Assembly (NCBI GenBank): GCA_021234155.1
Contig: JAJEKV010000081.1
Span: forward strand, 62,001 to 126,000
Length of the DNA stretch: 64,000 nucleotides
DNA from: Isoetes taiwanensis
Lineage: Eukaryota; Streptophyta; Lycopodiopsida; Isoetales; Isoetaceae
Reading direction: 5' to 3'
Below, one piece after another: positions 1 to 64,000 of the stretch. The number at the start of each line of letters is the position of its first letter. Within the stretch, counting starts at the first letter, position 1. Below the pieces are notes generated by a model. It was not told the origin of the DNA. It was given only the letters and a program-made list of their open reading frames with translations, and did no database searches. A program made the translations under genes and the position numbers.

Positions 1-1259
1 AGATGCACCAATTAGTATTAATAGATCATTCACTTAGGCAATGCCAAATGGATGCTATCGACGTTCTGTGTTTTTTTTTTTTTTCCTTTTTTATGTCTTT
101 TGTTTAAGAAAAGGAAACTTTTTGGATGCCAACATGGTGTTGCATTCACATGCTTACCACACCCTCATGGTGTAGCCATATCAACCATTCGGTAGTGACC
201 AAGTGGGTTTTGAATCTTGGTGATGACCAATAGTATAACTATTAGACCACTTTGACAAACTTTAATTTTCCATATGAAAGAGGTTCTAAGGAGATTACCG
301 AAGAAATGCATTGGATATTACTCCAACATCAATGACGTCTCAACTTCTTGACTCCCATAGACTATTGATCATATACTCATCTTTTGCATGCTAGGAAATG
401 CTTGCATGGGTACTTCTCAATAATGATCTGTCCCGCTCGTCCTAGAGGGCTCACAACTAATACAAGAGTGCTTACAACTAATACAAAGTACCAAAATCAC
501 AACAGATACGAAGCCCTGAAGAAAAATAGCCCAAAGATGAGCACACCAAATGGGTACAAGGCATATGCTTTCTTCGCTTGTGTACCTCCTCGTGGTGGCA
601 AAGTATAGTATTCCATTCTTTTTGTCTTAAAGATAATGAGAGGAGGGTCCAATGTTAACAAAGTGCCATATATTGATGTCCTTGGCTCAAAATGAATGTG
701 GTGTGTCGTTTACGAGACTCAAGAATGGGACCAAAGAAAGGGACATGGGACATATGAGAAAAGGCGGCGCACTCATGAGCTATATTTCCCCTACCCCACT
801 TCTTATTTCTGCCGCCCCCTTCATTTCTGCACTTTGCCTGGATGGAGCCCCCCTCTTTTACCCTTTATTTTACTCTATGTACCCCTTTACCTTTCGGTCT
901 TACCTTTAGGTTTTTGGGCTTAACCCTAGGATTCCTTGACTTTACATCCTCCTTGGGATTTGGATTTCCTTTTTTTTTTCCTTCCTCTTTGTTTGTGTTT
1001 CTAACCTCCTTTGTAAAACTTTTTTCTCTAAAATCGATTCAATGTCTTGCCATTTGGAAAATGCAATTGCAAAACCTATTCAATGTCTTGCCCATACACG
1101 TTTCAAGTACTTGGTTTAAAGTATAGTATTTATGCAAGTTGTATAAGCATCTAGAAAAGTGATGAAATTTTGTTGCCTCGAACCACATGAGGACATCTGA
1201 ATTCCTCAGTATATGTAGCATTCTCAACCTTGTCGTTTGTCGTTTTATGTATCGTTCTT
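1..1259. other. No gene seen; AT-rich DNA
   Basis: I see no supportable gene. The stretch holds a T-run near 69-85, pyrimidine-rich segments around 840-1030, and only short frames without domain features. Confidence 0.5.
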
Positions 1260-1343
1260 ACTACTTGCATTCTAAATGACAAACGTCTGTAATAATGTAG
1301 TGACTACTTGCATTCTAATTGACAAATGTCTATAATTGTGTAG
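1260..1343. repeat. Tandem duplication, unit about 43 bp
   Basis: Two adjacent copies begin ACTACTTGCATTCTAA at 1260 and 1303 and differ by a few substitutions. No function is evident. Confidence 0.75.
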
Positions 1344-2052
1344 CCTACAAGTGCCAGGATTTGAAAATCACATTCCCGTACGCATCATTATTGTACTAAC
1401 TAATATTTAATAGTGCTATGACAAACAAACCTGCCAAACATCTGTATTAAATTGCTTTCATTCATTTCAAACCATTTTGAGTGTGTTTCTTATGTCCAAC
1501 AAATGCTGATTTTTATGCTCAATATATATATATTCAAAGTAGCTCAAGCATAACGACTAACTGCCTATTAGTTACGCATAAATCTTTATCATTTGTAAGC
1601 AAAATAAAACCCAAATATTTTTAATTTATTTTTAAGATATAATAAACTTCATCAACTACTCATTTGGTCTGCTTGCTTTCTGAGAAGATTCCGATATTGT
1701 CAATTGAATGTTGAATTTTGATTGTGTGGGGTTGGCCAAACATTAGCAAAGTTCGGTCTTTCAGCTGCAAAATTTAATCACATAATAATCTTTATAATTT
1801 CCATATGTTGTTGCGTTGTGGTTTAGAAGAAAGTGAAAGTAACAACATTATGCAAAAACAAAACAAGTCATGTATTATATTAAGGACATGAGTACAAAAC
1901 TAATCGTGTCAAACACGCAACTTTTTCTTAAAAACATTCCTAACTTCTTTTATTCTAAAGTCGTGGATGTTTCTGGCCGAACCATAATGGATTTACGCAT
2001 GCTGTTGGAAGGTCTGGTGTTGCTGCCACTACTATATAACCCTGAGATGATG
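1344..2052. other. No gene seen; AT-rich DNA
   Basis: This is AT-rich DNA with short A/T runs and no coding, repeat or RNA signal that I can support. Confidence 0.5.
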
Positions 2053-2060
2053 TTGTGAAG

Positions 2061-2417
2061 CACTGTTGTATCCGTACGGGTACGGTAACTTTCAAGTACT
2101 TAGCGTACCGTACCAGAGGTACGGTACGTACGGAATAAAAAATGCATTGTTTTTGTGTCAAATTTTGGTAGTTTTTAACACAAGTATGGTAAGTATTTTA
2201 TAGGTACGGTACGTATTTTATAGGTATTTTAAAGGTATCGTAAGTATTTTATAAGTATTTTATAGGTACGGTACGTATTTTATAGGTACGGTAACAACAC
2301 TTTTTAACGTACTTGTTTTTTTTTTCAGTACATTAAAAACTCAGAGGTATGTTACAAGGTATGATACGTAAAATACTTACAGTACCGTACAGGTACGGTA
2401 AGTACGTAACAACACTG
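2061..2417. mobile_element. hAT-type MITE with 8-bp target site duplication
   Basis: This 357-bp non-coding element is flanked by perfect 8-bp direct repeats TTGTGAAG at 2053-2060 and 2418-2425. Its left end reads CACTGTTGTATCCGTAC and its right end, reverse-complemented, reads CAGTGTTGTTACGTAC, so the termini are imperfect inverted repeats. The interior is made of many short variants of GGTACGGTACGTATTTTATAG. An 8-bp duplication with CA(G/C)TGTTG ends is the known signature of hAT transposons. With no ORF it must be mobilised in trans. The perfect duplication suggests a fairly recent insertion. Confidence 0.82.
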
Positions 2418-2425
2418 TTGTGAAG

Positions 2426-3415
2426 TATCTAAAAAATGAAGCGCCATGGATTTCTTGATCAAAATGACATGATCCATATTATCAGGGAGTTTCGAATGCA
2501 TGCCAAGCCTGGATAATGTTATTAAAAAGAATACGAACTCAGCTCCCCTTGTATTGTTCATAGCAAAAAACCCCTTTTACATACATCTCAATCATCCCTC
2601 TACATATATACCCCATATTCACGAGGAAATAATAAACTTTTGTATGTACTCTCTGGCCATAATCAACGTGTTTACATATTTTTGTACATATTCTATCCCT
2701 CTTAATGTGTTTTTCATGCAATTAAGCCAACACTGCATATTTTTTTCTGTACTATACATATGCAACTGCTACATAAAACCCCTAAAAGTATTCTCTGTTG
2801 TTACTTACGCACTACAAATGTGCATCCCACTTGCACTGATCACATTCATGCATCTCCATAGCTAGCAAGTCATTATAATATTTCTTAGTTGATGCAATGC
2901 TCTCAAGTTTGATCCAGTGTCTCCGGTTTGTTATTCTTGCTCTTAGGCTTATGTGCTTCTATGTCGGGACATTGCATATCCCTCATGTAAGGATACACTC
3001 AGCTTCTTCCTCCTCTTTAACTAATTGCTCAGAGAGTAACCTTCTGAGTAGCAGATTGCTACGCTGTTGGAAGTGTCTGGTCTCTCGCGATACATGACAA
3101 CACTTTGAGTTTGCCCCATGTTTAGTCAGCTTCTTAGGTGGAATTAGCTCCAGAGATGGTCTCTTGATCTTTTGCTTGGTTGGCATGCCTCCTCCTACAA
3201 ATTTCACCTTATTTCTTCTCCACCCAAATATGCAAGCATTCCATTGTTGCTTGAATTGCTTGTACACCTTGAATATCTAGCACTTCATGCTTGAGCAAAG
3301 TTTCCATGTGAAGTGCGATTTTGACCGTGGGGGCTCCTTGTATATTGGGTAAGGTGGCATAAGATCTTGTGCTATTATCCCTGACGCACTTTGTTGGTGC
3401 TAGTCTTGCTTCTTT
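2426..3415. other. No gene seen
   Basis: There are only short frames in both directions, such as an open frame at 2500-2865 rich in Phe, Tyr and Cys that looks like translated AT-rich DNA. Part of it may be older transposon sequence that I do not recognise. Confidence 0.4.
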
Positions 3416-4917
3416 GGTATTCAAATCACTAGCAATATTGGAGTTCGTCAGGGTTGCCCTTTATCTCCTACACTCTTTGGCTTGTACATTGATCAATTGG
3501 AAGAATGGCTTGATAATCATGGCGGCGGAGGTCCACATTTGGCACACTATATCATTAGGCAACTTATGTATACTGATGATGTTTCACTTCTGGCACATAC
3601 CGCTGCTAGTATGCAGCAACATTTACATGCTCTGCACAGTTTTTGTGAGAACACAGGTTTGCGTGTTAATCTCCAAAAGACCAAGCTTTTGGTAGTTCAG
3701 TCTTCTCGTCACAATGTTCCCCTATGCACTATGATAGCCGCAAAGTTGAAGTTGTAGATAGCTACAAGTATCTTGGTGTAGAATTCTGTAAGAACACACT
3801 TTGGGAACAGTGTATTACCAAGCGGGTGGCTGCAGGATGGAGAGCACTCTATGCAATGCAAAACAATTGTTTTCACAGAAATTCATGATTGGCCCCGCGG
3901 AAAGCCCACTTGTTTGGGGCTTTGGTAGAGCTTGTTTTCTTGTATGGTTACGAAGTGTGGGGGCACGCCATTAGTGCTAGTGTTTGGGAGAGTTTGGAGG
4001 CGGGTGCAAAATCCTTTCTCACTTACAACCTCGGGAGTTAAAACAACGGTGCACTATGCTATTCTTTTACAAGAGGCGGGTTTTGGCCTCTTCAACATTC
4101 TGCCATGAAGCCATCTCCACTATATCTCGCAAGGTGCACCACTTGGATGATGTTAGGTATCTGTTCTTGCACTTGCCATGGTGAATCTCCTCGGCGTTTG
4201 AAGCGATGTTGGAAAGAGCATTGCACTACATGGTTTGCCGGTTGGTTGTGCAACCGAAACCTTTGCTGATGCTTGCCGGTTCGATCCACGAGCTTTTGCA
4301 ACAACAATGGTCGTTTTTCTCAAAAGATATGGGGCCTTGCTTACTTTTGGCCCAAGTGGCGGTCATTATCATGCACACATAAATCCCACCTTGGCACCGG
4401 GGCCCCAAGCTTATTTGCTTGCTTCATTGTCGAAAACAAGCTTGTAGCTATTGCATCAATTATATCGGGGTCCCACGGTCACAGTTGAGACGGGTAGATG
4501 GGAGCGGCGCAATTGCCGCGGCGAGACTATGTGCCTTGTTGCCGATTCTGGTTATTGAAGATGAAAGCCATACTCTTCGAAGTTGCCACGCTTTTGAGAT
4601 AGTCCGGAATCATTTTTTGACCTTAGCATTCCATTCCACGCTTCCACAACTTCTCAGAGCACCATCTATGCATGACTTGGCATTATACATACTTGAGGTT
4701 CTAGATAAACGTCTGCAATTATTGAGCCCTCAGTAGTCATTATCTCTGCGCTTGTCTAGTATCATCATTCTTGCAAGGTTTTCCCTTGAAAACCTTTCGA
4801 GGCAAGGGTTTTTTAATCCTAGTAGTAATGATTGTACTAGCCCATTGTATGGGTCCCATGACCTATTGGTCTCCGTGGACGTTAAAAAAACTATTCTATT
4901 CTATTCTATTCTAATAA
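3416..4917 (+). mobile_element. 5'-truncated LINE (reverse transcriptase to 3' end)
   Basis: The fragment begins inside the reverse transcriptase, at a frame reading IGVRQGCPLSPTLFGLYID near 3438, the conserved block upstream of the catalytic site. The catalytic motif reads YTDD at about 3570 and is followed by the thumb-side NLQKTK motif near 3670. The rest, to about 4735, is broken by stops and frameshifts but still resembles the connection and C-terminal region of the other LINEs here. The 3' end has the small hairpin GACCTATTGGTC at 4860-4871, then GTGGACGTTAAAA and a (TATTC)n tail to about 4917. Everything upstream of this block is missing, as in ordinary LINE truncation. It is not functional. 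Confidence 0.8.
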
Positions 4918-5879
4918 CTAAATTGCGGCATTGAGGTCGCTCATGTACCATCTTTCAGCTTTCCTCATCCTTCTTGCTTTCTCCTCCTCCATGTTTGTCT
5001 TAGTGGCGTTCCCATCAAGTTGGTCACATGGTCAGGTCAGAGTCCTCCTGGTGCTCTTTATCATCTGCAGACATGTTACCTTAGTCTTCCTCCCTCGCTT
5101 GCCGCCTAGCTTTCTTTGAAGATGTCCTTCTTCTAGATCTATTACCCCTATTGATGGCACAAACATTTATCAGAGGCACATTAGGATCAGGTGTACGAGC
5201 TGTCTGTTTGGTAAATGCAATATTAAACAACTTCAAGTATTGAGTAGTTTTGGCTAAAAATCTCTCTCCGCAAGAAGAAGAGCTCAAGGATGAAATTTTA
5301 AGGGGAATTAGGATTTTGAGCTCTTTCCACACGACTCCTTATTTTTGGAAGTATCTAATAGAAATTGAATAAAATTGAATTGAATTGATTTTTACCATCC
5401 ACCAAGAACGATTGTCCTATGGGATCTAAACAAGAAATATAGCAGACATATTACTGCCAGGATTAGAAAAACCCGCCCCAGAGGGCTTAGGAAGGAAAAA
5501 CCTTAGCAATAATAGGTATGTTGAGAGTATGTGCATTCTGATACATTTTAACATCTTAACACCAGTTTAGTCCCTGAGGGTATAACAGACTATATGCATC
5601 CATGATGTCTTGGAGAAAAGAATCCTAGCAAACCGACTGCAGTCGTGTCCATCAGCGCATGGAGCAGCTAGATAGCCAGGATTAACTCGCACGCCGGGCT
5701 TGGATGTGATTGAATGTTGGACATTTTTGTAGAGTGTGACATTCATCTTCAATGACCCTCTGTTGGCAATACTTTTCAGGTGCCTCTCAAGCCTAGTTGC
5801 CTGTCTCAATTCAGAGGCGTTGTGCACCTTGTAGATTGAAACTATCCCTCTGCATTTTCTTAGTGGTAAAATGTGTATG
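4918..5879. other. No gene seen
   Basis: This lies between the LINE tail and the copia LTR. Only short frames are present and no family is recognisable. Confidence 0.45.
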
Positions 5880-6226
5880 TGATAGAACTAGTGCAAAACT
5901 AGCACAAACCCCGCAAGATCGATTCAAGAGATAGAATAGAGAACAAGAATAACTCTATTGAGAAAAGTAATAGGAAATACGATCTCTACTTCTCAGCATC
6001 ATTACAGTACATAATGTACAATGAACATATATACAACCGGTAAGACTAAGAATAGTATACCATTTAACCACCGCCCACTAATTACGACACTGATTTAGGT
6101 TCGGTGTTCAGTGCTGATAAAGTGCTGCCTAATGTGCATGTCAGCACCTTCTCAGCACCCATGAGCTAAGTGCTGAACTATTGCTGTTTCAGCACATTAT
6201 GCTTAGTTAGCATATTAATTCCAATA
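5880..6226 (-). repeat. 3' LTR of the copia element
   Basis: The LTR is 347 bp. On the minus strand it starts TATTGGAATTAATATGC just after a purine-rich tract AAGGGAGAG (6227-6236) and ends GTTCTATCA. The expected TG start appears as TA. It matches the partial LTR at 10008-10245. Confidence 0.8.
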
Positions 6227-6239
6227 CTCTCCCTTAGAA

Positions 6240-7610
6240 GTTGTTGGCTAAGCAGAAGAAAATCTAATCCTTCTCTCCCTTTAGCTGCAATTTCTTCGTG
6301 CCCAAGCTCTCCTTCACATTGATAAACTTAGATCCAACTAATGGTTTGGTAAAGCCATTAGCAAACTGATTGTGAGGAGCAAAGAACAAGTTGAGAACAT
6401 CCTATTTGGATCTGCTCATAAACAACCATCTTGTTTTTGTACAAAACAATGTACAATAGTACCTCCAACACCACAAAAACAAGCATGCCACAGATGCGCA
6501 ACAGCCATGTCAGCATATATAAGACCATTCTAAAGCGTTCACCATGCCTTGAACTGCAGACTTTTCAAGTCAATTCCTTCAAGTGGATCCCTACCCCAAC
6601 AGATAGACTTTGCCATTTCCAAATACAATTGATAGCCTACCTTATCAAATTCAGCAGTAGACATGATATTAGACTGTAATCCAGGAATAAACATGACATT
6701 TCTCACTTTACTAACTACATCATGTTCATGCAATTAAAAAGCTACATTCCTGTGATAGCAAGAGAATATCCGTCACCCATCTTACCATCACCTCCAAATC
6801 GAGGTTAAGTTCAGAAAATACATCTGAATCTCCAATAAGATGAACCATGGCTCCTGAGTCCAAAATACAGTCCTTTTGTGAGGTGCTGGCTGCTGCTACA
6901 AGATTCAAGTATTCAGCATCAAAAGTGGCACATGCAACAGTACTTGCCTCTCCTTAGAGTTGACTGATGTGCTTCTCATGTTAGTATTATTTGAGCTTTT
7001 CTTCTCCTTCTTACAATGTGAACTGGAATGACCCTTTTCACCACAATTCCAGCACTTGAACTCCTTGGATTTCTTACCATCAGAGTTACATTTTCTTACT
7101 TCCTGAAGTCTTTGCGATCAAGAAACTTCTTCTTGGTGTCAGCCCGAGAAGTGGACATAAAAATTCGCATGGTCCACTCTTCCATCCCTTTGCTTCTGTA
7201 CCAATTCCTCTTGTTGTAGTAGAATGGTTACCTTGGGTATATCAATCTTCTCCTTGTACATGATCTTCGAAGAGATAATATCATATGAAGGAGAAAGACC
7301 AAACAAGATATCTTGGGTCAGTTGTTTTTCAGACAACACTCCATCAGCAGCCATATAATCCAAATACTGTTACTTCATCTGAGTAATGCTATGACAGATT
7401 CAAAGTCACCTAATTAGGCATGTCTCATTTTGTTTTGGAGCAGCATTTGGGTAGCCATACCCTTGCTACCAAGAGACTTCTCCAAATGAGACCATATCTC
7501 CTTAAACTCACTAAAATAGTTGCTTTCATGACCAATTGTCTCTTTAGCCAACATTTTCACAAGAGCACAAGCTTTCTAGTTTATCCTACCAGTACCTGCT
7601 GACTTGGTGC
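6240..7610 (-). pseudogene. copia gag-protease remnant with RNase H end
   Basis: The minus strand from 7363 down reads a copia gag segment (LTQDILFGLSPSYDIISSKI). A CCHC zinc knuckle follows near 7010-7060 (CWNCGEKGHSSSHC), and then a protease with the active-site block LDSGAMVHLIGD at about 6860. A segment with VMFIPGLQSNIMSTAEFD follows. The next recognisable part, near 6350, is the C-terminal end of RNase H, so integrase and RT have been deleted. In copia elements gag packages the RNA and the protease cuts the polyprotein. Several frameshifts and stops make this a dead copy. Confidence 0.82.
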
Positions 7611-7619
7611 TGGTAAAGT

Positions 7620-9645
7620 CTTTATATATATAATATATAATATTTATTATCATGCCCTTTAGGACCTTGAGGTCATAGAGCAGCAAATTACATATTCTTG
7701 TTTGATTGTAAATGAATTAAAAATAGTCTATGTGACTCAACTTTCTTGAGGTAACAATCTAGCTTTCGTGGATCCATATCTAAGAGACTATGGAAATTAT
7801 GAAAACTAATATCAAATATGTCCCTGAGTTCTGCGTATGCTATGCATGTTAGGAATGCATGCTCTTCGTCTTCAATATCCTCGTTGGTGCACATCGAGCA
7901 AATTCGTTCTCCCCTTAACCCATCTCTATTTGAAGCTTATGTGAGCCCGTGTGGTATCTTGCAATGGTTTGCTTCAAGTGTCGCGCGATACATGCATGAA
8001 GATATGCTTGATCAGCGTACACAAGCATCATATTCACCTCCTTCATGTAGTAAGCCATTTTTATGCCAGGTTCATCCCAAATCCGTTGCAATACTAGTGA
8101 CTGCACCATGTCTCGCACCCCTATTTCTGAGTCTGGCCAACTTGTTCTGTTCAACCCCCAACTATCTGTCCAATCCAATACATCTTTATACCAGCCCATA
8201 CTTGTGGATGCTTCTATGGCTTTCTTTGGGATCCGATCATCATCCATCATGTGTACCCTATTAACAAAAGTTATAGTCTGGATCAGTGCCTCCGCCAGTG
8301 GCAATAAACCTACTTCTGCTAGCATAATAGGATAGGGTGTTTGCTGTTTGATGCCCATCTCCTCTTGTAAAAATATCTTCTGAACATTCTCAACCTGTTT
8401 CCATAAGCCTTCGGACAGAGTTGGCCCCCAGATTGGGGCACCATACAGTATTACTGTTTGGACCAAAGTTTTGAAAAGCATTCTTTTCAACCTCCAGTCT
8501 TGTAACGATGCTTTGCGGCACCGTCTGAGCATACCATGCAAAGCCGTTTTCCCTCCAGCTATACGTTTCTTAATACACTCTTTCCATTTATATTTTGCAC
8601 TGAACTCAAGACCGAGATATTTATAATGACTTACCGCCTCCAAAATTTCTCCGTTATAGGTGAAAAGCGGTCTGTTTAATGTTCCGCAGATCATGATCAT
8701 GGATTTAGACAAATTAACTTTCATTTTCTTCTCCACGCAAAACTCGCTCAGTGTTACTAAATGTTCCTGGAGCTCTTTAGGTGTGGCTGCCAGTAGTACC
8801 ACATCATCGGTATAGAGTAACAATTGGATTACATAATCTCCAAGACGAGTCTCTACAGGCCCTTTCTGCTCCAACCATGATTTCAATTCATCTATGTACA
8901 ATCCAAAAAGCACGGGCGACAACGGGCAGCCTTGCCTTACTCCTATTGTGCTTTGAATCTCTGTTGGATTATCTGCTAACCGAGCTTTAACTTCTTTGTA
9001 GAGTTGAGACACCGCACCCATAAATGAGATCGGGACACCAATCTCTTTCATTCGATTGCCCAATTCATTTCTTGGAACCGTATCAAAGGCTTTTGAGAAG
9101 TCAATGAAAGCAAGGAACAGCGCCTTATTCGGTTTCTTAGCCTGTTCAATGAGCACCTTCAAAGCAAGGGCGTGATCCAGAGTACTGTGCATTCTCCGAA
9201 ACCCTGCTTGGCATGTAGCTCTTGCACCAGTAGCATCTGCCCATGTGCTCAGTTTCTGCTCTAATAGGCAGCCTAATAATTTGGAGTAAACACTTCCTAC
9301 CATGATTGTACAGTAATTGCAAACATCTGTTCTTGTACCTGATTTGTGCACTGGGACGACTTTGTTTAATTTCCAGGACCTTGGCAAACCTTCCTTGACA
9401 GCAGCATTCAGGTGATTGGTTAGGATCTGGAGGAGCTTTTCATCGCCCCACTTCAGCAGCCCTGCACTCATCCCTTCAAGGTCCGCAGCCTTCCCATTCT
9501 TCATATGCTCCAAGGCAAAGCTTACCTCTGTTACTGTAAAAAGATCTTCATGCACCGCTGTAAGATCCATCTTTGGTGCATTTTCACAGTGATACAAGGA
9601 CCGTAATCCTTCATTCAACGTCAAACATTGCTCCCATGTCACTAA
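7620..9645 (-). mobile_element. LINE inserted in the copia element (5'-truncated)
   Basis: On the minus strand this runs from about 9645 (start of the reverse transcriptase part) to a TA-rich simple-repeat tail at about 7620-7650. Copia leader lies on one side and copia gag on the other, so it is a nested insertion. Just before the tail is a 3' hairpin GACCTTGAGGTC (plus strand, 7663-7674), the counterpart of hairpins in the other LINEs of this window. Endonuclease and ORF1 are absent. Confidence 0.85.
7688..9642 (-). pseudogene. LINE ORF2 fragment: reverse transcriptase with C-terminal zinc knuckle
   Basis: A 575-residue open frame (9642-7915) holds a nearly intact non-LTR reverse transcriptase. 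It contains KNGKAADLEGMS, AFIDFSKAFDTVPR, IGVRQGCPLSPVLFGLYIDE, the catalytic LLLYTDDVVLLA, NLSKSMIM and SHYKYLGLEFS, all in family order. RT makes cDNA at a nicked target. The frame shifts near 7900 and continues to 7688 with CSMCTNEDIEDEEHAFLTC, a C-terminal Cys/His cluster typical of LINE ORF2. The endonuclease is missing, so this copy cannot move alone. It is the best preserved RT in the window, and the second Asp of the catalytic pair is present. Confidence 0.88.
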
Positions 9646-10007
9646 ATATCAAATAATTCACCATAAACTCATGAATTTCTCTTATTTGCAGTAGCAAAAA
9701 GGGTGGTTGGGAAAACAAATTCATCATCAAACAAAGCACCCACCAGAAAAGTTGAATCTTGACTTTTGTCACCGAAAAGGTCTCGAAAAACTCAAATCTC
9801 CCACCAGAACTCGCTGAAAAATCCGAATCTCTCTCCCAAAACACTTCCTCCAGGCTAAAAAGCAAGAAACTTCTTCAATGCTGCAAATTAGATATTCTAC
9901 CACCAAATCTCAGCCAAAGAACTTATAATGGAAACAATGGCCAATCCAATTTGGATGCTTCTCCAATAGCTTACTCTATTCTTCCCTTGAGAAAGCATCT
10001 AATACCA

Positions 10008-10245
10008 TGATAGAACTAGTGCAAAACTGCACAAACCCAGCAAGGTCGATTCAAGAGATAGAAAAGAGAACAAGGATAATTCTATTGAGAAAAGCTATAG
10101 GAAATACAACTTCTACTTCTCAATATCGTTATAGTACATAATGTACAATGAATATATACAACCGTTGATACAAAGAATAGTAGTCTACCGTTTAACCATC
10201 GCCCACTAATTACGGCATTGATTTAGGTTTTGAGTGTTGATAAAG
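10008..10245 (-). repeat. 5' LTR of the copia element (partial)
   Basis: It matches the 3' LTR at 5880 over about 238 bp and loses similarity near 10245, so its outer part is deleted. The adjoining primer-binding site at 9997-10007 defines the inner edge. Confidence 0.78.
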
Positions 10246-11073
10246 CATACATTTCCTATACACATTGGCAAGACTATTATGAGACCTACATCAAGCTCCC
10301 CTCTGCCCCCTCCCCCCTTCTAAATTCATGTCCATCATAGCCTATCACCAATATCCATGCAAGTTCTTATGTACATGCCGAATTTAAGAGGAGCTAATTA
10401 GGATCATTTTAGATTATGTTGCGAGGTTTTTGCCTCTATTTAGGGTGCATATATCAAAGAATATTAGAACATATATAACATAAGAAAAATTATGTCCGTC
10501 CGTCCGTCCTCTGTCTGTCTTGAAACCGGTTTGCTGAAATCTTGGACTTCCTTTGCAACAGCTCTTGCAAATTTGACTTCCTGCTTTTTCCTACATAAGA
10601 TGCTTCTCTAATCTAAGGCTTGAGGTGCAAATGGGATTATGTGCAAGATTATAGGAGCCAAATGGTCGTGTCTAGTGTTTGGGGCCATTATTCGGCTCAA
10701 TGTTCGGTTTAGGAGAAGCCGTGGTTGAGAAAATAGCAAAAAATAGCTATCTAGGTGTCCTAAGGTGGCATGTCCTTTGTTAAAAACATGGTTGCATGAC
10801 ATGTTCCACATAGGGATGTAGGCCTTATCGAGCTTCAATGACTGTGTGCTAGGGATCGTGTTTCATATGCTATGCATTTGTAATGCGGTTATCATGTAGT
10901 TTTGTTTTCTACTGAAAGGAGACAATTATCTCACAAATTTAATAGATAATAAAAATGGGCTAACAATTGTCTCACAAAATTAACTATTTAAGAAATTTCC
11001 ACTATTAAAGAATGCAACATCTCCGACTTTCTCCAATTTTTTTGCTCTTGAAAGGGCATAATGTGGTATGGCA
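10246..11073. other. No gene seen; short simple repeats
   Basis: A short (TCCG)n/(TCTG)n tract lies at about 10495-10520. Otherwise only short frames are found. Confidence 0.45.
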
Positions 11074-11287
11074 TACCCTGGGGTTTAAGTATTTACCCTC
11101 ATTCAGGCTTACTAAAGAAATTTCTATGGACTCCCCTTTTCTCCAGGACATTATTGAAGAGGTTTTCTATTGACAATTTATACCCCGGGGTTTAAGTTTT
11201 TACCCTCATTCAGGCTTACTAAAGAAATTTCTACGGACTCCCCTTTTCTCCAGGACATTATTGAAGAGATTTTCTATTGACAACTTA
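11074..11287. repeat. Tandem duplication, unit 107 bp
   Basis: Two adjacent copies start at 11074 (TACCCTGGGGTTTAAGT) and 11181 (TACCCCGGGGTTTAAGT) with only a few differences. They lie immediately upstream of the LINE and could be part of its 5' region, which I cannot confirm. Confidence 0.82.
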
Positions 11288-11431
11288 TACATTAGCTTAT
11301 ACATTAGAACTGCACCGAATAAGATTGTATATATAGCCCTTTGTAGGTCAAATATAGTGCTTGCCACTATTAAACCGCCCCTCTCTCTTTGGCGCTGACT
11401 TTTTTTTTTTTTTTTTTTTGGCGCTGGCGCT

Positions 11432-12510
11432 ATGGCTCATAAAACTAGGTCGAATAAAAAGGATGGGGCTGGGTCGTCTTCAAGCGGGATAGCTGTGGTC
11501 GTAGACAAACCCGGAGGGCCCAATGCTAAACAAGGATATAAAAAGCCAGAAATACCTTTGTCCGACACCAACAGGCCGGATTCTGATTCAGACACAGCAA
11601 GTTCGCAGGGAGAGGAAGCAGAAGTTCTCAAGGAAAATACAGTGCAAGTGACACCTGCTCTCACTGTAGAATCGGCATCTGTAACAGGGTCAGGGGCAGG
11701 GGTAACAGGCTCGGGTTTCCTGGATAACATAGCGACTTGCATACCTGGCCTTGGGCAAACGATCATCGCAGACCAAAGGGCATGACTTGGTCCCAATTCT
11801 GCTAACCCTGGTGAGTGAAATGGCTGCTAATAGACAGATGATGATGAATGAAATGGCAGAAACTAGAAAGGTAATGATTAAGATGATGGAGCAAATGGAG
11901 CAATCGAGGGCAAAGGAGGCTGCTACCATTAATCTCTTACAAGGTATGGCTGATACGCTTCTATCTGTCAATGCATCTTTATCTAATCTTCAGGCTGAGA
12001 ACCAAGATATTAGAAGCGAGATAAGTAGTTGGAAATCAGAAAATGCAGCCCGGCCGAAGTGGTTAATGAAGATCTTGAGACCACTTTGAGGCAACTAAAT
12101 GACCGTATGAATTACATGGCGAGATCAACGGGAAAGGCAAAATGTAGGCCCTTAATGTGAGAATTACGGGATTGCCCGGAAGAGGACGAGAGAACAATCT
12201 TGAAAGCGGTCGGACTTTTCTTGCTCAAAGTTTGCAAATAGACCGGAAATAGCACAAGAAGCCTTTCGTGTTGGCAAAAGGGACAATGGCACGAGAAACA
12301 TTGTGGTTAGAGCAAAGAACAAGGAGGGAATCGCGAGTTATGAGAAGCGGGGGACTTTTGAAAGGTAAACATATCCGGGTTAATGATGACTTAACAAAAT
12401 CTGTTTCAACGAGAGAAAAGAGGAGGTACAAAAAATGAAAGAGGCAAAGGCGGAAGGAAAGAAAAGCGTTTTGGAGAGGCAATAGGGTAATTGTAGAGGC
12501 CAATGAATAG
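11432..12510 (+). pseudogene. LINE ORF1 (RNA-binding coiled-coil protein), frameshifted
   Basis: The first frame (11432-11785) is a Ser/Gly/Asp-rich leader starting MAHKTRSNKK. The frame then shifts, and 11751-12089 encodes a Met/Glu-rich heptad region (EMAETRKVMIKMMEQMEQSR) typical of the trimerising coiled coil of ORF1p. From about 12140 broken frames read VRITGLPG, AQEAFRVGKRDNGT and VNDD, which correspond to the RRM-like and C-terminal domains of LINE ORF1 proteins. These proteins coat the LINE RNA. At least three shifts are needed to read the protein. Some fall where a CAG or CTG codon would be expected, so sequencing error is possible. Confidence 0.75.
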
Positions 12511-15434
12511 GGATGCCAGACCATCAGGATCTGTTCTTGGAACATAAATGGGTTGGATGCTTTAAAGGCTGGTTCAATTGTAGAAAGATCTTAAAACGGG
12601 GCGTTGTCTTTTCTTGGAAACATACACATGAGCCGCGAGGAAAGTTGTATCTTGGAGATTCCGGTTTGTGGTTGTTTGTAAAACTTGGCAAGTAAAGGGA
12701 TGGAGACATAAAGGATTTGGAGGGATAGCATGTTATGTGCGACCGGAGTTTGGGCACTGCATTAAGGCGGTGGAAATTAAATCGCAACAGACAATCTGGG
12801 TGGAAGTTTCAGGTATTGATGGTAAATTATTTATAGGGGGGTGTTATTTTCCACCTCGTGGCTCTCCAGTGTATAATCAGGGGGATTTAGATGCAGAAGA
12901 CCCTTTTCATCATCTGGAGCAACAAGCATTGGAACTAATGGCTCTAGGGGAAGTGGTGTTAGTGGGCGATTTTAATGGAAGGGTTGGTCCTAGACAAGCT
13001 AGTATTTTTTGTGCATCAAAGGATCCCATTTGGTTAGATACTCTGAATAATGATGAAGTACAAATGGCAGGCTGGGCAAGAAAAACGGAGGATGATTATG
13101 AATATGTTACACCACAAGGCAGTCATTTATTGAATTTATTTGGGGGACTAGGTTTTGTGATATACAATGGCACATCAAATTATCCGTTATCAGGTGGAGC
13201 CACATCTAGAGGGGCTCAAAGCAGGGGATCAAGTGTGGTAGATTACCTTATTGCAGCAGATCATATGATAGACAAGATAGTAGACTTCAGGGTACAAGAT
13301 TGTCCAGAATCTGATCATTTATCATTGGTGTTCCATCTTAGAATAAGCGTACCATTGCAAGGGATGCAAGATGTGCAGCAAGAGGTAACTTCAAACCGTG
13401 TTCTCTTTGATTACTATAAAGCTGATCAATATGCAAAAAATTGTGAGGAAAAAATCAGCAATTTAGAATGGCCCACTAAGGTAACAGATTTGGATAGTTG
13501 GCTTACTACCTTGTTGATTGAAAGTGCAAATGAATGCTTTATGTCTGCTAGAAAGGCCAAGGGACTGCCATGCAATAAATGGTATGACGAGGAGTGTAAG
13601 GATTGGAGGATTAAATATAAACATGCACAGGCACATGAAAAGGAAGCCATACTGAAGATCTATAGAAAAACAAATGGAAAAAGGCGCAAATTTGAGGAGG
13701 ATAAGCGGGTGACATTTGTAAACAATATGGTGGCAAAGACTCGGAAGTTTTGGGGCGGTTTAAAAAATAGAAAGGGGCAAAAGTTCAAGTAGAGGAGGAG
13801 TTGTTAGTAGAGCACCTTACTAAACTATATCACTTGCGGGGTCCATGGGAGGATGCCGGGGAGGAAGTGAATATGGAACATTTATGGAAAAAGAGATAGA
13901 AGAGGGGTATTGGTCGGCTAGCTAATGGGAAAGCCTTGGACGCTATGGGTCTCTCTGCGAGAAATGATTATATGGGCGGGGCCACCGAACTCGAAGGTTA
14001 TTACCGAATGTTTAATCTTTCACTACGGGAAGGCTTTCCACTAGCTTGGCGGGGTAAATAGAGTAACTCCCATTCATAAAGCGGGGAGATGTGGCGAATC
14101 CGTAATTATAGAATGGTGATGGTTGGGAGTCTTTTACAAAAGCTGTTTGCTACATCTTGGAAAGAAAACTCAGCTCATGGGCGAGGGAAAAGGGGGTAAG
14201 ATCCGCAATGCAAGCGGGATTTAGACCCAAAAATCCACGATTGATCATTTGGTAACTTTTAGGGCTATATGAGAATCGGTCAAGAAGACCAAGAAACCAT
14301 TGTTTCTTGTTGTTTGTTGATTTTTCAAAGGCTTTTCGTCTGATTAAGCGGGAACATCGTGGGCAAGGATGGATAAACTCAATGTCCCAATGGATATCAA
14401 ATGCAATCATTGGCTCTACTCTATCGAGAAAGTGACGGTAAAAACTATCTTTCCGCTCTCCCAAAGACTATGAAATTGTCTCTAATATAGGTGTGAAGCG
14501 GGGATGCCCTTTGTCTCCTACATTGTTTGGCCTGTTTATTGATGAATTGGATGAATGGATAACCTCACGGGGAGGGAAGGAACATTTTTACGTGAGCATA
14601 TTATAAACTTGCTGATTTATCGCATGATGTGGTGATGTTTTCAATGTGGTGCCCAGGGTTTACAAAAGCACCTAGGTGCACTCTTTAGTTTTTGCGAAGT
14701 GATGGATATGAGAGTAAACCTTGAGAAGACAAAAATTATGATATTTGGGCAAAAGAAAACTGATCATTACACCTTTTTGTATGATAGCAAACTTGTAGAA
14801 ATCACATCTTCCTACAAATATTTGGATTTGTTAGCACACAATGACTACAAATGGAATCTAGCCGTAGACCAGAGAGTTGATGGGGGTTTAAAGGCTTTGT
14901 TTGACATGCAGAGGCGGTGCAAGAAGGCAGATCTTATTAAGTTTGATCTCAAGAAGACACTTTATGTAGCGCTAGTGCGTCCAGTTGCTTTGTATGGATG
15001 CGAAGTCTGGGGGCCTGGTCTAGCTCTGGATAGATGGAAAAGGTTAGAAAAAATTCAAAAGAAATTCATGCTTACGGAACTTGGAGTAAAGATGCAAACT
15101 CCCATAGGGATGATGCTTGCTGAAACAGGGCTTATGCCACTTGAGGTGGAAGCTTTATATCAAACAATTGTCTATGTTAGGAAGGTGTGGGCAAACAATA
15201 GAGAAGGATTACCAGGACTTGCAATGGAACAAAGTGTACACAAAGGTTGGTATGCAGATTTCTTAAAATGGTTATACAAATGGGGTATTACCTTTGATCG
15301 GATCCCAGACGATGCTAAGCAGGTTAAGGATTTTGTGTACCAGAAAGCACGAGATAAGCTATGGAGTGATCCAGGATCTAAATCTATATTTTATAGGACA
15401 CTGTTTAATCCTTCATTACGAGAGGCGCCTTACT

Positions 15435-15891
15435 TAACAACCAACACATCACTATTATTAACATTAATTAACACAAACCATTGCATCCAACACATTTAAA
15501 TTAAAATCCCCCTGAAACCCCCTTTGGTTTGGGTGCATATTCACACGGGGGGTTACTCCGGGCAACGAGAGCTGTCGGATGGGCATATTTGCCCTTTATT
15601 CCAAGATCTGGACCGTACATAGCGATCCTCGTTTGTGGGGTATGCCTGTACAAGTTTTTATACACTGTATATTAAAGTTTGCAATATACTATAAGGTTTG
15701 ATGAAATGTACTTAATGGTGTTAATTTTGTACATGTATTATAAGTTTTTAGGGGCTCTCGCTGCCCTACGTAACCCCCCGTGTGAATATGCACCCAAACC
15801 AAAGGGGGTTTCAGGGGGATTTTAATTTAAATGTGTTGGATGCAATGGTTTGTGTTAATTAATGTTAATAATAGTGATGTGTTGGTTGTTA
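15435..15891. repeat. Perfect 122-bp inverted repeat at the head of element A
   Basis: By eye, arms 15435-15556 and 15770-15891 are exact reverse complements around a 213-bp spacer. In element B the outer 65 bp of the left arm is missing and the remainder has diverged; in element C the left arm is absent. Confidence 0.9.
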
Positions 15892-18190
15892 TATTAAAAA
15901 AAATTTTGGGCCCTTCGGGCCCTAATAAAGGCCTTCGGGTACTAAGGATGGCATATATGCATGTAGACTTAATTACTAAGAAGCTTGGTAAAAAAAACAA
16001 CCATAACAAATATGCATGACTAATGTCAATAAAAGAAATAACCTCGATATTGCAACACAAGAATCATGTTAAATGCAATGCAGCATTCATGCCACCATTC
16101 ATATGTTTCCAATAATCTGAAGAATAAAAATATAGATTTATGAAGAAAGGGAATCTACTTGATGACATGAGGCCACCATATCCTAACAATGGAAACAAAC
16201 ACGCACCATTGTTTGTATTGTCTACAAACAGAAGCCATCTTGAATTATGAAGAACCAAAAAGAAAGAGCAACTTCAAATGAAAAAGAAAGAGCAACTTTA
16301 TGAGGCTCAAATGTAAGAATTAAATTAGGTCCAATTTGAAAATACACACTTGAAAACCATTGGGTTTTCTCAGTGAAAAATATCTCCTCCCCAATAATAA
16401 TGCTTTTGTCCTTAAATGGTGACGTGAAGCTCTTGCTAACCGCACAAATAGAAAACAATAGTCAACCATTGGATTTGAGAATTTAACAAAGCAAATGAAA
16501 TAAACCTAGGAATCTAAGAATGGAAAAATCCGGGCTTGGCCTGATAGATTGGTACGCAAGGATTTCAAAAATTATAGGGTAATCATAATCAAGCACCCCC
16601 TTTCTATACTTGTATAAAAGTTAGAAGAGATGCACCAAAGCCGAGTTATCATGGGTCTTGAAGGTTACGGATACCATGGCCCAAGAATTTTTATGAGGAC
16701 TCAGCTTATTCTAAAAGATCAAGGGGCATCAAAATAAGGAGGCATCTTTACCATAAATGAGGTAATGGTATATTATACTTTCACATACCAAGACAATTCC
16801 TGTTTAGCATAAGATGGAAGATTTGCTTCCAATCTGAAGCATTATATGCCGTCAAGGTGACACACTTTGCCACACAATGTCATTCAAAAGAACACATGGT
16901 CTTTACACATGCACAAAGGCAACAACATGCTCACAAATACCAAACTCTTTTGGCTTGATGGACCTCCAAACAAGTCCTGTCATAACCAGCGTAGCACTTA
17001 AAAAGCACCGGGACATCTGCTTTCGTGATTGTGCCTTTAAAATAAGTCGAGTTAAGTATTATAAGATTGAATATCCGAATGCAATTCTCATACACATAGC
17101 ATTTCTAAGAAGGAAGTAATTGTTTGGTTTGTGCGTTAAACAATTGGAAGGACTTTGAGATGCACTAAAATATGATAAGGAAAGTGCAAAAACGTGCATA
17201 TGAAAAAAGATGAGGAATAATAAATGGATAGAAGCAAAGTTAAAGCAAATCTGCTGGCATCTGCTACGGGAGCAACACCAGATACAATTCTATTCAGCAA
17301 CACTGCAGCATTGCAGCAAATGAGAACAAGCCTATCCACAAGGGCGAACTCCTTAGCAAGCTATCATAATTACTTACTTGTTTGAAATGGGCTGCCTTCA
17401 CAAGTGTAGACATACTTTCGGAGATGTGGCTCCATCATACATCATAAACAGGACGCAAACAGCATCATCCTGCATAAACGTATAGCTATAGGTAGATGCA
17501 TTAAAACAAAGAAACGGCGCATTCCTAAACAATACCTGTGCCTGATTTGTACCATCTTTTCTCTGGAGATAAAGGAAGCCAGCCTGCCAACCAAGCTGTC
17601 CGGATTTGCACAGCCAACACAACCATGAGAAGAAGGCTTAGGGCATCCACCTACAGCCTGCAAAATCCCATGCTTAGAATCCACAAAATCTTCACACTGA
17701 CTCAATTTTTTTATGTAAATAGAAGAGCAGGCATAATTGGATATCTGGCACAGGTAGAAGGTTGGGCAGTGGTAGAATATGGCATGGACCTGCTTCTTGC
17801 TTGTGGATCGCCTTGTTTACGGCCTCGCACACGCTAGCAAATCCGGAACCCTAAGCTAATCGTGGAATCCTTTGTATGGAATCCTTTGCTTGTGGATCGC
17901 CTATTTCTGGCATGTTGCCTGCTAGCAAATCCGGAACCCTAACCTAATCGTGGAATCCTTTGTATTGAAACCAATATTGAAAACCTAATATGCCAGTCAC
18001 TAAAAAATCATGCAAACACTAAAACACCCATAACCACACGATTTCCCTCTTCTTTAAAATCAATGGCTAAAAATGGGGTGCACTCTAGAAATACTGTTTA
18101 GTACATGCACGTGAATACATCATCCAAATCATAGGAAAACCTTAATGAAAAGCGTATAAAAAACCCAAAAAAAACCCCCTGTTATTATGC
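15437..18190. mobile_element. Element A: non-autonomous element with captured-sequence cargo
   Basis: This 2.75-kb insertion splits LINE ORF2. It has a head (15437 to about 15925) with a 122-bp inverted repeat and a GGGCCCTTCGGGCCC motif. A variable middle follows, then a tail (about 18075-18190) ending AACCCCCTGTTATTATGC. The same head and tail occur in elements B and C. Removing it together with one TA restores the LINE reading frame, suggesting a 2-bp TA target duplication (15435-15436 and 18191-18192). The two ends do not match each other as long terminal inverted repeats. The middle carries minus-strand exon-like pieces, for example an open segment at 17665-17543 bounded by CAG and GTATTG, that I cannot identify. 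No transposase is present. Confidence 0.72.
17800..17970. repeat. Tandem duplication inside element A
   Basis: Two copies of a segment of about 80 bp containing GCTAGCAAATCCGGAACCCT lie side by side. The same duplication is found in element B at about 25808-25975, so it predates the split of A and B. Confidence 0.7.
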
Positions 18191-18660
18191 TACATATTCA
18201 GGTAAGCTCCATATATAAGCGACAACTAATCAGCAGAATGAGACTCAGTTCACACCATTTGGGGGTTGAGGTGGGTAGATGGGGAGACATTCCGCGAGAT
18301 TTCAGGTTGTGCAAAGCTTGTGACAAAGAAATGGTAGAAGATGAGGAACATTTCCTGCTGCATTGTCAGGCATACCATGATCTTAGGGTCAAATATGGTC
18401 TTAACGGTATTGCTTTAGAGGATTTATTTATAAAAGCAACTGCTCCAGCAATAGCAAACTTCATTGCTGAGGCTCTTCCAAAAAGAGAGAATTACATAAT
18501 GCACTACAAAACACTTTTGGCTGATTATGAGCTTGGTATGAGAGAGATGACTAATGACCCTCAAGCAGATGAGGGCATTACTTAGTTATGCTATTGTACA
18601 AAGAACTTTGTATTTTTTGGATACGTCTCATAGATCTTGATGGTCTAGTAGACGAAATTA

Positions 18661-20494
18661 ATAAAATGTTCTTCTTCTTCATATAATACTTTTTATTCAA
18701 GCTATAGCATATACAGACATCTTCAAGCTATAGCATATACAGACATCTAGGTTCAATAAACTGCTCTTATTAATATAAATAAGCTTACTCAATCCTAAAA
18801 ATATTCCTACTTATAGACAGCCTTCTATCCCGCCTTCATAGACCTGTTGTAGAGCAATCAAATCCGAAGTGTCAAGGACCTATCAAGATTTCATCTCTAG
18901 CAAATGGAGTTGCAAAAACTGTTATAGTACTTCAGTATGGGAACTTCAGGTTTATGTAGGCCTGAGTTACAGTATAAATTTATTGTAATTGAGGACCAAA
19001 TTGCTAAGACAATTTGCTCACTGTCAGAATGGTATCTACCTAATTCTGGTCATTAAGCTGTAAAATTCTCATATTAGAGTGCCATGTGAATATCATAAGT
19101 CCATCCTCTTCTCCTATGTTGCATTTCCTCATCAATCCTGAATAGCAAAAGAAAGGAGGTTCAGATCCAGAGGAACAATTAAGCAACACCATATGTCACC
19201 TTGCATATGTTTGAACATTAAGAAGGAAATTACATGGAAAGCCCTTCATTCAAAGTGTAAAGGCTTGAAGCATCCATCTTGAGAGGTTCCTTAAGTTGAG
19301 AAACATACCTCTATGGAACTGCATTTGTAACTAAAGTGTCCTCTCACATGGCACATACAACATTGAGAGGACAGACCCATTGAAGCTTTTAAAAATCTGG
19401 GTTGGCTATATGAAGCAACTTGCCTGTAAATAGCTTCTTGGGCCCTCCTGCATGCCATTTCTTACAAATCGTTTTTGCAGTCAATGTGTCTTCATATTTG
19501 ATGCAGCAAGAGCTAGGACTAAAAGGAATACATACTGGTCTAGCTGGTCAAGTCATATGGATTCTCTGAAACTACTACATGTTCACCAAGTTCAGGAATA
19601 AGATGATTTATATTACATTCAAAGTAACAAATGGCACAAATACCACTAAAAATTTGCGATGGATCTAAAACAATAATTACAATGACTAAAGTATTTCGAA
19701 AATCATGTTTGATCTCTTGCAATGATCATAAAATGTTCTATCACCTCAACTCCAAAGTAAAAGTTTACCTTGATGCAGTTTAATGAAGAGTCTTTTTAGC
19801 AGATGCGTATCTGGTTGCAAAACCTACAAATAGAGATGCATACAATTGTCAAAGCCAACAAACAATGAAATCACAGACAGTATTTCTATACTCCACCTTG
19901 TAATATAAACCCTTATTTGCTTCGAGTTTAGAATAAAAGCCATAGCTAGCCATCGAGTTCAGATATGTTCAATAAGCACAAATTAAGTTGTGTGTCCTTA
20001 ATGACCTGTGGTATCAATCCATGTCAGCATCTTACCTTGATTAGGAAATTTTCATGAGTAGATCTGCATTCTCTGTCTTGTCTTGCAAGCTTGCAGCAAC
20101 TCAGAGTGAACCTCCAAATTCTGCCATTCAAAATATCATGGCAATGAGGTTCAACAGCCAAAAGCATATTCAATAACTTACAGTTAGGGTTCATTGATTA
20201 GAGTTCATGATGAGAACAATGGTTCTAGAATGGCTCTACTAGAGATATGATATGCTAACCCATCTAGAATGCTAACCCCTAGATGAACTATGTATCTATC
20301 TTCTCGAAATACCTGCTCCTAAATTGCCAACTCCGGCTCCGGGGATCTCCATCTCTTGCAGGTATTTTGGAATAGGTGCTCCTCAAGCTGATGCACGTGT
20401 TCTGGGGCTGTCGTAGCACTCTATGATGTCGAAGATGATCCTTGAATTGGGCCCAGGCGACAATTCGAGGCCCATAAGATAGTGGAGCAAAAGT
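18661..20494. other. No gene recognised
   Basis: This holds a 29-bp tandem duplication (TTCAAGCTATAGCATATACA, at about 18697 and 18726) and otherwise intron-like AT-rich sequence. No exon or domain can be supported. Confidence 0.45.
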
Positions 20495-21934
20495 GGACTT
20501 ATTCAAATCTATGCCTTCAAGGATGCCATGATAAAATCATATGTATTTTTAACTCTTGTTGATTTTAATAATTTCATCAATTTATTTTTAACATAAACGT
20601 AATCATTTGATTGAAACTAATCAAATGATTACGTTCATATTTTACTATATAAAAAAGGAGTAGTTTATTACTGATTAATTTCAATATATTTCATTTCATT
20701 AATAATAAATTGTTCAATACTTATTACAAAAACATTAACTTTATCATTTAATTAATTTCAACCTGAAACTTTTCTTAAAGTATTTTTAAAAGTGTAAAAA
20801 TTTATAAATTGTGATATTCTCATTACTAATTTTTAAGTCAATTGCTTATTAATCCATCAGGTTTTATTTAGAAATTATTATGATTGCCAAATTTTAAATT
20901 TGTTAAGATGACTCACTTTTTGCCATGTTGAATCATAGGTACAACATTAGATACCGCCTTACTTTTTACAAAATAAATATTTAAATTACATGGGATGCCA
21001 AGAGAAATTATATCCGATAGGAACTTCTTCAACATGATCCAGACTAAGTTGGCTATGAGCACGGCTTATCATCTCCAAACCGACGGTGAAACGAAGCGCA
21101 CCAACAGAATTCTAAAGATATGTTGAGAAGCTTTGTGTGGAACGAACAATCCAAATGGGGGGACTACATTTACTTTACATCCTTGGTCACCTTCTGAGTA
21201 ATTGTATATGACATTTTATATATTGTATTTTTGGTTCTCTTTTATTGAGAGGCCAATGTTGCAGGGGGGGTGTTGAAATGCCACGTTGGGCTCTCATCTA
21301 AACTTAGCTCTTCCAAGTTTAGACATGCCTTTTCCATATTTGGACATGCCTTTTTCTATGTACTTATATATGTGTTCATGTTCAATACATTGCTTGAGTC
21401 TTTGGGATTACTCCTTTGTTCTAGTCTTTTATATACTTTTGCAGTAGAATTTGCTTATAACAGCACCAAGCAGAAATCCTCCCAAATGTCCCCCTTTATG
21501 ATTAACTACGATTATCAGTGCCTGACACTAGACACTTGGCATAATCCAGTATCTAAAGTCAAAGTTTCTCAACAAATGTTGTCGGATATGCAGCAGTGTC
21601 TCTTCTAATGTTGCAGATAAGAGAAGGTAAGGGTTTGCAAGATATTATTGAAGGGCTTAGAATTGAAGCCTGTCAATTGCAAGAAGAAAGTCAATGATTT
21701 GAACTTGAAACACAAACTTATCGAATACAGGTAATTGCTTCTAACTGGTAGCTTTTTATATTCTTGAAATTTTTAATTTTAGATAGATTCAAATGAAAAT
21801 TTGTTCGGAAAGCAATGATATTTTTTTCGTTTTAAATTAAAGATAAACTTATATAATTAAAACATAATCGAGAAGAATTATATATTCTTATAATGGCGTC
21901 CTTGAAGTGTTAACTATTAAATTTGAATAAGTTC
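20495..21934. mobile_element. Inverted-repeat element X1 holding a gypsy relic
   Basis: The left end (GGACTTATTCAAAT at 20495, followed by TTCAAGGATGCCATGATAA) is matched in reverse complement by the right end (GAATAAGTTC ending 21934, preceded by a degenerate copy of the same block). The ends resemble those of element X2 at 22204-22776, so both belong to one terminal-inverted-repeat family with subterminal similarity of about 80 bp. The interior includes Ty3/gypsy integrase remnants. No transposase frame or clear target duplication is visible. Confidence 0.5.
20990..21605 (+). pseudogene. Ty3/gypsy integrase relic
   Basis: Frames from about 21050 to 21190 read [19 protein letters not shown] and FVWNEQSKWGDYI, the conserved end of the Ty3/gypsy integrase core. 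At 21436-21600 AVEFAYNSTKQKSSQMSPFM corresponds to the next conserved block. Between them about 240 bp of unrelated DNA contains a G-run followed by TGTTGAAATGCC, which resembles a polypurine tract with an LTR start. The gene is dead: it has stops and frameshifts, and the remainder of pol is absent. Confidence 0.82.
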
Positions 21935-22203
21935 AATTTTCGTTGAATATGTTATTTAGGCTTCTTAGTTTATAGTCAATTGCTCGTTTTGTTTAAGTGA
22001 AATTGCATTTGTCAGTTGATTAAGTGAAATTGCATTTGTCTGTTGATGTAACAAACAGGATGAGCTCTAGCGAGAGCGTACTTCATGCTTTGAAAGCGGA
22101 GATGGTGGCCATTGTTAGGGAAAATGCAATTGCCCATCTTCTTACCGTCATTAGCATATGCGCAGGAGTTGGCCTCTCTGCATATGATGACATATTCATA
22201 TAT

Positions 22204-22776
22204 GGACTTATTCATATTAAATAGATAGCACTTCAAGGATGCTATTATAAGATTATAGGTATCATTTAATCTTTCTTGAATTTAATAATTCTTATAAGTA
22301 ATTTATAAACTTTTAGCCATCTTAAAAATATTTTAAGAAGAGTTTTAGGTTAAAGTTAATTAAATGATAAACTTTTGTTTTAATGACCATATTTTACATC
22401 GTTTATTATTGTTGAATTTTGGGATTAAATTATTTTTTTAACAATTTTATAAGTTACTTCATCAATAATAAAGCATTCAACCTAAAAGTTTCATCATATG
22501 TAGTTCTTTCTATAACAAAATTTAATTCTAATTTGATTGGAGCGAAAATTAGTATAGCAAATTTTCTTCTTTAAATATTTTTTAAAAAAAATAATATTTT
22601 AATAAGAAAGTGAAAATAGATTAAAGTGAAAATTTAAGTTAGAAAGCAATTTTATACTTTAGTAACCATTATACTTTTGATCTAATGATGAATTCAACAA
22701 ATTATTAAAATCAATAAGAGTTAATAAAAATACATATAATCTTATCATGGCATCTTTGAAGTATTTGAATAAGTCC
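22204..22776. mobile_element. MITE-like inverted-repeat element X2
   Basis: This non-coding element of about 570 bp is AT-rich. Its left end GGACTTATTCATATTAAAT and right end ATTTGAATAAGTCC are inverted, and the subterminal CTTCAAGGATGC block is also inverted. It shares these ends with X1. I could not find a convincing target duplication. Confidence 0.5.
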
Positions 22777-23509
22777 AAATTTTGTTATACATGTCATGTG
22801 GATTAGGTCTAGAGTATAGCATGTATATGTTAGGGTTTACATGTTGTACTACTTGGATCCAACGAGGTGCATCCACTTGGCATGACACCTATGGTGTGTG
22901 GCCATGTGAAAAATGGACTTCCATATACCTTAGGGTGGCTAAGTTATGATAATAACTTGGCCTTGCTCCATGCTAGGTGTGGCCTATGTCGATGAGTACA
23001 AGCCTACTATAATGAAGCAATGTTATTAGCATTGTCAATAGCCTTTGCAAATGCTTTGTGAATAGAGCCAAAGTTATCTTGCCTTTGCTCTCTAGACATC
23101 TTCTTGTAAATCTTAGACCTGAATGACAAACCATTGATAAAAGAATCAATAAGATGCATTATAGAAATGTGGATTTGACTTATTTGACATATCATAAAGC
23201 ATGCGTTGGATCTCAACATACTGGTTCACACTCTCATTCCTTTTTATGCAGAATGTATGCAATTCAAAGATCAATTATTGAGCAGCAGAAACTGTATCAA
23301 ACCTTTTTGAAACTTGTAGACAAAATTGTCGCAAGAAATTATGCCATGCCTAATGATATAATCATACTACGCTCTTGGTTCATGATCTCCCATAGACTTT
23401 CCAAGTTCTTGAATTCTATCCCCTTTCCTGTGTCCATATTCAATGTAATAATCCTCGATGTATTCATTAGACATTACATTAGACATGTTTACATTAGACA
23501 TGTTTACAA
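22777..23509. other. No gene recognised
   Basis: A minus-strand frame at 23007-23219 reads INGLSFRSKIYKKMSREQR, loosely like part of a retrotransposon gag, but too little remains to classify. Short ATTAGACATGTTTAC repeats sit at 23465-23510, next to element B. Confidence 0.4.
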
Positions 23510-26199
23510 TTAAATTCCCCCTTAAACCCCCTTTTGTTTGGGTGCATATTCACACGGGGGGTTACTCCGGGCAACGAGAGCTGTCGGATGGGCATATTTG
23601 CCCTTTATTCCAAGATCTGGACCGTACATAGCGATCCTCGTTTGTGGGGTATGCCTGTACAAGTTTTTATACACTGTATATTAAAGTTTGCAATATACTA
23701 TAAGGTTTGATGAAATGTACTTAATGGTGTTAATTTTGTACATGTATTATAAGTTTTTAGGGGCTCACCGCCTCGTATGAACCCCTGTGAATATGCACCC
23801 AAACCAAAGGGGGTTTCAGGGGGATTTTAATTTAAATGTGTTGGATGCAATGGTTTGTGTTAATTAATGTTAATAATAGTGATGTGTTGGTTGTTATATT
23901 AAAAAAAAAATTGGGCCCTTCAGGCCCTAATAAAGGCCTTCGGGTACTAAGGATGGCATATATGCATGTAGACTTAATTACTAAGAAGCTTGGTAAAAAA
24001 AACAACCATAACAAATATGCATGACTAATGTCAATAAAAGAAATAACCTCGATATTGCAACACAAGAATCATGTTAAATGCAATGCAGCATTCATGCCAC
24101 CATTCATATGTTTCCAATAATCTGAAGAATAAAAATATAGATTTATGAAGAAAGGGAATCTACTTGATGACATGAGGCCACCATATCCTAACAATGGAAA
24201 CAAACACGCACCATTGTTTGTATTGTCTACAAACAGAAGCCATCTTGAATTATGAAGAACCAAAAAGAAAGAGCAACTTCAAATGAAAAAGAAAGAGCAA
24301 CTTTATGAGGCTCAAATGTAAGAATTAAATTAGGTCCAATTTGAAAATACACACTTGAAAACCATTGGGTTTTCTCAGTGAAAAATATCTCCTCCCCAAT
24401 AATAATGCTTTTGTCCTTAAATGGTGACGTGAAGCTCTTGCTAACCGCACAAATAGAAAACAATAGTCAACCATTGGATTTGAGAATTTAACAAAGCAAA
24501 TGAAATAAACCTAGGAATCTAAGAATGGAAAAATCCGGGCTTGGCCTGATAGATTGGCTGCAAGGATTTCAGAAAATTATAGGGTAATCATAATCAAGCA
24601 CCCCCTTTCTATACTTGTATAAAAGTTAGAAGAGATGCACCAAAGCTGAGTTATCATGGGTCTTGAAGGTTCTGGATACCATGGCCCAAGAATTTTTATG
24701 AGGACTCAGCTTATTCTAAAAGATCAAGGGGCATCAAAATAAGGAGGCATCTTTACCATAAATGAGGTAATGGTATATTATACTTTCACGTACCAAGACA
24801 ATTCCTGTTTAGCATAAGATGGAAGATTTGCTTCCAATCTGAAGCATTATATGCCGTCAAGGCTGACCTGCCTGCCACACAATGTCATTCAAAGAACACA
24901 TGGTCTTTACACATGCACAAAGGCAACAACATGCTCACAGCTGCAAACTCTTTTGGCTTGATGGACCTCCAAACAAGTCCTGTCATAACCACTGTAGCAC
25001 TTAAAAAAGCACCAGGACATCTGCTCGTGATTGTGCACTGCAAATAAGTCCCAGAGTTAAGTATTATAAGATTGAATATCCGAATGCAATTCTCATACAC
25101 ATAGCATTTCTAAGAAGGAAGTAATTGTTTGGTTTGTGCGTTAAACAATTGGAAGGACTTTGAGATGCACTAAAATATGATAAGGAAAGTGCAAAAACGT
25201 GCATATGAAAAAAGATGAGGAATAATAAATGGATAGAAGCAAAGTTAAAGCAAATCTGGCGGCATCCGCTTTCTGGGAGCAACACCAGATACAATTCTAT
25301 TCAGCAACAATTGCGACATTGCAACAAATGAGAACAAGCCTATCCACAAGGGCGAACTCCTTAGCAAGCTATCATAATTACTTACTTGTTTGAAATGGGC
25401 TGCCTTCACAAGTGTAGACATACTTTCGGAGATGTGGCTCCATCATACATCATAAACAGGACGCAAACAGCATCATCCTGCATAAACGTATAGCTATAGG
25501 TAGATGCATTAAAACAAAGAAACGGCGCATTCCTAAACAATACCTGTGCCTGATTTGTACCATCTTTTCTCTGGAGATAAAGGAAGCCAGCCTGCCAACC
25601 AAGCTGTCCGGATTTGCACAGCCAACACAACCATGAGAAGAAGGCTTAGGGCATCCACCTACAGCCTGCAAAATCCCATGCTTAGAATCCACAAAATCTT
25701 CACACTGACTCAATTTTTTTATGTAAATAGAAGAGCAGGCATAATTGGATATGCTGGCACAGGTAGAAGGTTGGGCAGTGGTAGAATATGGCATGGACTG
25801 CTTCTTGCTTGTGGATCGCCTGTTTCTGGCCTGCTGCCTGCTAGCAAATCCGGAACCCTAACCTAATCGTGGAATCCTTTGTATGGAATCCTTTGCTTGT
25901 GGATCGCCTATTTCTGGCATGTTGCCTGCTAGCAAATCCGGAACCCTAACCTAATCGTGGAATCCTTTGTATTGAAACCAATATTGAAAACCTAATATGC
26001 CAGTCACTAAAAAATCATGCAAACACTAAAACACCCATAACCACACGATTTCCCTCTTCTTTAAAATCAATGGCTAAAAATGGGGTGCACTCTAGAAATA
26101 CTGTTTAGTACATGCACGTGAATACATCATCCAAATCATAGGAAAACCTTAATGAAAAGCGTATAAAAAACCCAAAAAAAACCCCCTGTTATTATGCAC
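23510..26199. mobile_element. Element B: near-identical copy of element A
   Basis: From about 23530 the sequence matches element A nearly base for base to AACCCCCTGTTATTATGC at 26199. It includes the same minus-strand open segments and the same internal tandem duplication. The head lacks the outermost 65 bp of A's left inverted-repeat arm. Differences from A lie mostly at or beside CAG or CTG sites. The tail runs straight into element C without a spacer. Confidence 0.78.
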
Positions 26200-28753
26200 C
26201 CCTTATTCCTTAATCTACACCGTATACAAAGTTCCTCGTTTGTGGGGTATGGAAGTATGGAATTTGCTATACTGTATAACAAAATTTGCAAAATACTATA
26301 AGATTTGAGGTAATATACTATATGGTGTTGATTTTGTACGTGCAAAACATAATTATAGGGGCTCTGCCCCCTCGTCACCCCCGGTGAATATGCACCCAAA
26401 CCAAAGGGGGTTTGAAGGGGGATTTAATTTAAAGGTACTGTAATGGTTTAATGTAATGGTTTAATTTAATTTAATGTAATGGTTTTTGTTATAGGTTAAA
26501 AAAAAAATTTGCCCCTTCGGGGCTAAGAACAAACAACAAACAACGTGACTTCACACTTGGATGAGTTAATTTTCTACGCAAAAGTACAACCGGACAACAA
26601 GGCAGTATGGCTACATTATGGAGCAAGAGCTGTCGCGATTAAATTTTAAAAAGTAAGAGCATTTCAGCTTCAAGCATGAAATTTCTTTACATTGCAACAA
26701 CACCTTTGATAAAGCAAGAAAATAATTATATATGGCACCGCACCATAGATTCACAACAAAGCATCATGGCGAGATGGAATGGTATCACATGTTGGATTAA
26801 ATAAAATGGTGCTGCTTGTTCTTGAACACTACATTCAAACACAAATCAGATCCATCCTTCTTAGCCTTATAAGGTTATATCCAATGCCACAGCCTTAATC
26901 ATGCTAGATATTCATGCCTCAAAGCGCCTTGCCATGTAAGAATCGGCCTATTTAATGCTTCACATCATAGCCTATCCAAAGCGGCTCCACCGCCCCATCT
27001 ATCTCGATGCCAAATTTGCTTTGGCTCCACTTTACTGGCGATAAGGTAACATAGCATGATGATTTACATTCGTTCTGCTTTTCTGTTTCCCGTGAGAATA
27101 CGTGATATCTGCAATCCTTTGCTAAATGCTTGGTTAAAGAGCAGCCATGTTTGAAATTGACACAAAGGAAACCAAGCGAATCGCAGCGGGTGTGAAACAT
27201 AAAGCGCCAATAAAAATTCATATGCTTGGGCGAGGGACATGATCGACCCCCATAATCCAAGTGCATGGAGTACTGGCTCATCTCTAAAAACTCGGGTGTC
27301 AGTTTGAACTTGTTTGCCTCTGCCTCTTTAATGACCCTGTAAGTACAGCTTCAAGAATTACATAGATAGTGCAGAAACCCACAGACAGGGGCAAGAACGA
27401 TTTCCACAAAATGTTTAATGGGAAAATGTATTCAAAAAGGAGAATTACTTGTAATGATTTGCATCAGTTAAGCTTTCCTCCCTGGACAAGTAGATCTCAT
27501 TTTCTATCTCTTGCTGACGTTTCATACTCTCCTTCTCTGTGACTTGTTCTTGCATATGGATTCTGCTTACAAGGGCATCCCTTGCTGCCTCTGTTAAAGC
27601 TTTCTTCTTTTGTGTCTCAGCTTCCTTCTCTACAACCTTTTGCTGCTCCACTGCTATAAGGGCCTTCATTCACAGAACATTTAGGAAAAGCAACCAAATA
27701 TGCCAAAGATCTCAGGTTTGATGTGATTGCTTCCTGCTACAGGGTCTACATATGGACATAAAGAATATCTGGAAATATATCCAGAGGGACATAATACCCA
27801 TAGCTTTTCTTGCAAAGATGCATATCCTTGCTCAAACGGTCATGAAATGTGGATGCCACTGCTCCAGAAGCATGTGCCTTCCCCTAGAAGAGCCGAGACC
27901 CAATGGCTATCAGCATTGAAAGTAATATCTTGAATCACACGCAAGATAAGGGTAAGCAATGAAAAACCATATTCACATGAACTCTCAAGACCAAGTGTTT
28001 GATCCTACCGCATTTGTAAGGCGTGATAAAGTTCCCCGATCATAATCTAGTGAACCGTTGCTAATTCTGTTGATGGTATGCGAAATGGAGGACTTAATCA
28101 GAACCTGCAATCTGCACAAAAACATCTGCACAAACCTTGATAAGCCCACAAATTTGCTTCATGATTCTGCACCAAAACCTAGCCGCAAATCCAGGAAGGA
28201 GCCAAGCTGCATCAAATCCATCTGCCGCTCCTTGCCCTTGTCTTCTGGCTCCACGAACCATTAGTTGAAAAACTTCGTTCTTTGCTAACCATTCTGAAAC
28301 CCTAGGGTTTGAATGCACGATGGTTGCATGTATGTAAGCCCTTCGAAAGAAATGCTTTGGCGCCGGAATGCCATGGAAAATTTGAATAGTATGGCACAAA
28401 CTGCTGAAGCAAGCATCTGGCCGCATCATCCTCTGCACTAAAGCACTAACGCTTCCACTGCAAATCTGTTTCCACTCTGATCACAACAAGAACATTAATT
28501 TTTTGCAAGAATGCCTGAAATGCTATCATGCTATCCACGAGGCTTGCATGTCCAGCCTCTAAAATAAAAAGAGGGCTTTTGTTGTGAGCCCTTGGATGTT
28601 GGACCATTGGAAAAAAAAAACTAAATGAACGACTAAGAAATGGTGCACTCTAGATGTACGCATTAGTACATCCATTCGAATACGCCATGAAATCTTAGGA
28701 AAACCTTTGTGAAAAGTGTACAAAAACACAAAGAAAACCCCCTGTTATTATGC
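26200..28753. mobile_element. Element C: same head and tail, different cargo (erlin fragment)
   Basis: The head (26200-26520) matches that of A: CCTCGTTTGTGGGGTATG, then TGAATATGCACCCAAACC with AAAGGGGGTTT, then CCCCTTCGGGGC. It lacks the left inverted arm. The tail (about 28640-28753) matches that of A, including GTGCACTCTAGA and the end AACCCCCTGTTATTATGC. The 2.1 kb between them is unrelated to A and B and includes erlin exons on the minus strand with an intron retained. Common ends with exchangeable cargo are the hallmark of gene-capturing elements (Pack-type). No transposase is seen. Confidence 0.68.
26952..27674 (-). pseudogene. Captured erlin fragment in a chimeric ORF
   Basis: Exon 27674-27449 encodes KALIAVEQQKVVEKEAETQK and continues with RQQEIENEIYLSREESL. 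After an intron with GT and AG ends, the exon starting at 27336 continues with VIKEAEANKFKLTPEFLEM. This is the coiled-coil end of erlin proteins, SPFH-family ER membrane scaffolds that work in ER-associated degradation. The SPFH domain, the membrane anchor and the erlin C-terminus are missing. After the erlin part the frame stays open for about 105 more residues of unknown origin, containing a Cys/His-rich stretch (CRYHVFSRETEKQNEC), and stops at 26952. From the Met at 27669 the spliced frame is 201 codons. Erlin identity is clear; whether the chimera is expressed is unknown. Confidence 0.72.
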
Positions 28754-30845
28754 TACATATTTATAGAATAGAAAAGTCTCACACCATTATCCTTATGACA
28801 ACCACACCCATCAAGGCCGTAGATAGGAAGGATATTCCCAGCATTATGCCAAATCAAAGGTTTCCAATTTTTTTTCTCATGGCCTCCTTGCAAACCACAA
28901 TGGTGCAGATCGACCACAAAGAACCATTGGCCACACATTTCCCGTCTTAACCCCTGAAACTTTCAATGGTGCAAAATAGATAGGCCATACCATTACCCTA
29001 CTACACAGGCTTGCATCCCCTATCATCCAGGCAATGGATGCAGCGGTTCCCTTCCCTCTCCCTGCTAAATCCATATATTGAGCTCTCGCGCCAGAGCTCC
29101 GGTGCACCCGACTTTCACTATCAGTCTTATATCCTGACCCTTCACCTTCAGTCTTCACCTTCATCTTGATCTGCTCAAATTTAAGAGCTGACCCCGACCT
29201 CACTCCCTCAACGGCTCTTCTATCCCTAAACCGTTGGAAAACAAATGACCATATCCCTCACCTGGGCGCTCCAGCTGCGATCATAGCTCTAGCGCATGTA
29301 CAAACGCTGCACGATTCTTTTGGCATGGCAAGGCAGTGGTGTCCTCCAGGCAAATCTTTCCAAATTCCGTAAGATTGCCTTCCCTTCTCGAACCATTAGC
29401 AAATAGGAATCCCGGTATTACACAAAAATTTGGAACAATTGCCCTCATACACAAACATCCCATTCAAATACAACACGCACCTCAAATCCTGCAAAATGTA
29501 CAGTTTCACATACAATACAATACGAAAATCATATTCTCAACCACTGCGAGAAAACCCTTCCGCAATACGAAACAATTTGGGCAACTTAATTACAGTCCCT
29601 AGAGCGTGTATTATTGCTAGAGCGTGTATTATTTTTTCTGGGCCCTTGGATCGTGGCACAATTCATAGGATATTCCTCCACAGATCATGTTCGCCCATCT
29701 GAGGTCTTTTTGGGATTAAACTGGGCCCTATTGACCCAATTTTAAAGGGGGCACTTGAAAACCACCAACCATGGGTTAAAATAGTATTTCGGCATCTATA
29801 CAAAGATGCGGTGTCATAGTAATACAGTCCAATAACTTTGCACAACTCAAACATATGAACGAGATTCCACCATGACATGAGCCTGGGGAATCGAACTCCA
29901 TTTCCAATCCAATGCTCAAGGCCTACCTGGAACAGCATGAGGATGCCATCTTCAACTATGTTATGTGGAGATCATGCTAGGCCTTCCCATAGTTACAATA
30001 AGCATAGGGACCATCGAACACGTGCCACTGACTGCCAGTCCAAGCTGCAACTGTCAGTGGCATGCATTCTATGAACCCTATATATAATGCATGTCATGCC
30101 GAGTTGCAATAGGGAGATCCCAAGAGAGGGGGTCGCCCTTATGTCCAGGAGCCGAAGCCCTCTAAAAGTCCACAAGTGTTAGTAACCAAGTGCAACAAGA
30201 AAACTTCTCCGAGACAAAGCAGCAAATCAAGGTACATCACATATTTATGAAGTCAGAAAATGTACATGTGGCACGATGCCACCTACGTGAAACTGCACAA
30301 TAAAAAGATTACAGACAACAGGAATAGCACAAAGGTCTAGTTCATAGGTTCCCCAGATGGAGCCCACCTGATGACGGCATCAAGCTGATCTCCTGTGTCA
30401 GCAAGCCCCTAGCAAGTCTCATGTGTGATCAGTGCATGCAGCTCAGACATTGGAGCCCCAAGCTCCTCGTAAGCAACACTAGAAATCGCTGAATCTAACC
30501 ACATAAAAACCTGTCAACTGCCTCCTCAAGATCCTAAGGGAAGCGGCAATTCGGTGGGCCTCGGTCCCAACCTGCACAATGCTTGTTATAAACTCCTCTA
30601 CAATGACGATCTGTTTTACCCTCTGGAAGATACACCTGAGGATCAGGACGGGATGCATCAATCCTGGAGCTTATCAAAAAGGGGTTCAAGCTTAAGACGG
30701 GATGGCCCTGATGGCCCGTCATCTGCTTGAAATTCCCATTGCTCTCCATATCAACCCTACAAGAAAGCGTCACCACCACAAACCCATGCTCAAAGAAAAC
30801 AAAACAAGCACACAACTGAAGCTGTACAGCAAACAAGCTATACAT
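28754..30845. other. No gene recognised between element C and the HUH relic
   Basis: A short duplication CTAGAGCGTGTATTATT lies at about 29600-29633. Minus-strand frames at 28753-28938 and 28877-29203 have no domain that I can name. Part of this may be the 3' side of the HUH element. Confidence 0.4.
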
Positions 30846-31556
30846 GAGTCACCCAACGGCCATGGTGTAGTCCCCAGTGTAAATGGGGATGTAATCCACA
30901 TCATGATCTGGAATTTCAAGCTCAGAGATGAAGAATGGATCATGAAGATCCTCAAAGTTATAATCCATCTCATCAGATGGCACGGAATCATCCCAATACT
31001 GCCAGCACCCATGGCCATTCCGTTCCACAGCCACATACCTTACAGGCAAACCAAACAGGATAGTCCTGATATCATATGGCATGCAATGGGCGGTGTTCAA
31101 GAGAAGCCTCCAGGCGGCACAAACTCTATGCTCATTCACATGTGCACTGTTAGAAGGAATGATCCAGCTACTGCTCAAAGTGTACTTCCCAATTCTGAGC
31201 ATCCTACAAACAGTAAATGTCAAGTTAGGAGCAAGTCTACAGCCACCATGGTAAAATACAAAGTGTGCTTCCTTATTCAGCAGATTCCTATTGTCCAATA
31301 CACACAGGCCTTTTGTGTCCCCAACACCCCATCATAGATAGAGATTCTTCCCCTTCTCAATCATGGATTCATATATGTTATGGCGGTGGCAAGAATAGTG
31401 CACCTTACCTAAGTCCTTCATACAATACCCCAACATGCCCTCAAAGCAATGTAACCTGTTATTCTTCAGCACTTTGCACACTAAAACAACACCGGCTGGC
31501 TTGGAGGGCCAATTGAAATCCCTCTTAATAGCCTCATTCATGGCCCTTGGTGTCTT
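30846..31556 (-). pseudogene. HUH-endonuclease-like transposase, C-terminal part (cut by LTR element)
   Basis: From 31556 the minus strand reads AIKRDFNWPSKPAGVVLVCK and then CFEGMLGYCMKDLGKVHYSC. YCMK fits the catalytic Tyr-x-x-Lys motif of Rep/HUH endonucleases, with the GYCxKDxGKxH context seen in eukaryotic Rep-type transposases (Replitron-like). One in-frame stop lies near 31332, and the frame then continues from about 31298 to 30849 with an acidic C-terminus. HUH enzymes nick one DNA strand through a tyrosine and act in rolling-circle-type transposition. The N-terminal part is at 39719-39998, beyond the inserted LTR element. Family assignment rests on recalled motif patterns and needs a profile search. 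Confidence 0.5.
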
Positions 31557-32215
31557 TGTTAGTCCCTCCAGCGTCCAGTGCAGGGACTATTCATGAAGAC
31601 CATGGAACAAGGCGGAGAAATAAAGCGAGACCAAGGTCAAGCATCAGGTAGTAGACCCATGCCCCACAACCCACGAAGACCACGGAACAAGGCCAGAATA
31701 AGGCAGGACCAGGTCAAGCATCGGGTAGTAGACCCACGCCCCGGGAAAACCCGCCTTGAAAGACCACTGGGTCTAAGAAGAGACAAAGAACAGATAAATG
31801 ACGGCTCCCATGGAAGTACAGTCCAGAGTCAGCCCGATTCTAGGCACATAAAGAAGGTAATTGCAGATTCCAAAAAATGGGGCTCGATCCGGGGAGTTGG
31901 TAGCGAGATCGCCAAACACCTATTTTGGGGCCCAAAGGCGTTGTACTATATATATGAGTAGAGATAGAACTCATGTTTTTAGATGAGCATTAGTCCTTAT
32001 CTTGTTTCCCCTCTCTATTTCGAGAGCTCATGTACACTTTCGGTGATACCAAGAAAGCCCCGATTTCTTCTTAATTGGTGTTGTCTCTTTTCTGTTTTCT
32101 CTTTGCTGTTCTCTTGCAAAATCCCGCGTGACACTTAGCCAGGATTCTCTTGTTTGATCCAAGGGTCCTCACAGAGGGCTGTCTTGCAAGAGATCTCAAA
32201 ACTAGACCCTAAACA
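31557..32215 (+). repeat. 5' LTR of the gypsy-like element
   Basis: It starts TGTTAGTCCC and ends AAACA. A TATA-like TATATATA lies at about 31947-31954. It is 80 bp longer than the 3' LTR because of an internal duplication of the CACGGAACAAGG / AGTAGACCCA block. Confidence 0.83.
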
Positions 32216-32216
32216 C

Positions 32217-32234
32217 TGTCGCCGCTGCCGGGTC
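32217..32234 (+). other. Primer-binding site, tRNA-Asp type
   Basis: TGTCGCCGCTGCCGGGTC directly after the LTR agrees at most positions with the plant tRNA-Asp type site TGGCGCCGTTGCCGGGG. A few mismatches suggest age or sequence error. Confidence 0.65.
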
Positions 32235-32298
32235 TGATCATTCTCTTTTCTCTCTTCTCAATATATCCGCTCATGCTTTTACTCCCCGAGGAACTCCT

Positions 32299-33770
32299 TT
32301 GCCAAATGGTGGCACGATTGGGCGCCATCAAATAAGGAGAAGCTTTCGTGACATGTACGATATTGACTATGATATTGAAGGGGGTCGTGTCCACTCAAGA
32401 GCTCAGTCGGCGCCGCCTACCCCTCGTGTCCATTCTCGCCCAGGGTCTCCCCCTGTTTGCAAGCACTGCTCTCAACCCCAGTCGCCACACCATATACCGG
32501 TACAACCCACTCCTCATTACTTCCAAACTCCCAAGCGCTTACATTCATATCCCTGGGTGAACTCCCTTGCCTTCCCCAAACCTTCTCCCTCCTCCCCCGG
32601 GATGGGCTATCCTCATGTCTCTTTCGGCCCTCCCCATGTCCATGAATATCAGTCCTCACCATCCTTTCAGCATGCAGTCCCTGTCTACAATCTCACTGAT
32701 CTCAAGCTAAATGAGGACGGCTCCCACGGTCCTTCGGCTACGGATGCTCCTTTCTCTGGCCCTCTGGATTTTTCTGTCTCTATGCCGCCTTGCTCCCAGC
32801 CCACGGCTATTCCACAAAGCTATATTCCAGCTTATGCTCCACCTCTCTACACGCAAGGTCCGCCTCCATCTCCGGTTCAAAATCTTAAGCGCGACGATCC
32901 CACCTTTGGGAATACTAAAGGAAAGCCTCTTGATCGAAGTGCCCAAGCTCACATGGAAGAATTCGAGGCGTTGGCTATCCTCAATGGCCACGCTCAACCT
33001 CAACTCAAGTTCCACATCTTCTCCACCACGCTGCGTGGAGCCCCTCATCAGTGGCTCATGGCCAACAAAAGCCATTGGAAATAAAACTGGCAAGAGATGA
33101 AGACGGCATTTCTCTCCCATTATGGCACCACGAACGATGATCAGCAAATCCTGAAGCAACTTAATGATCTTCAGCAACAGCCCACGGAGTCTGCCCGCGA
33201 TTTCGCGGATTGCCTTCACATTCTGGTCAGCAAGCTCAAAGAGTACACCACGCAAAGCCAGATTCTTGTTTGGTTTCTGCAAGGTCTCCCTCCATCCATT
33301 CGTCTCATGACTGAGTACCTGCATCCCAAGACCTTGGAGCAGGCCATCGAATTAGTCAATCACTCGGTCAATGTCTCTTCCAGAGGTGTTGCACTCATGG
33401 AGCTTCCCTTCATGCCTCCTGTCATGGTTCCTCAGAATGCAGTTCAACCACAACAATCTGCTCCTCAACACAGCCAAATTTGGTGTCACATTTGTAAATA
33501 CCAAGGTCATCTTGCCAATGAGTGCAATGGTCCGCCTCACTGTAAAAGATATAATATGTGCAATCATACCACTGAAGAGTGTACTCGTGTGCATCCCACA
33601 CCCTTCAGACAGAAAAGGGTCTTCCAGGTGCAGACCATGCCACAACAGCAGCAACTATATCCACCTTTGCAATATCAACAAGCTCAGCAACCTCAACAAT
33701 CCCCGGGTCAAGGCTCCCGTCAACCTTTTGATCCTTTTAAAGCTCAGTGTTATCACTGTTAAGAATGGGG
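32299..33770 (+). pseudogene. gag of the gypsy-like element
   Basis: The first frame (32299-33084) has a Pro/Ser/His-rich N-terminus and then the capsid-type core: FEALAILNGHAQPQLKFHIF followed by TLRGAPHQWL. A stop follows WK at 33084, and the same protein continues from 33097 with MKTAFLSHYGTTNDDQQILK, CLHILVSKLKEYTTQSQ and WFLQGLPPSIR, matching the retrotransposon gag family. Zinc-knuckle-like clusters are at about 33484 (CHICKYQGHLANEC) and at the end (CYHC...H...C, about 33749-33790). Gag forms the particle and binds RNA. A single stop between two otherwise long frames keeps it from being intact. Confidence 0.85.
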
Positions 33771-34379
33771 CCATACCACCACGGCATGTCCTCAGCTTCC
33801 TCAAGTCCAAGTTCAGCTTCCCGGTACCAATTAAACTGCATCTGTTCGACTCACGGCTTATCAATTATGGGTCGCCAATGGCAAACAAGGCCCACACCCT
33901 GTTCTGAAGAGGCCACCACGGCCACCTCAACAACAAATGACCTCGACAAAGTAGCATCATTCTCCAACACCCTTGATCAACAAGCTCAAGAAGAGATCTA
34001 TCGGGCTCTCAATCCTCGATCGCGGCCTTGTCAAATTAGGTTGGTTTGGTTTCTCGCCGGACCAAGGCCTCCATTTTGATGATCATACCTCATGACCGCG
34101 CAACCCGCCTTTCTTTGTAGACCGCGATTCCATGCGAGGACACAAAAGGTCCATTTTAGCCCCTCATCGGATCAACTTATGCCCCATGTCATGCCAAAGG
34201 TGAGGCAAATTATTCTCAAGCTCATGCAAAGCTGCCTGAAGGGCGCCGCTTTGCCAATGTTCATGCCACCACGCGTGCTTTCGGCGCAAACAACGAAGCG
34301 TTCCTCATCCAAAGCCCACGCCTCGGCGGTGCCAATATTGCTGCTAAAGTTGAGCTTCTCCAAGGAGGTCTCCGGCTTC

Positions 34380-34810
34380 TTTGCCTCGGAACTCCGACCC
34401 CTCCTGGATCCTGCGGATCCATTCTCTCATGTTCCTTTGGAACTCCAAGAAGAGCTGGCAAAAATCAAGATTCCCTTGAGTCTTGCAACTATTCTCAAAC
34501 TCTGTCCAGCTCTCAAAAGAGCAGTTGCCCCTACCCACAGCTTTGGTGGTGGTGGCTACTTCAACCCCCACGGTGCATGCCATGGTGGGCCACCAACAAG
34601 ATCAATCATGGGCAAATTGATGGAGGTAGTCTTTGTCAACCTCATCATAGACAAGCTTCTCGGCGATTGGGCATCAAGCAACTCTATCGTACCCCCTATG
34701 ACATCAAGCTGGCTAACGGCCACATCATGCGCCCTCAAGGCATCACCCCTCTTCTCCACATCAGTATCGGAGATCTCAAATTCCCTCTGGAATTTGGTGT
34801 TTAGAAAGCT
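34380..34810 (+). pseudogene. Aspartic protease region of the gypsy-like element
   Basis: In two neighbouring frames the sequence reads NHGQIDGGSLCQPH or VVFVNLIIDKLL, then YRTPYDIKLANGHIMRPQGI and DLKFPLEFGV. This is the layout of a Ty3/gypsy protease: an active-site D(S/G)GS with N-L-I following, then a strand reading LANGH...PQGI, then the flap-side strand FPLEF. The expected active-site Asp-Gly-Gly occurs as IDGGS. Frameshifts separate the parts, so it is inactive as read. Confidence 0.55.
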
Positions 34811-35289
34811 GGTGAAGATCCGGTGACTATGAAATGCCGATGGGGCGCCCTTCCCTCGGCAGGCTAAGAGCATTCACTATTGGGCAATCGATCAATCGGT
34901 CATCACCGGATGGCACTTTAAACGCAACTATGGTTCTCGAAACGGGCAAGCTCATTTTACGCCGAACATGCCGAACCCTCGCTTTTCGGCGGTGATTCCG
35001 GAGGAAGCTCAAAATACTTTTCATGTCTAGGCTCCTCCCCGCGGTCTTCCTCTGTCTTCTTACCCCGAGTATCTACGAGATCCTTGGGATGAGATGACCC
35101 TTGATTAGGACCAGGCCGCGGCTTTCGGCTTGACCCGCATACCTCGCTCCTTGCAATCGCATTCAATGAGTCGATCATTTTTCGAACACGGATGCTCCTT
35201 TTGATGTTGTGGATGTTCATGCCGTCCGTCACGATGGGTGGAAGCAATCCTTGCTTGATGATACTCACCGCCTCTTTTCTTTACCACAC

Positions 35290-36194
35290 AAAATGCTTTG
35301 ACCTCGATAATGCTCCAACCTCCCGCTCATGTTGTTAAGGACATGGAAGTTGTCCCACATATTCAAACTCCGGGCGGGAAGTTGTGGATCTTGGTGAAAC
35401 TCAACCAACGTTCGATTACGCCAATATCCCGCCAACTTATAAAACTTCGTGCCATCACTTTATTCAAAAAGTTCAAACATATCTTTCGGGGGTTACAAAG
35501 ACCTTTTCCAAAGTAAGCATGCTACCTTGTTACAAACCCGTGAGGCTCTCCAGTCGAACAAAATAAAGACCACCACGCCGTAGATCGGCAAGCTCGATTC
35601 ATGACCACCATTCAAGAACTCCTGACTCAATTTAAAGATAAAGACAAGCTTCTTACCGATCTCTAGACTTTGTATACGAGTTAACTAAAGATTACACCGG
35701 GCCGGCTTCACCGAGGTTGCCCAAAGAGATGATCGTATCTCTGTTCTCGAAGGTCAAATGTATCGACTTCAGGCTGCAGTCACGCCTTTACAAACTTCGG
35801 CTTTTGGAGGCGCCAAAAGCGAGAGCTCATTCATGACACTGAAATTGCAAGTCTTCAATTACAGCTTGCTACTCAACGACCTTCCTCTTCACAGGCCACA
35901 CACTCTCATCGCAAAATTTGTGATCAGTCCCGTCTCCTCGCTGAGAAAGATAATAGAATCCGTGACCTTGACCACCAGTTGCAGCAGGCTATTAAATCTG
36001 CAGAGGAGGCTCAGAGTCAACATGAGACATACCTTCAGCTCGCTCTCACCATTCCACGCGATTTTTCAACTCCCTCCAGCTATCTGGACTATGTTGTCTC
36101 ATGCCGTCATCTTTTTCTTCATAAATGGTACTCAACAAATGGCAAAATTCATGAGCCCCTCAGCAGCATTGATCTCCTCTGGGAATTAGCCTGA
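35290..36194 (+). pseudogene. Unknown ORF of the LTR element with a coiled coil
   Basis: Broken frames read FDYANIPPTYKTSCHHFIQK near 35410, then RFMTTIQELLTQFKDKDKLL near 35600. From about 35830 a frame continues through RIRDLDHQLQQAIKSAEEAQ to the stop after DLLWELA at 36194. Heptad spacing of Leu, Ile and Ala suggests a coiled coil over 35700-36020. It occupies the place where RT and integrase normally lie and matches no pol domain that I know. It could be an extra ORF of a non-autonomous family or a captured host fragment. Confidence 0.4.
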
Positions 36195-37640
36195 AGAAAT
36201 CTTTGGTGCTCAGCATGGAACAAGTATTGCAGAAGCATAAGGACAAGTCTAATAGAGCAGAGAATAGAAATACATGTTTTGTCATAGAAATGAGAGTAAC
36301 TCCTTGAAGACCTCTGATCTGTTTTTTGTGCTCGAGAGGAGGAGAACATGGAGTATTGTTGTGTGAAGATGCTGATGCAGATAAGATTTACAACCCTGAT
36401 TTAGATCTTTTTATACTACATCCTAAAATATAATGCCACATTTTATATATGACGACATTTGTGACTCCAGAGCAAAAAAATGCAACACATAAAATATAAG
36501 TTGTTTTTACATTGGAAGATGGATATTTTTGTGTAGCTCGGTCATAGACATCGTCACTGATTTGTGAGGAACGGATGCACTTTATCAACATTATTTAACA
36601 AAACAAAGATAGAAAGCTAGTAAATAACGACCTCACTGAAGGCATTCCAACTAAGATTTGTGGGCCTAAACTGAAGAAGCTGGGTTTCATAAAGAGTTTT
36701 CGACTACTTGCTCGATTTATTAGAAATGGCATTGGGGGTTCCACATCTTTATGGACTGGAAAGTATTCTCAACTTTGCACCAGCAATCTCGCAGTGAACT
36801 CTTTATCAGGGGTGGTGGAGTTAGGTGAGCTTGGAGCCTGTTACAGAAATCATACTACTGATAGCAATCTGTGCGCAATCAATGCATTAGAAGCATTGGT
36901 GGTAAATTAAACAATGGATTTGAGTGTGTCAATTGCACAATTTAGAATGCAGTCCTGGCCATGAGAAAGCAGAATCAAGAAGGCCAAGAAGCATAGGCTT
37001 CAATGGTCTCATACGACTAAAGATGGGTGCTCATTCCCAATCCTAATTGACTAACACCTGGCCATGGATGGTTTGAACTTCCAAGCTCCTAATACATCGA
37101 TATTTGAATAGGAAAAGCTATAAATTGCAAGAATCACACTTGCCAAATTTTCTCTTGCCCTTCACTTTGCGACCCCTGGCAAGAATTGAGCATGCTAGAT
37201 TGAAAATGCCATTTTTAAAAGAGAGAATGTAGGAAAGGTAAGATTCGTTGTTCCATTTGAAAGACTCAAAGTAACTTTACTCTCAATACGGTGATATGTT
37301 CGCAGGACAACCCTTTCCAAGAAAGATAGAAAGAGTGTGACGCTGGAGGACACTATCAAACATATATAATCTCAGGGTTACAGTGCACCATAATGTTGGT
37401 AATTTTCGGCTATTACCTTTTTACGTTTAACAATAGTCTATAACCTGCATAGTTGATGACGTGCACAAAAATAGGTGTTACATTATAACGCGTGTCTTTT
37501 CCCTCCATCAAACAACTAAAATCTGAAAATCCCATAGCAGAATTGAGTAAGCCCGTCACGAGGTTCAGATCTGGCTCTCAAAGAATGAAATAAACCCCCA
37601 CACACATTTTTATGGGCATGCATTTCTCAATCTAGAAATC
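36195..37640. other. Non-coding or unrecognised part of the LTR element
   Basis: This is AT-richer than its surroundings and has no long frame. It may be a separate insertion within the element. No boundaries or target duplication were found. Confidence 0.35.
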
Positions 37641-37649
37641 ATATAGTAT

Positions 37650-38285
37650 ATGCATAATGTCATTTTTATGCCATTGAAGATAAAGGTCTTTTCTGTACTC
37701 TCTTGGTCTATGGCCTTCTTACACCGCGATGATCGTGAATTTTTCATCTTCCTCACCGGTTCACCTATGGTCTATGTCATTCATGATTTCTACCTGGCTG
37801 ATACCCTGGACAAGTTTGATGATGGGCCAAACCGTGCTTTCAGTGGCAATGAACTTGCTCAATGGCTTTTGTTGCCTGTGAACAAATACTTGTAGGATCT
37901 GACACACGCCACCACCTTCAAGGAGAAATATATGCCAGAACTTGCTCATCACCTTCCCCTCTGGATTGCTGAAACTCTGCAACAAGTGCGCAGGAATTTA
38001 TCGAAAGATGTGGGAATTCAATTTGCCCAGATTTATTTACAGCATCTTGGCGGATATAACACTCTTCGTGTTTATCTGGACAGTCAAACCATCCCCACGG
38101 AATGGGTCTCTCCTCCTGTGAATACCTTGCTCCCCTGTTCCGACTGGGAACAATGGTGTCAAAACTTAGATGCTGATCTTGTTCAGGAATTCCGTGAGCA
38201 GGCCACGATGCAGCCTCAACCGGATACTCATCTTTATGCATCTCTGGGAGCGCCTCCACGCCGTCGATATCTCACGTCTGACTAG
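37650..38285 (+). pseudogene. Second unknown ORF of the LTR element
   Basis: Frame 37650-37895 contains DREFFIFLTGSPMVYVIHDF and ends at one stop. The frame continues at 37932-38285 with PLWIAETLQQVRRNLSKDVG and FAQIYLQHLGGYNTLRVYLD. The parts look like one protein of about 205 residues interrupted by a stop and a small gap. I recognise no family. Its place near the 3' end resembles that of the extra ORF of Athila/Tat-type elements, but there is no signal peptide or membrane segment to support an envelope-like role. Confidence 0.4.
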
Positions 38286-38289
38286 CGTC

Positions 38290-39139
38290 TCCCATTTTGG
38301 ACCACGGTTCTGGCTGGTCATGCGGATTGGACTCTTGCTCATATTTCTACAGACCTCCGGTGGGATCCCCATTTTGTTCGTCGCTCTGTCTGGCAAGAAG
38401 GTGATACATTGGAGCGCCAAGGGGGGTTCAGATAGTTATAGCCATACAATTCATGTGAGTGACCCAAAAGGGTTTATTTTTTACTTGAACCATACATATA
38501 CTCTTACCGAGGGGGCTTTTTTTAGGTGACTCTGGTTCAATATGTGGCTGAAATGGGGGTTTTTGGAAGATTTCTAAGGCATATACAAGGGGGTTTTTGG
38601 CGACCCCTTGCACACATGTGGTACCCCTATATGATAGGTGCACCCCGGGTGGGCCTTTTCGCAATTGGATTTATATCCCCAATGAAGGTTTGCGATGTCT
38701 ACTCACGTTATCCGGGGTCTCACCCAGTTTTGGAGTGTCTTTGCTCCCCAGGATCCTTTACCATCGACAAGCTTGTTTTAATGCAAAGATTGAAGTGTCT
38801 TCTCTTGTGTTCTCTTGCACATAAGCCTATTTATTATTACAAATCCTAATGCAAGTGCAAGTGCCTTTGGACTTCGGACATGTCTTCTCATGGAATGCCA
38901 ATATGTACTGGGAAGCTCACCGGTGCCCTTTGAAGACATGGTGCGCCTAGTTTACTCATTGATGCGACCCTACAATTGGTCTCAATACTCGAGGCCCTCA
39001 AGGAACGGCAAGAACTCATCACGACGTGTCACTTTCGGTCACGCCCTCATAGCCATTAAGATGATTTTCAAGTTCACGGTTTCCCCTCCTCCAAACTGTT
39101 CACGCTTATCTCTCTCAGAAGTGTCATTTGGTGGGAGAG
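38290..39139. other. 3' internal region of the LTR element
   Basis: This contains G-rich runs such as GGGGGTTTTTGG near 38550-38610 and fragmented frames. The last bases before 39140 form the polypurine tract. Confidence 0.45.
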
Positions 39140-39718
39140 TGTTAGTCCCCAGCGTCCGGTACATGACTATTCATGAAGACCACGGAGCAAGGTAGGAATA
39201 AGGCAGGACCAGTTCAAGCATCGGGTAGTAGACCCACGCCCCCGCCGAAACCTACGCAGAAGACCACGCTTGGGTCTAAGAAGAGACAAAGAACAGATAA
39301 ATGACGGCTCCCATGGAAGTACAGTCTAGAGTCAGCGCGATTCCAGGCACATAAAGAAGGCACTATCAGATTCCCGGAAAATCAGGCTCTGATCCAGGAG
39401 TTGGTAGCGAGATCTGCCAAACACCTATTTTGGGCCCAATGTCGTTGTATTATATATATGAGCAGAGATAGAACTCATGTTTTTAGATGAGCATTAGTCC
39501 TTATCTCCTGTTTCCCTCTCGATTTTCGAGAGCTTATATACACTCAGTGATACCAAGAAAGCCTGATTTCTTCTTATTGCTTGGTGTTATCTATTTTCTG
39601 TTTTCTCTTTGTTGTTCTCTTGCAAAATCCCGTGTGACACTCAGCCAGGATTCTTCTGTTTGATCCAAGGGTCCTCATAGGGCTGTCTTGCAGGAGATCT
39701 CGAACCCAGACCCAAACA
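39140..39718 (+). repeat. 3' LTR of the gypsy-like element
   Basis: It starts TGTTAGTCCCCAGCG and ends AAACA, matching the 5' LTR through ACGGCTCCCATGGAAGTACA and the TATATATA box. Small substitutions and indels separate the two. Confidence 0.83.
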
Positions 39719-39998
39719 GACTTATAGCGAGCTCTTAGCACAACTTGGACCTTTCCAGAGCAACAGCACCAGCCACACACCTTGTGTCACAAAATGACGA
39801 AAGGGCATCAAAGAAACTAAGTGGGACATCTTGCCCAGACAGCCCCAGTGTCACAGAGACATCAATTGCCTCCCAGTTCATTGCAAGACTGGGCATGGCA
39901 GGATTAGGCATGACAGAGGAATTACCGGTCTGCACAGAACTTGAATCCACAGGGGCAGCATGAGCCTTGCCCTTTCTAGCTGCTTTTCTCATAAACAT
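39719..39998 (-). pseudogene. HUH-endonuclease-like transposase, N-terminal part
   Basis: From an ATG at 39998 the minus strand encodes a basic start (MFMRKAARKGKAHAAP) and then LSFFDALSSFCDTRCVAGAV followed by ALERS. That is the region which in Rep-type transposases precedes the His-hydrophobic-His motif. A frameshift of the sort left by a small deletion lies right after ALERS, and the reading continues as VQVVLRARYKS to the LTR boundary. The HUH histidines are therefore not visible. Across the LTR element the next residues are at 31556. Total length would be roughly 330 residues. Confidence 0.45.
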
Positions 39999-40584
39999 GA
40001 TCACAAACAAAACTTACAAAACAAAGGGGAACCAACAAGGTGTCCACCCGTATGCCGTCGCTGGAGAAGAAGCTGCCGAAATGATATGGGCGACCCCAAT
40101 TGCAAGCACAGGAGGATGCCGACACCTTCAGAAACCAAAATTAGAAGGGCTTTCCATGATCGCCATGTATGGTAGCTCGCACGGGTTACCCTATCTGCTT
40201 GACCTTTGCCAAAACAGAAAATACTCCTCCTTCCCAAAACCCAGATGCCACCGTCATCTTTCTACGTATTTACATACCAATACTACCCACAACCTTTAAA
40301 GATCTTACGTTAGAAAACTACGGTTCTTGATCGGGCAGGCATTATCTTCAATTCAATTGACCCGACCGATTTACAAATGCACTTGATGACTTTTATTTTA
40401 CCATTACCACATCGTTGCTAGGGAAGTACTACTTTTTGATAATTTACAAGTAAATGATAATTCTTTTATTCACTAGAACTAGAACTTGAACTTGAAATAT
40501 TAAGGACTAGGGTTTAACGAATTCTGCCGGATCAATCCGGCTATGGCAGACGGGTTGTTTCCCACTACTTTCTAACCTTTAGAG
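39999..40584. other. Upstream region of the TIM21 gene
   Basis: This holds the 5' side of the HUH relic and the promoter and leader of the TIM21 gene. No TATA box is obvious. Confidence 0.4.
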
Positions 40585-42122
40585 ATGATGGCGGCTCGAT
40601 ACTCCAGACATCGTCCTTTTACAAGAAATGGTGCCAGCTTGATCCGCTCTATATGGAATGGCAGCAAGGGAATCCGAGATTTATCCAATGATAACATGCT
40701 CATGGTGAGTACTTGGGCACTTACTTATCTCTGTCTGTATATTCTAATCTTAACCTAGGTTTCGTGTATTGTATTGCTGCGAGCATTATGAAAAGAGAAA
40801 AGTTGGCCTTTACAAACTGTAATGAATATTAAGCCTTAGAGTAATACTCATATTGTTTCTTAGTTGCAGGTACATAAAGATGTTGGTGGAAGAAGTAGCT
40901 TAGCTGGCTCTGAGTCGTTTTTTCGTAAGTTTCTCTCCCATTGACATTAACAAAATAGAGGGACATGGTTAAGCATCTGTCTAATTTGCATTGAACAATT
41001 CAGCTAGTTTTAGATGTCCGGAAGAAAATCTTATTCCTAGCTATTGACCGAAATGTAGCTTTACTTACTTCAAGAAACAAATAAATGCATTTTGTGAAAG
41101 TCTATGAGAAGAATGTCTTAACTTGTCCTCACCTTTTTCCTTCAGTTTGCAGGCCATCCTTGGTTCGAAGATTGCACGAGCTAGGAAGCTCTAGGGTTGG
41201 CCAATCTTCTGCTGCTTATCAAACATCAAATAACAGAATTGCAAAGTTGTTGTTTTCTCCATCACTGGGATGTCGGGCTGCACTTCTTTCTACGCAGCAA
41301 ACACATCAGGTAAGATGAGAAAAAGAAGGCCTCTGCCATCTTCCCAACATGTAAATTATATATTTATCTTCCTTTACCTAGCAGGATGGAAGGAAAGACA
41401 TCACAAAACAGGAAGAGGAGGATCCTTTTGATACTCTCACAGATCGAATACCAGAAAGACCAGTTTCTGTTGCAGAAGGGGCATCTTACAGTCTAGTAAT
41501 TATTGCAGGATTGGCCGTGGCTGCTGCTGCCGTGTATGCAGTGTTTAAGGAATTAATTCTTGAACCAGCAGAGTAATTCTCTTTCTGATCTAACATTTGC
41601 ATCACATGCCTTCTTATCTTCTATCTAAGACTGTCAACTGGGTGCAGGTATAAGATATTTTCCAAGTCTTTGGATAGAGTAAAACATGATAGTCAGGTGA
41701 AAAGCTTGTTAACATATTTTGTCTTCTAGGCAGTCCTTTCAATATTTGACTAAGTATTTTTTACTAAAATTCAGGTAACAGTACGGCTAGGGACTCCTAT
41801 CAAGGGTTACGGACAAGAAAGTAGAAATAGGGCAGCCAGACAACGTATACCAAATAGGATATGGAAAGATGAATTAGGCATTGAACATGTTGAGGTACAT
41901 TTCGTTTATGTAAATGTTGTCTTGATTTATATAAGCTAAACGGCAATGCATTTGTTTTCTCAGATTAATTTTTATATTAGAGGGCCAAATGGATCCGGGA
42001 AAGTTTATAGCGAAATGTTCAAGGATAAAACAGACAGGAAGTGGAGGTTTACATACCTTATAGTGGATGTCACATCACCAACACCTGTCCGCTTGATGTT
42101 GGAATCATATATTCCCTCCTGA
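40585..42122 (+). CDS. TIM21: TIM21-like mitochondrial inner-membrane translocase subunit
   Basis: Seven exons can be read: 40585-40704, 40870-40924, 41146-41309, 41385-41572, 41648-41696, 41775-41894 and 41964-42122. All introns have GT-AG ends, and the sum of 855 bases gives 284 residues. TIM21 links the outer-membrane TOM complex with the TIM23 channel during import of presequence proteins. The N-terminus is rich in Arg and Ser, as in a mitochondrial presequence. One membrane helix is at about residues 149-168 ([19 protein letters not shown]). The conserved C-terminal domain follows, with [34 protein letters not shown] and [11 protein letters not shown]. The start is the first of two adjacent ATGs, with an in-frame TAG just upstream. 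It converges with the CBS gene. Confidence 0.93.
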
Positions 42123-44057
42123 TATGTAGGGCTAACATGGTTTTTCAATCCCTTTTTAGTTTTCTCTCACTCTGGAATTTGACATAATCTGAGGAAGGCT
42201 CCAACGTAATAACTGTGCAGATGGGAAATATTTATCATTTATTTGAGAAATCTCACATATATATGGATATAATGTAATATAAACAACTGGGCCACTTTCC
42301 TGCTGGTCTAAGGGAAAGCTCTTAGTTTGCATATGCACAATAGCATTCCTGATTTCAAAATAAGAAATAGATTGTTACAATCCTGTACGAATGACAACTG
42401 AACGCAGGGACCTGAGAGGCTCCGTGTAACCATCATGTGGTATATCTTGGGTTCGTGCATCCCACAGAAAGATCAGCGTACCAACATGAGCATATGGCAT
42501 TTAAAACCAAAACATCCTCTTAAAAATGTATCATCAAACTATAACCTTAAACTTGGTCCGAATCATTTTTCTGCAATGTACACATTAAAATATCATTTGT
42601 TTATTTAAATTGACGAATAAAACACGATTGCATGTAATTCAACCATTGACATACTACTGCTGCTATGCACCTGGACAAGAAAAACCAGCAGCTTTAGAAC
42701 AAGGCACAAATGACTATGACATGTTTCCTCACTTGTGGACTCTTACATCTAGCACCTTTATCATGTTTATATATTACGCTAGATTCTCGATGCTTTATGC
42801 TACACATGAAGTCAAAGCTTCCCAAACTAAGAGCTAGGACCTTCAACTACACTTCTTACTGAAGCATCCACTACATGTGATTTTAACTTATTCTAGGATA
42901 TGCTCTTATTTTGGTTTATCTTAATAAATCTTCGTTCATAAGCTCTCGTGCTGCTGCATTGTAGAAGCCCAGTTGTTGCATTTGATGGAAGGAGCTCTAG
43001 ATAGTTGAAGACTGGGTTTCACTACAAGATACCATAGTTCGTGTATTTGCTAAGTTTTCTTGTTTCGGGTGATGTCGGGCTTTATCGGGGGTGGCAAACA
43101 TTGATGCATTTGAGATTTGATATAATTCATTGTTGTTTCTTTTTTGTTGTGAAAGTCCTATACGGCATTTGGAAAACTTATTATATTAAACTATTCTACA
43201 ATAGCAAACACTAGGGTTCGTAGGTTTTAGGCATTTGCGATAAGTAGAAATTATACCATGTAAAATTTGCTCGTCTGCCTAATGCATGAGTTACTTATCT
43301 ACATAACTTTAATCATTTTAAGACAGACAAATAAGCAAGCAGGTAGGCGGACGGGATGGACGGATAGATAGCCAGCCAGGCAGGTAAGATTTTTAACATC
43401 TGCGAAGATCGATTGGCCATGCGACCCAACAACAACTTATTTTCACTTTGCGTCCATAAATATGTATGACATTGATTAGAATTATCCATGGTAAAAAAAA
43501 TTCCATAACAAAAACTGAACCTCGAAACACAGCTCTTTCGAATTGTTTCCATCGTTGGAAGTAGATTTACTTGAAGCCATTAGATTAGAGTTCTGCAATC
43601 ATTTTTACTCTCCGGTTTTAATTTTTCTTTGTTGGAAAATTGGCTTGTTGCTTCAATGGTGGCTTTTGTGCGGCTGAAGATCATACTGTTTCTATTTTGG
43701 GTTGTGCAGCATGAAAACCAAGTGTCTCTTCTTCGATCTTAGTTAAAGAAATGGGCGCTTGAGAGAGACAGGACAGGTACGATTGTTTTGCAAAGAATGG
43801 ATTGCTCCAGCTGCAAGGATGGCCGATTGGGTAAGATTTGAAGATGGAGCGCTTGACAGTAGGACATATAGGTTTGTTTGCTTGAAGGTCTTGAATTGTC
43901 TCGGATTTTGCACAAACAGGACGCAGTGCTGAATTTGCACACGTGATGATGGGTAAATTTGGAGCATTCGGTTTGGAGCATCTAGACCCCTCTGTGTGAA
44001 ACCATAGGGGCGCAATCCAAAACCAACGGCGCACATCTTTTTAAAGGCCCATTAGAA
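42123..44057. other. 3' flank and intergenic DNA
   Basis: No gene is seen. A tetranucleotide-like stretch of GGCG, GGAT and GCCA units lies at about 43320-43390. Confidence 0.5.
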
Positions 44058-44147
44058 TCCATAGCATAGTAGAGTCCATAGTCATGATATCCATGTTTTG
44101 TGTCCATAGCATAGTAGAGTCCATAGTCATGATCCATGTTTTGTCTG
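44058..44147. repeat. Tandem duplication, unit 45 bp
   Basis: TCCATAGCATAGTAGAGTCC occurs at 44058 and 44103 with nearly identical flanking sequence. Confidence 0.8.
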
Positions 44148-44700
44148 CTCTCCATATTAAAAAAAAACATATCTCCATCCGTGAGTTGCATGTTGTATCC
44201 TTCTAGTTCTTTGAAGTTATAAGATGATAGACCCAAAAATCTTAAACTGAAATCCGTAAACCCTAAACCCTACAGTCATTAATCCAAGACCTAAACCTTA
44301 GACTAATGCCTGTCTTGATTCGATAAATCTTAAATATTCCATTGGTCCAAAGTATAGACTCTGAAAGTTGTAGATTTACTTGATGCCATAGTCATGATAT
44401 CCATGTTTTGTCTACTTTCCATAATTAAGAAATCAAAAGTAAGCAAGTGAAGTAGTTTGATACGTATTATTTGAGTTGCATGTTGAACTATTTTGATGCA
44501 GTGCATCCTCCCTGCATGTTGCATCCTTTCAGTTCTTTAAGCTTGTTACAAAATAAACTCGTAATTTTTAAACCTAAATATGTAAACCCTAAATCATACA
44601 ATCGTTAATCCTATACCTAAAAATCCTAAACCCTAAACTAATGCATCGCTGGTGACTTGATTCAATAAATCTTAAATATTCCATTGGTCCAAGAAGTTTC
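44115..44700. repeat. Diverged tandem duplication of about 280 bp with CCCTAAA runs
   Basis: Copies at about 44115-44355 and 44390-44700 share ATCCATGTTTTGTCT, GAGTTGCATGTTG, GTAAACCCTAAA and the end AAATCTTAAATATTCCATTG. Scattered CCCTAAA heptamers resemble the plant telomere unit but are not in tandem. Confidence 0.6.
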
Positions 44701-45230
44701 TCGACTCCATTGGTTGTTTCTTAAACCAAGGTCTATAGGGGCTCTAATTGGTTGGCCTTTTCTCTGACTTTTCTTGGTTCAAATAAGGGAGCAAAGCCTC
44801 TTAAACTGCGAGTTTTGAGAATTGTGCTTGTTGCAAACAAAATTCAAGTAAAATGTGGTGTATAGTCTCTCATTTTCAATGTGGTCTATAGTTCTGTCAA
44901 TTATGTGAAAATATTTTCAAACATGAACTTCAGACTGCAACTCGAATATGGAATATGGATCAAGCTGATGATTGTGGGAGTGTGAACATCCAGGTGCTTT
45001 TTGTATTGGTGTGATGTTTAATTGAAATGCGATCCAACTTGTAAAAGCTTCAAGCTCTATAAAGTAACTTGGATGTATTTATGCACATAAATATGGCCTC
45101 GTACAAAACTCTAGACAGGTAGAACATGAGCATGTTCAACTATCCTTGGAAAATGCCCGATAATTGCTTCTACTGTTTAAGTCGCCACGTACCTCCCGTA
45201 CTCTTGGTTGTAGCTTCCCACACTAATATG
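44701..45230. other. Intergenic, 3' side of the CBS gene
   Basis: AT-rich DNA without a gene, which includes the 3' untranslated region of the minus-strand gene. Confidence 0.5.
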
Positions 45231-48178
45231 TTATAGCAGTTTGGAAACAAACCCTGGATTCGCCCTCCTCAGATAAAGAATCAAACCAACTCCAATAACA
45301 GCCACAGTGCAGCCAATTACAACTGTCTGCAAGCCACTTGTTGTACTCACAAGCTTAACGGGGTCAGTTGGAATTTCCGAGTTTGAGTAATCCAGATATA
45401 ATCTTAAACCCTGAATTTAAAAATGTGGTACCCATGAGCAATTGTATGGCGATATAGCATCCGCATAATAGATAAAATACCTTTAAATTTGTTGTCCGTG
45501 CAAAACTAACTGCTGCTATCAAGTCACTGTCACTTGATAGCAGTACCCGATCCCCCTCATCATCTTCGTACTGCCCAGCCAGAGTTAGTTACCCAAAGAA
45601 GAAAAAATATTTATAAGCTTCACCTACCATGACTTGAGGAACTTTTGTGCGATCAATATCATCCCCCAGCCGCTGAACAATTGCAGACATAAGCTCTGTA
45701 AGACTTTCAGTACCTGAAGAACAATTCCATTAGAATTGAATCCCAGTCAAATAACATTCCATTTAATGGCTCAGTGACGTATACCACAGTTAAATCTATG
45801 AACACGTCCACTTCTATCCTTCAACTTGAAAGAAAAAGAATTGGGTGGCCCAGCTAAGCTAAAAGTAGGTCTTCCAGCTTCTGAACCAAAGACATCTGAT
45901 GTCATTGTCGCAGAGAAGTTGCTGTTTCATCATGAATAACAAGATTAAGCTTAAAACAAGAAACAAGGGATACCATTGAGAATCCAGTTATTACCTTCTT
46001 GTATCTTCATCATCTTCCGGTGGTTCCATTGCAAATGCCGAGTCCCAGAACTTCTGCATCATTGTGCTTGAGATGTCACTAGAATCCCCAGCATTCCCAA
46101 CCTGTCAAAATATTACGTATAAGAGAATGTTTGTTGAATAAGATTAAGTTTTTAGGCTGGTAAGTAATCTTAAATATCCTTCTAACTGCTCCCTTCACAA
46201 AAAGCTAAGACTATGTTCATATTTCAAAACTATTACCAGTAAGTTCCAAGCAATTACTTACTCACCGGAACATCTTTTGAAAATGCAGTGGAACAAAGAT
46301 GCCTTTGAAATTTTCCAGGGTTATAATAGAGCATAATCATACCCTAGCTGACTTCCTAGTGAAAAAATGAGAATAGGATATCACAACTTACAGTTGCTAC
46401 GGCGCCATGTGTAAGCTGTAGCACATCAAGGCAAGCAATTATCTGTCCATCTGTCAAAATGTTAAAATCAGCAATATTTTTTAAGACACCAATAAAGTAT
46501 AGAACATTTTACCTTGATTGACAACAGGAAGGTGAAGAAATTTTCCATCATGCATAGTATGAAGTGCATCTACAATAGTTGTTTCTGGAGAAGCACACTC
46601 TGGATTAGGTGTCATCACCTGCAGTGTAGTAAACTTATGATTTGTAAACATAATATAGGGTTGTAAATCACAGCATGCACTCAGTAGCAAAATCAAGGAT
46701 GAAAAAATTGAAAAAAAACCTTGTCCACAGTAGTTATCTCGGGAGAAAGACCTGGGGCAACAACATGCAACAAAATATCTTTGGACCTGCATAAGAAAAT
46801 TGGTTAGCATCTAATGATATAGAGAAGGTAAAACAGACAGGTTGTATGTACCATACGTTAAAATCCCTTGAGGCTTATTGGAACTTGTGACAACTACGGA
46901 GCTAACCCGAAAATCACGCATTTTCTGCGCCGCAGTAAAAACACTATCAGAAGGCACCACAGTGGCAACCCTGCAACATATGCAATTGTCTAAGAAGAAA
47001 GAAGAATATATGCAGGCTCATACAACAACTTAAAACGTAATTCATAAAACTTTAATAGACATAACAATCGGAAGGACCTCAGAAATTATGAGGGAAAAGA
47101 ATAAGCAAATAATGTGTTGCCATAATAAAACATCTAAATAATCTTTACAAAATCAAACTCACGTACTTTGCACCTTCCGTGATCAGAGAACCTACAGTTG
47201 GCCGATACATCCTTTCACGCAATGTTTCAATCACTGTAGACGGGGCTGTTCATAAAGCTTTGTTAGAATGCTAAGTCGTCCCAAAATGTTAGGATGCAAA
47301 TTGCAATAATTCCGTACCACCCATTCCATTTCCCCATTGTCGTTCAACATCTTCCACTGCAGCTGCAATTGCATTTCCTTTCTCTGCTGCCCTTTCCATG
47401 CGTGCAATTGCATCATATAGGCACTTAGTGATATCTAAAAGAGCCACGACTTCACCATTTTCCACAACAGGGAGATGCCTAAACTTTCCTGGACAATGCA
47501 AACAGACAATAAAATATAGATTTAACAAACTCAAATTAATAAGAAATCAAACCTTGCACCATCTTCTGTAGAGCATCAACTGCTGATGTCTCACTCATGA
47601 CGAAGACCGGATTTCTTGTCATCACTCTAGAAACAGGAGTGTCCTCAGGTCTAAGTCCCTCTGCAATTACCCTTGTGGCAATGTCCTACAACTCCATAGT
47701 ATGTGTTAGGGACAGAAGAACTACTTATCCAGAATAATTGTCATAACCTAGTCAAGCAGTACCTTATCAGTAACGATTCCACATAATAATGCGCTTGAAT
47801 CGGTAAGAAGTGCAGCATCCACCCGCCGGGTTGCCATTCTCCGGCATGCATCAGCAACAGTTGTGCCATCAGGTATTGTTAGTGCTTTGGACAGCCTTAG
47901 CTTTTTCACTGTGCGCTCTCCAGTCGACCTGTGATAATCCATAACTCAACCATTATATGCAATATAATAAAATCAGATGTAGATACACACGTTCTATTAT
48001 TGAATGGACAATGTTGATAACAAAATGCCCAATTATTATTAAATTTACATAATTTAGCACGTCTTTTGTCAGAAACCAAATAGGAAACAAAAAATACTTA
48101 CTTTGAAAGGCTACTGGACCTTCTCATGCTACCGCTTTCAGAGGTGAGCTTCCTCCTGAAAGGCTTCTTTGGCAACAT
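45231..48178 (-). CDS. CBS domain and PB1 domain membrane protein (CBSCBSPB type)
   Basis: Fourteen exons: 48178-48102, 47928-47763, 47685-47553, 47488-47318, 47245-47167, 46970-46857, 46786-46720, 46618-46513, 46450-46392, 46101-45995, 45921-45785, 45713-45628, 45570-45481 and 45410-45231. They add to 1572 bases, an exact frame of 523 residues. A first CBS pair spans about residues 34-155 (LRLSKALTIPDGTTVADACR ... LPVVENGEVVALLDI) and a second about 205-325. PB1 is at about 388-470 (FSFKLKDRSGRVHRF ... GLRLYLDY). One C-terminal membrane helix is near 492-511. CBS pairs bind adenosyl nucleotides and PB1 mediates protein pairing; the precise role of this plant family is poorly known. An upstream ATG at 48248 opens an overlapping out-of-frame ORF. 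Confidence 0.93.
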
Positions 48179-49680
48179 TAACACTTCCGTTATTCCTAGC
48201 CGAACCTGGACCAGCTGAACTGCCTCCTACTGATCCTTGGCCACTCATGGCGATACAAAACCAGCAGAAAAATCGGTCTTGAGACAAAAATGCGCCACTC
48301 GAATCCTGAGATGCCTTAGGCAAAACCCATATGCTAAAATATCAAACCTTGATAAAATTTTCCTAGAATTTGAATTTGGGCCATGAATTCAGCAAATTGC
48401 CGCCTTCCAGCAATGCAATGGAAGCGCATATACTACCACTGTGCCTTGTATTCTCGCCGCCACGCTCCTCAAACAGAGTGTGGTTCGTGTGGGCAATGGC
48501 CGAGGATCGTATAACGGGCATCGGAATCGTTAGTTGGGTCATAATGTTCTGGGGAATTCAATCGCAGCCGCTGGTTGTGCATGCGAGCGAACAAGGGAAA
48601 CGTGCTTGCCTCCATATATTTCAAACTAAGGAAAATTGTTTTATTTATTTTATTTTACGCTAGATTCGGGGAAGTATGGACCACATGGGGATGGCGTCTA
48701 TAGAATATCCACTACCATTGAGCACATTAGATTTGATTTTTCAAGTGCACGACATGCACCCATGAAAACTCTCGTCCACAATTTTGCTTCTATGAAGCAT
48801 ACTCAACTGTCATACTGCATGAGCTCCATCATTATCTTACAATTGCTCGTCTATGTGTTATTTCTCTAACCTCCCATTCTCAAAGTAACATTATCCACTC
48901 CTTCGGCATTCCAATGATACAAACCTCACACAGCTCGCCACCTTTCATGGTCATTAATCCTCAAACGTGGAATTTTCTCAACACATTGTTGATATCGTGT
49001 GTGTTGAACTTGAATTAATTCCATGTATAGGGTCATGGAATCAGGGATCCACTCCAAGCAGCCCTACAATTGAAGTCATGAAATTTTGGAATATTTTTGG
49101 TCTTGCAACAAATTTGCCCCAATGGATGTGCATAAACCTATGAAAAGTGCTTAGTGGTGGCAGGAATGAAGACACCCATTTCCTATGGCGTGTCTTTTAT
49201 TATATCTACTCCCATGTAGAAGCTTCTACATGTGACCAATAGAATGTGTATCACGCCTGTGACTACCATAAAATATTTTGCGAAAAAATCACATAAAAAC
49301 AAATTGCTTTTCTAAACCATAGGTTGTTCTTGCACTCCAAAGCCTAGTTTTATGGATAGGGCTTGATATTTGCCACCATCACAAGCACCACAAACAAGCT
49401 ATATCATTGTTCCCCCAAACTTTCCATCAAACAAGGATTGCCTGGGAAACAAGTGTTGCCCATAGGAGCAAACCCTTATTTGATTGTCTTGTGTAGGGGG
49501 TGAGAATATTCTCGTGATTCTCAAGTCGTATCCAAGGCCATTTCAAATGCAAAAGATTTTTGAACCTTAGCTTTGTGTATTTTGTTATTTTTAGCAAGCT
49601 TGCCTTTTTTGAGGTACAAGGATTCCTGCAATTATAACTTATCCATGTGCGTTGCCACCTCATCTAAAATTAATTTACGT
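48179..49680. other. Upstream of the CBS gene; no further gene seen
   Basis: This includes the leader with the 36-codon upstream frame (48248-48138) and AT-rich DNA. No coding or repeat family is recognised. Confidence 0.45.
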
Positions 49681-50207
49681 TGTTGGATCTTGATATGGGA
49701 TCTTGATATGGTTTAAGGTTAATATCTAACAAATGAGCTTGGGAGAGTGGCCAGTATGATTACGTATTAGGCGAAATCATATAGAGTTAATATGTATCAT
49801 GATTGGGAACAAAAGACAAAGGTAAAGACAAAGGTGTGCCAAAGGAGGCTAAACTCATGGAGACATCTATAAATAGAAACTAAACTTCAATTAGCGATAT
49901 CTCTATAGCTAGAGATCGGATTTGAGTGATTTTTACTTTCCTGTAACCGTCTCAGATTCCTAGAGCTCCTACAGATATTGCTCAATAACCTATTGCTATC
50001 CCTGATCCTAACTCTTGGTGTTGTATGTTAAGGACTGCTAGCTCGAGGGAGGAGCTACAAGTGGATGCTAATTGTCTGATATGCCTTATTGTCTTTATGT
50101 TTCAACCTGATGTTACTAGTTGAGTGGCTCGGTTGGGTGGAGAGCTCTTTTGATTAAGGCTTTAGCTACTAATTTGTGTAAAGATTTTATGTCTGTTCAG
50201 GTGTTCA
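49681..50207 (+). mobile_element. Probable solo LTR or LTR fragment
   Basis: It starts TGTTGGATCTTGATATG, has a TATA box TATAAATA at 49868-49875, and ends near GTTCA at 50207. A few bases later CGTATCAGATCC resembles the tRNA-iMet primer-binding site. No coding region or second LTR follows. Confidence 0.5.
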
Positions 50208-50447
50208 GGCTGAGATCGTATCAGATCCAAGATTTTGAATCAGCAGTTCTAAAAAATATAAAATGACTGGGTGGAGCAAAAACTCGTTCCTCATTCTTAA
50301 CATGTGGCACCTGCAGAAACAACATCAAATTTAAAGTCTGCAACCAGTTCTTTTAATATACAGCACAATAATATGGGGTTTTAGGGGGATTTGACATGGA
50401 TGTAAAAATCATCATTCCACAAACCATGCCCCTGAAATAATTGAATG

Positions 50448-50672
50448 GGTTATTATATATTAAAATATAGATTCAATAGAAAAAATAGGTGCGTTAACTC
50501 GCTAGTTGCATTGATTGAAGCATTCTTATTAGGATATTGAATTATTTTAGTAGATCGACTGGGTTATTATAAAAGAAGCATAGATTTAATAGAAAAAATA
50601 AGCATGTTAACTCACTGATTGCATTGATAAAAACATTCTTATTCGGATATTCAATTATTTTGGTAGATGAGG
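50448..50672. repeat. Diverged tandem duplication, unit about 115 bp
   Basis: Two copies of GGGTTATTATA...GATT(C/T)AATAGAAAAAATA...CATTCTTATT(A/C)GGATATT lie next to each other. Confidence 0.7.
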
Positions 50673-50812
50673 TTTGAATCTCGTATTTCATATTTCAAAA
50701 CCACAACGAATTTGTATTTCGTATTTCAAATTCATAGGCGTCTCTAATCATAAGTGACCATAGTTAAAATGAGAGGTGCCTAGAGGCTCCAACATACGAT
50801 CTGTGCCATAGG

Positions 50813-52365
50813 TGTGACGTTCCAGCACAGTATACGGTCCCAGGACATATACTGTACCGCCTCGTCACGCGTACACGCCACTCCGACTGACGTGTACGCC
50901 GATGTGTAGCCAGGTGGGTAGCCCCTAAGGGGGCAACTTGCTAGGTATGTGCCTTTAATATTAATGTGCACATTTACCAATGTGCACATTAATGTGGGCA
51001 CACCTTTCCATGTGGGCACATTTTGCCACCTAGCCATTAAAGGCAAGTGGGCCCATTCCCAATTATCCCACATGCCAAAAGGGATAATTGGAAACCCTAG
51101 CATAACCCCCTTGTCTATTTAGGTAGGAGAAACCCTAATTTGGCCATTTTCGTTCCTAGGGTTTTAGAGCTCTGTTTTGGCTGCTTCAAGAGCCAAAACC
51201 GCCTCCCAGGCTTTGTCTGAGCGAATTGCACCATTAGTTTCCCTTGATTCGAGCAGTTCAGTAGGATGGTCGAACTCAGGTTAGGAGGAGCAACTCAAGG
51301 ATCAGGTATTTAGTCAATTTAATAGCCTAAACCGTCTTTTAGTCATAGAATCAGTAGGTTTAGCCTATTAAATTGCCCATAGCAGCCATCTAGATCCCTA
51401 GATACCAGACTCTAACTAAAGAACCTAACTCTATGATATAGACTAGATATAGTTCTTTAGTTCTTCTGTGATGTATATGGATGATGTATCTCTATGAACT
51501 CCTTGTATTGGGAATGGGGGAATGCTCCTAGATTAGCCTCTCTAGCACACTATAGATTCGGCCTGTGTACAAGAACCACACCTGGTTGTGGGTGAAGGGG
51601 CCAGACTGGCTAAGAAGGAGGTTCGTGTTCTGACTCTTGAACGATCCCTCTGGTGTGTAAGACCTACCGGGGATCATTGTGACTAGGTCTAATGGCTTAC
51701 CACTGAGTGTGGGTAAGGCATGGACTCGACACCCGTGAAGTGGTGTTCACTTTCCAGTGGGTTCAGTCGAATACGGGTAGTGGCCCTCTAGTCACCTTGA
51801 GTCAGCATGTAGATCTCTGGAGGGAGTGATCCCTACCTGCCCCATCGGAACTGGGGAGATGAAACCCAGGAATAGCCCTCTTTGGCTATGCATCCGGCGG
51901 GCTACAGTAAGGTCCCGACACTTTTCAGCCTACTCTGCAAAGTGTGCACAGGAGGGGCGGATGGAGTGGACAAACCTATGCCATGTTCTTATGCCAGCCA
52001 AATCCATTGCCATGAATTCTGTCTGCAATGAACTCTGGAGACCCAAGCCGTCAGTCCTCCCTTCGAGTCTGAGCCTTGGGTAGGATCCTTATGTATGATG
52101 CTGATCATTGTCTATGCAGATGTTGATGCACCACCCTTCGAGGTGGATATGTGATTATGTTGTATACTGACATGTATGTTTACGCTTCCGCAGCTAGGTA
52201 GGCCCTGAGGGAGACAGGGTAAAATGACCCCTTCACTCTTCCCACTGGAACTCGTTACGGGTGCCGTGTTATGTGGAGGGCCCTGTATCAGTATGGAGCT
52301 GGTATGGGGGATGAACTTCTGTTTGTATATGGTGAGTGCACCGTATACGAGTAGGGGACGTCACA
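50813..52365 (+). repeat. 5' LTR of the H3-carrying element
   Basis: It starts TGTGACGTTCC and ends GGGGACGTCACA; these are short inverted repeats with TG and CA ends, as LTRs have. An internal set of TGTGCACATT and TGTGGGCACA repeats lies at 50960-51020. It joins the primer-binding site after one base. Confidence 0.75.
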
Positions 52366-52366
52366 G

Positions 52367-52378
52367 TGGTATCAGAGC
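52367..52378 (+). other. Primer-binding site, tRNA-iMet type
   Basis: TGGTATCAGAGC at 52367-52378 is the standard plant initiator-methionine tRNA site, placed one base after the LTR. Confidence 0.85.
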
Positions 52379-52564
52379 AATGTTCTTGGTGACCAAGAGC
52401 AAAGCACTGACCATGCTCCCAGTAGTACTAACTTGATAGGATCCTCAAACCTCGAAAAATGGAAAAAAAAAATTCTTCTCATTTTTGTAGTATATGCTAA
52501 GCTAGTAACAGTTAAAATGAATGGAAACATAAAAAGACTAAAATTAGTGAGCCAACCTAGGATG

Positions 52565-52627
52565 GTCTCACACGTCGCGCCAGGACAGATAATGAGAATC
52601 TCACGGGCTGGGCGCAACGTGTGAGAC
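52565..52627. promoter_or_regulatory. Palindrome 1 (upstream of H3-like ORF)
   Basis: The left arm GTCTCACACGTCGCGCC pairs with the right arm GGGCGCAACGTGTGAGAC with one mismatch. The loop differs from those of the other three copies. Confidence 0.8.
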
Positions 52628-52774
52628 ATTCAGCTTGAAACACATTAAAAAGTCATAAATTACAGAAAAATAACTTGATAATTCTAATTTTAAGCTAGGA
52701 ATTAGTAGAATTGGCATATCATATCCCTAGAAACATGCTTAGAAAATATAAAATTTAGCATCGGAATCTGCCAT

Positions 52775-52841
52775 GTCTCACACGTCGCGCCAGGACAAAA
52801 AATGAACTTTTCATTTTCGGGCTGGGCGCAACGTGTGAGAC
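52775..52841. promoter_or_regulatory. Palindrome 2 (upstream of H3-like ORF)
   Basis: It has the same arms as palindrome 1. The loop holds a second palindrome AAAATGAACTTTTCATTTT. It ends 79 bases before the TATA box. Confidence 0.82.
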
Positions 52842-52919
52842 CATGCTTAAATTTAGATGTTTTAGATTTTTTAGGTGACCCAAAAAGGTAGCTTAAAATT
52901 TAACCTAAAATCGCCCGCC

Positions 52920-52927
52920 TATAAATA
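52920..52927 (+). promoter_or_regulatory. TATA box of the H3-like ORF
   Basis: TATAAATA, 104 bases before the ATG at 53024. The second module has the same box before its ORF. Confidence 0.6.
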
Positions 52928-53023
52928 GATCTAGCCCCCCCGCTTCAAGTCCCCTTCCTTAGGAAAGCTGCCCCCGCTTTAAAGCGATCTTCGGGCGCAT
53001 TTCGGATCGAAGAACCGCCAAAT

Positions 53024-54269
53024 ATGGTCCCAACAAAAGCAGATCGCCAGAAGCCCGCCAGCGAATCTTCCAAATACGCTGATCCCGCCTTTGATACGAG
53101 GGATACTGCAAGAACGCCTTTTCAGGCAAGGCGAATCTTTATCAAGTGAGGAGGCAGACTCAGTCCAAAGCGACGGGACAGAGGTCCTAGACGACGAGCG
53201 CCCAGACATCATGCACCAAATCCTCGAAGAAGTCGCCGAGGAGGAAAGGAGGAGGAAGGAGGAACGGGAACAGCACAGACAGCCGACCATCGAGGAGCAA
53301 CTCGAAGCTTGGGCTCGTCTGAAGGAGGCTGAGGAGAGAGAGGAGCAGCAGCAGCCGAGGCTTGATCCTGCTGAAGAAGAAGACCTCGCAGCGTTCATCA
53401 GGAAGTACGAAGCCAAAGAGCGTCGCCGAGAGAGGAAGAGAAAGAGACAGGAGGAGGAGCCTACCACAGCCGGCGAGCCGAAGAAGAAGAAGGGCAAGGG
53501 CATAAAGGCGGGCAAAAGAACAGTTGTGAAGGTTAAGAGGGTAAAGGGTGTAGCCATCAACGAGCCATCAGGCGAACAGACCCTGCCCTCTACCAACGAC
53601 TACGACGAAGATTACGTCCCCAACACTGAGGGGGCAAGCTCTTCAAAACCCCCGGTCGTGGAGAAGGAAGTACCTGAGCAGGTGGCACCTGAGCAGGAGC
53701 AGCCCGGGCAGGCACCGAAGCCCCCACCCTACCCAACGTGGGATAAGAACAAAGCCCAGCAGCCACAACGGGAGGCGTATGTGATAGACCCCGTAAAGGT
53801 CTATCAAAAGAAGCTGAAGGAACACAATGCCTTCATGGCGAAGTGGGAGGCATACAATGCTTATTATCAGGAGCACAGAGTAAGAACCATCGAAGGTGGA
53901 GTGCCCCCGAAACAGACTCTGAAGCTGCCACCACCGAAGCCCAAGCCTCCTAGAGCACCAGGGAAGAAGAGGACCGACAGGAAGCAGTCGGAGATAAGAG
54001 CTCTCAAGGAGATCCGGCACTTCCAGCGAAGTTACGGATTTTTGATTCCCCGAGCACCGTTCGCCCGCCTGGTCCGAGAAGTCATCCAGGAATACAACAC
54101 GGACATGAGGGTGACCGATGAAATGTTGCTGTGCATACAGGAGGCAGCAGAGCAGAAACTGGTGCAGCACTTTGAAGATTCGACGGCCTGCACAGTTCAC
54201 GCGAAGAGAGTCACACTCATCAGGCAAGACATGCATCTTGCTAGGCACATTAAGGGAGAACGCCCTTAA
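53024..54269 (+). CDS. Histone-H3-fold protein with a long N-terminal extension
   Basis: The open frame runs from 52983 to 54269. The last 89 residues (from 54000) are a full histone H3 fold: ALKEIRHFQRS (alpha-N), FARLVREVIQEY (alpha-1), NTDMRV (loop 1), an alpha-2 helix with QEAAEQKLVQHFED, HAKRVTLIRQD (loop 2) and the end MHLARHIKGERP. Loop 1 has the length of canonical H3, not the longer loop of CENP-A. About 300 residues precede it: an acidic and Glu/Arg-rich coiled region, a basic PKKKKGKGIKAGK nuclear-type signal and Pro-rich stretches. The frame has no ATG before 53211, but an ATG in good context at 53024 (MVPTKADRQK) is in another frame that stops at about 53148, so a one-base shift may be present. 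H3 pairs with H4 in nucleosomes; its role here is unknown. Confidence 0.8.
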
Positions 54270-54413
54270 ACCTTTTGTAAATAATACAAAATTTTTGTTA
54301 ATATAAAGAATTTTTGGGTAAATAATATATTTAATCTTGCTTAATTAGGTTAAGATATTGAATTCTGCACTTGTTTTGGTTAAATTGGACATTTTGAGCA
54401 AAATTGAGACGAT

Positions 54414-54480
54414 GTCTCACACGTCGCGCCAGGACAAAAAATGAACTTTTCATTTTCGGGCTGGGCGCAACTTGTGAGAC
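54414..54480. promoter_or_regulatory. Palindrome 3 (between the two ORFs)
   Basis: It has the same arms and loop as palindrome 2, with one change in the right arm (CTTGTGAGAC). It lies 145 bases after the H3-like stop. Confidence 0.8.
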
Positions 54481-54612
54481 CATGCCCAAATAGGCCCAAA
54501 ACTGCTCCAAATTGACCAAATAAGGGGTCAATTCTGCCTAACTCGACGAGTCTAGTAAGATTAGACCCTTAGATCACCCAAATTGATCAAGTTTAGCCCA
54601 TTTAGAACCCAT

Positions 54613-54679
54613 GTCTCACACATCGCGCTAGGGCAGAAAATGAACTTTTCATTATCGGTCTGGGCGCAACGTGTGAGAC
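54613..54679. promoter_or_regulatory. Palindrome 4 (upstream of ORF2)
   Basis: A slightly diverged copy (left arm GTCTCACACATCGCGC) with the right arm intact. It is about 200 bases from palindrome 3, close to the 210-base spacing of palindromes 1 and 2. Confidence 0.8.
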
Positions 54680-54870
54680 CTCTCAGCATTTTCTTCACCA
54701 TGCCATATCCAAATGATCTCCAGTCATTGCAATAGGTTCATTAATTGTTCTTAGCATGCTCAAACTCTAAAAGTAGTCTTCAAATTCTCAATTGCACCTC
54801 TTAATAGATCAGAATCACCCAATCCCAGTAAATTCTAGGTCATCCAAAAATTAGGGTTTTCTCCCTTTCC

Positions 54871-54878
54871 TATAAATA
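54871..54878 (+). promoter_or_regulatory. TATA box of ORF2
   Basis: TATAAATA in the context CCTATAAATAG, the same context as the first module, 122 bases before the ATG at 54993. Confidence 0.6.
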
Positions 54879-54992
54879 GGTCCCCCATTTCTCATTTAGC
54901 ACCCTACAAGTTTGCTCTCGACTGCTTAGGCGATCTTCCAGCTCCCTGAGGCGCTTTTGCATCTGTTTGCTAGTCTCTTCTTCGTTAGATCA

Positions 54993-55872
54993 ATGGCCAC
55001 TGCTAACTTCAGGCGATGGTACAACGCCAGTGCCCATGCTGCCGAAGCGGATGTCAATGACATCTTCCGAGTCTTTGGAAAAGAAATAGATGTCCAAGCC
55101 ACTCTGAATGCAACCCCAGCATATAGACAAGTTCTAGCAGAGTTCCAAGCTAGGGTAGGACCCTCCCTAGTCCAGCTCCCCCCTTGCATAGGCTATTTTG
55201 TTCCCCGCCCATCCCTTCAAGCAGCCTTGGGTGATGTCCCGAACATCGCCAAGTACTTGACCAACAAGGCACAGAGGCTGCCAGATTACATGGTCCTGAC
55301 AGTTAACAGGACCAAGTATTTCTCCTACACCGCCGCCCTAGCTAAAGATAAAGATGGAAAAGTATTGTTGCCAATGGGAGAGCCAGAACCATTGCCTCTA
55401 GTTGAACGGATGAGAGAACATGATAACATTGTATCAGGCATTTCTAAATACTTAGATTTTTGGAAAATTGGTCTTGTTATGATGACCTAATGGGACCTGT
55501 TATTGAATATTGGAAGAATGTTTTGAAAGAGCTTCAAAAAAGCCCTATAAGATACAACAGGCTATATGGGGGTTTTGGCCTCGTTCCCAATGGAACTCTG
55601 GAGAACCAAATATTCAAGAAGTATTGGAAGAGGTAAACAACTTAGAAGAAGAAGTAGAACATTATTGTGGTCCTGCTAGTGGTCGACCTAAGGAAGTTTT
55701 TAGGCCTGAGAATGCCAAAATGAATGTGCACTTGGTCAGGGGTTCAACCCTGGCCAGTGTATGTTTAGTTTTGGGAGTTGGTTACTGGGGTTATACGATG
55801 ATGATCCCCGACGTGGTAGAACTTGTGCCTATACGTGTCCTCCACTTTGTCTGCCATAAGGCAGCAGGATAA
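54993..55872 (+). pseudogene. ORF2 of the H3-carrying element, unknown, frameshifted
   Basis: From an ATG in good context (CAATGG, 54993) the protein starts MATANFRRWYNASAHAAEAD and stays open to 55490. It reads IDVQATLNATPAYRQVLAEF, NIAKYLTNKAQRLPDYMVLT and ISKYLDFWKIG. The next frame carries on with VIEYWKNVLKELQKSPIRYN, and a third (55510-55872) has an acidic coiled stretch (EVLEEVNNLEEEVEHY) and a hydrophobic segment LASVCLVLGVGYWGYTMMIP. Two frameshifts may separate one original protein of about 280 residues with a possible membrane segment near its end. I recognise no family, and it is not a histone. Confidence 0.5.
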
Positions 55873-55904
55873 GCTCCACAATAATTGTGTGATATAATCT
55901 AGTT

Positions 55905-56080
55905 GATAAGGGAAAAAAGTTCGAAAACATTAAACTTGGTCCATATCCTCTCATTTTCAACAGAACCCTAGCTGTACTATGATGTGCTTCCCCATAAGTA
56001 TCTGGCAACCAGATGTGCAAGGGAAAGATTGCCAGTCTCACAACATAAGCTATAGGGAAGCCTAAGTATAAAACTATCTC
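55905..56080 (-). pseudogene. ndhD: Plastid ndhD fragment in the nucleus (NUPT)
   Basis: The minus strand reads [20 protein letters not shown] and, after a small deletion, VLLKMRGYG. This is the signature of the plastid NAD(P)H dehydrogenase subunit ndhD (PLHTWLPDTHGEAHYST in functional copies). The DTxGEAHxST block separates it from mitochondrial nad4. Only about 45 codons survive, with deletions and no start. It is a decayed transfer from the plastid genome. Confidence 0.75.
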
Positions 56081-56615
56081 TAAAATATTATGGCATGGGA
56101 TTTATTAACTAATTTTTGAGAGTCCAATGTTGCTTCATCATGGTAATGCAAATTAAACCTAATAAATGACTATCTAATGTACAAATACCTTTTCTATATA
56201 CAAAATAAAATAAAACCAAAATATGAAAAAATAGCTTGACTTCCAACCAATGTTGTTGTTAAGCTTGTTAAGCTTTTGCAATTTCTTAGTTGAAATTTGT
56301 ATTTTGAATGGTAGTCGATGGGTGTTTGCTTGTAGGTGTTTATCCCAATGCAATGGCCTAGGTCACTTTTCTCACTTCCATAGCAGTTGGTGGGTCACCC
56401 CATCCCAATGGCCTACGTTTGTTATACACCTAGCTACTTGAGTCTACGTTTGTTATACATCATTCTATTGTTTTTGGAAGTGTAGTTCATAATGAACACA
56501 ATCAATCAATGAAGAAGTGTGATTCATACGCTCATCCTTTCCTCTTTCCTCTTCGGACCTGGATGTCGTAAGATTATATATTAAGATGAAGGTAAATTAC
56601 AAAACTTAAATTTCC
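56081..56615. other. No gene seen
   Basis: AT-rich DNA with no coding sequence that I can support. Confidence 0.45.
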
Positions 56616-57277
56616 ATTTACATTATTAATGCTATCCACCTCCCCTTGCCAGCTACTAACAAAAAAGAGCATGGCATAAGATGTTTACAAATTGATGAAT
56701 GGTTGCCAAAAATGTAGAAAACGGTTTTACTATTAAAATTTACAGAGATACAATTTTACTGCCAAGAACTTTAAATTTTACAAATATCTTATTACCCTAC
56801 ATAAGTGAGGTAAAACAATTTTACTGCCAAGAACTTAAACTTTACAGATCATATTACCCTATATCATAAATGCAATAGAGATTGGAACTTTGGTGCCGAG
56901 GTAAAGCACCTTGTAAGAGTAACCATGGAAAATCAATGTCCATTTACAATATCCACCTCCTCTTGTCATCTACTAACAAAAAAGAACATGGCATAAGATG
57001 TTTACAAATTGGCGAATGATAGCCAAAAATGTAGAAAATGGTTTTACTACCAAAAACTTAAAATTTACAGATAACATATTACCCTACATCTATAGAGATA
57101 CAAATTTAATGCCAAAAGCTCCAAATTTTACAGATATCTTATTACCCTATATAATGAGGTAAAACAATTTTACAGCCAAAAACTTGAAACATATTACCCT
57201 ACATAAATGCTATAGAGATTGGAACTTTGGTGCCAAGGTAAAGCATCTTGTAAGAGTAACCATGGGAAATCAATGTC
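56616..57277. repeat. Diverged tandem duplication, unit about 330 bp
   Basis: Copy 1 (about 56616-56940) and copy 2 (about 56941-57277) share GCATAAGATGTTTACAAATT, TAGAGATTGGAACTTTGGTG and CTTGTAAGAGTAACCATG. Within each, ATTACCCTA and GAGGTAAAACAATTTTAC recur at shorter spacing. Confidence 0.8.
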
Positions 57278-57394
57278 ATAAACATGATGGCTTATCTTAG
57301 CAGCATTGAATTTTGAACCATAGACAAATTGTCTTCCAGAAGAAAGCACCATTGCGAAAAATTAGCAGCAAGATAGCAAGATAAGGATTATATC

Positions 57395-57474
57395 AATGCA
57401 ATCTCAATGAAGTTATATTCGCTATTGGAACCTCCATGCAATCTCAATGAAGTTATATTCGCTATTGGAACCTC
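57395..57474. repeat. Tandem duplication, unit 41 bp
   Basis: ATGCAATCTCAATGAAGTTA through GGAACCTC occurs twice in a row with almost no change. Confidence 0.85.
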
Positions 57475-58614
57475 ATGCTATATGAATTTGAACTGTACCT
57501 CAATCAATCAGTGACTTTTAGACGTTTAACAAATGATTGATCCTTATATTATAGGCTCACGTACTATTTGCCGCACGGTTTAGAATTGGCTGAAACTTGT
57601 AGAGCACTCAATGATCCTGCATTCATAGAACTAACAAATCTGCTTTTCTTAAGGGCCATAAGTACAATTAAATATGAATTGAAGGCTAAAGTTACTGCGA
57701 GAAACATATTCGTTAGTACGTTTTGGAACTTGTTGGGTTCTATTTCTGCTCTAGAGACAAAATAAATGTCACATGGATAGATATGTTAAAAACATAGATA
57801 AAAAATGTGGTTATGCATCTGGCATGCTATAGCGTAGTAATAGGAGAGAACTTACGTTCTTAAATTTTTGAACTGGAGAACCATGATTCATGTTCCTGTT
57901 CCTGCGATTCTAACAAAAAAATTACACAATCTTATCAATTAAATAATACTTACCAGCAGTCAAGCTGCATACAAACGATGACAGAACTCCTTGACAAACC
58001 TAGCTTTTCTACAAAAACTACATAATCTTTTCAATTAAATAATACTTACCAATAGTCAAGTTGTGTGCCATTGGTGGCATAACTCCATGACAAAATTCAA
58101 TATAAGATAGAACCTGCATATCCACATAGATCCAGCCAAATATATTTTTGCACATCCCGTAAATTGATCAGCATAGGCAGAAGTATGGTGCATGGAAGAA
58201 ACTTGCAAGGGCTGCTCACATCTAGAAGCCAGGCATAGCTTAGAAAGCCTATTTCACAAAGGTCACCTCTACTGTATAGTTTATGATATGCTCACATCTA
58301 AAAGGCAGTCATAGCTTATAACTATAACCCTATCTTGCATTCCAACCAAGGTCAATTCTACAATCTCTCAAGATTATATGATCAGAAAACGAAAATATAT
58401 AGAAGAAAAGAAGTTTCGCACATCTGAGACCTTGTGATTCATACTATAAAAGCATAAATAACTTATCATAGCTAATGCCAAGCTCTTGTACATCATTATT
58501 AGCATGTCATTGTGCCTATTTGCAATCTGAAAGATGAAGGGAGAAGTGTGAAAGAAGAAAAAATGGAAGCAAGAAATGAAAAGATTCATAAATGAAAATA
58601 TATCAAGCACAAGC
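57475..58614. other. No gene recognised
   Basis: A plus-strand frame at 57568-57765 (EL..TCRALNDPAFIELTNLLF) could be an exon but matches no family that I know. Two similar blocks (CTACATAATCTTTTCAATTA and variants) recur near 57915-58045. Confidence 0.4.
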
Positions 58615-59560
58615 AGGCCTGGTACATTTACCTTCCAAGATCGGGAGGATCTCCAAAGTGCTCTAGACCTGCAAGTTCAGTGTTTGCCGCCTACACTTCG
58701 TGACCAGTTAATACATGCCTTCGTTCCAGACCCTAAAGCCCAGTATGTGTGCACAAGTGATGCCTCAGTACAGACACTAGATACAGAATTACAGCCACAG
58801 AAGAAACATTGTGTTGAAGCAGAAGTGCACACATTGAAAGGGAACATGTTGAGGTGGGCGTGGAGGACATCTCCACAATCCCAAGGGGACCAGAGTCGCA
58901 GATGCCGCGCTAGCGACAGGAGCGTGGCTACCTCAGTATCTTCGTTACTAGGAGCCCTGCGTGATTATAGGGGTGCAGAGGCGTAAGATGATGCCCTTTC
59001 GATATGGATCTTTGCTTTGCATTTTTCACTGATGTCATGCATGTGAAGGCTGGTGGAGTTGTCTCCGCTACTAGGGTGGGAGCGGCAAGACCTGATCGTC
59101 CCCGCCATCTTTTGGTTCGGTTTCAAGACACTCTTAGCCGCTTACATGTTCTTCAGCATGGAAACCATCTCGTGAGGACTAGTTTCTCAGTACAGGAGGA
59201 CCTCTCCCCTCTTCAATTGTGTAACCGTAAGGAGGAGCTCTGCAAGGTGAGGGCAGCCCGCCTGCAAAAGAAATGGGCAGTGTACAGGGGAGGCGCAGCA
59301 ATTATTCTAGATCAATGGCCTTCCAATCCTTGGACTGGCTATGTCTAGATAATTTTAGAAGCATAAATTTACCACTAGCATTAGCATTATCTTCTCTTAT
59401 TCTTGGTAGCCTTTTAATATTTGGTTATTGTATTTGGTGATGGGGCCTAGTCCCCGGGTTTTAGATGGGCTGTTGCCCTTGCATGTGCCGTCCCATAACC
59501 CGTTGGGTTCCCGTGGACGTAAAAATTCTTATCTTATCTTATCTTATCTTATCTGTGGAT
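58615..59560 (+). mobile_element. LINE fragment with ORF1-type domain and microsatellite tail
   Basis: Frames at 58576-58986 and 59004-59348 end in a region reading RPRHLLVRFQDTLSRLHVLQ, SFSVQEDLSPLQLCNRKEEL and RLQKKWAVYRGGAAIILD. This pattern is that of the C-terminal RNA-binding domain of LINE ORF1 proteins. The 3' end has the hairpin AACCCGTTGGGTT (59497-59509), GTGGACGTAAAA and a (TTATC)n tail to about 59555, closely matching the LINE end at 4860-4917. No RT is present, so the copy either lost ORF2 internally or belongs to a short ORF1-only derivative. Confidence 0.6.
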
Positions 59561-62500
59561 ATATTCGTGAAAAGTAGAAATAGATACAAATATGCTCATG
59601 AGAAGTAATGCAGATGCTTGAAATTGCACTGCATTACACTGAATATAATTAGCTCTGTAGTACCACAAATAGCCTTCTAAAATTCCCAAAAATTAACAAC
59701 ATGCAAAGCATAAAAACCTTAAAATAATAGAAATGTTCTAGAATTTTAACTATATGCAAGGTAAGAATAATTAACTTACATTTTCCATTTGACACAGCAG
59801 GAAACTGCCTAGATGAGAACTGGAGCTATGAACCAGAAAATTACATCATAACATTACCTGCACATGAAGAAAAGTGAACTTAAAGGAAATTATGGCTCTG
59901 GGGAACTGTCCAGCAATAACATTTATGGATTCAACAACACTTGCCTTAGAAATAGGAGTTCCAAGAAGCCTTCCAACTTTGATCCCACCTGCTTATGTAT
60001 AGAAAATTGTTCATCACCATCAAGAGACTGCTGCATAAACAAATACGGAAGAAACTGTTCTACTGAATATGGAAGAACAAATCAGATTCTTGCTCAAACG
60101 CAAAAGGTACAAGTGATGTTTTTGCTGAATCAGAGATCATTAACCAACTAAGAGCAGTGGCAAAGTAGAATGTAGGCAATTATTCATAACCATCTTGTAA
60201 CCTACAGCTTGTTGCCATAATGCCTCTGAATTCCCAGCTAAGGAGATTCGACTAAGGGCCCTAGACATGGAAAACTTGATTCATAATCCTAGATCATGGA
60301 ACTGCATGCATCTAAGCTCTTTATTAAGATAGTGATCCAAACATGACCAGCAGGAGTAGCTTTTTTAAGCTCAATGGATGTGAATTATCTGCTTCTAGTG
60401 TGCTGCACAAAAGAAATTAAGGCGTACTTGGCGTAGCTCCATAGAAATATTATACAGAAACGCTTTGCCACAGGCAAAGATTTAAAATGTGAAGATTCTA
60501 TTGTTTATGGAGCTATGACAATTTGTTGCCTTACCTCAGAAGACGACCTTCAGTGATGAAGAGGACTTCAGTGGTATGCTCTGCATCATGGCCGTTACCC
60601 TTCCCTCAGTTATAGAAAGCGATCTATACAAATCCATCAGATAAAATAGATAAAATAGATAAAATACTTACAAATTCGAAAACATCATTTATTGTTGTGA
60701 TTTTATATTTATATAAGCTGGGTAATAGCATGGAAAAGTTCATCAAATGACCTATGACAGCTCCAACATCTATAATCTGCTAGAAGTTCAACCTATAAAA
60801 ATCACAACCAGTAACCAGCATTAGAAGTTTTACCTTGGGAAGCTATAAAATCTTGCAAGAAGATGTCGGCTAGGGATGGAGATGAACTTATGCAGTCAAG
60901 AAACCGTGCCTACCACAAACAATTCAAGAAACCGTGTCATAGTTCTGAAAGCCGATGGAACTCCGAGCCACCAAAGCAGAGGAGTCTTGCCCTCTTCCAG
61001 CCAAATACATATTTGCAGGATCAGATGCCATAACCAGGTTCCAACAAGAGCTACAAACTGCAGATTATCGAAGGCTCATGCAATCCGAAATGCAATTGGG
61101 GATGCCGCTAAGATGCATATATGGCTTGTAAGAACCAGGCATTGAACATGATAAAAATCAACCAAGGCCACTCTTGCAATCTTCAGCATTCGTGGCATGC
61201 ATGCCGAGATAATAGATCGGGCCCAAAAACCCCTGCTCAAAGAAATGCTAAAAAAATGTTCTCGATTTCTGGAAGAGCGCTAATATTTCCCGGCCACCAA
61301 ATCCTTAACAATCATAGAAAATCACACCTAAAAAAAAACCAAAAAACTTTCCCACCAAACTGGAAAATCCCAATTTAACAAGACTAGTTATGGTGCTCGG
61401 CATTGCCGGGCTTTACTACAATTTGAAATAGTGGTTGTTTGATTGTTGGCCACTATAAAGATTGTGGCAATTTTTGTATTTGATAAATGCTAAAGAGGAA
61501 GGTAGGTGTGAATGTGAGTGTGGGTGTGACTGGCATATTTTGTGTTGATTTGCTGTGAATGAGGCAAAAATGTTGTGTCGAGTGAAGGAGTTGTTGTATG
61601 AGTTTACAGGAGGAGCTATTATTGATACAACAGAAACACCTTAAAACAACAGCTTAGCTTACCCAGTCAATGACTTATTTCTTGTTTGGAAGACCTTCAA
61701 ATATTAGAAGCTATAAAAGCTAATGTCTGTGCAATGAACCAAGAGCTATATGTAAATTCGAAGAGCATAGCACAAAATATACTACGAAGTCTTTCTTTTA
61801 TTTATGGGATTGATTGGTGGCAACATGGCAGGTCACTACCCAGCCAAATCAACCTTTGGGGTGCCTAAATCATATTAGCTCTTTTATAATGATGACCCCA
61901 GTAGTGATGAGTACATGACTTTTCAATTCAGTTTTTATAGTTTCTATTTCATGTATGTCTCCTCTCAAGCACAGCTTATAAGGCTTGTAAATCTAATATA
62001 TAATTTATCAAAATCATGAAAATGATATAAGAGTAAATTCGTGGTTATAGACGCGAGAAATTGCCTGCAACTTTAGAAATTATTTTTTATTTAGCAGCAA
62101 CAGTAATAGCAGGAGCCTTTGTATCGTGTGAGAAATTCTGATGCAGTCAAAGCTGTCGTGGGAAATGCACTTGAGCATCGTATGCAAACTATGAGTGGCA
62201 GAATACACCTGTTACACATCATGTGAAAAATTCTGGTGGAGTTAATTGACAAATTCCAGAAGTGCTTGACTGAAACCCTAAGAATCTCTTTAAACATAAA
62301 AGAGCATGACTGGAAGCTGAGAAAATGAACCATTAAAAACATCCAATATCCTTTAACTTATGTGTTGAGAGGGAAGAACATGAAGATCCTTTGAATGAGA
62401 GCTTGAACTGTTTTCTGAAGCAACAGTAATAGCAGGGACTTCTGTTGTGAGTAGCAAAATATTTAGTATAGTTGTTGTCCGCACTTGAGCATCATGTGCA

Positions 62501-63210
62501 AACAATAGTAGCAGAATATTGCCTGTTAGCTGTAATTGAGCATGTGGAAACTGTGATACAGTTAAACTTGTTGAAACTTGTTGCAAGAACACACACTTGA
62601 AATCAAGTACAAATTTCAAAAGTCCGAGACCTTAAAAACCCTAAGAATCTCGATAAGCATAACAGAGGATGACTGAAGCTAAGAAAATAAAGCATTAAAG
62701 GCATATTCAACATGCTTACCTGCTATGGCCCAAAATGTTCTAATATGTGAAGAGAAATTATAAAAGATCTAGAAAAGCTTGGCCAAGGACATTTGAGCGC
62801 AATTGCTACCAATGCCCTAGAAAAACTTAGAATGTCAGAGCACAGTAAAGGCCAACTTAAAAGAATAACTGTACAATGCATATTTATTATCAAAATTGGA
62901 TGTGAGACCTTTGAGTCCTCTGCAGTTGCTAAGGAGAGCCTCCAGAAACATCTAATGAATGCCTACATCTATTATCTGCTCCAAACCATCCGGCTATTCC
63001 TGCACACAACGAAAAGGCTTTTAGAGCATTTCAAGCCATGGCAAACTCAGAAATTCTGACATTCATTACACATCTAAATGCATCCATAAGTTTACCAAGG
63101 TAACAAAACACTATCCATTTTACAAATATTGTACCTGAGAATCACGCCTCAATTCCAGACCAAAATGTCACCTGTGGGATTTGGTCCCTAGCTTTGATAC
63201 TCGTTGTTCA
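59561..63210. other. Intron-like DNA, no exon assigned
   Basis: AT-rich sequence with several frames of 60-95 codons (for example 59864-60151 and 60876-61145), none with a family signature. It may hold introns or upstream exons of the gene that continues past 63211. Confidence 0.35.
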
Positions 63211-64000
63211 CCACTTTTGGCAGGAATTTGCAGCGCATGGTTCCAGATTAAATGCTGGGTATCAACTACCTTCTGAACTTTTCCTTATATATTCAAGAAA
63301 TAAAAAGCAAACACTGATCTTGCCAGAAGTCTTAAAGGTTAAGGTGGAAGCTATCTTTCCACATGATGTCTATTGTGGGCATATGGAACTACGGGTCAAG
63401 AAGAAAGGAAGCAATATATTTTCTTTCAAGACAACAGGCACACCATTGTCACAAACACTGACCAAATGTGGAGAGTATAATTTCAAATTCTACTTGGTAG
63501 TGCATATGGAGGATGTTTTCCGCCTTTAGGAACATGTAATCAAATTTAATCTGGAGTTCCCGTTGCACTTGTGCAGGCAAATGATTCTAACTGTATATAT
63601 GAGGCAGTACAGCCCATTGAAAAACATTTATTCATTGTACCATCAAGTGAAACAGCAAAATGGGATGCACAGTTTCCATATGATAATTCTGTCTTTAGGT
63701 TTGTTCTGTATCTTACCTAATCTACTTGCTCATTTTCTAAGATTAATACGTTAAGATCTGAAGTTACATTTCATCTGGTATTTTACAGGGAACAACTGAT
63801 AAAGTTCCTGATAAATGGAACTAAGTTGATAATAGCAGTGGGTTTAGCAAGTTCAGCTTGGCTTGGTTCCTCATCTTGTTACAGCCAGCAGAGTTTTCGA
63901 TTCTTAGCATATACATATTTTCTTGAATCACTTTTTACCTGATCTGCTTACTCATATTCTATGGCAGATATAAAAGTTACATTTTAGTTGGTATCTAGTC
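63211..64000 (+). CDS. Partial plant gene, probable exons (function not fixed)
   Basis: After an acceptor TTGGCAG near 63211 a frame runs to about 63499. It contains SELFLIYSRNKKQTLILPEV, GHMELRVKKKGSNIFSFKTT and TPLSQTLTKCGEYNFKFYL, a beta-rich pattern like an Ig-type repeat. A second likely exon (about 63578-63699) follows TGTGCAG and reads EAVQPIEKHLFIVPSSETAK before GTTTGT. A third may start at 63790 after TTACAG. The pattern reminds me of plant SMCHD1/GMI1-like chromatin proteins, which have such repeats before a hinge domain, but this is only a guess from motif shape. The gene would continue beyond the window. Confidence 0.35.

Follow-up and report, generated by a model that had tools for sequence, protein, structure and literature searches.

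The occurrence of a core histone fold next to a long terminal repeat raises the question of whether the histone belongs to a retroelement and, if so, what the element might do with it. The window (the whole stretch of 64,000 nucleotides from Isoetes taiwanensis that was analysed) contains a 5′ LTR of 1553 bp with TG...CA ends (TGTGACGT / ACGTCACA; 50813..52365, + strand), in agreement with the LTR pairs of other copies. One base after the LTR lies the primer binding site TGGTATCAGAGC (52367..52378, +), which we take to be of the initiator Met tRNA type. It is followed by ORF1, the H3-variant gene (53024..54269, +), located in a G+C peak of the window (0.555 at 53001-54000), and by ORF2, with an ATG at 54993 and a conserved N-terminal part (54993..55344, +) delimited by comparison with other copies. 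This layout, with an LTR and primer site upstream, a second ORF downstream and a G+C-rich island, is that of the initial annotation. The same holds for the H3 fold at the C-terminus of ORF1, which spans 90 codons from alpha-N to the terminal GERP (53997..54266, +). The window ORF1 frame matched the Pfam Histone family with E=2.4e-24 and H3.3 in the PDB (4h9o) with 2.9e-27, the latter without gaps over query residues 264-391.

The continuous ORF first described at 53024..54269 had to be corrected. The ATG at 53024 and the histone part are in different frames, separated by a frameshift, and the main ORF1 frame of 392 codons (53091-54266, +) carries the rest of ORF1 including the histone part. 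Because of this frame change after the ATG, the window copy is broken near the start of ORF1, and the MARTKQTARK tail that starts at 53024 is degraded. ORF2 is interrupted too: its continuation (55345..55872, +) is frameshifted and, from about 55345 onwards, has no counterpart in any of the other loci fetched. By eye, 55345-55872 ends in a membrane-like stretch, and it may be recombinant or represent a different version of ORF2. A plastid ndhD-like fragment (55832..56101, outer bounds approximate, − strand) occupies the truncated end and seems to be plastid DNA inserted where the element breaks off. No second LTR was found within the 64-kb window. The window copy is a decayed, truncated family member and, for this reason, the remaining argument rests on other copies.

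Other mobile sequences were seen in the window. Two LINE-like ORFs were assigned to reverse transcriptase by Pfam (7918-9648, −, and 3404-3754, +), a further one at 12632-15499 (+) is LINE-like by eye only, without a Pfam match, and 33085-33759 (+) encodes the gag of another Ty3/gypsy element (Ty3_capsid, Retrotrans_gag). An Rfam search of the window gave no match at the gathering threshold.

To place ORF1 in its genomic context, the genome (1,658,258,908 bases in 1110 contigs) was searched with the ORF1 protein. At least 119 matches were obtained at no fewer than 105 main places, window included, spread over many contigs; the 105 scored places are part of 22,943 first-look candidates. The match was free of stops at 69 of these places and contained stops at the other 36. 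Twenty stretches of 10 kb, covering seven of the scored places, were fetched. In the four elements checked (C919, C1053, C1045 and C1071), LTRs were present at both ends, the length was 12-13 kb and the order was LTR, ORF1 (H3), ORF2, gag-protease, RT-RNaseH-integrase-chromodomain, LTR. The C1053 element, of about 13.2 kb, is flanked on both sides by GATTG, a 5-bp target duplication seen for this element only. Its LTR pair is 99.1% identical (13 mismatches over 1509 aligned positions), its 5′ LTR being without about 165 bp, and the LTR pairs of the remaining three elements are 92-96% identical. Recurrence of the ORF between paired LTRs, proposed beforehand as a check, was thus observed.

Searching parts of C919 and C1053 (L012, L018) against Pfam identified Retrotrans_gag, RVP_2, RVT_1, RT_RNaseH, Integrase_H2C2 and rve. 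In L012 these domains are spread over several frames, as is the pol of C919. A chromodomain was detected at the integrase C-terminus (PF00385 Chromo, 1.7e-10 and 9.1e-10), with yeast Chd1 as the best PDB match and, as judged by eye only, two of the three cage residues seemingly absent. The carrier is therefore a Ty3/gypsy chromovirus plus two extra ORFs. No relatives were found in a search of viral contigs.

We then examined the ORF1 protein in 31 copies of this family (family 1). The exact MARTKQTARK start was found in 27 of the 31 copies; counting single-residue variants in two others (MARTKQTVRK, MARTEQTARK) the tail is present in 29, and it is absent from two. Three of the 27 exact-tail copies carry later in-ORF stops. 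The same canonical H3 N-terminus occurs in the two host H3 genes fetched (L056, L057). Genome-wide, a codon pattern for MARTKQTARKP matched 419 sites (216 forward, 203 reverse) and its backwards control none; the pattern admits Ser at the Arg positions, with no such case among the places listed, and the 419 sites attest the tail pattern alone. Host H3 is not counted by this pattern, since S follows ARK in host H3.

Between tail and fold, ORF1 has a linker composed of a serine-rich stretch, an acidic stretch and then basic and proline-rich parts. In the L019 product the fold begins at residue 327 of 416, for which reason we label the protein an H3 variant instead of a canonical H3; the uninterrupted H3 tail of about 45 residues ahead of the fold was not found in ORF1. 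With MARTKQTARK at its start, ORF1 corresponds to an H3 in which about 310 residues are inserted between tail and fold. The initial annotation had described some 300 residues foreign to H3 tails. This part is not wholly foreign to H3, since most copies examined elsewhere begin with the H3 tail. By Pfam, ORF1 contains one Histone stretch and no second fused core histone fold.

Identity of the family 1 fold to host H3 is 53-59%, and the GERP end is kept. Position 11 of the protein (H3 S10) is P in 26/26 open copies having the tail, and P also occupies the R63 position, a DNA-contact position of H3, in 25/25 copies. When L019 was compared with host H3 at contact positions, all 8 H3-H3′ positions were identical, as were 6 of the 9 DNA contacts, with 2 conservative changes and 1 loss. 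Structure prediction from the single sequence of the isolated H3 part of the window copy was of low quality (mean pLDDT 57).

Selection was estimated on 25 of the 31 copies; L003, L004 and L006 were set aside for stops and L002, L033 and L036 for a broken C-terminus, L002 having one change in the tail. The dN/dS ratio was 0.014 for the tail (23 copies with tail; bootstrap 0-0.06; pS 0.50), 0.051 for the fold (25 copies; bootstrap 0.03-0.08; pS 0.43) and 0.17-0.36 for the parts between them (25 copies). With all 26 open-frame copies having the tail, the tail value was 0.010. Differences at first, second and third codon positions were 0.037/0.008/0.331 in the tail and 0.063/0.025/0.266 in the fold, third positions dominating. 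In segments from the seven loci that were retrieved in longer stretches, dN/dS was 0.23 for ORF2, 0.30 for gag and 0.30 for pol (9, 9 and 6 locus pieces, respectively), and six ORF1 copies of loci fetched at length gave 0.060 for the fold, a tail pN of 0 and 0.152 overall. Since 20 of the 31 copies were picked for stop-free frames, which favours conservation, the comparison of ORF1 with the other genes is biased; that of tail and fold with the linker within ORF1 is unaffected. These results show purifying selection on ORF1, strongest on the tail and the fold, and the dN/dS below 1 anticipated for the H3 part was obtained. We consider it virtually certain that family 1 ORF1 is a histone H3 variant of a chromovirus, kept by purifying selection.

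TATAAA precedes the ORF1 ATG by 108-112 bases in all 11 other copies examined, and the ORF2 ATG by 122-123 bases in all nine copies, of the 11, in which the latter could be located. In the window, TATAAATA lies upstream of ORF1 (52920..52927, +) and of ORF2 (54871..54878, +), and two hairpin repeats of 63-67 nt precede each TATA box (52565..52627 and 52775..52841 for the first, 54414..54480 and 54613..54679 for the second, all +). Their arms hold GTCTCACACGTYGCGCC in inverted pairs. Forty-one hairpins were located at similar places in 11 copies, where a complete set would number 44. For each of the four hairpins of the window, folding is stronger than in any of 200 shuffled versions (z-scores -5 to -7). 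However, among the 41 hairpins of the 11 copies no paired arm changes were found, and one-sided changes affected 19/697 positions. An RNA-structure reading is therefore not backed, there being no covariation despite strong folding, and the lack of paired changes suggests that the hairpins may act as DNA sites. We infer that ORF1 and ORF2 each probably have their own promoter with a repeated regulatory module. A candidate TATA box ahead of gag, present in 3 of the 6 loci with an aligned gag start, falls in an A+T-rich stretch and is not claimed.

The ORF2 protein, of 508 aa in L019 (1521-3044, −), matched no Pfam family at E up to 10, and its best PDB match, at E=0.033, involves an acidic stretch of low complexity. 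Within ORF2, constraint is highest in the first 118 residues (dN/dS 0.11).

Is family 1 the only H3-bearing family of this genome? A search with an H3.3 string, in which 150 of 8797 candidates were scored, returned 15 loci at 91-92% identity, taken as host H3 (two were fetched), and at least 135 more at 73-83%, many of them within frames longer than 400 aa. Six fetched ORFs constitute family 2, with the H3 fold at the end behind another N-terminal domain. Their folds, analysed as ten sequences (the six ORFs, L054 and the three fragments L058-L060), are 84-88% identical to host H3, with a dN/dS of 0.023. In families 3 (4 ORFs) and 4 (2 ORFs), 72-79 of the 90 fold residues are identical to host H3, giving 80-88% identity over families 2-4. 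The N-terminal sequence of families 3 and 4 is related to that of family 2 (27.9-31.1% identity, E 1.9e-35 to 3.6e-51); a domain IPYPxFxxxExFxxKLN...YTxVEQ is common to the ORF1 proteins of families 2-4 (L049-L055, L063-L068). None of the three has a free ARTKQTARK N-terminus.

The element context was seen for one family 2 copy, families 3 and 4 being known from ORFs alone. This copy has a primer site upstream and, downstream, an ORF2-like protein, gag, RT to integrase and a chromodomain-like end. Its pol is 76-79% identical to that of family 1 and its ORF2-like protein is weakly similar to family 1 ORF2 (E=2.6e-6). The window itself carries a 132-bp fragment (21444-21575, +) with 77% identity to the pol (integrase) region of a family 2 H3 element. 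In a tree of 27 rows, including 14 of the 25 family 1 folds and with a bootstrap not quite settled, families 2-4 form one group (98/95) and family 1 stands apart (100/99), with cellular H3 between them. This topology favours, without proving, at least two recruitments of H3 into the lineage. Judged from these sequences, the chromovirus lineage is one that encodes H3 variants under selection.

What could the element gain from such a protein? In the explanation that we find best, and that we hold to be as apt to prove right as wrong, the element would express its H3 variant from its own promoter, pair it with host H4 and load it onto DNA. Production would depend on the TATA box and the repeated hairpin module. 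Pairing would use the retained fold, and H4 pairing is the simplest reading of H3-H3′ contacts and most DNA contacts being as in host H3. The variant would be loaded most likely on the element's own new copies, and the inserted linker may serve as a chaperone-like or localising arm. The tail would still be readable and writable at K4 and K9, the H3 sequence carrying K14 to K36 having been replaced. The purpose could be to impose or escape silencing of the element, or to label nucleosomes for the element's chromodomain integrase. We further infer, in line with an initial suggestion, that ORF1 may associate with chromatin or with some particular nucleosome environment. Deposition on DNA as the actual mode of action falls somewhat short of an even chance. 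Against the explanation stand the modest identity of the family 1 fold to that of the host (53-59%), the lost R63 contact, the large insertion, which could hinder nucleosome assembly, and the missing tail of two of the 31 family 1 copies and, as a free end, of families 2-4.

Alternatively, ORF1 may act as a decoy, its tail and fold binding H3 writers, readers or chaperones so that host silencing is blunted without entry into nucleosomes. Constraint is strongest on the tail (dN/dS 0.014), with its free ART end and K4/K9, and the residues after K9 diverge, P standing at protein position 11 in 26/26 open copies with the tail. A decoy, however, need not keep a whole fold, yet the fold is constrained (dN/dS 0.05, and 0.023 in family 2), and the free tail is absent from families 2-4, so that we regard this reading as unlikely. 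The basic linker together with an H3 fold could instead indicate a packaging histone, which would condense the cDNA or RNA of the element in virus-like particles or in a pre-integration complex, as do histones of DNA viruses; giant viruses are reported to build nucleosomes from their own histones. We rate this as rather unlikely, since the element cargo found is of H3 type only (in searches confined to H3) and ARTKQTARK, unnecessary for packing, is nevertheless kept.

A more far-reaching version of the deposition reading is that the lineage runs its own chromatin circuit. The H3 variant would mark the element's own copies, or chosen host sites, and the integrase chromodomain would read them for self-targeted or protected integration. 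The K4/K9 tail would be kept and residues with other silencing marks discarded, H3 having been recruited at least two times. We offer this as a speculation that would more probably fail than hold, and by a wide measure.

A centromeric role seems very doubtful. In this reading, the family 1 fold would have its origin in CENH3, or mimic it, and would guide the element to centromeres or act as a competitor in their chromatin. Family 1 shares ALKEIRHFQK, LLIPxAPF, VTLMR and a final P with plant CENH3, and the single CENH3 included branches between family 1 and canonical H3 in the tree, where it forms a long branch. Like CENH3, ORF1 combines an H3 fold with a divergent N-terminal region. However, CENH3 is characterized by a longer loop 1 and a divergent C-terminal end. 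Loop 1 of ORF1 has the canonical length, the alignment with H3.3 being gapless, the GER(P) end is canonical, the protein starts with the canonical ARTKQTARK and is encoded by a transposable element, and the matches are scattered over many contigs. A host CENH3 could not be picked out among the H3 sequences of the genome.

There is hardly any room for a captured host H3 gene that is merely copied along without function: capture of H3 by fungal hAT transposons is documented (PMC6710886), and the window copy and 36 of the 105 scored places are decayed, but the substitution pattern (dN/dS 0.014-0.05 at pS 0.43-0.50, third-position changes dominating) and the persistence of the fold in four diverged families refute this reading. 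Finally, the view of ORF1 as a plain host gene for an H3 variant with an unrelated LTR nearby, suggested by the window alone with its one LTR and no second, is practically untenable, being refuted by the copy number (at least 105 places), by the four elements with LTRs at both ends and by host H3 genes at separate loci 91-92% identical to H3.3; all that the initial annotation had named as fatal to its own reading, i.e. a single copy, a missing second LTR or a host H3 next to an LTR by chance, is thereby excluded.

To our knowledge, core histones are genes of cells, apart from those of some DNA viruses and a capture by fungal DNA transposons. An H3 kept by a retroelement under a constraint at least as strong as that on its own gag and pol would imply that transposons can combat chromatin silencing, or redirect it, by providing the nucleosome itself. 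That selection keeps H3 intact suggests that it helps the element to control its chromatin surroundings. The finding may also bear on the missing partner of plant type II retrotransposon chromodomains, if the chromodomain of the element is of type II; in the parts of the two papers available, an interacting partner of these chromodomains is described as not found (PMC3350952; PMC6317226).

The novelty suggested in the initial annotation is in keeping with the open-licence literature: among the matches listed, judged by title and start of the abstract, none reports histone genes in LTR elements. The word 'histone' is absent from the available text of the I. taiwanensis (PMC8566536) and I. sinensis (PMC10541799) genome papers and from that of the main text of a 2026 review on gene capture by plant transposons (PMC13317346). 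In the portion available of a survey of plant LTR retrotransposon domains, it appears once, for a chromodomain ligand (PMC6317226). The elements described here share with plant Ty3/gypsy chromoviruses the order of gag, PR, RT, RH, INT and chromodomain, the LTRs, the primer site and the 5-bp target duplication. They differ by two extra upstream ORFs, the first of which encodes an H3 variant.

Captured ORFs are reported from bdelloid LTR elements (PMC5408684). A closer parallel is provided by orchid Gypsy elements, which, as stated in the accessible text, carry an ORF for an AlkB m6A demethylase (PMC9289625). Here too, a plant Ty3/gypsy lineage has an extra ORF in which a functional domain of host type became fixed; in contrast to a core histone, AlkB is an enzyme acting on RNA. 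The accompanying screen covered 121 angiosperm genomes and 25,565 consensuses and yielded 15 unusual domains; lycophytes lay outside it, and histone is not among the nine domains named in the section text available (PMC9289625).

Multiplication of an H3 coding sequence by a transposon has been reported for fungal hAT elements, in which the carrier is a DNA transposon as opposed to an LTR retroelement with gag-pol. According to the excerpt available, in Pseudocercospora fijiensis 90% of the copies are truncated and all but the original are inactivated, many copies are potentially active in Pyrenophora tritici-repentis, and no fusion with a long new segment is described (PMC6710886). Viral singlet histones (bracovirus H4, NCLDV) resemble ORF1 in that, in the part of the source available, a mobile or viral genome carries a constrained histone with an extended tail and likely host nucleosome partners, the bracovirus H4 fold being about 87% identical to host H4 (PMC9145170). 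Viral histone doublets consist of two fused folds, unlike the single Histone stretch of ORF1. These viral histones are encoded by DNA viruses, whereas the protein described here is the H3 of a retroelement, into which some 310 residues are inserted internally.
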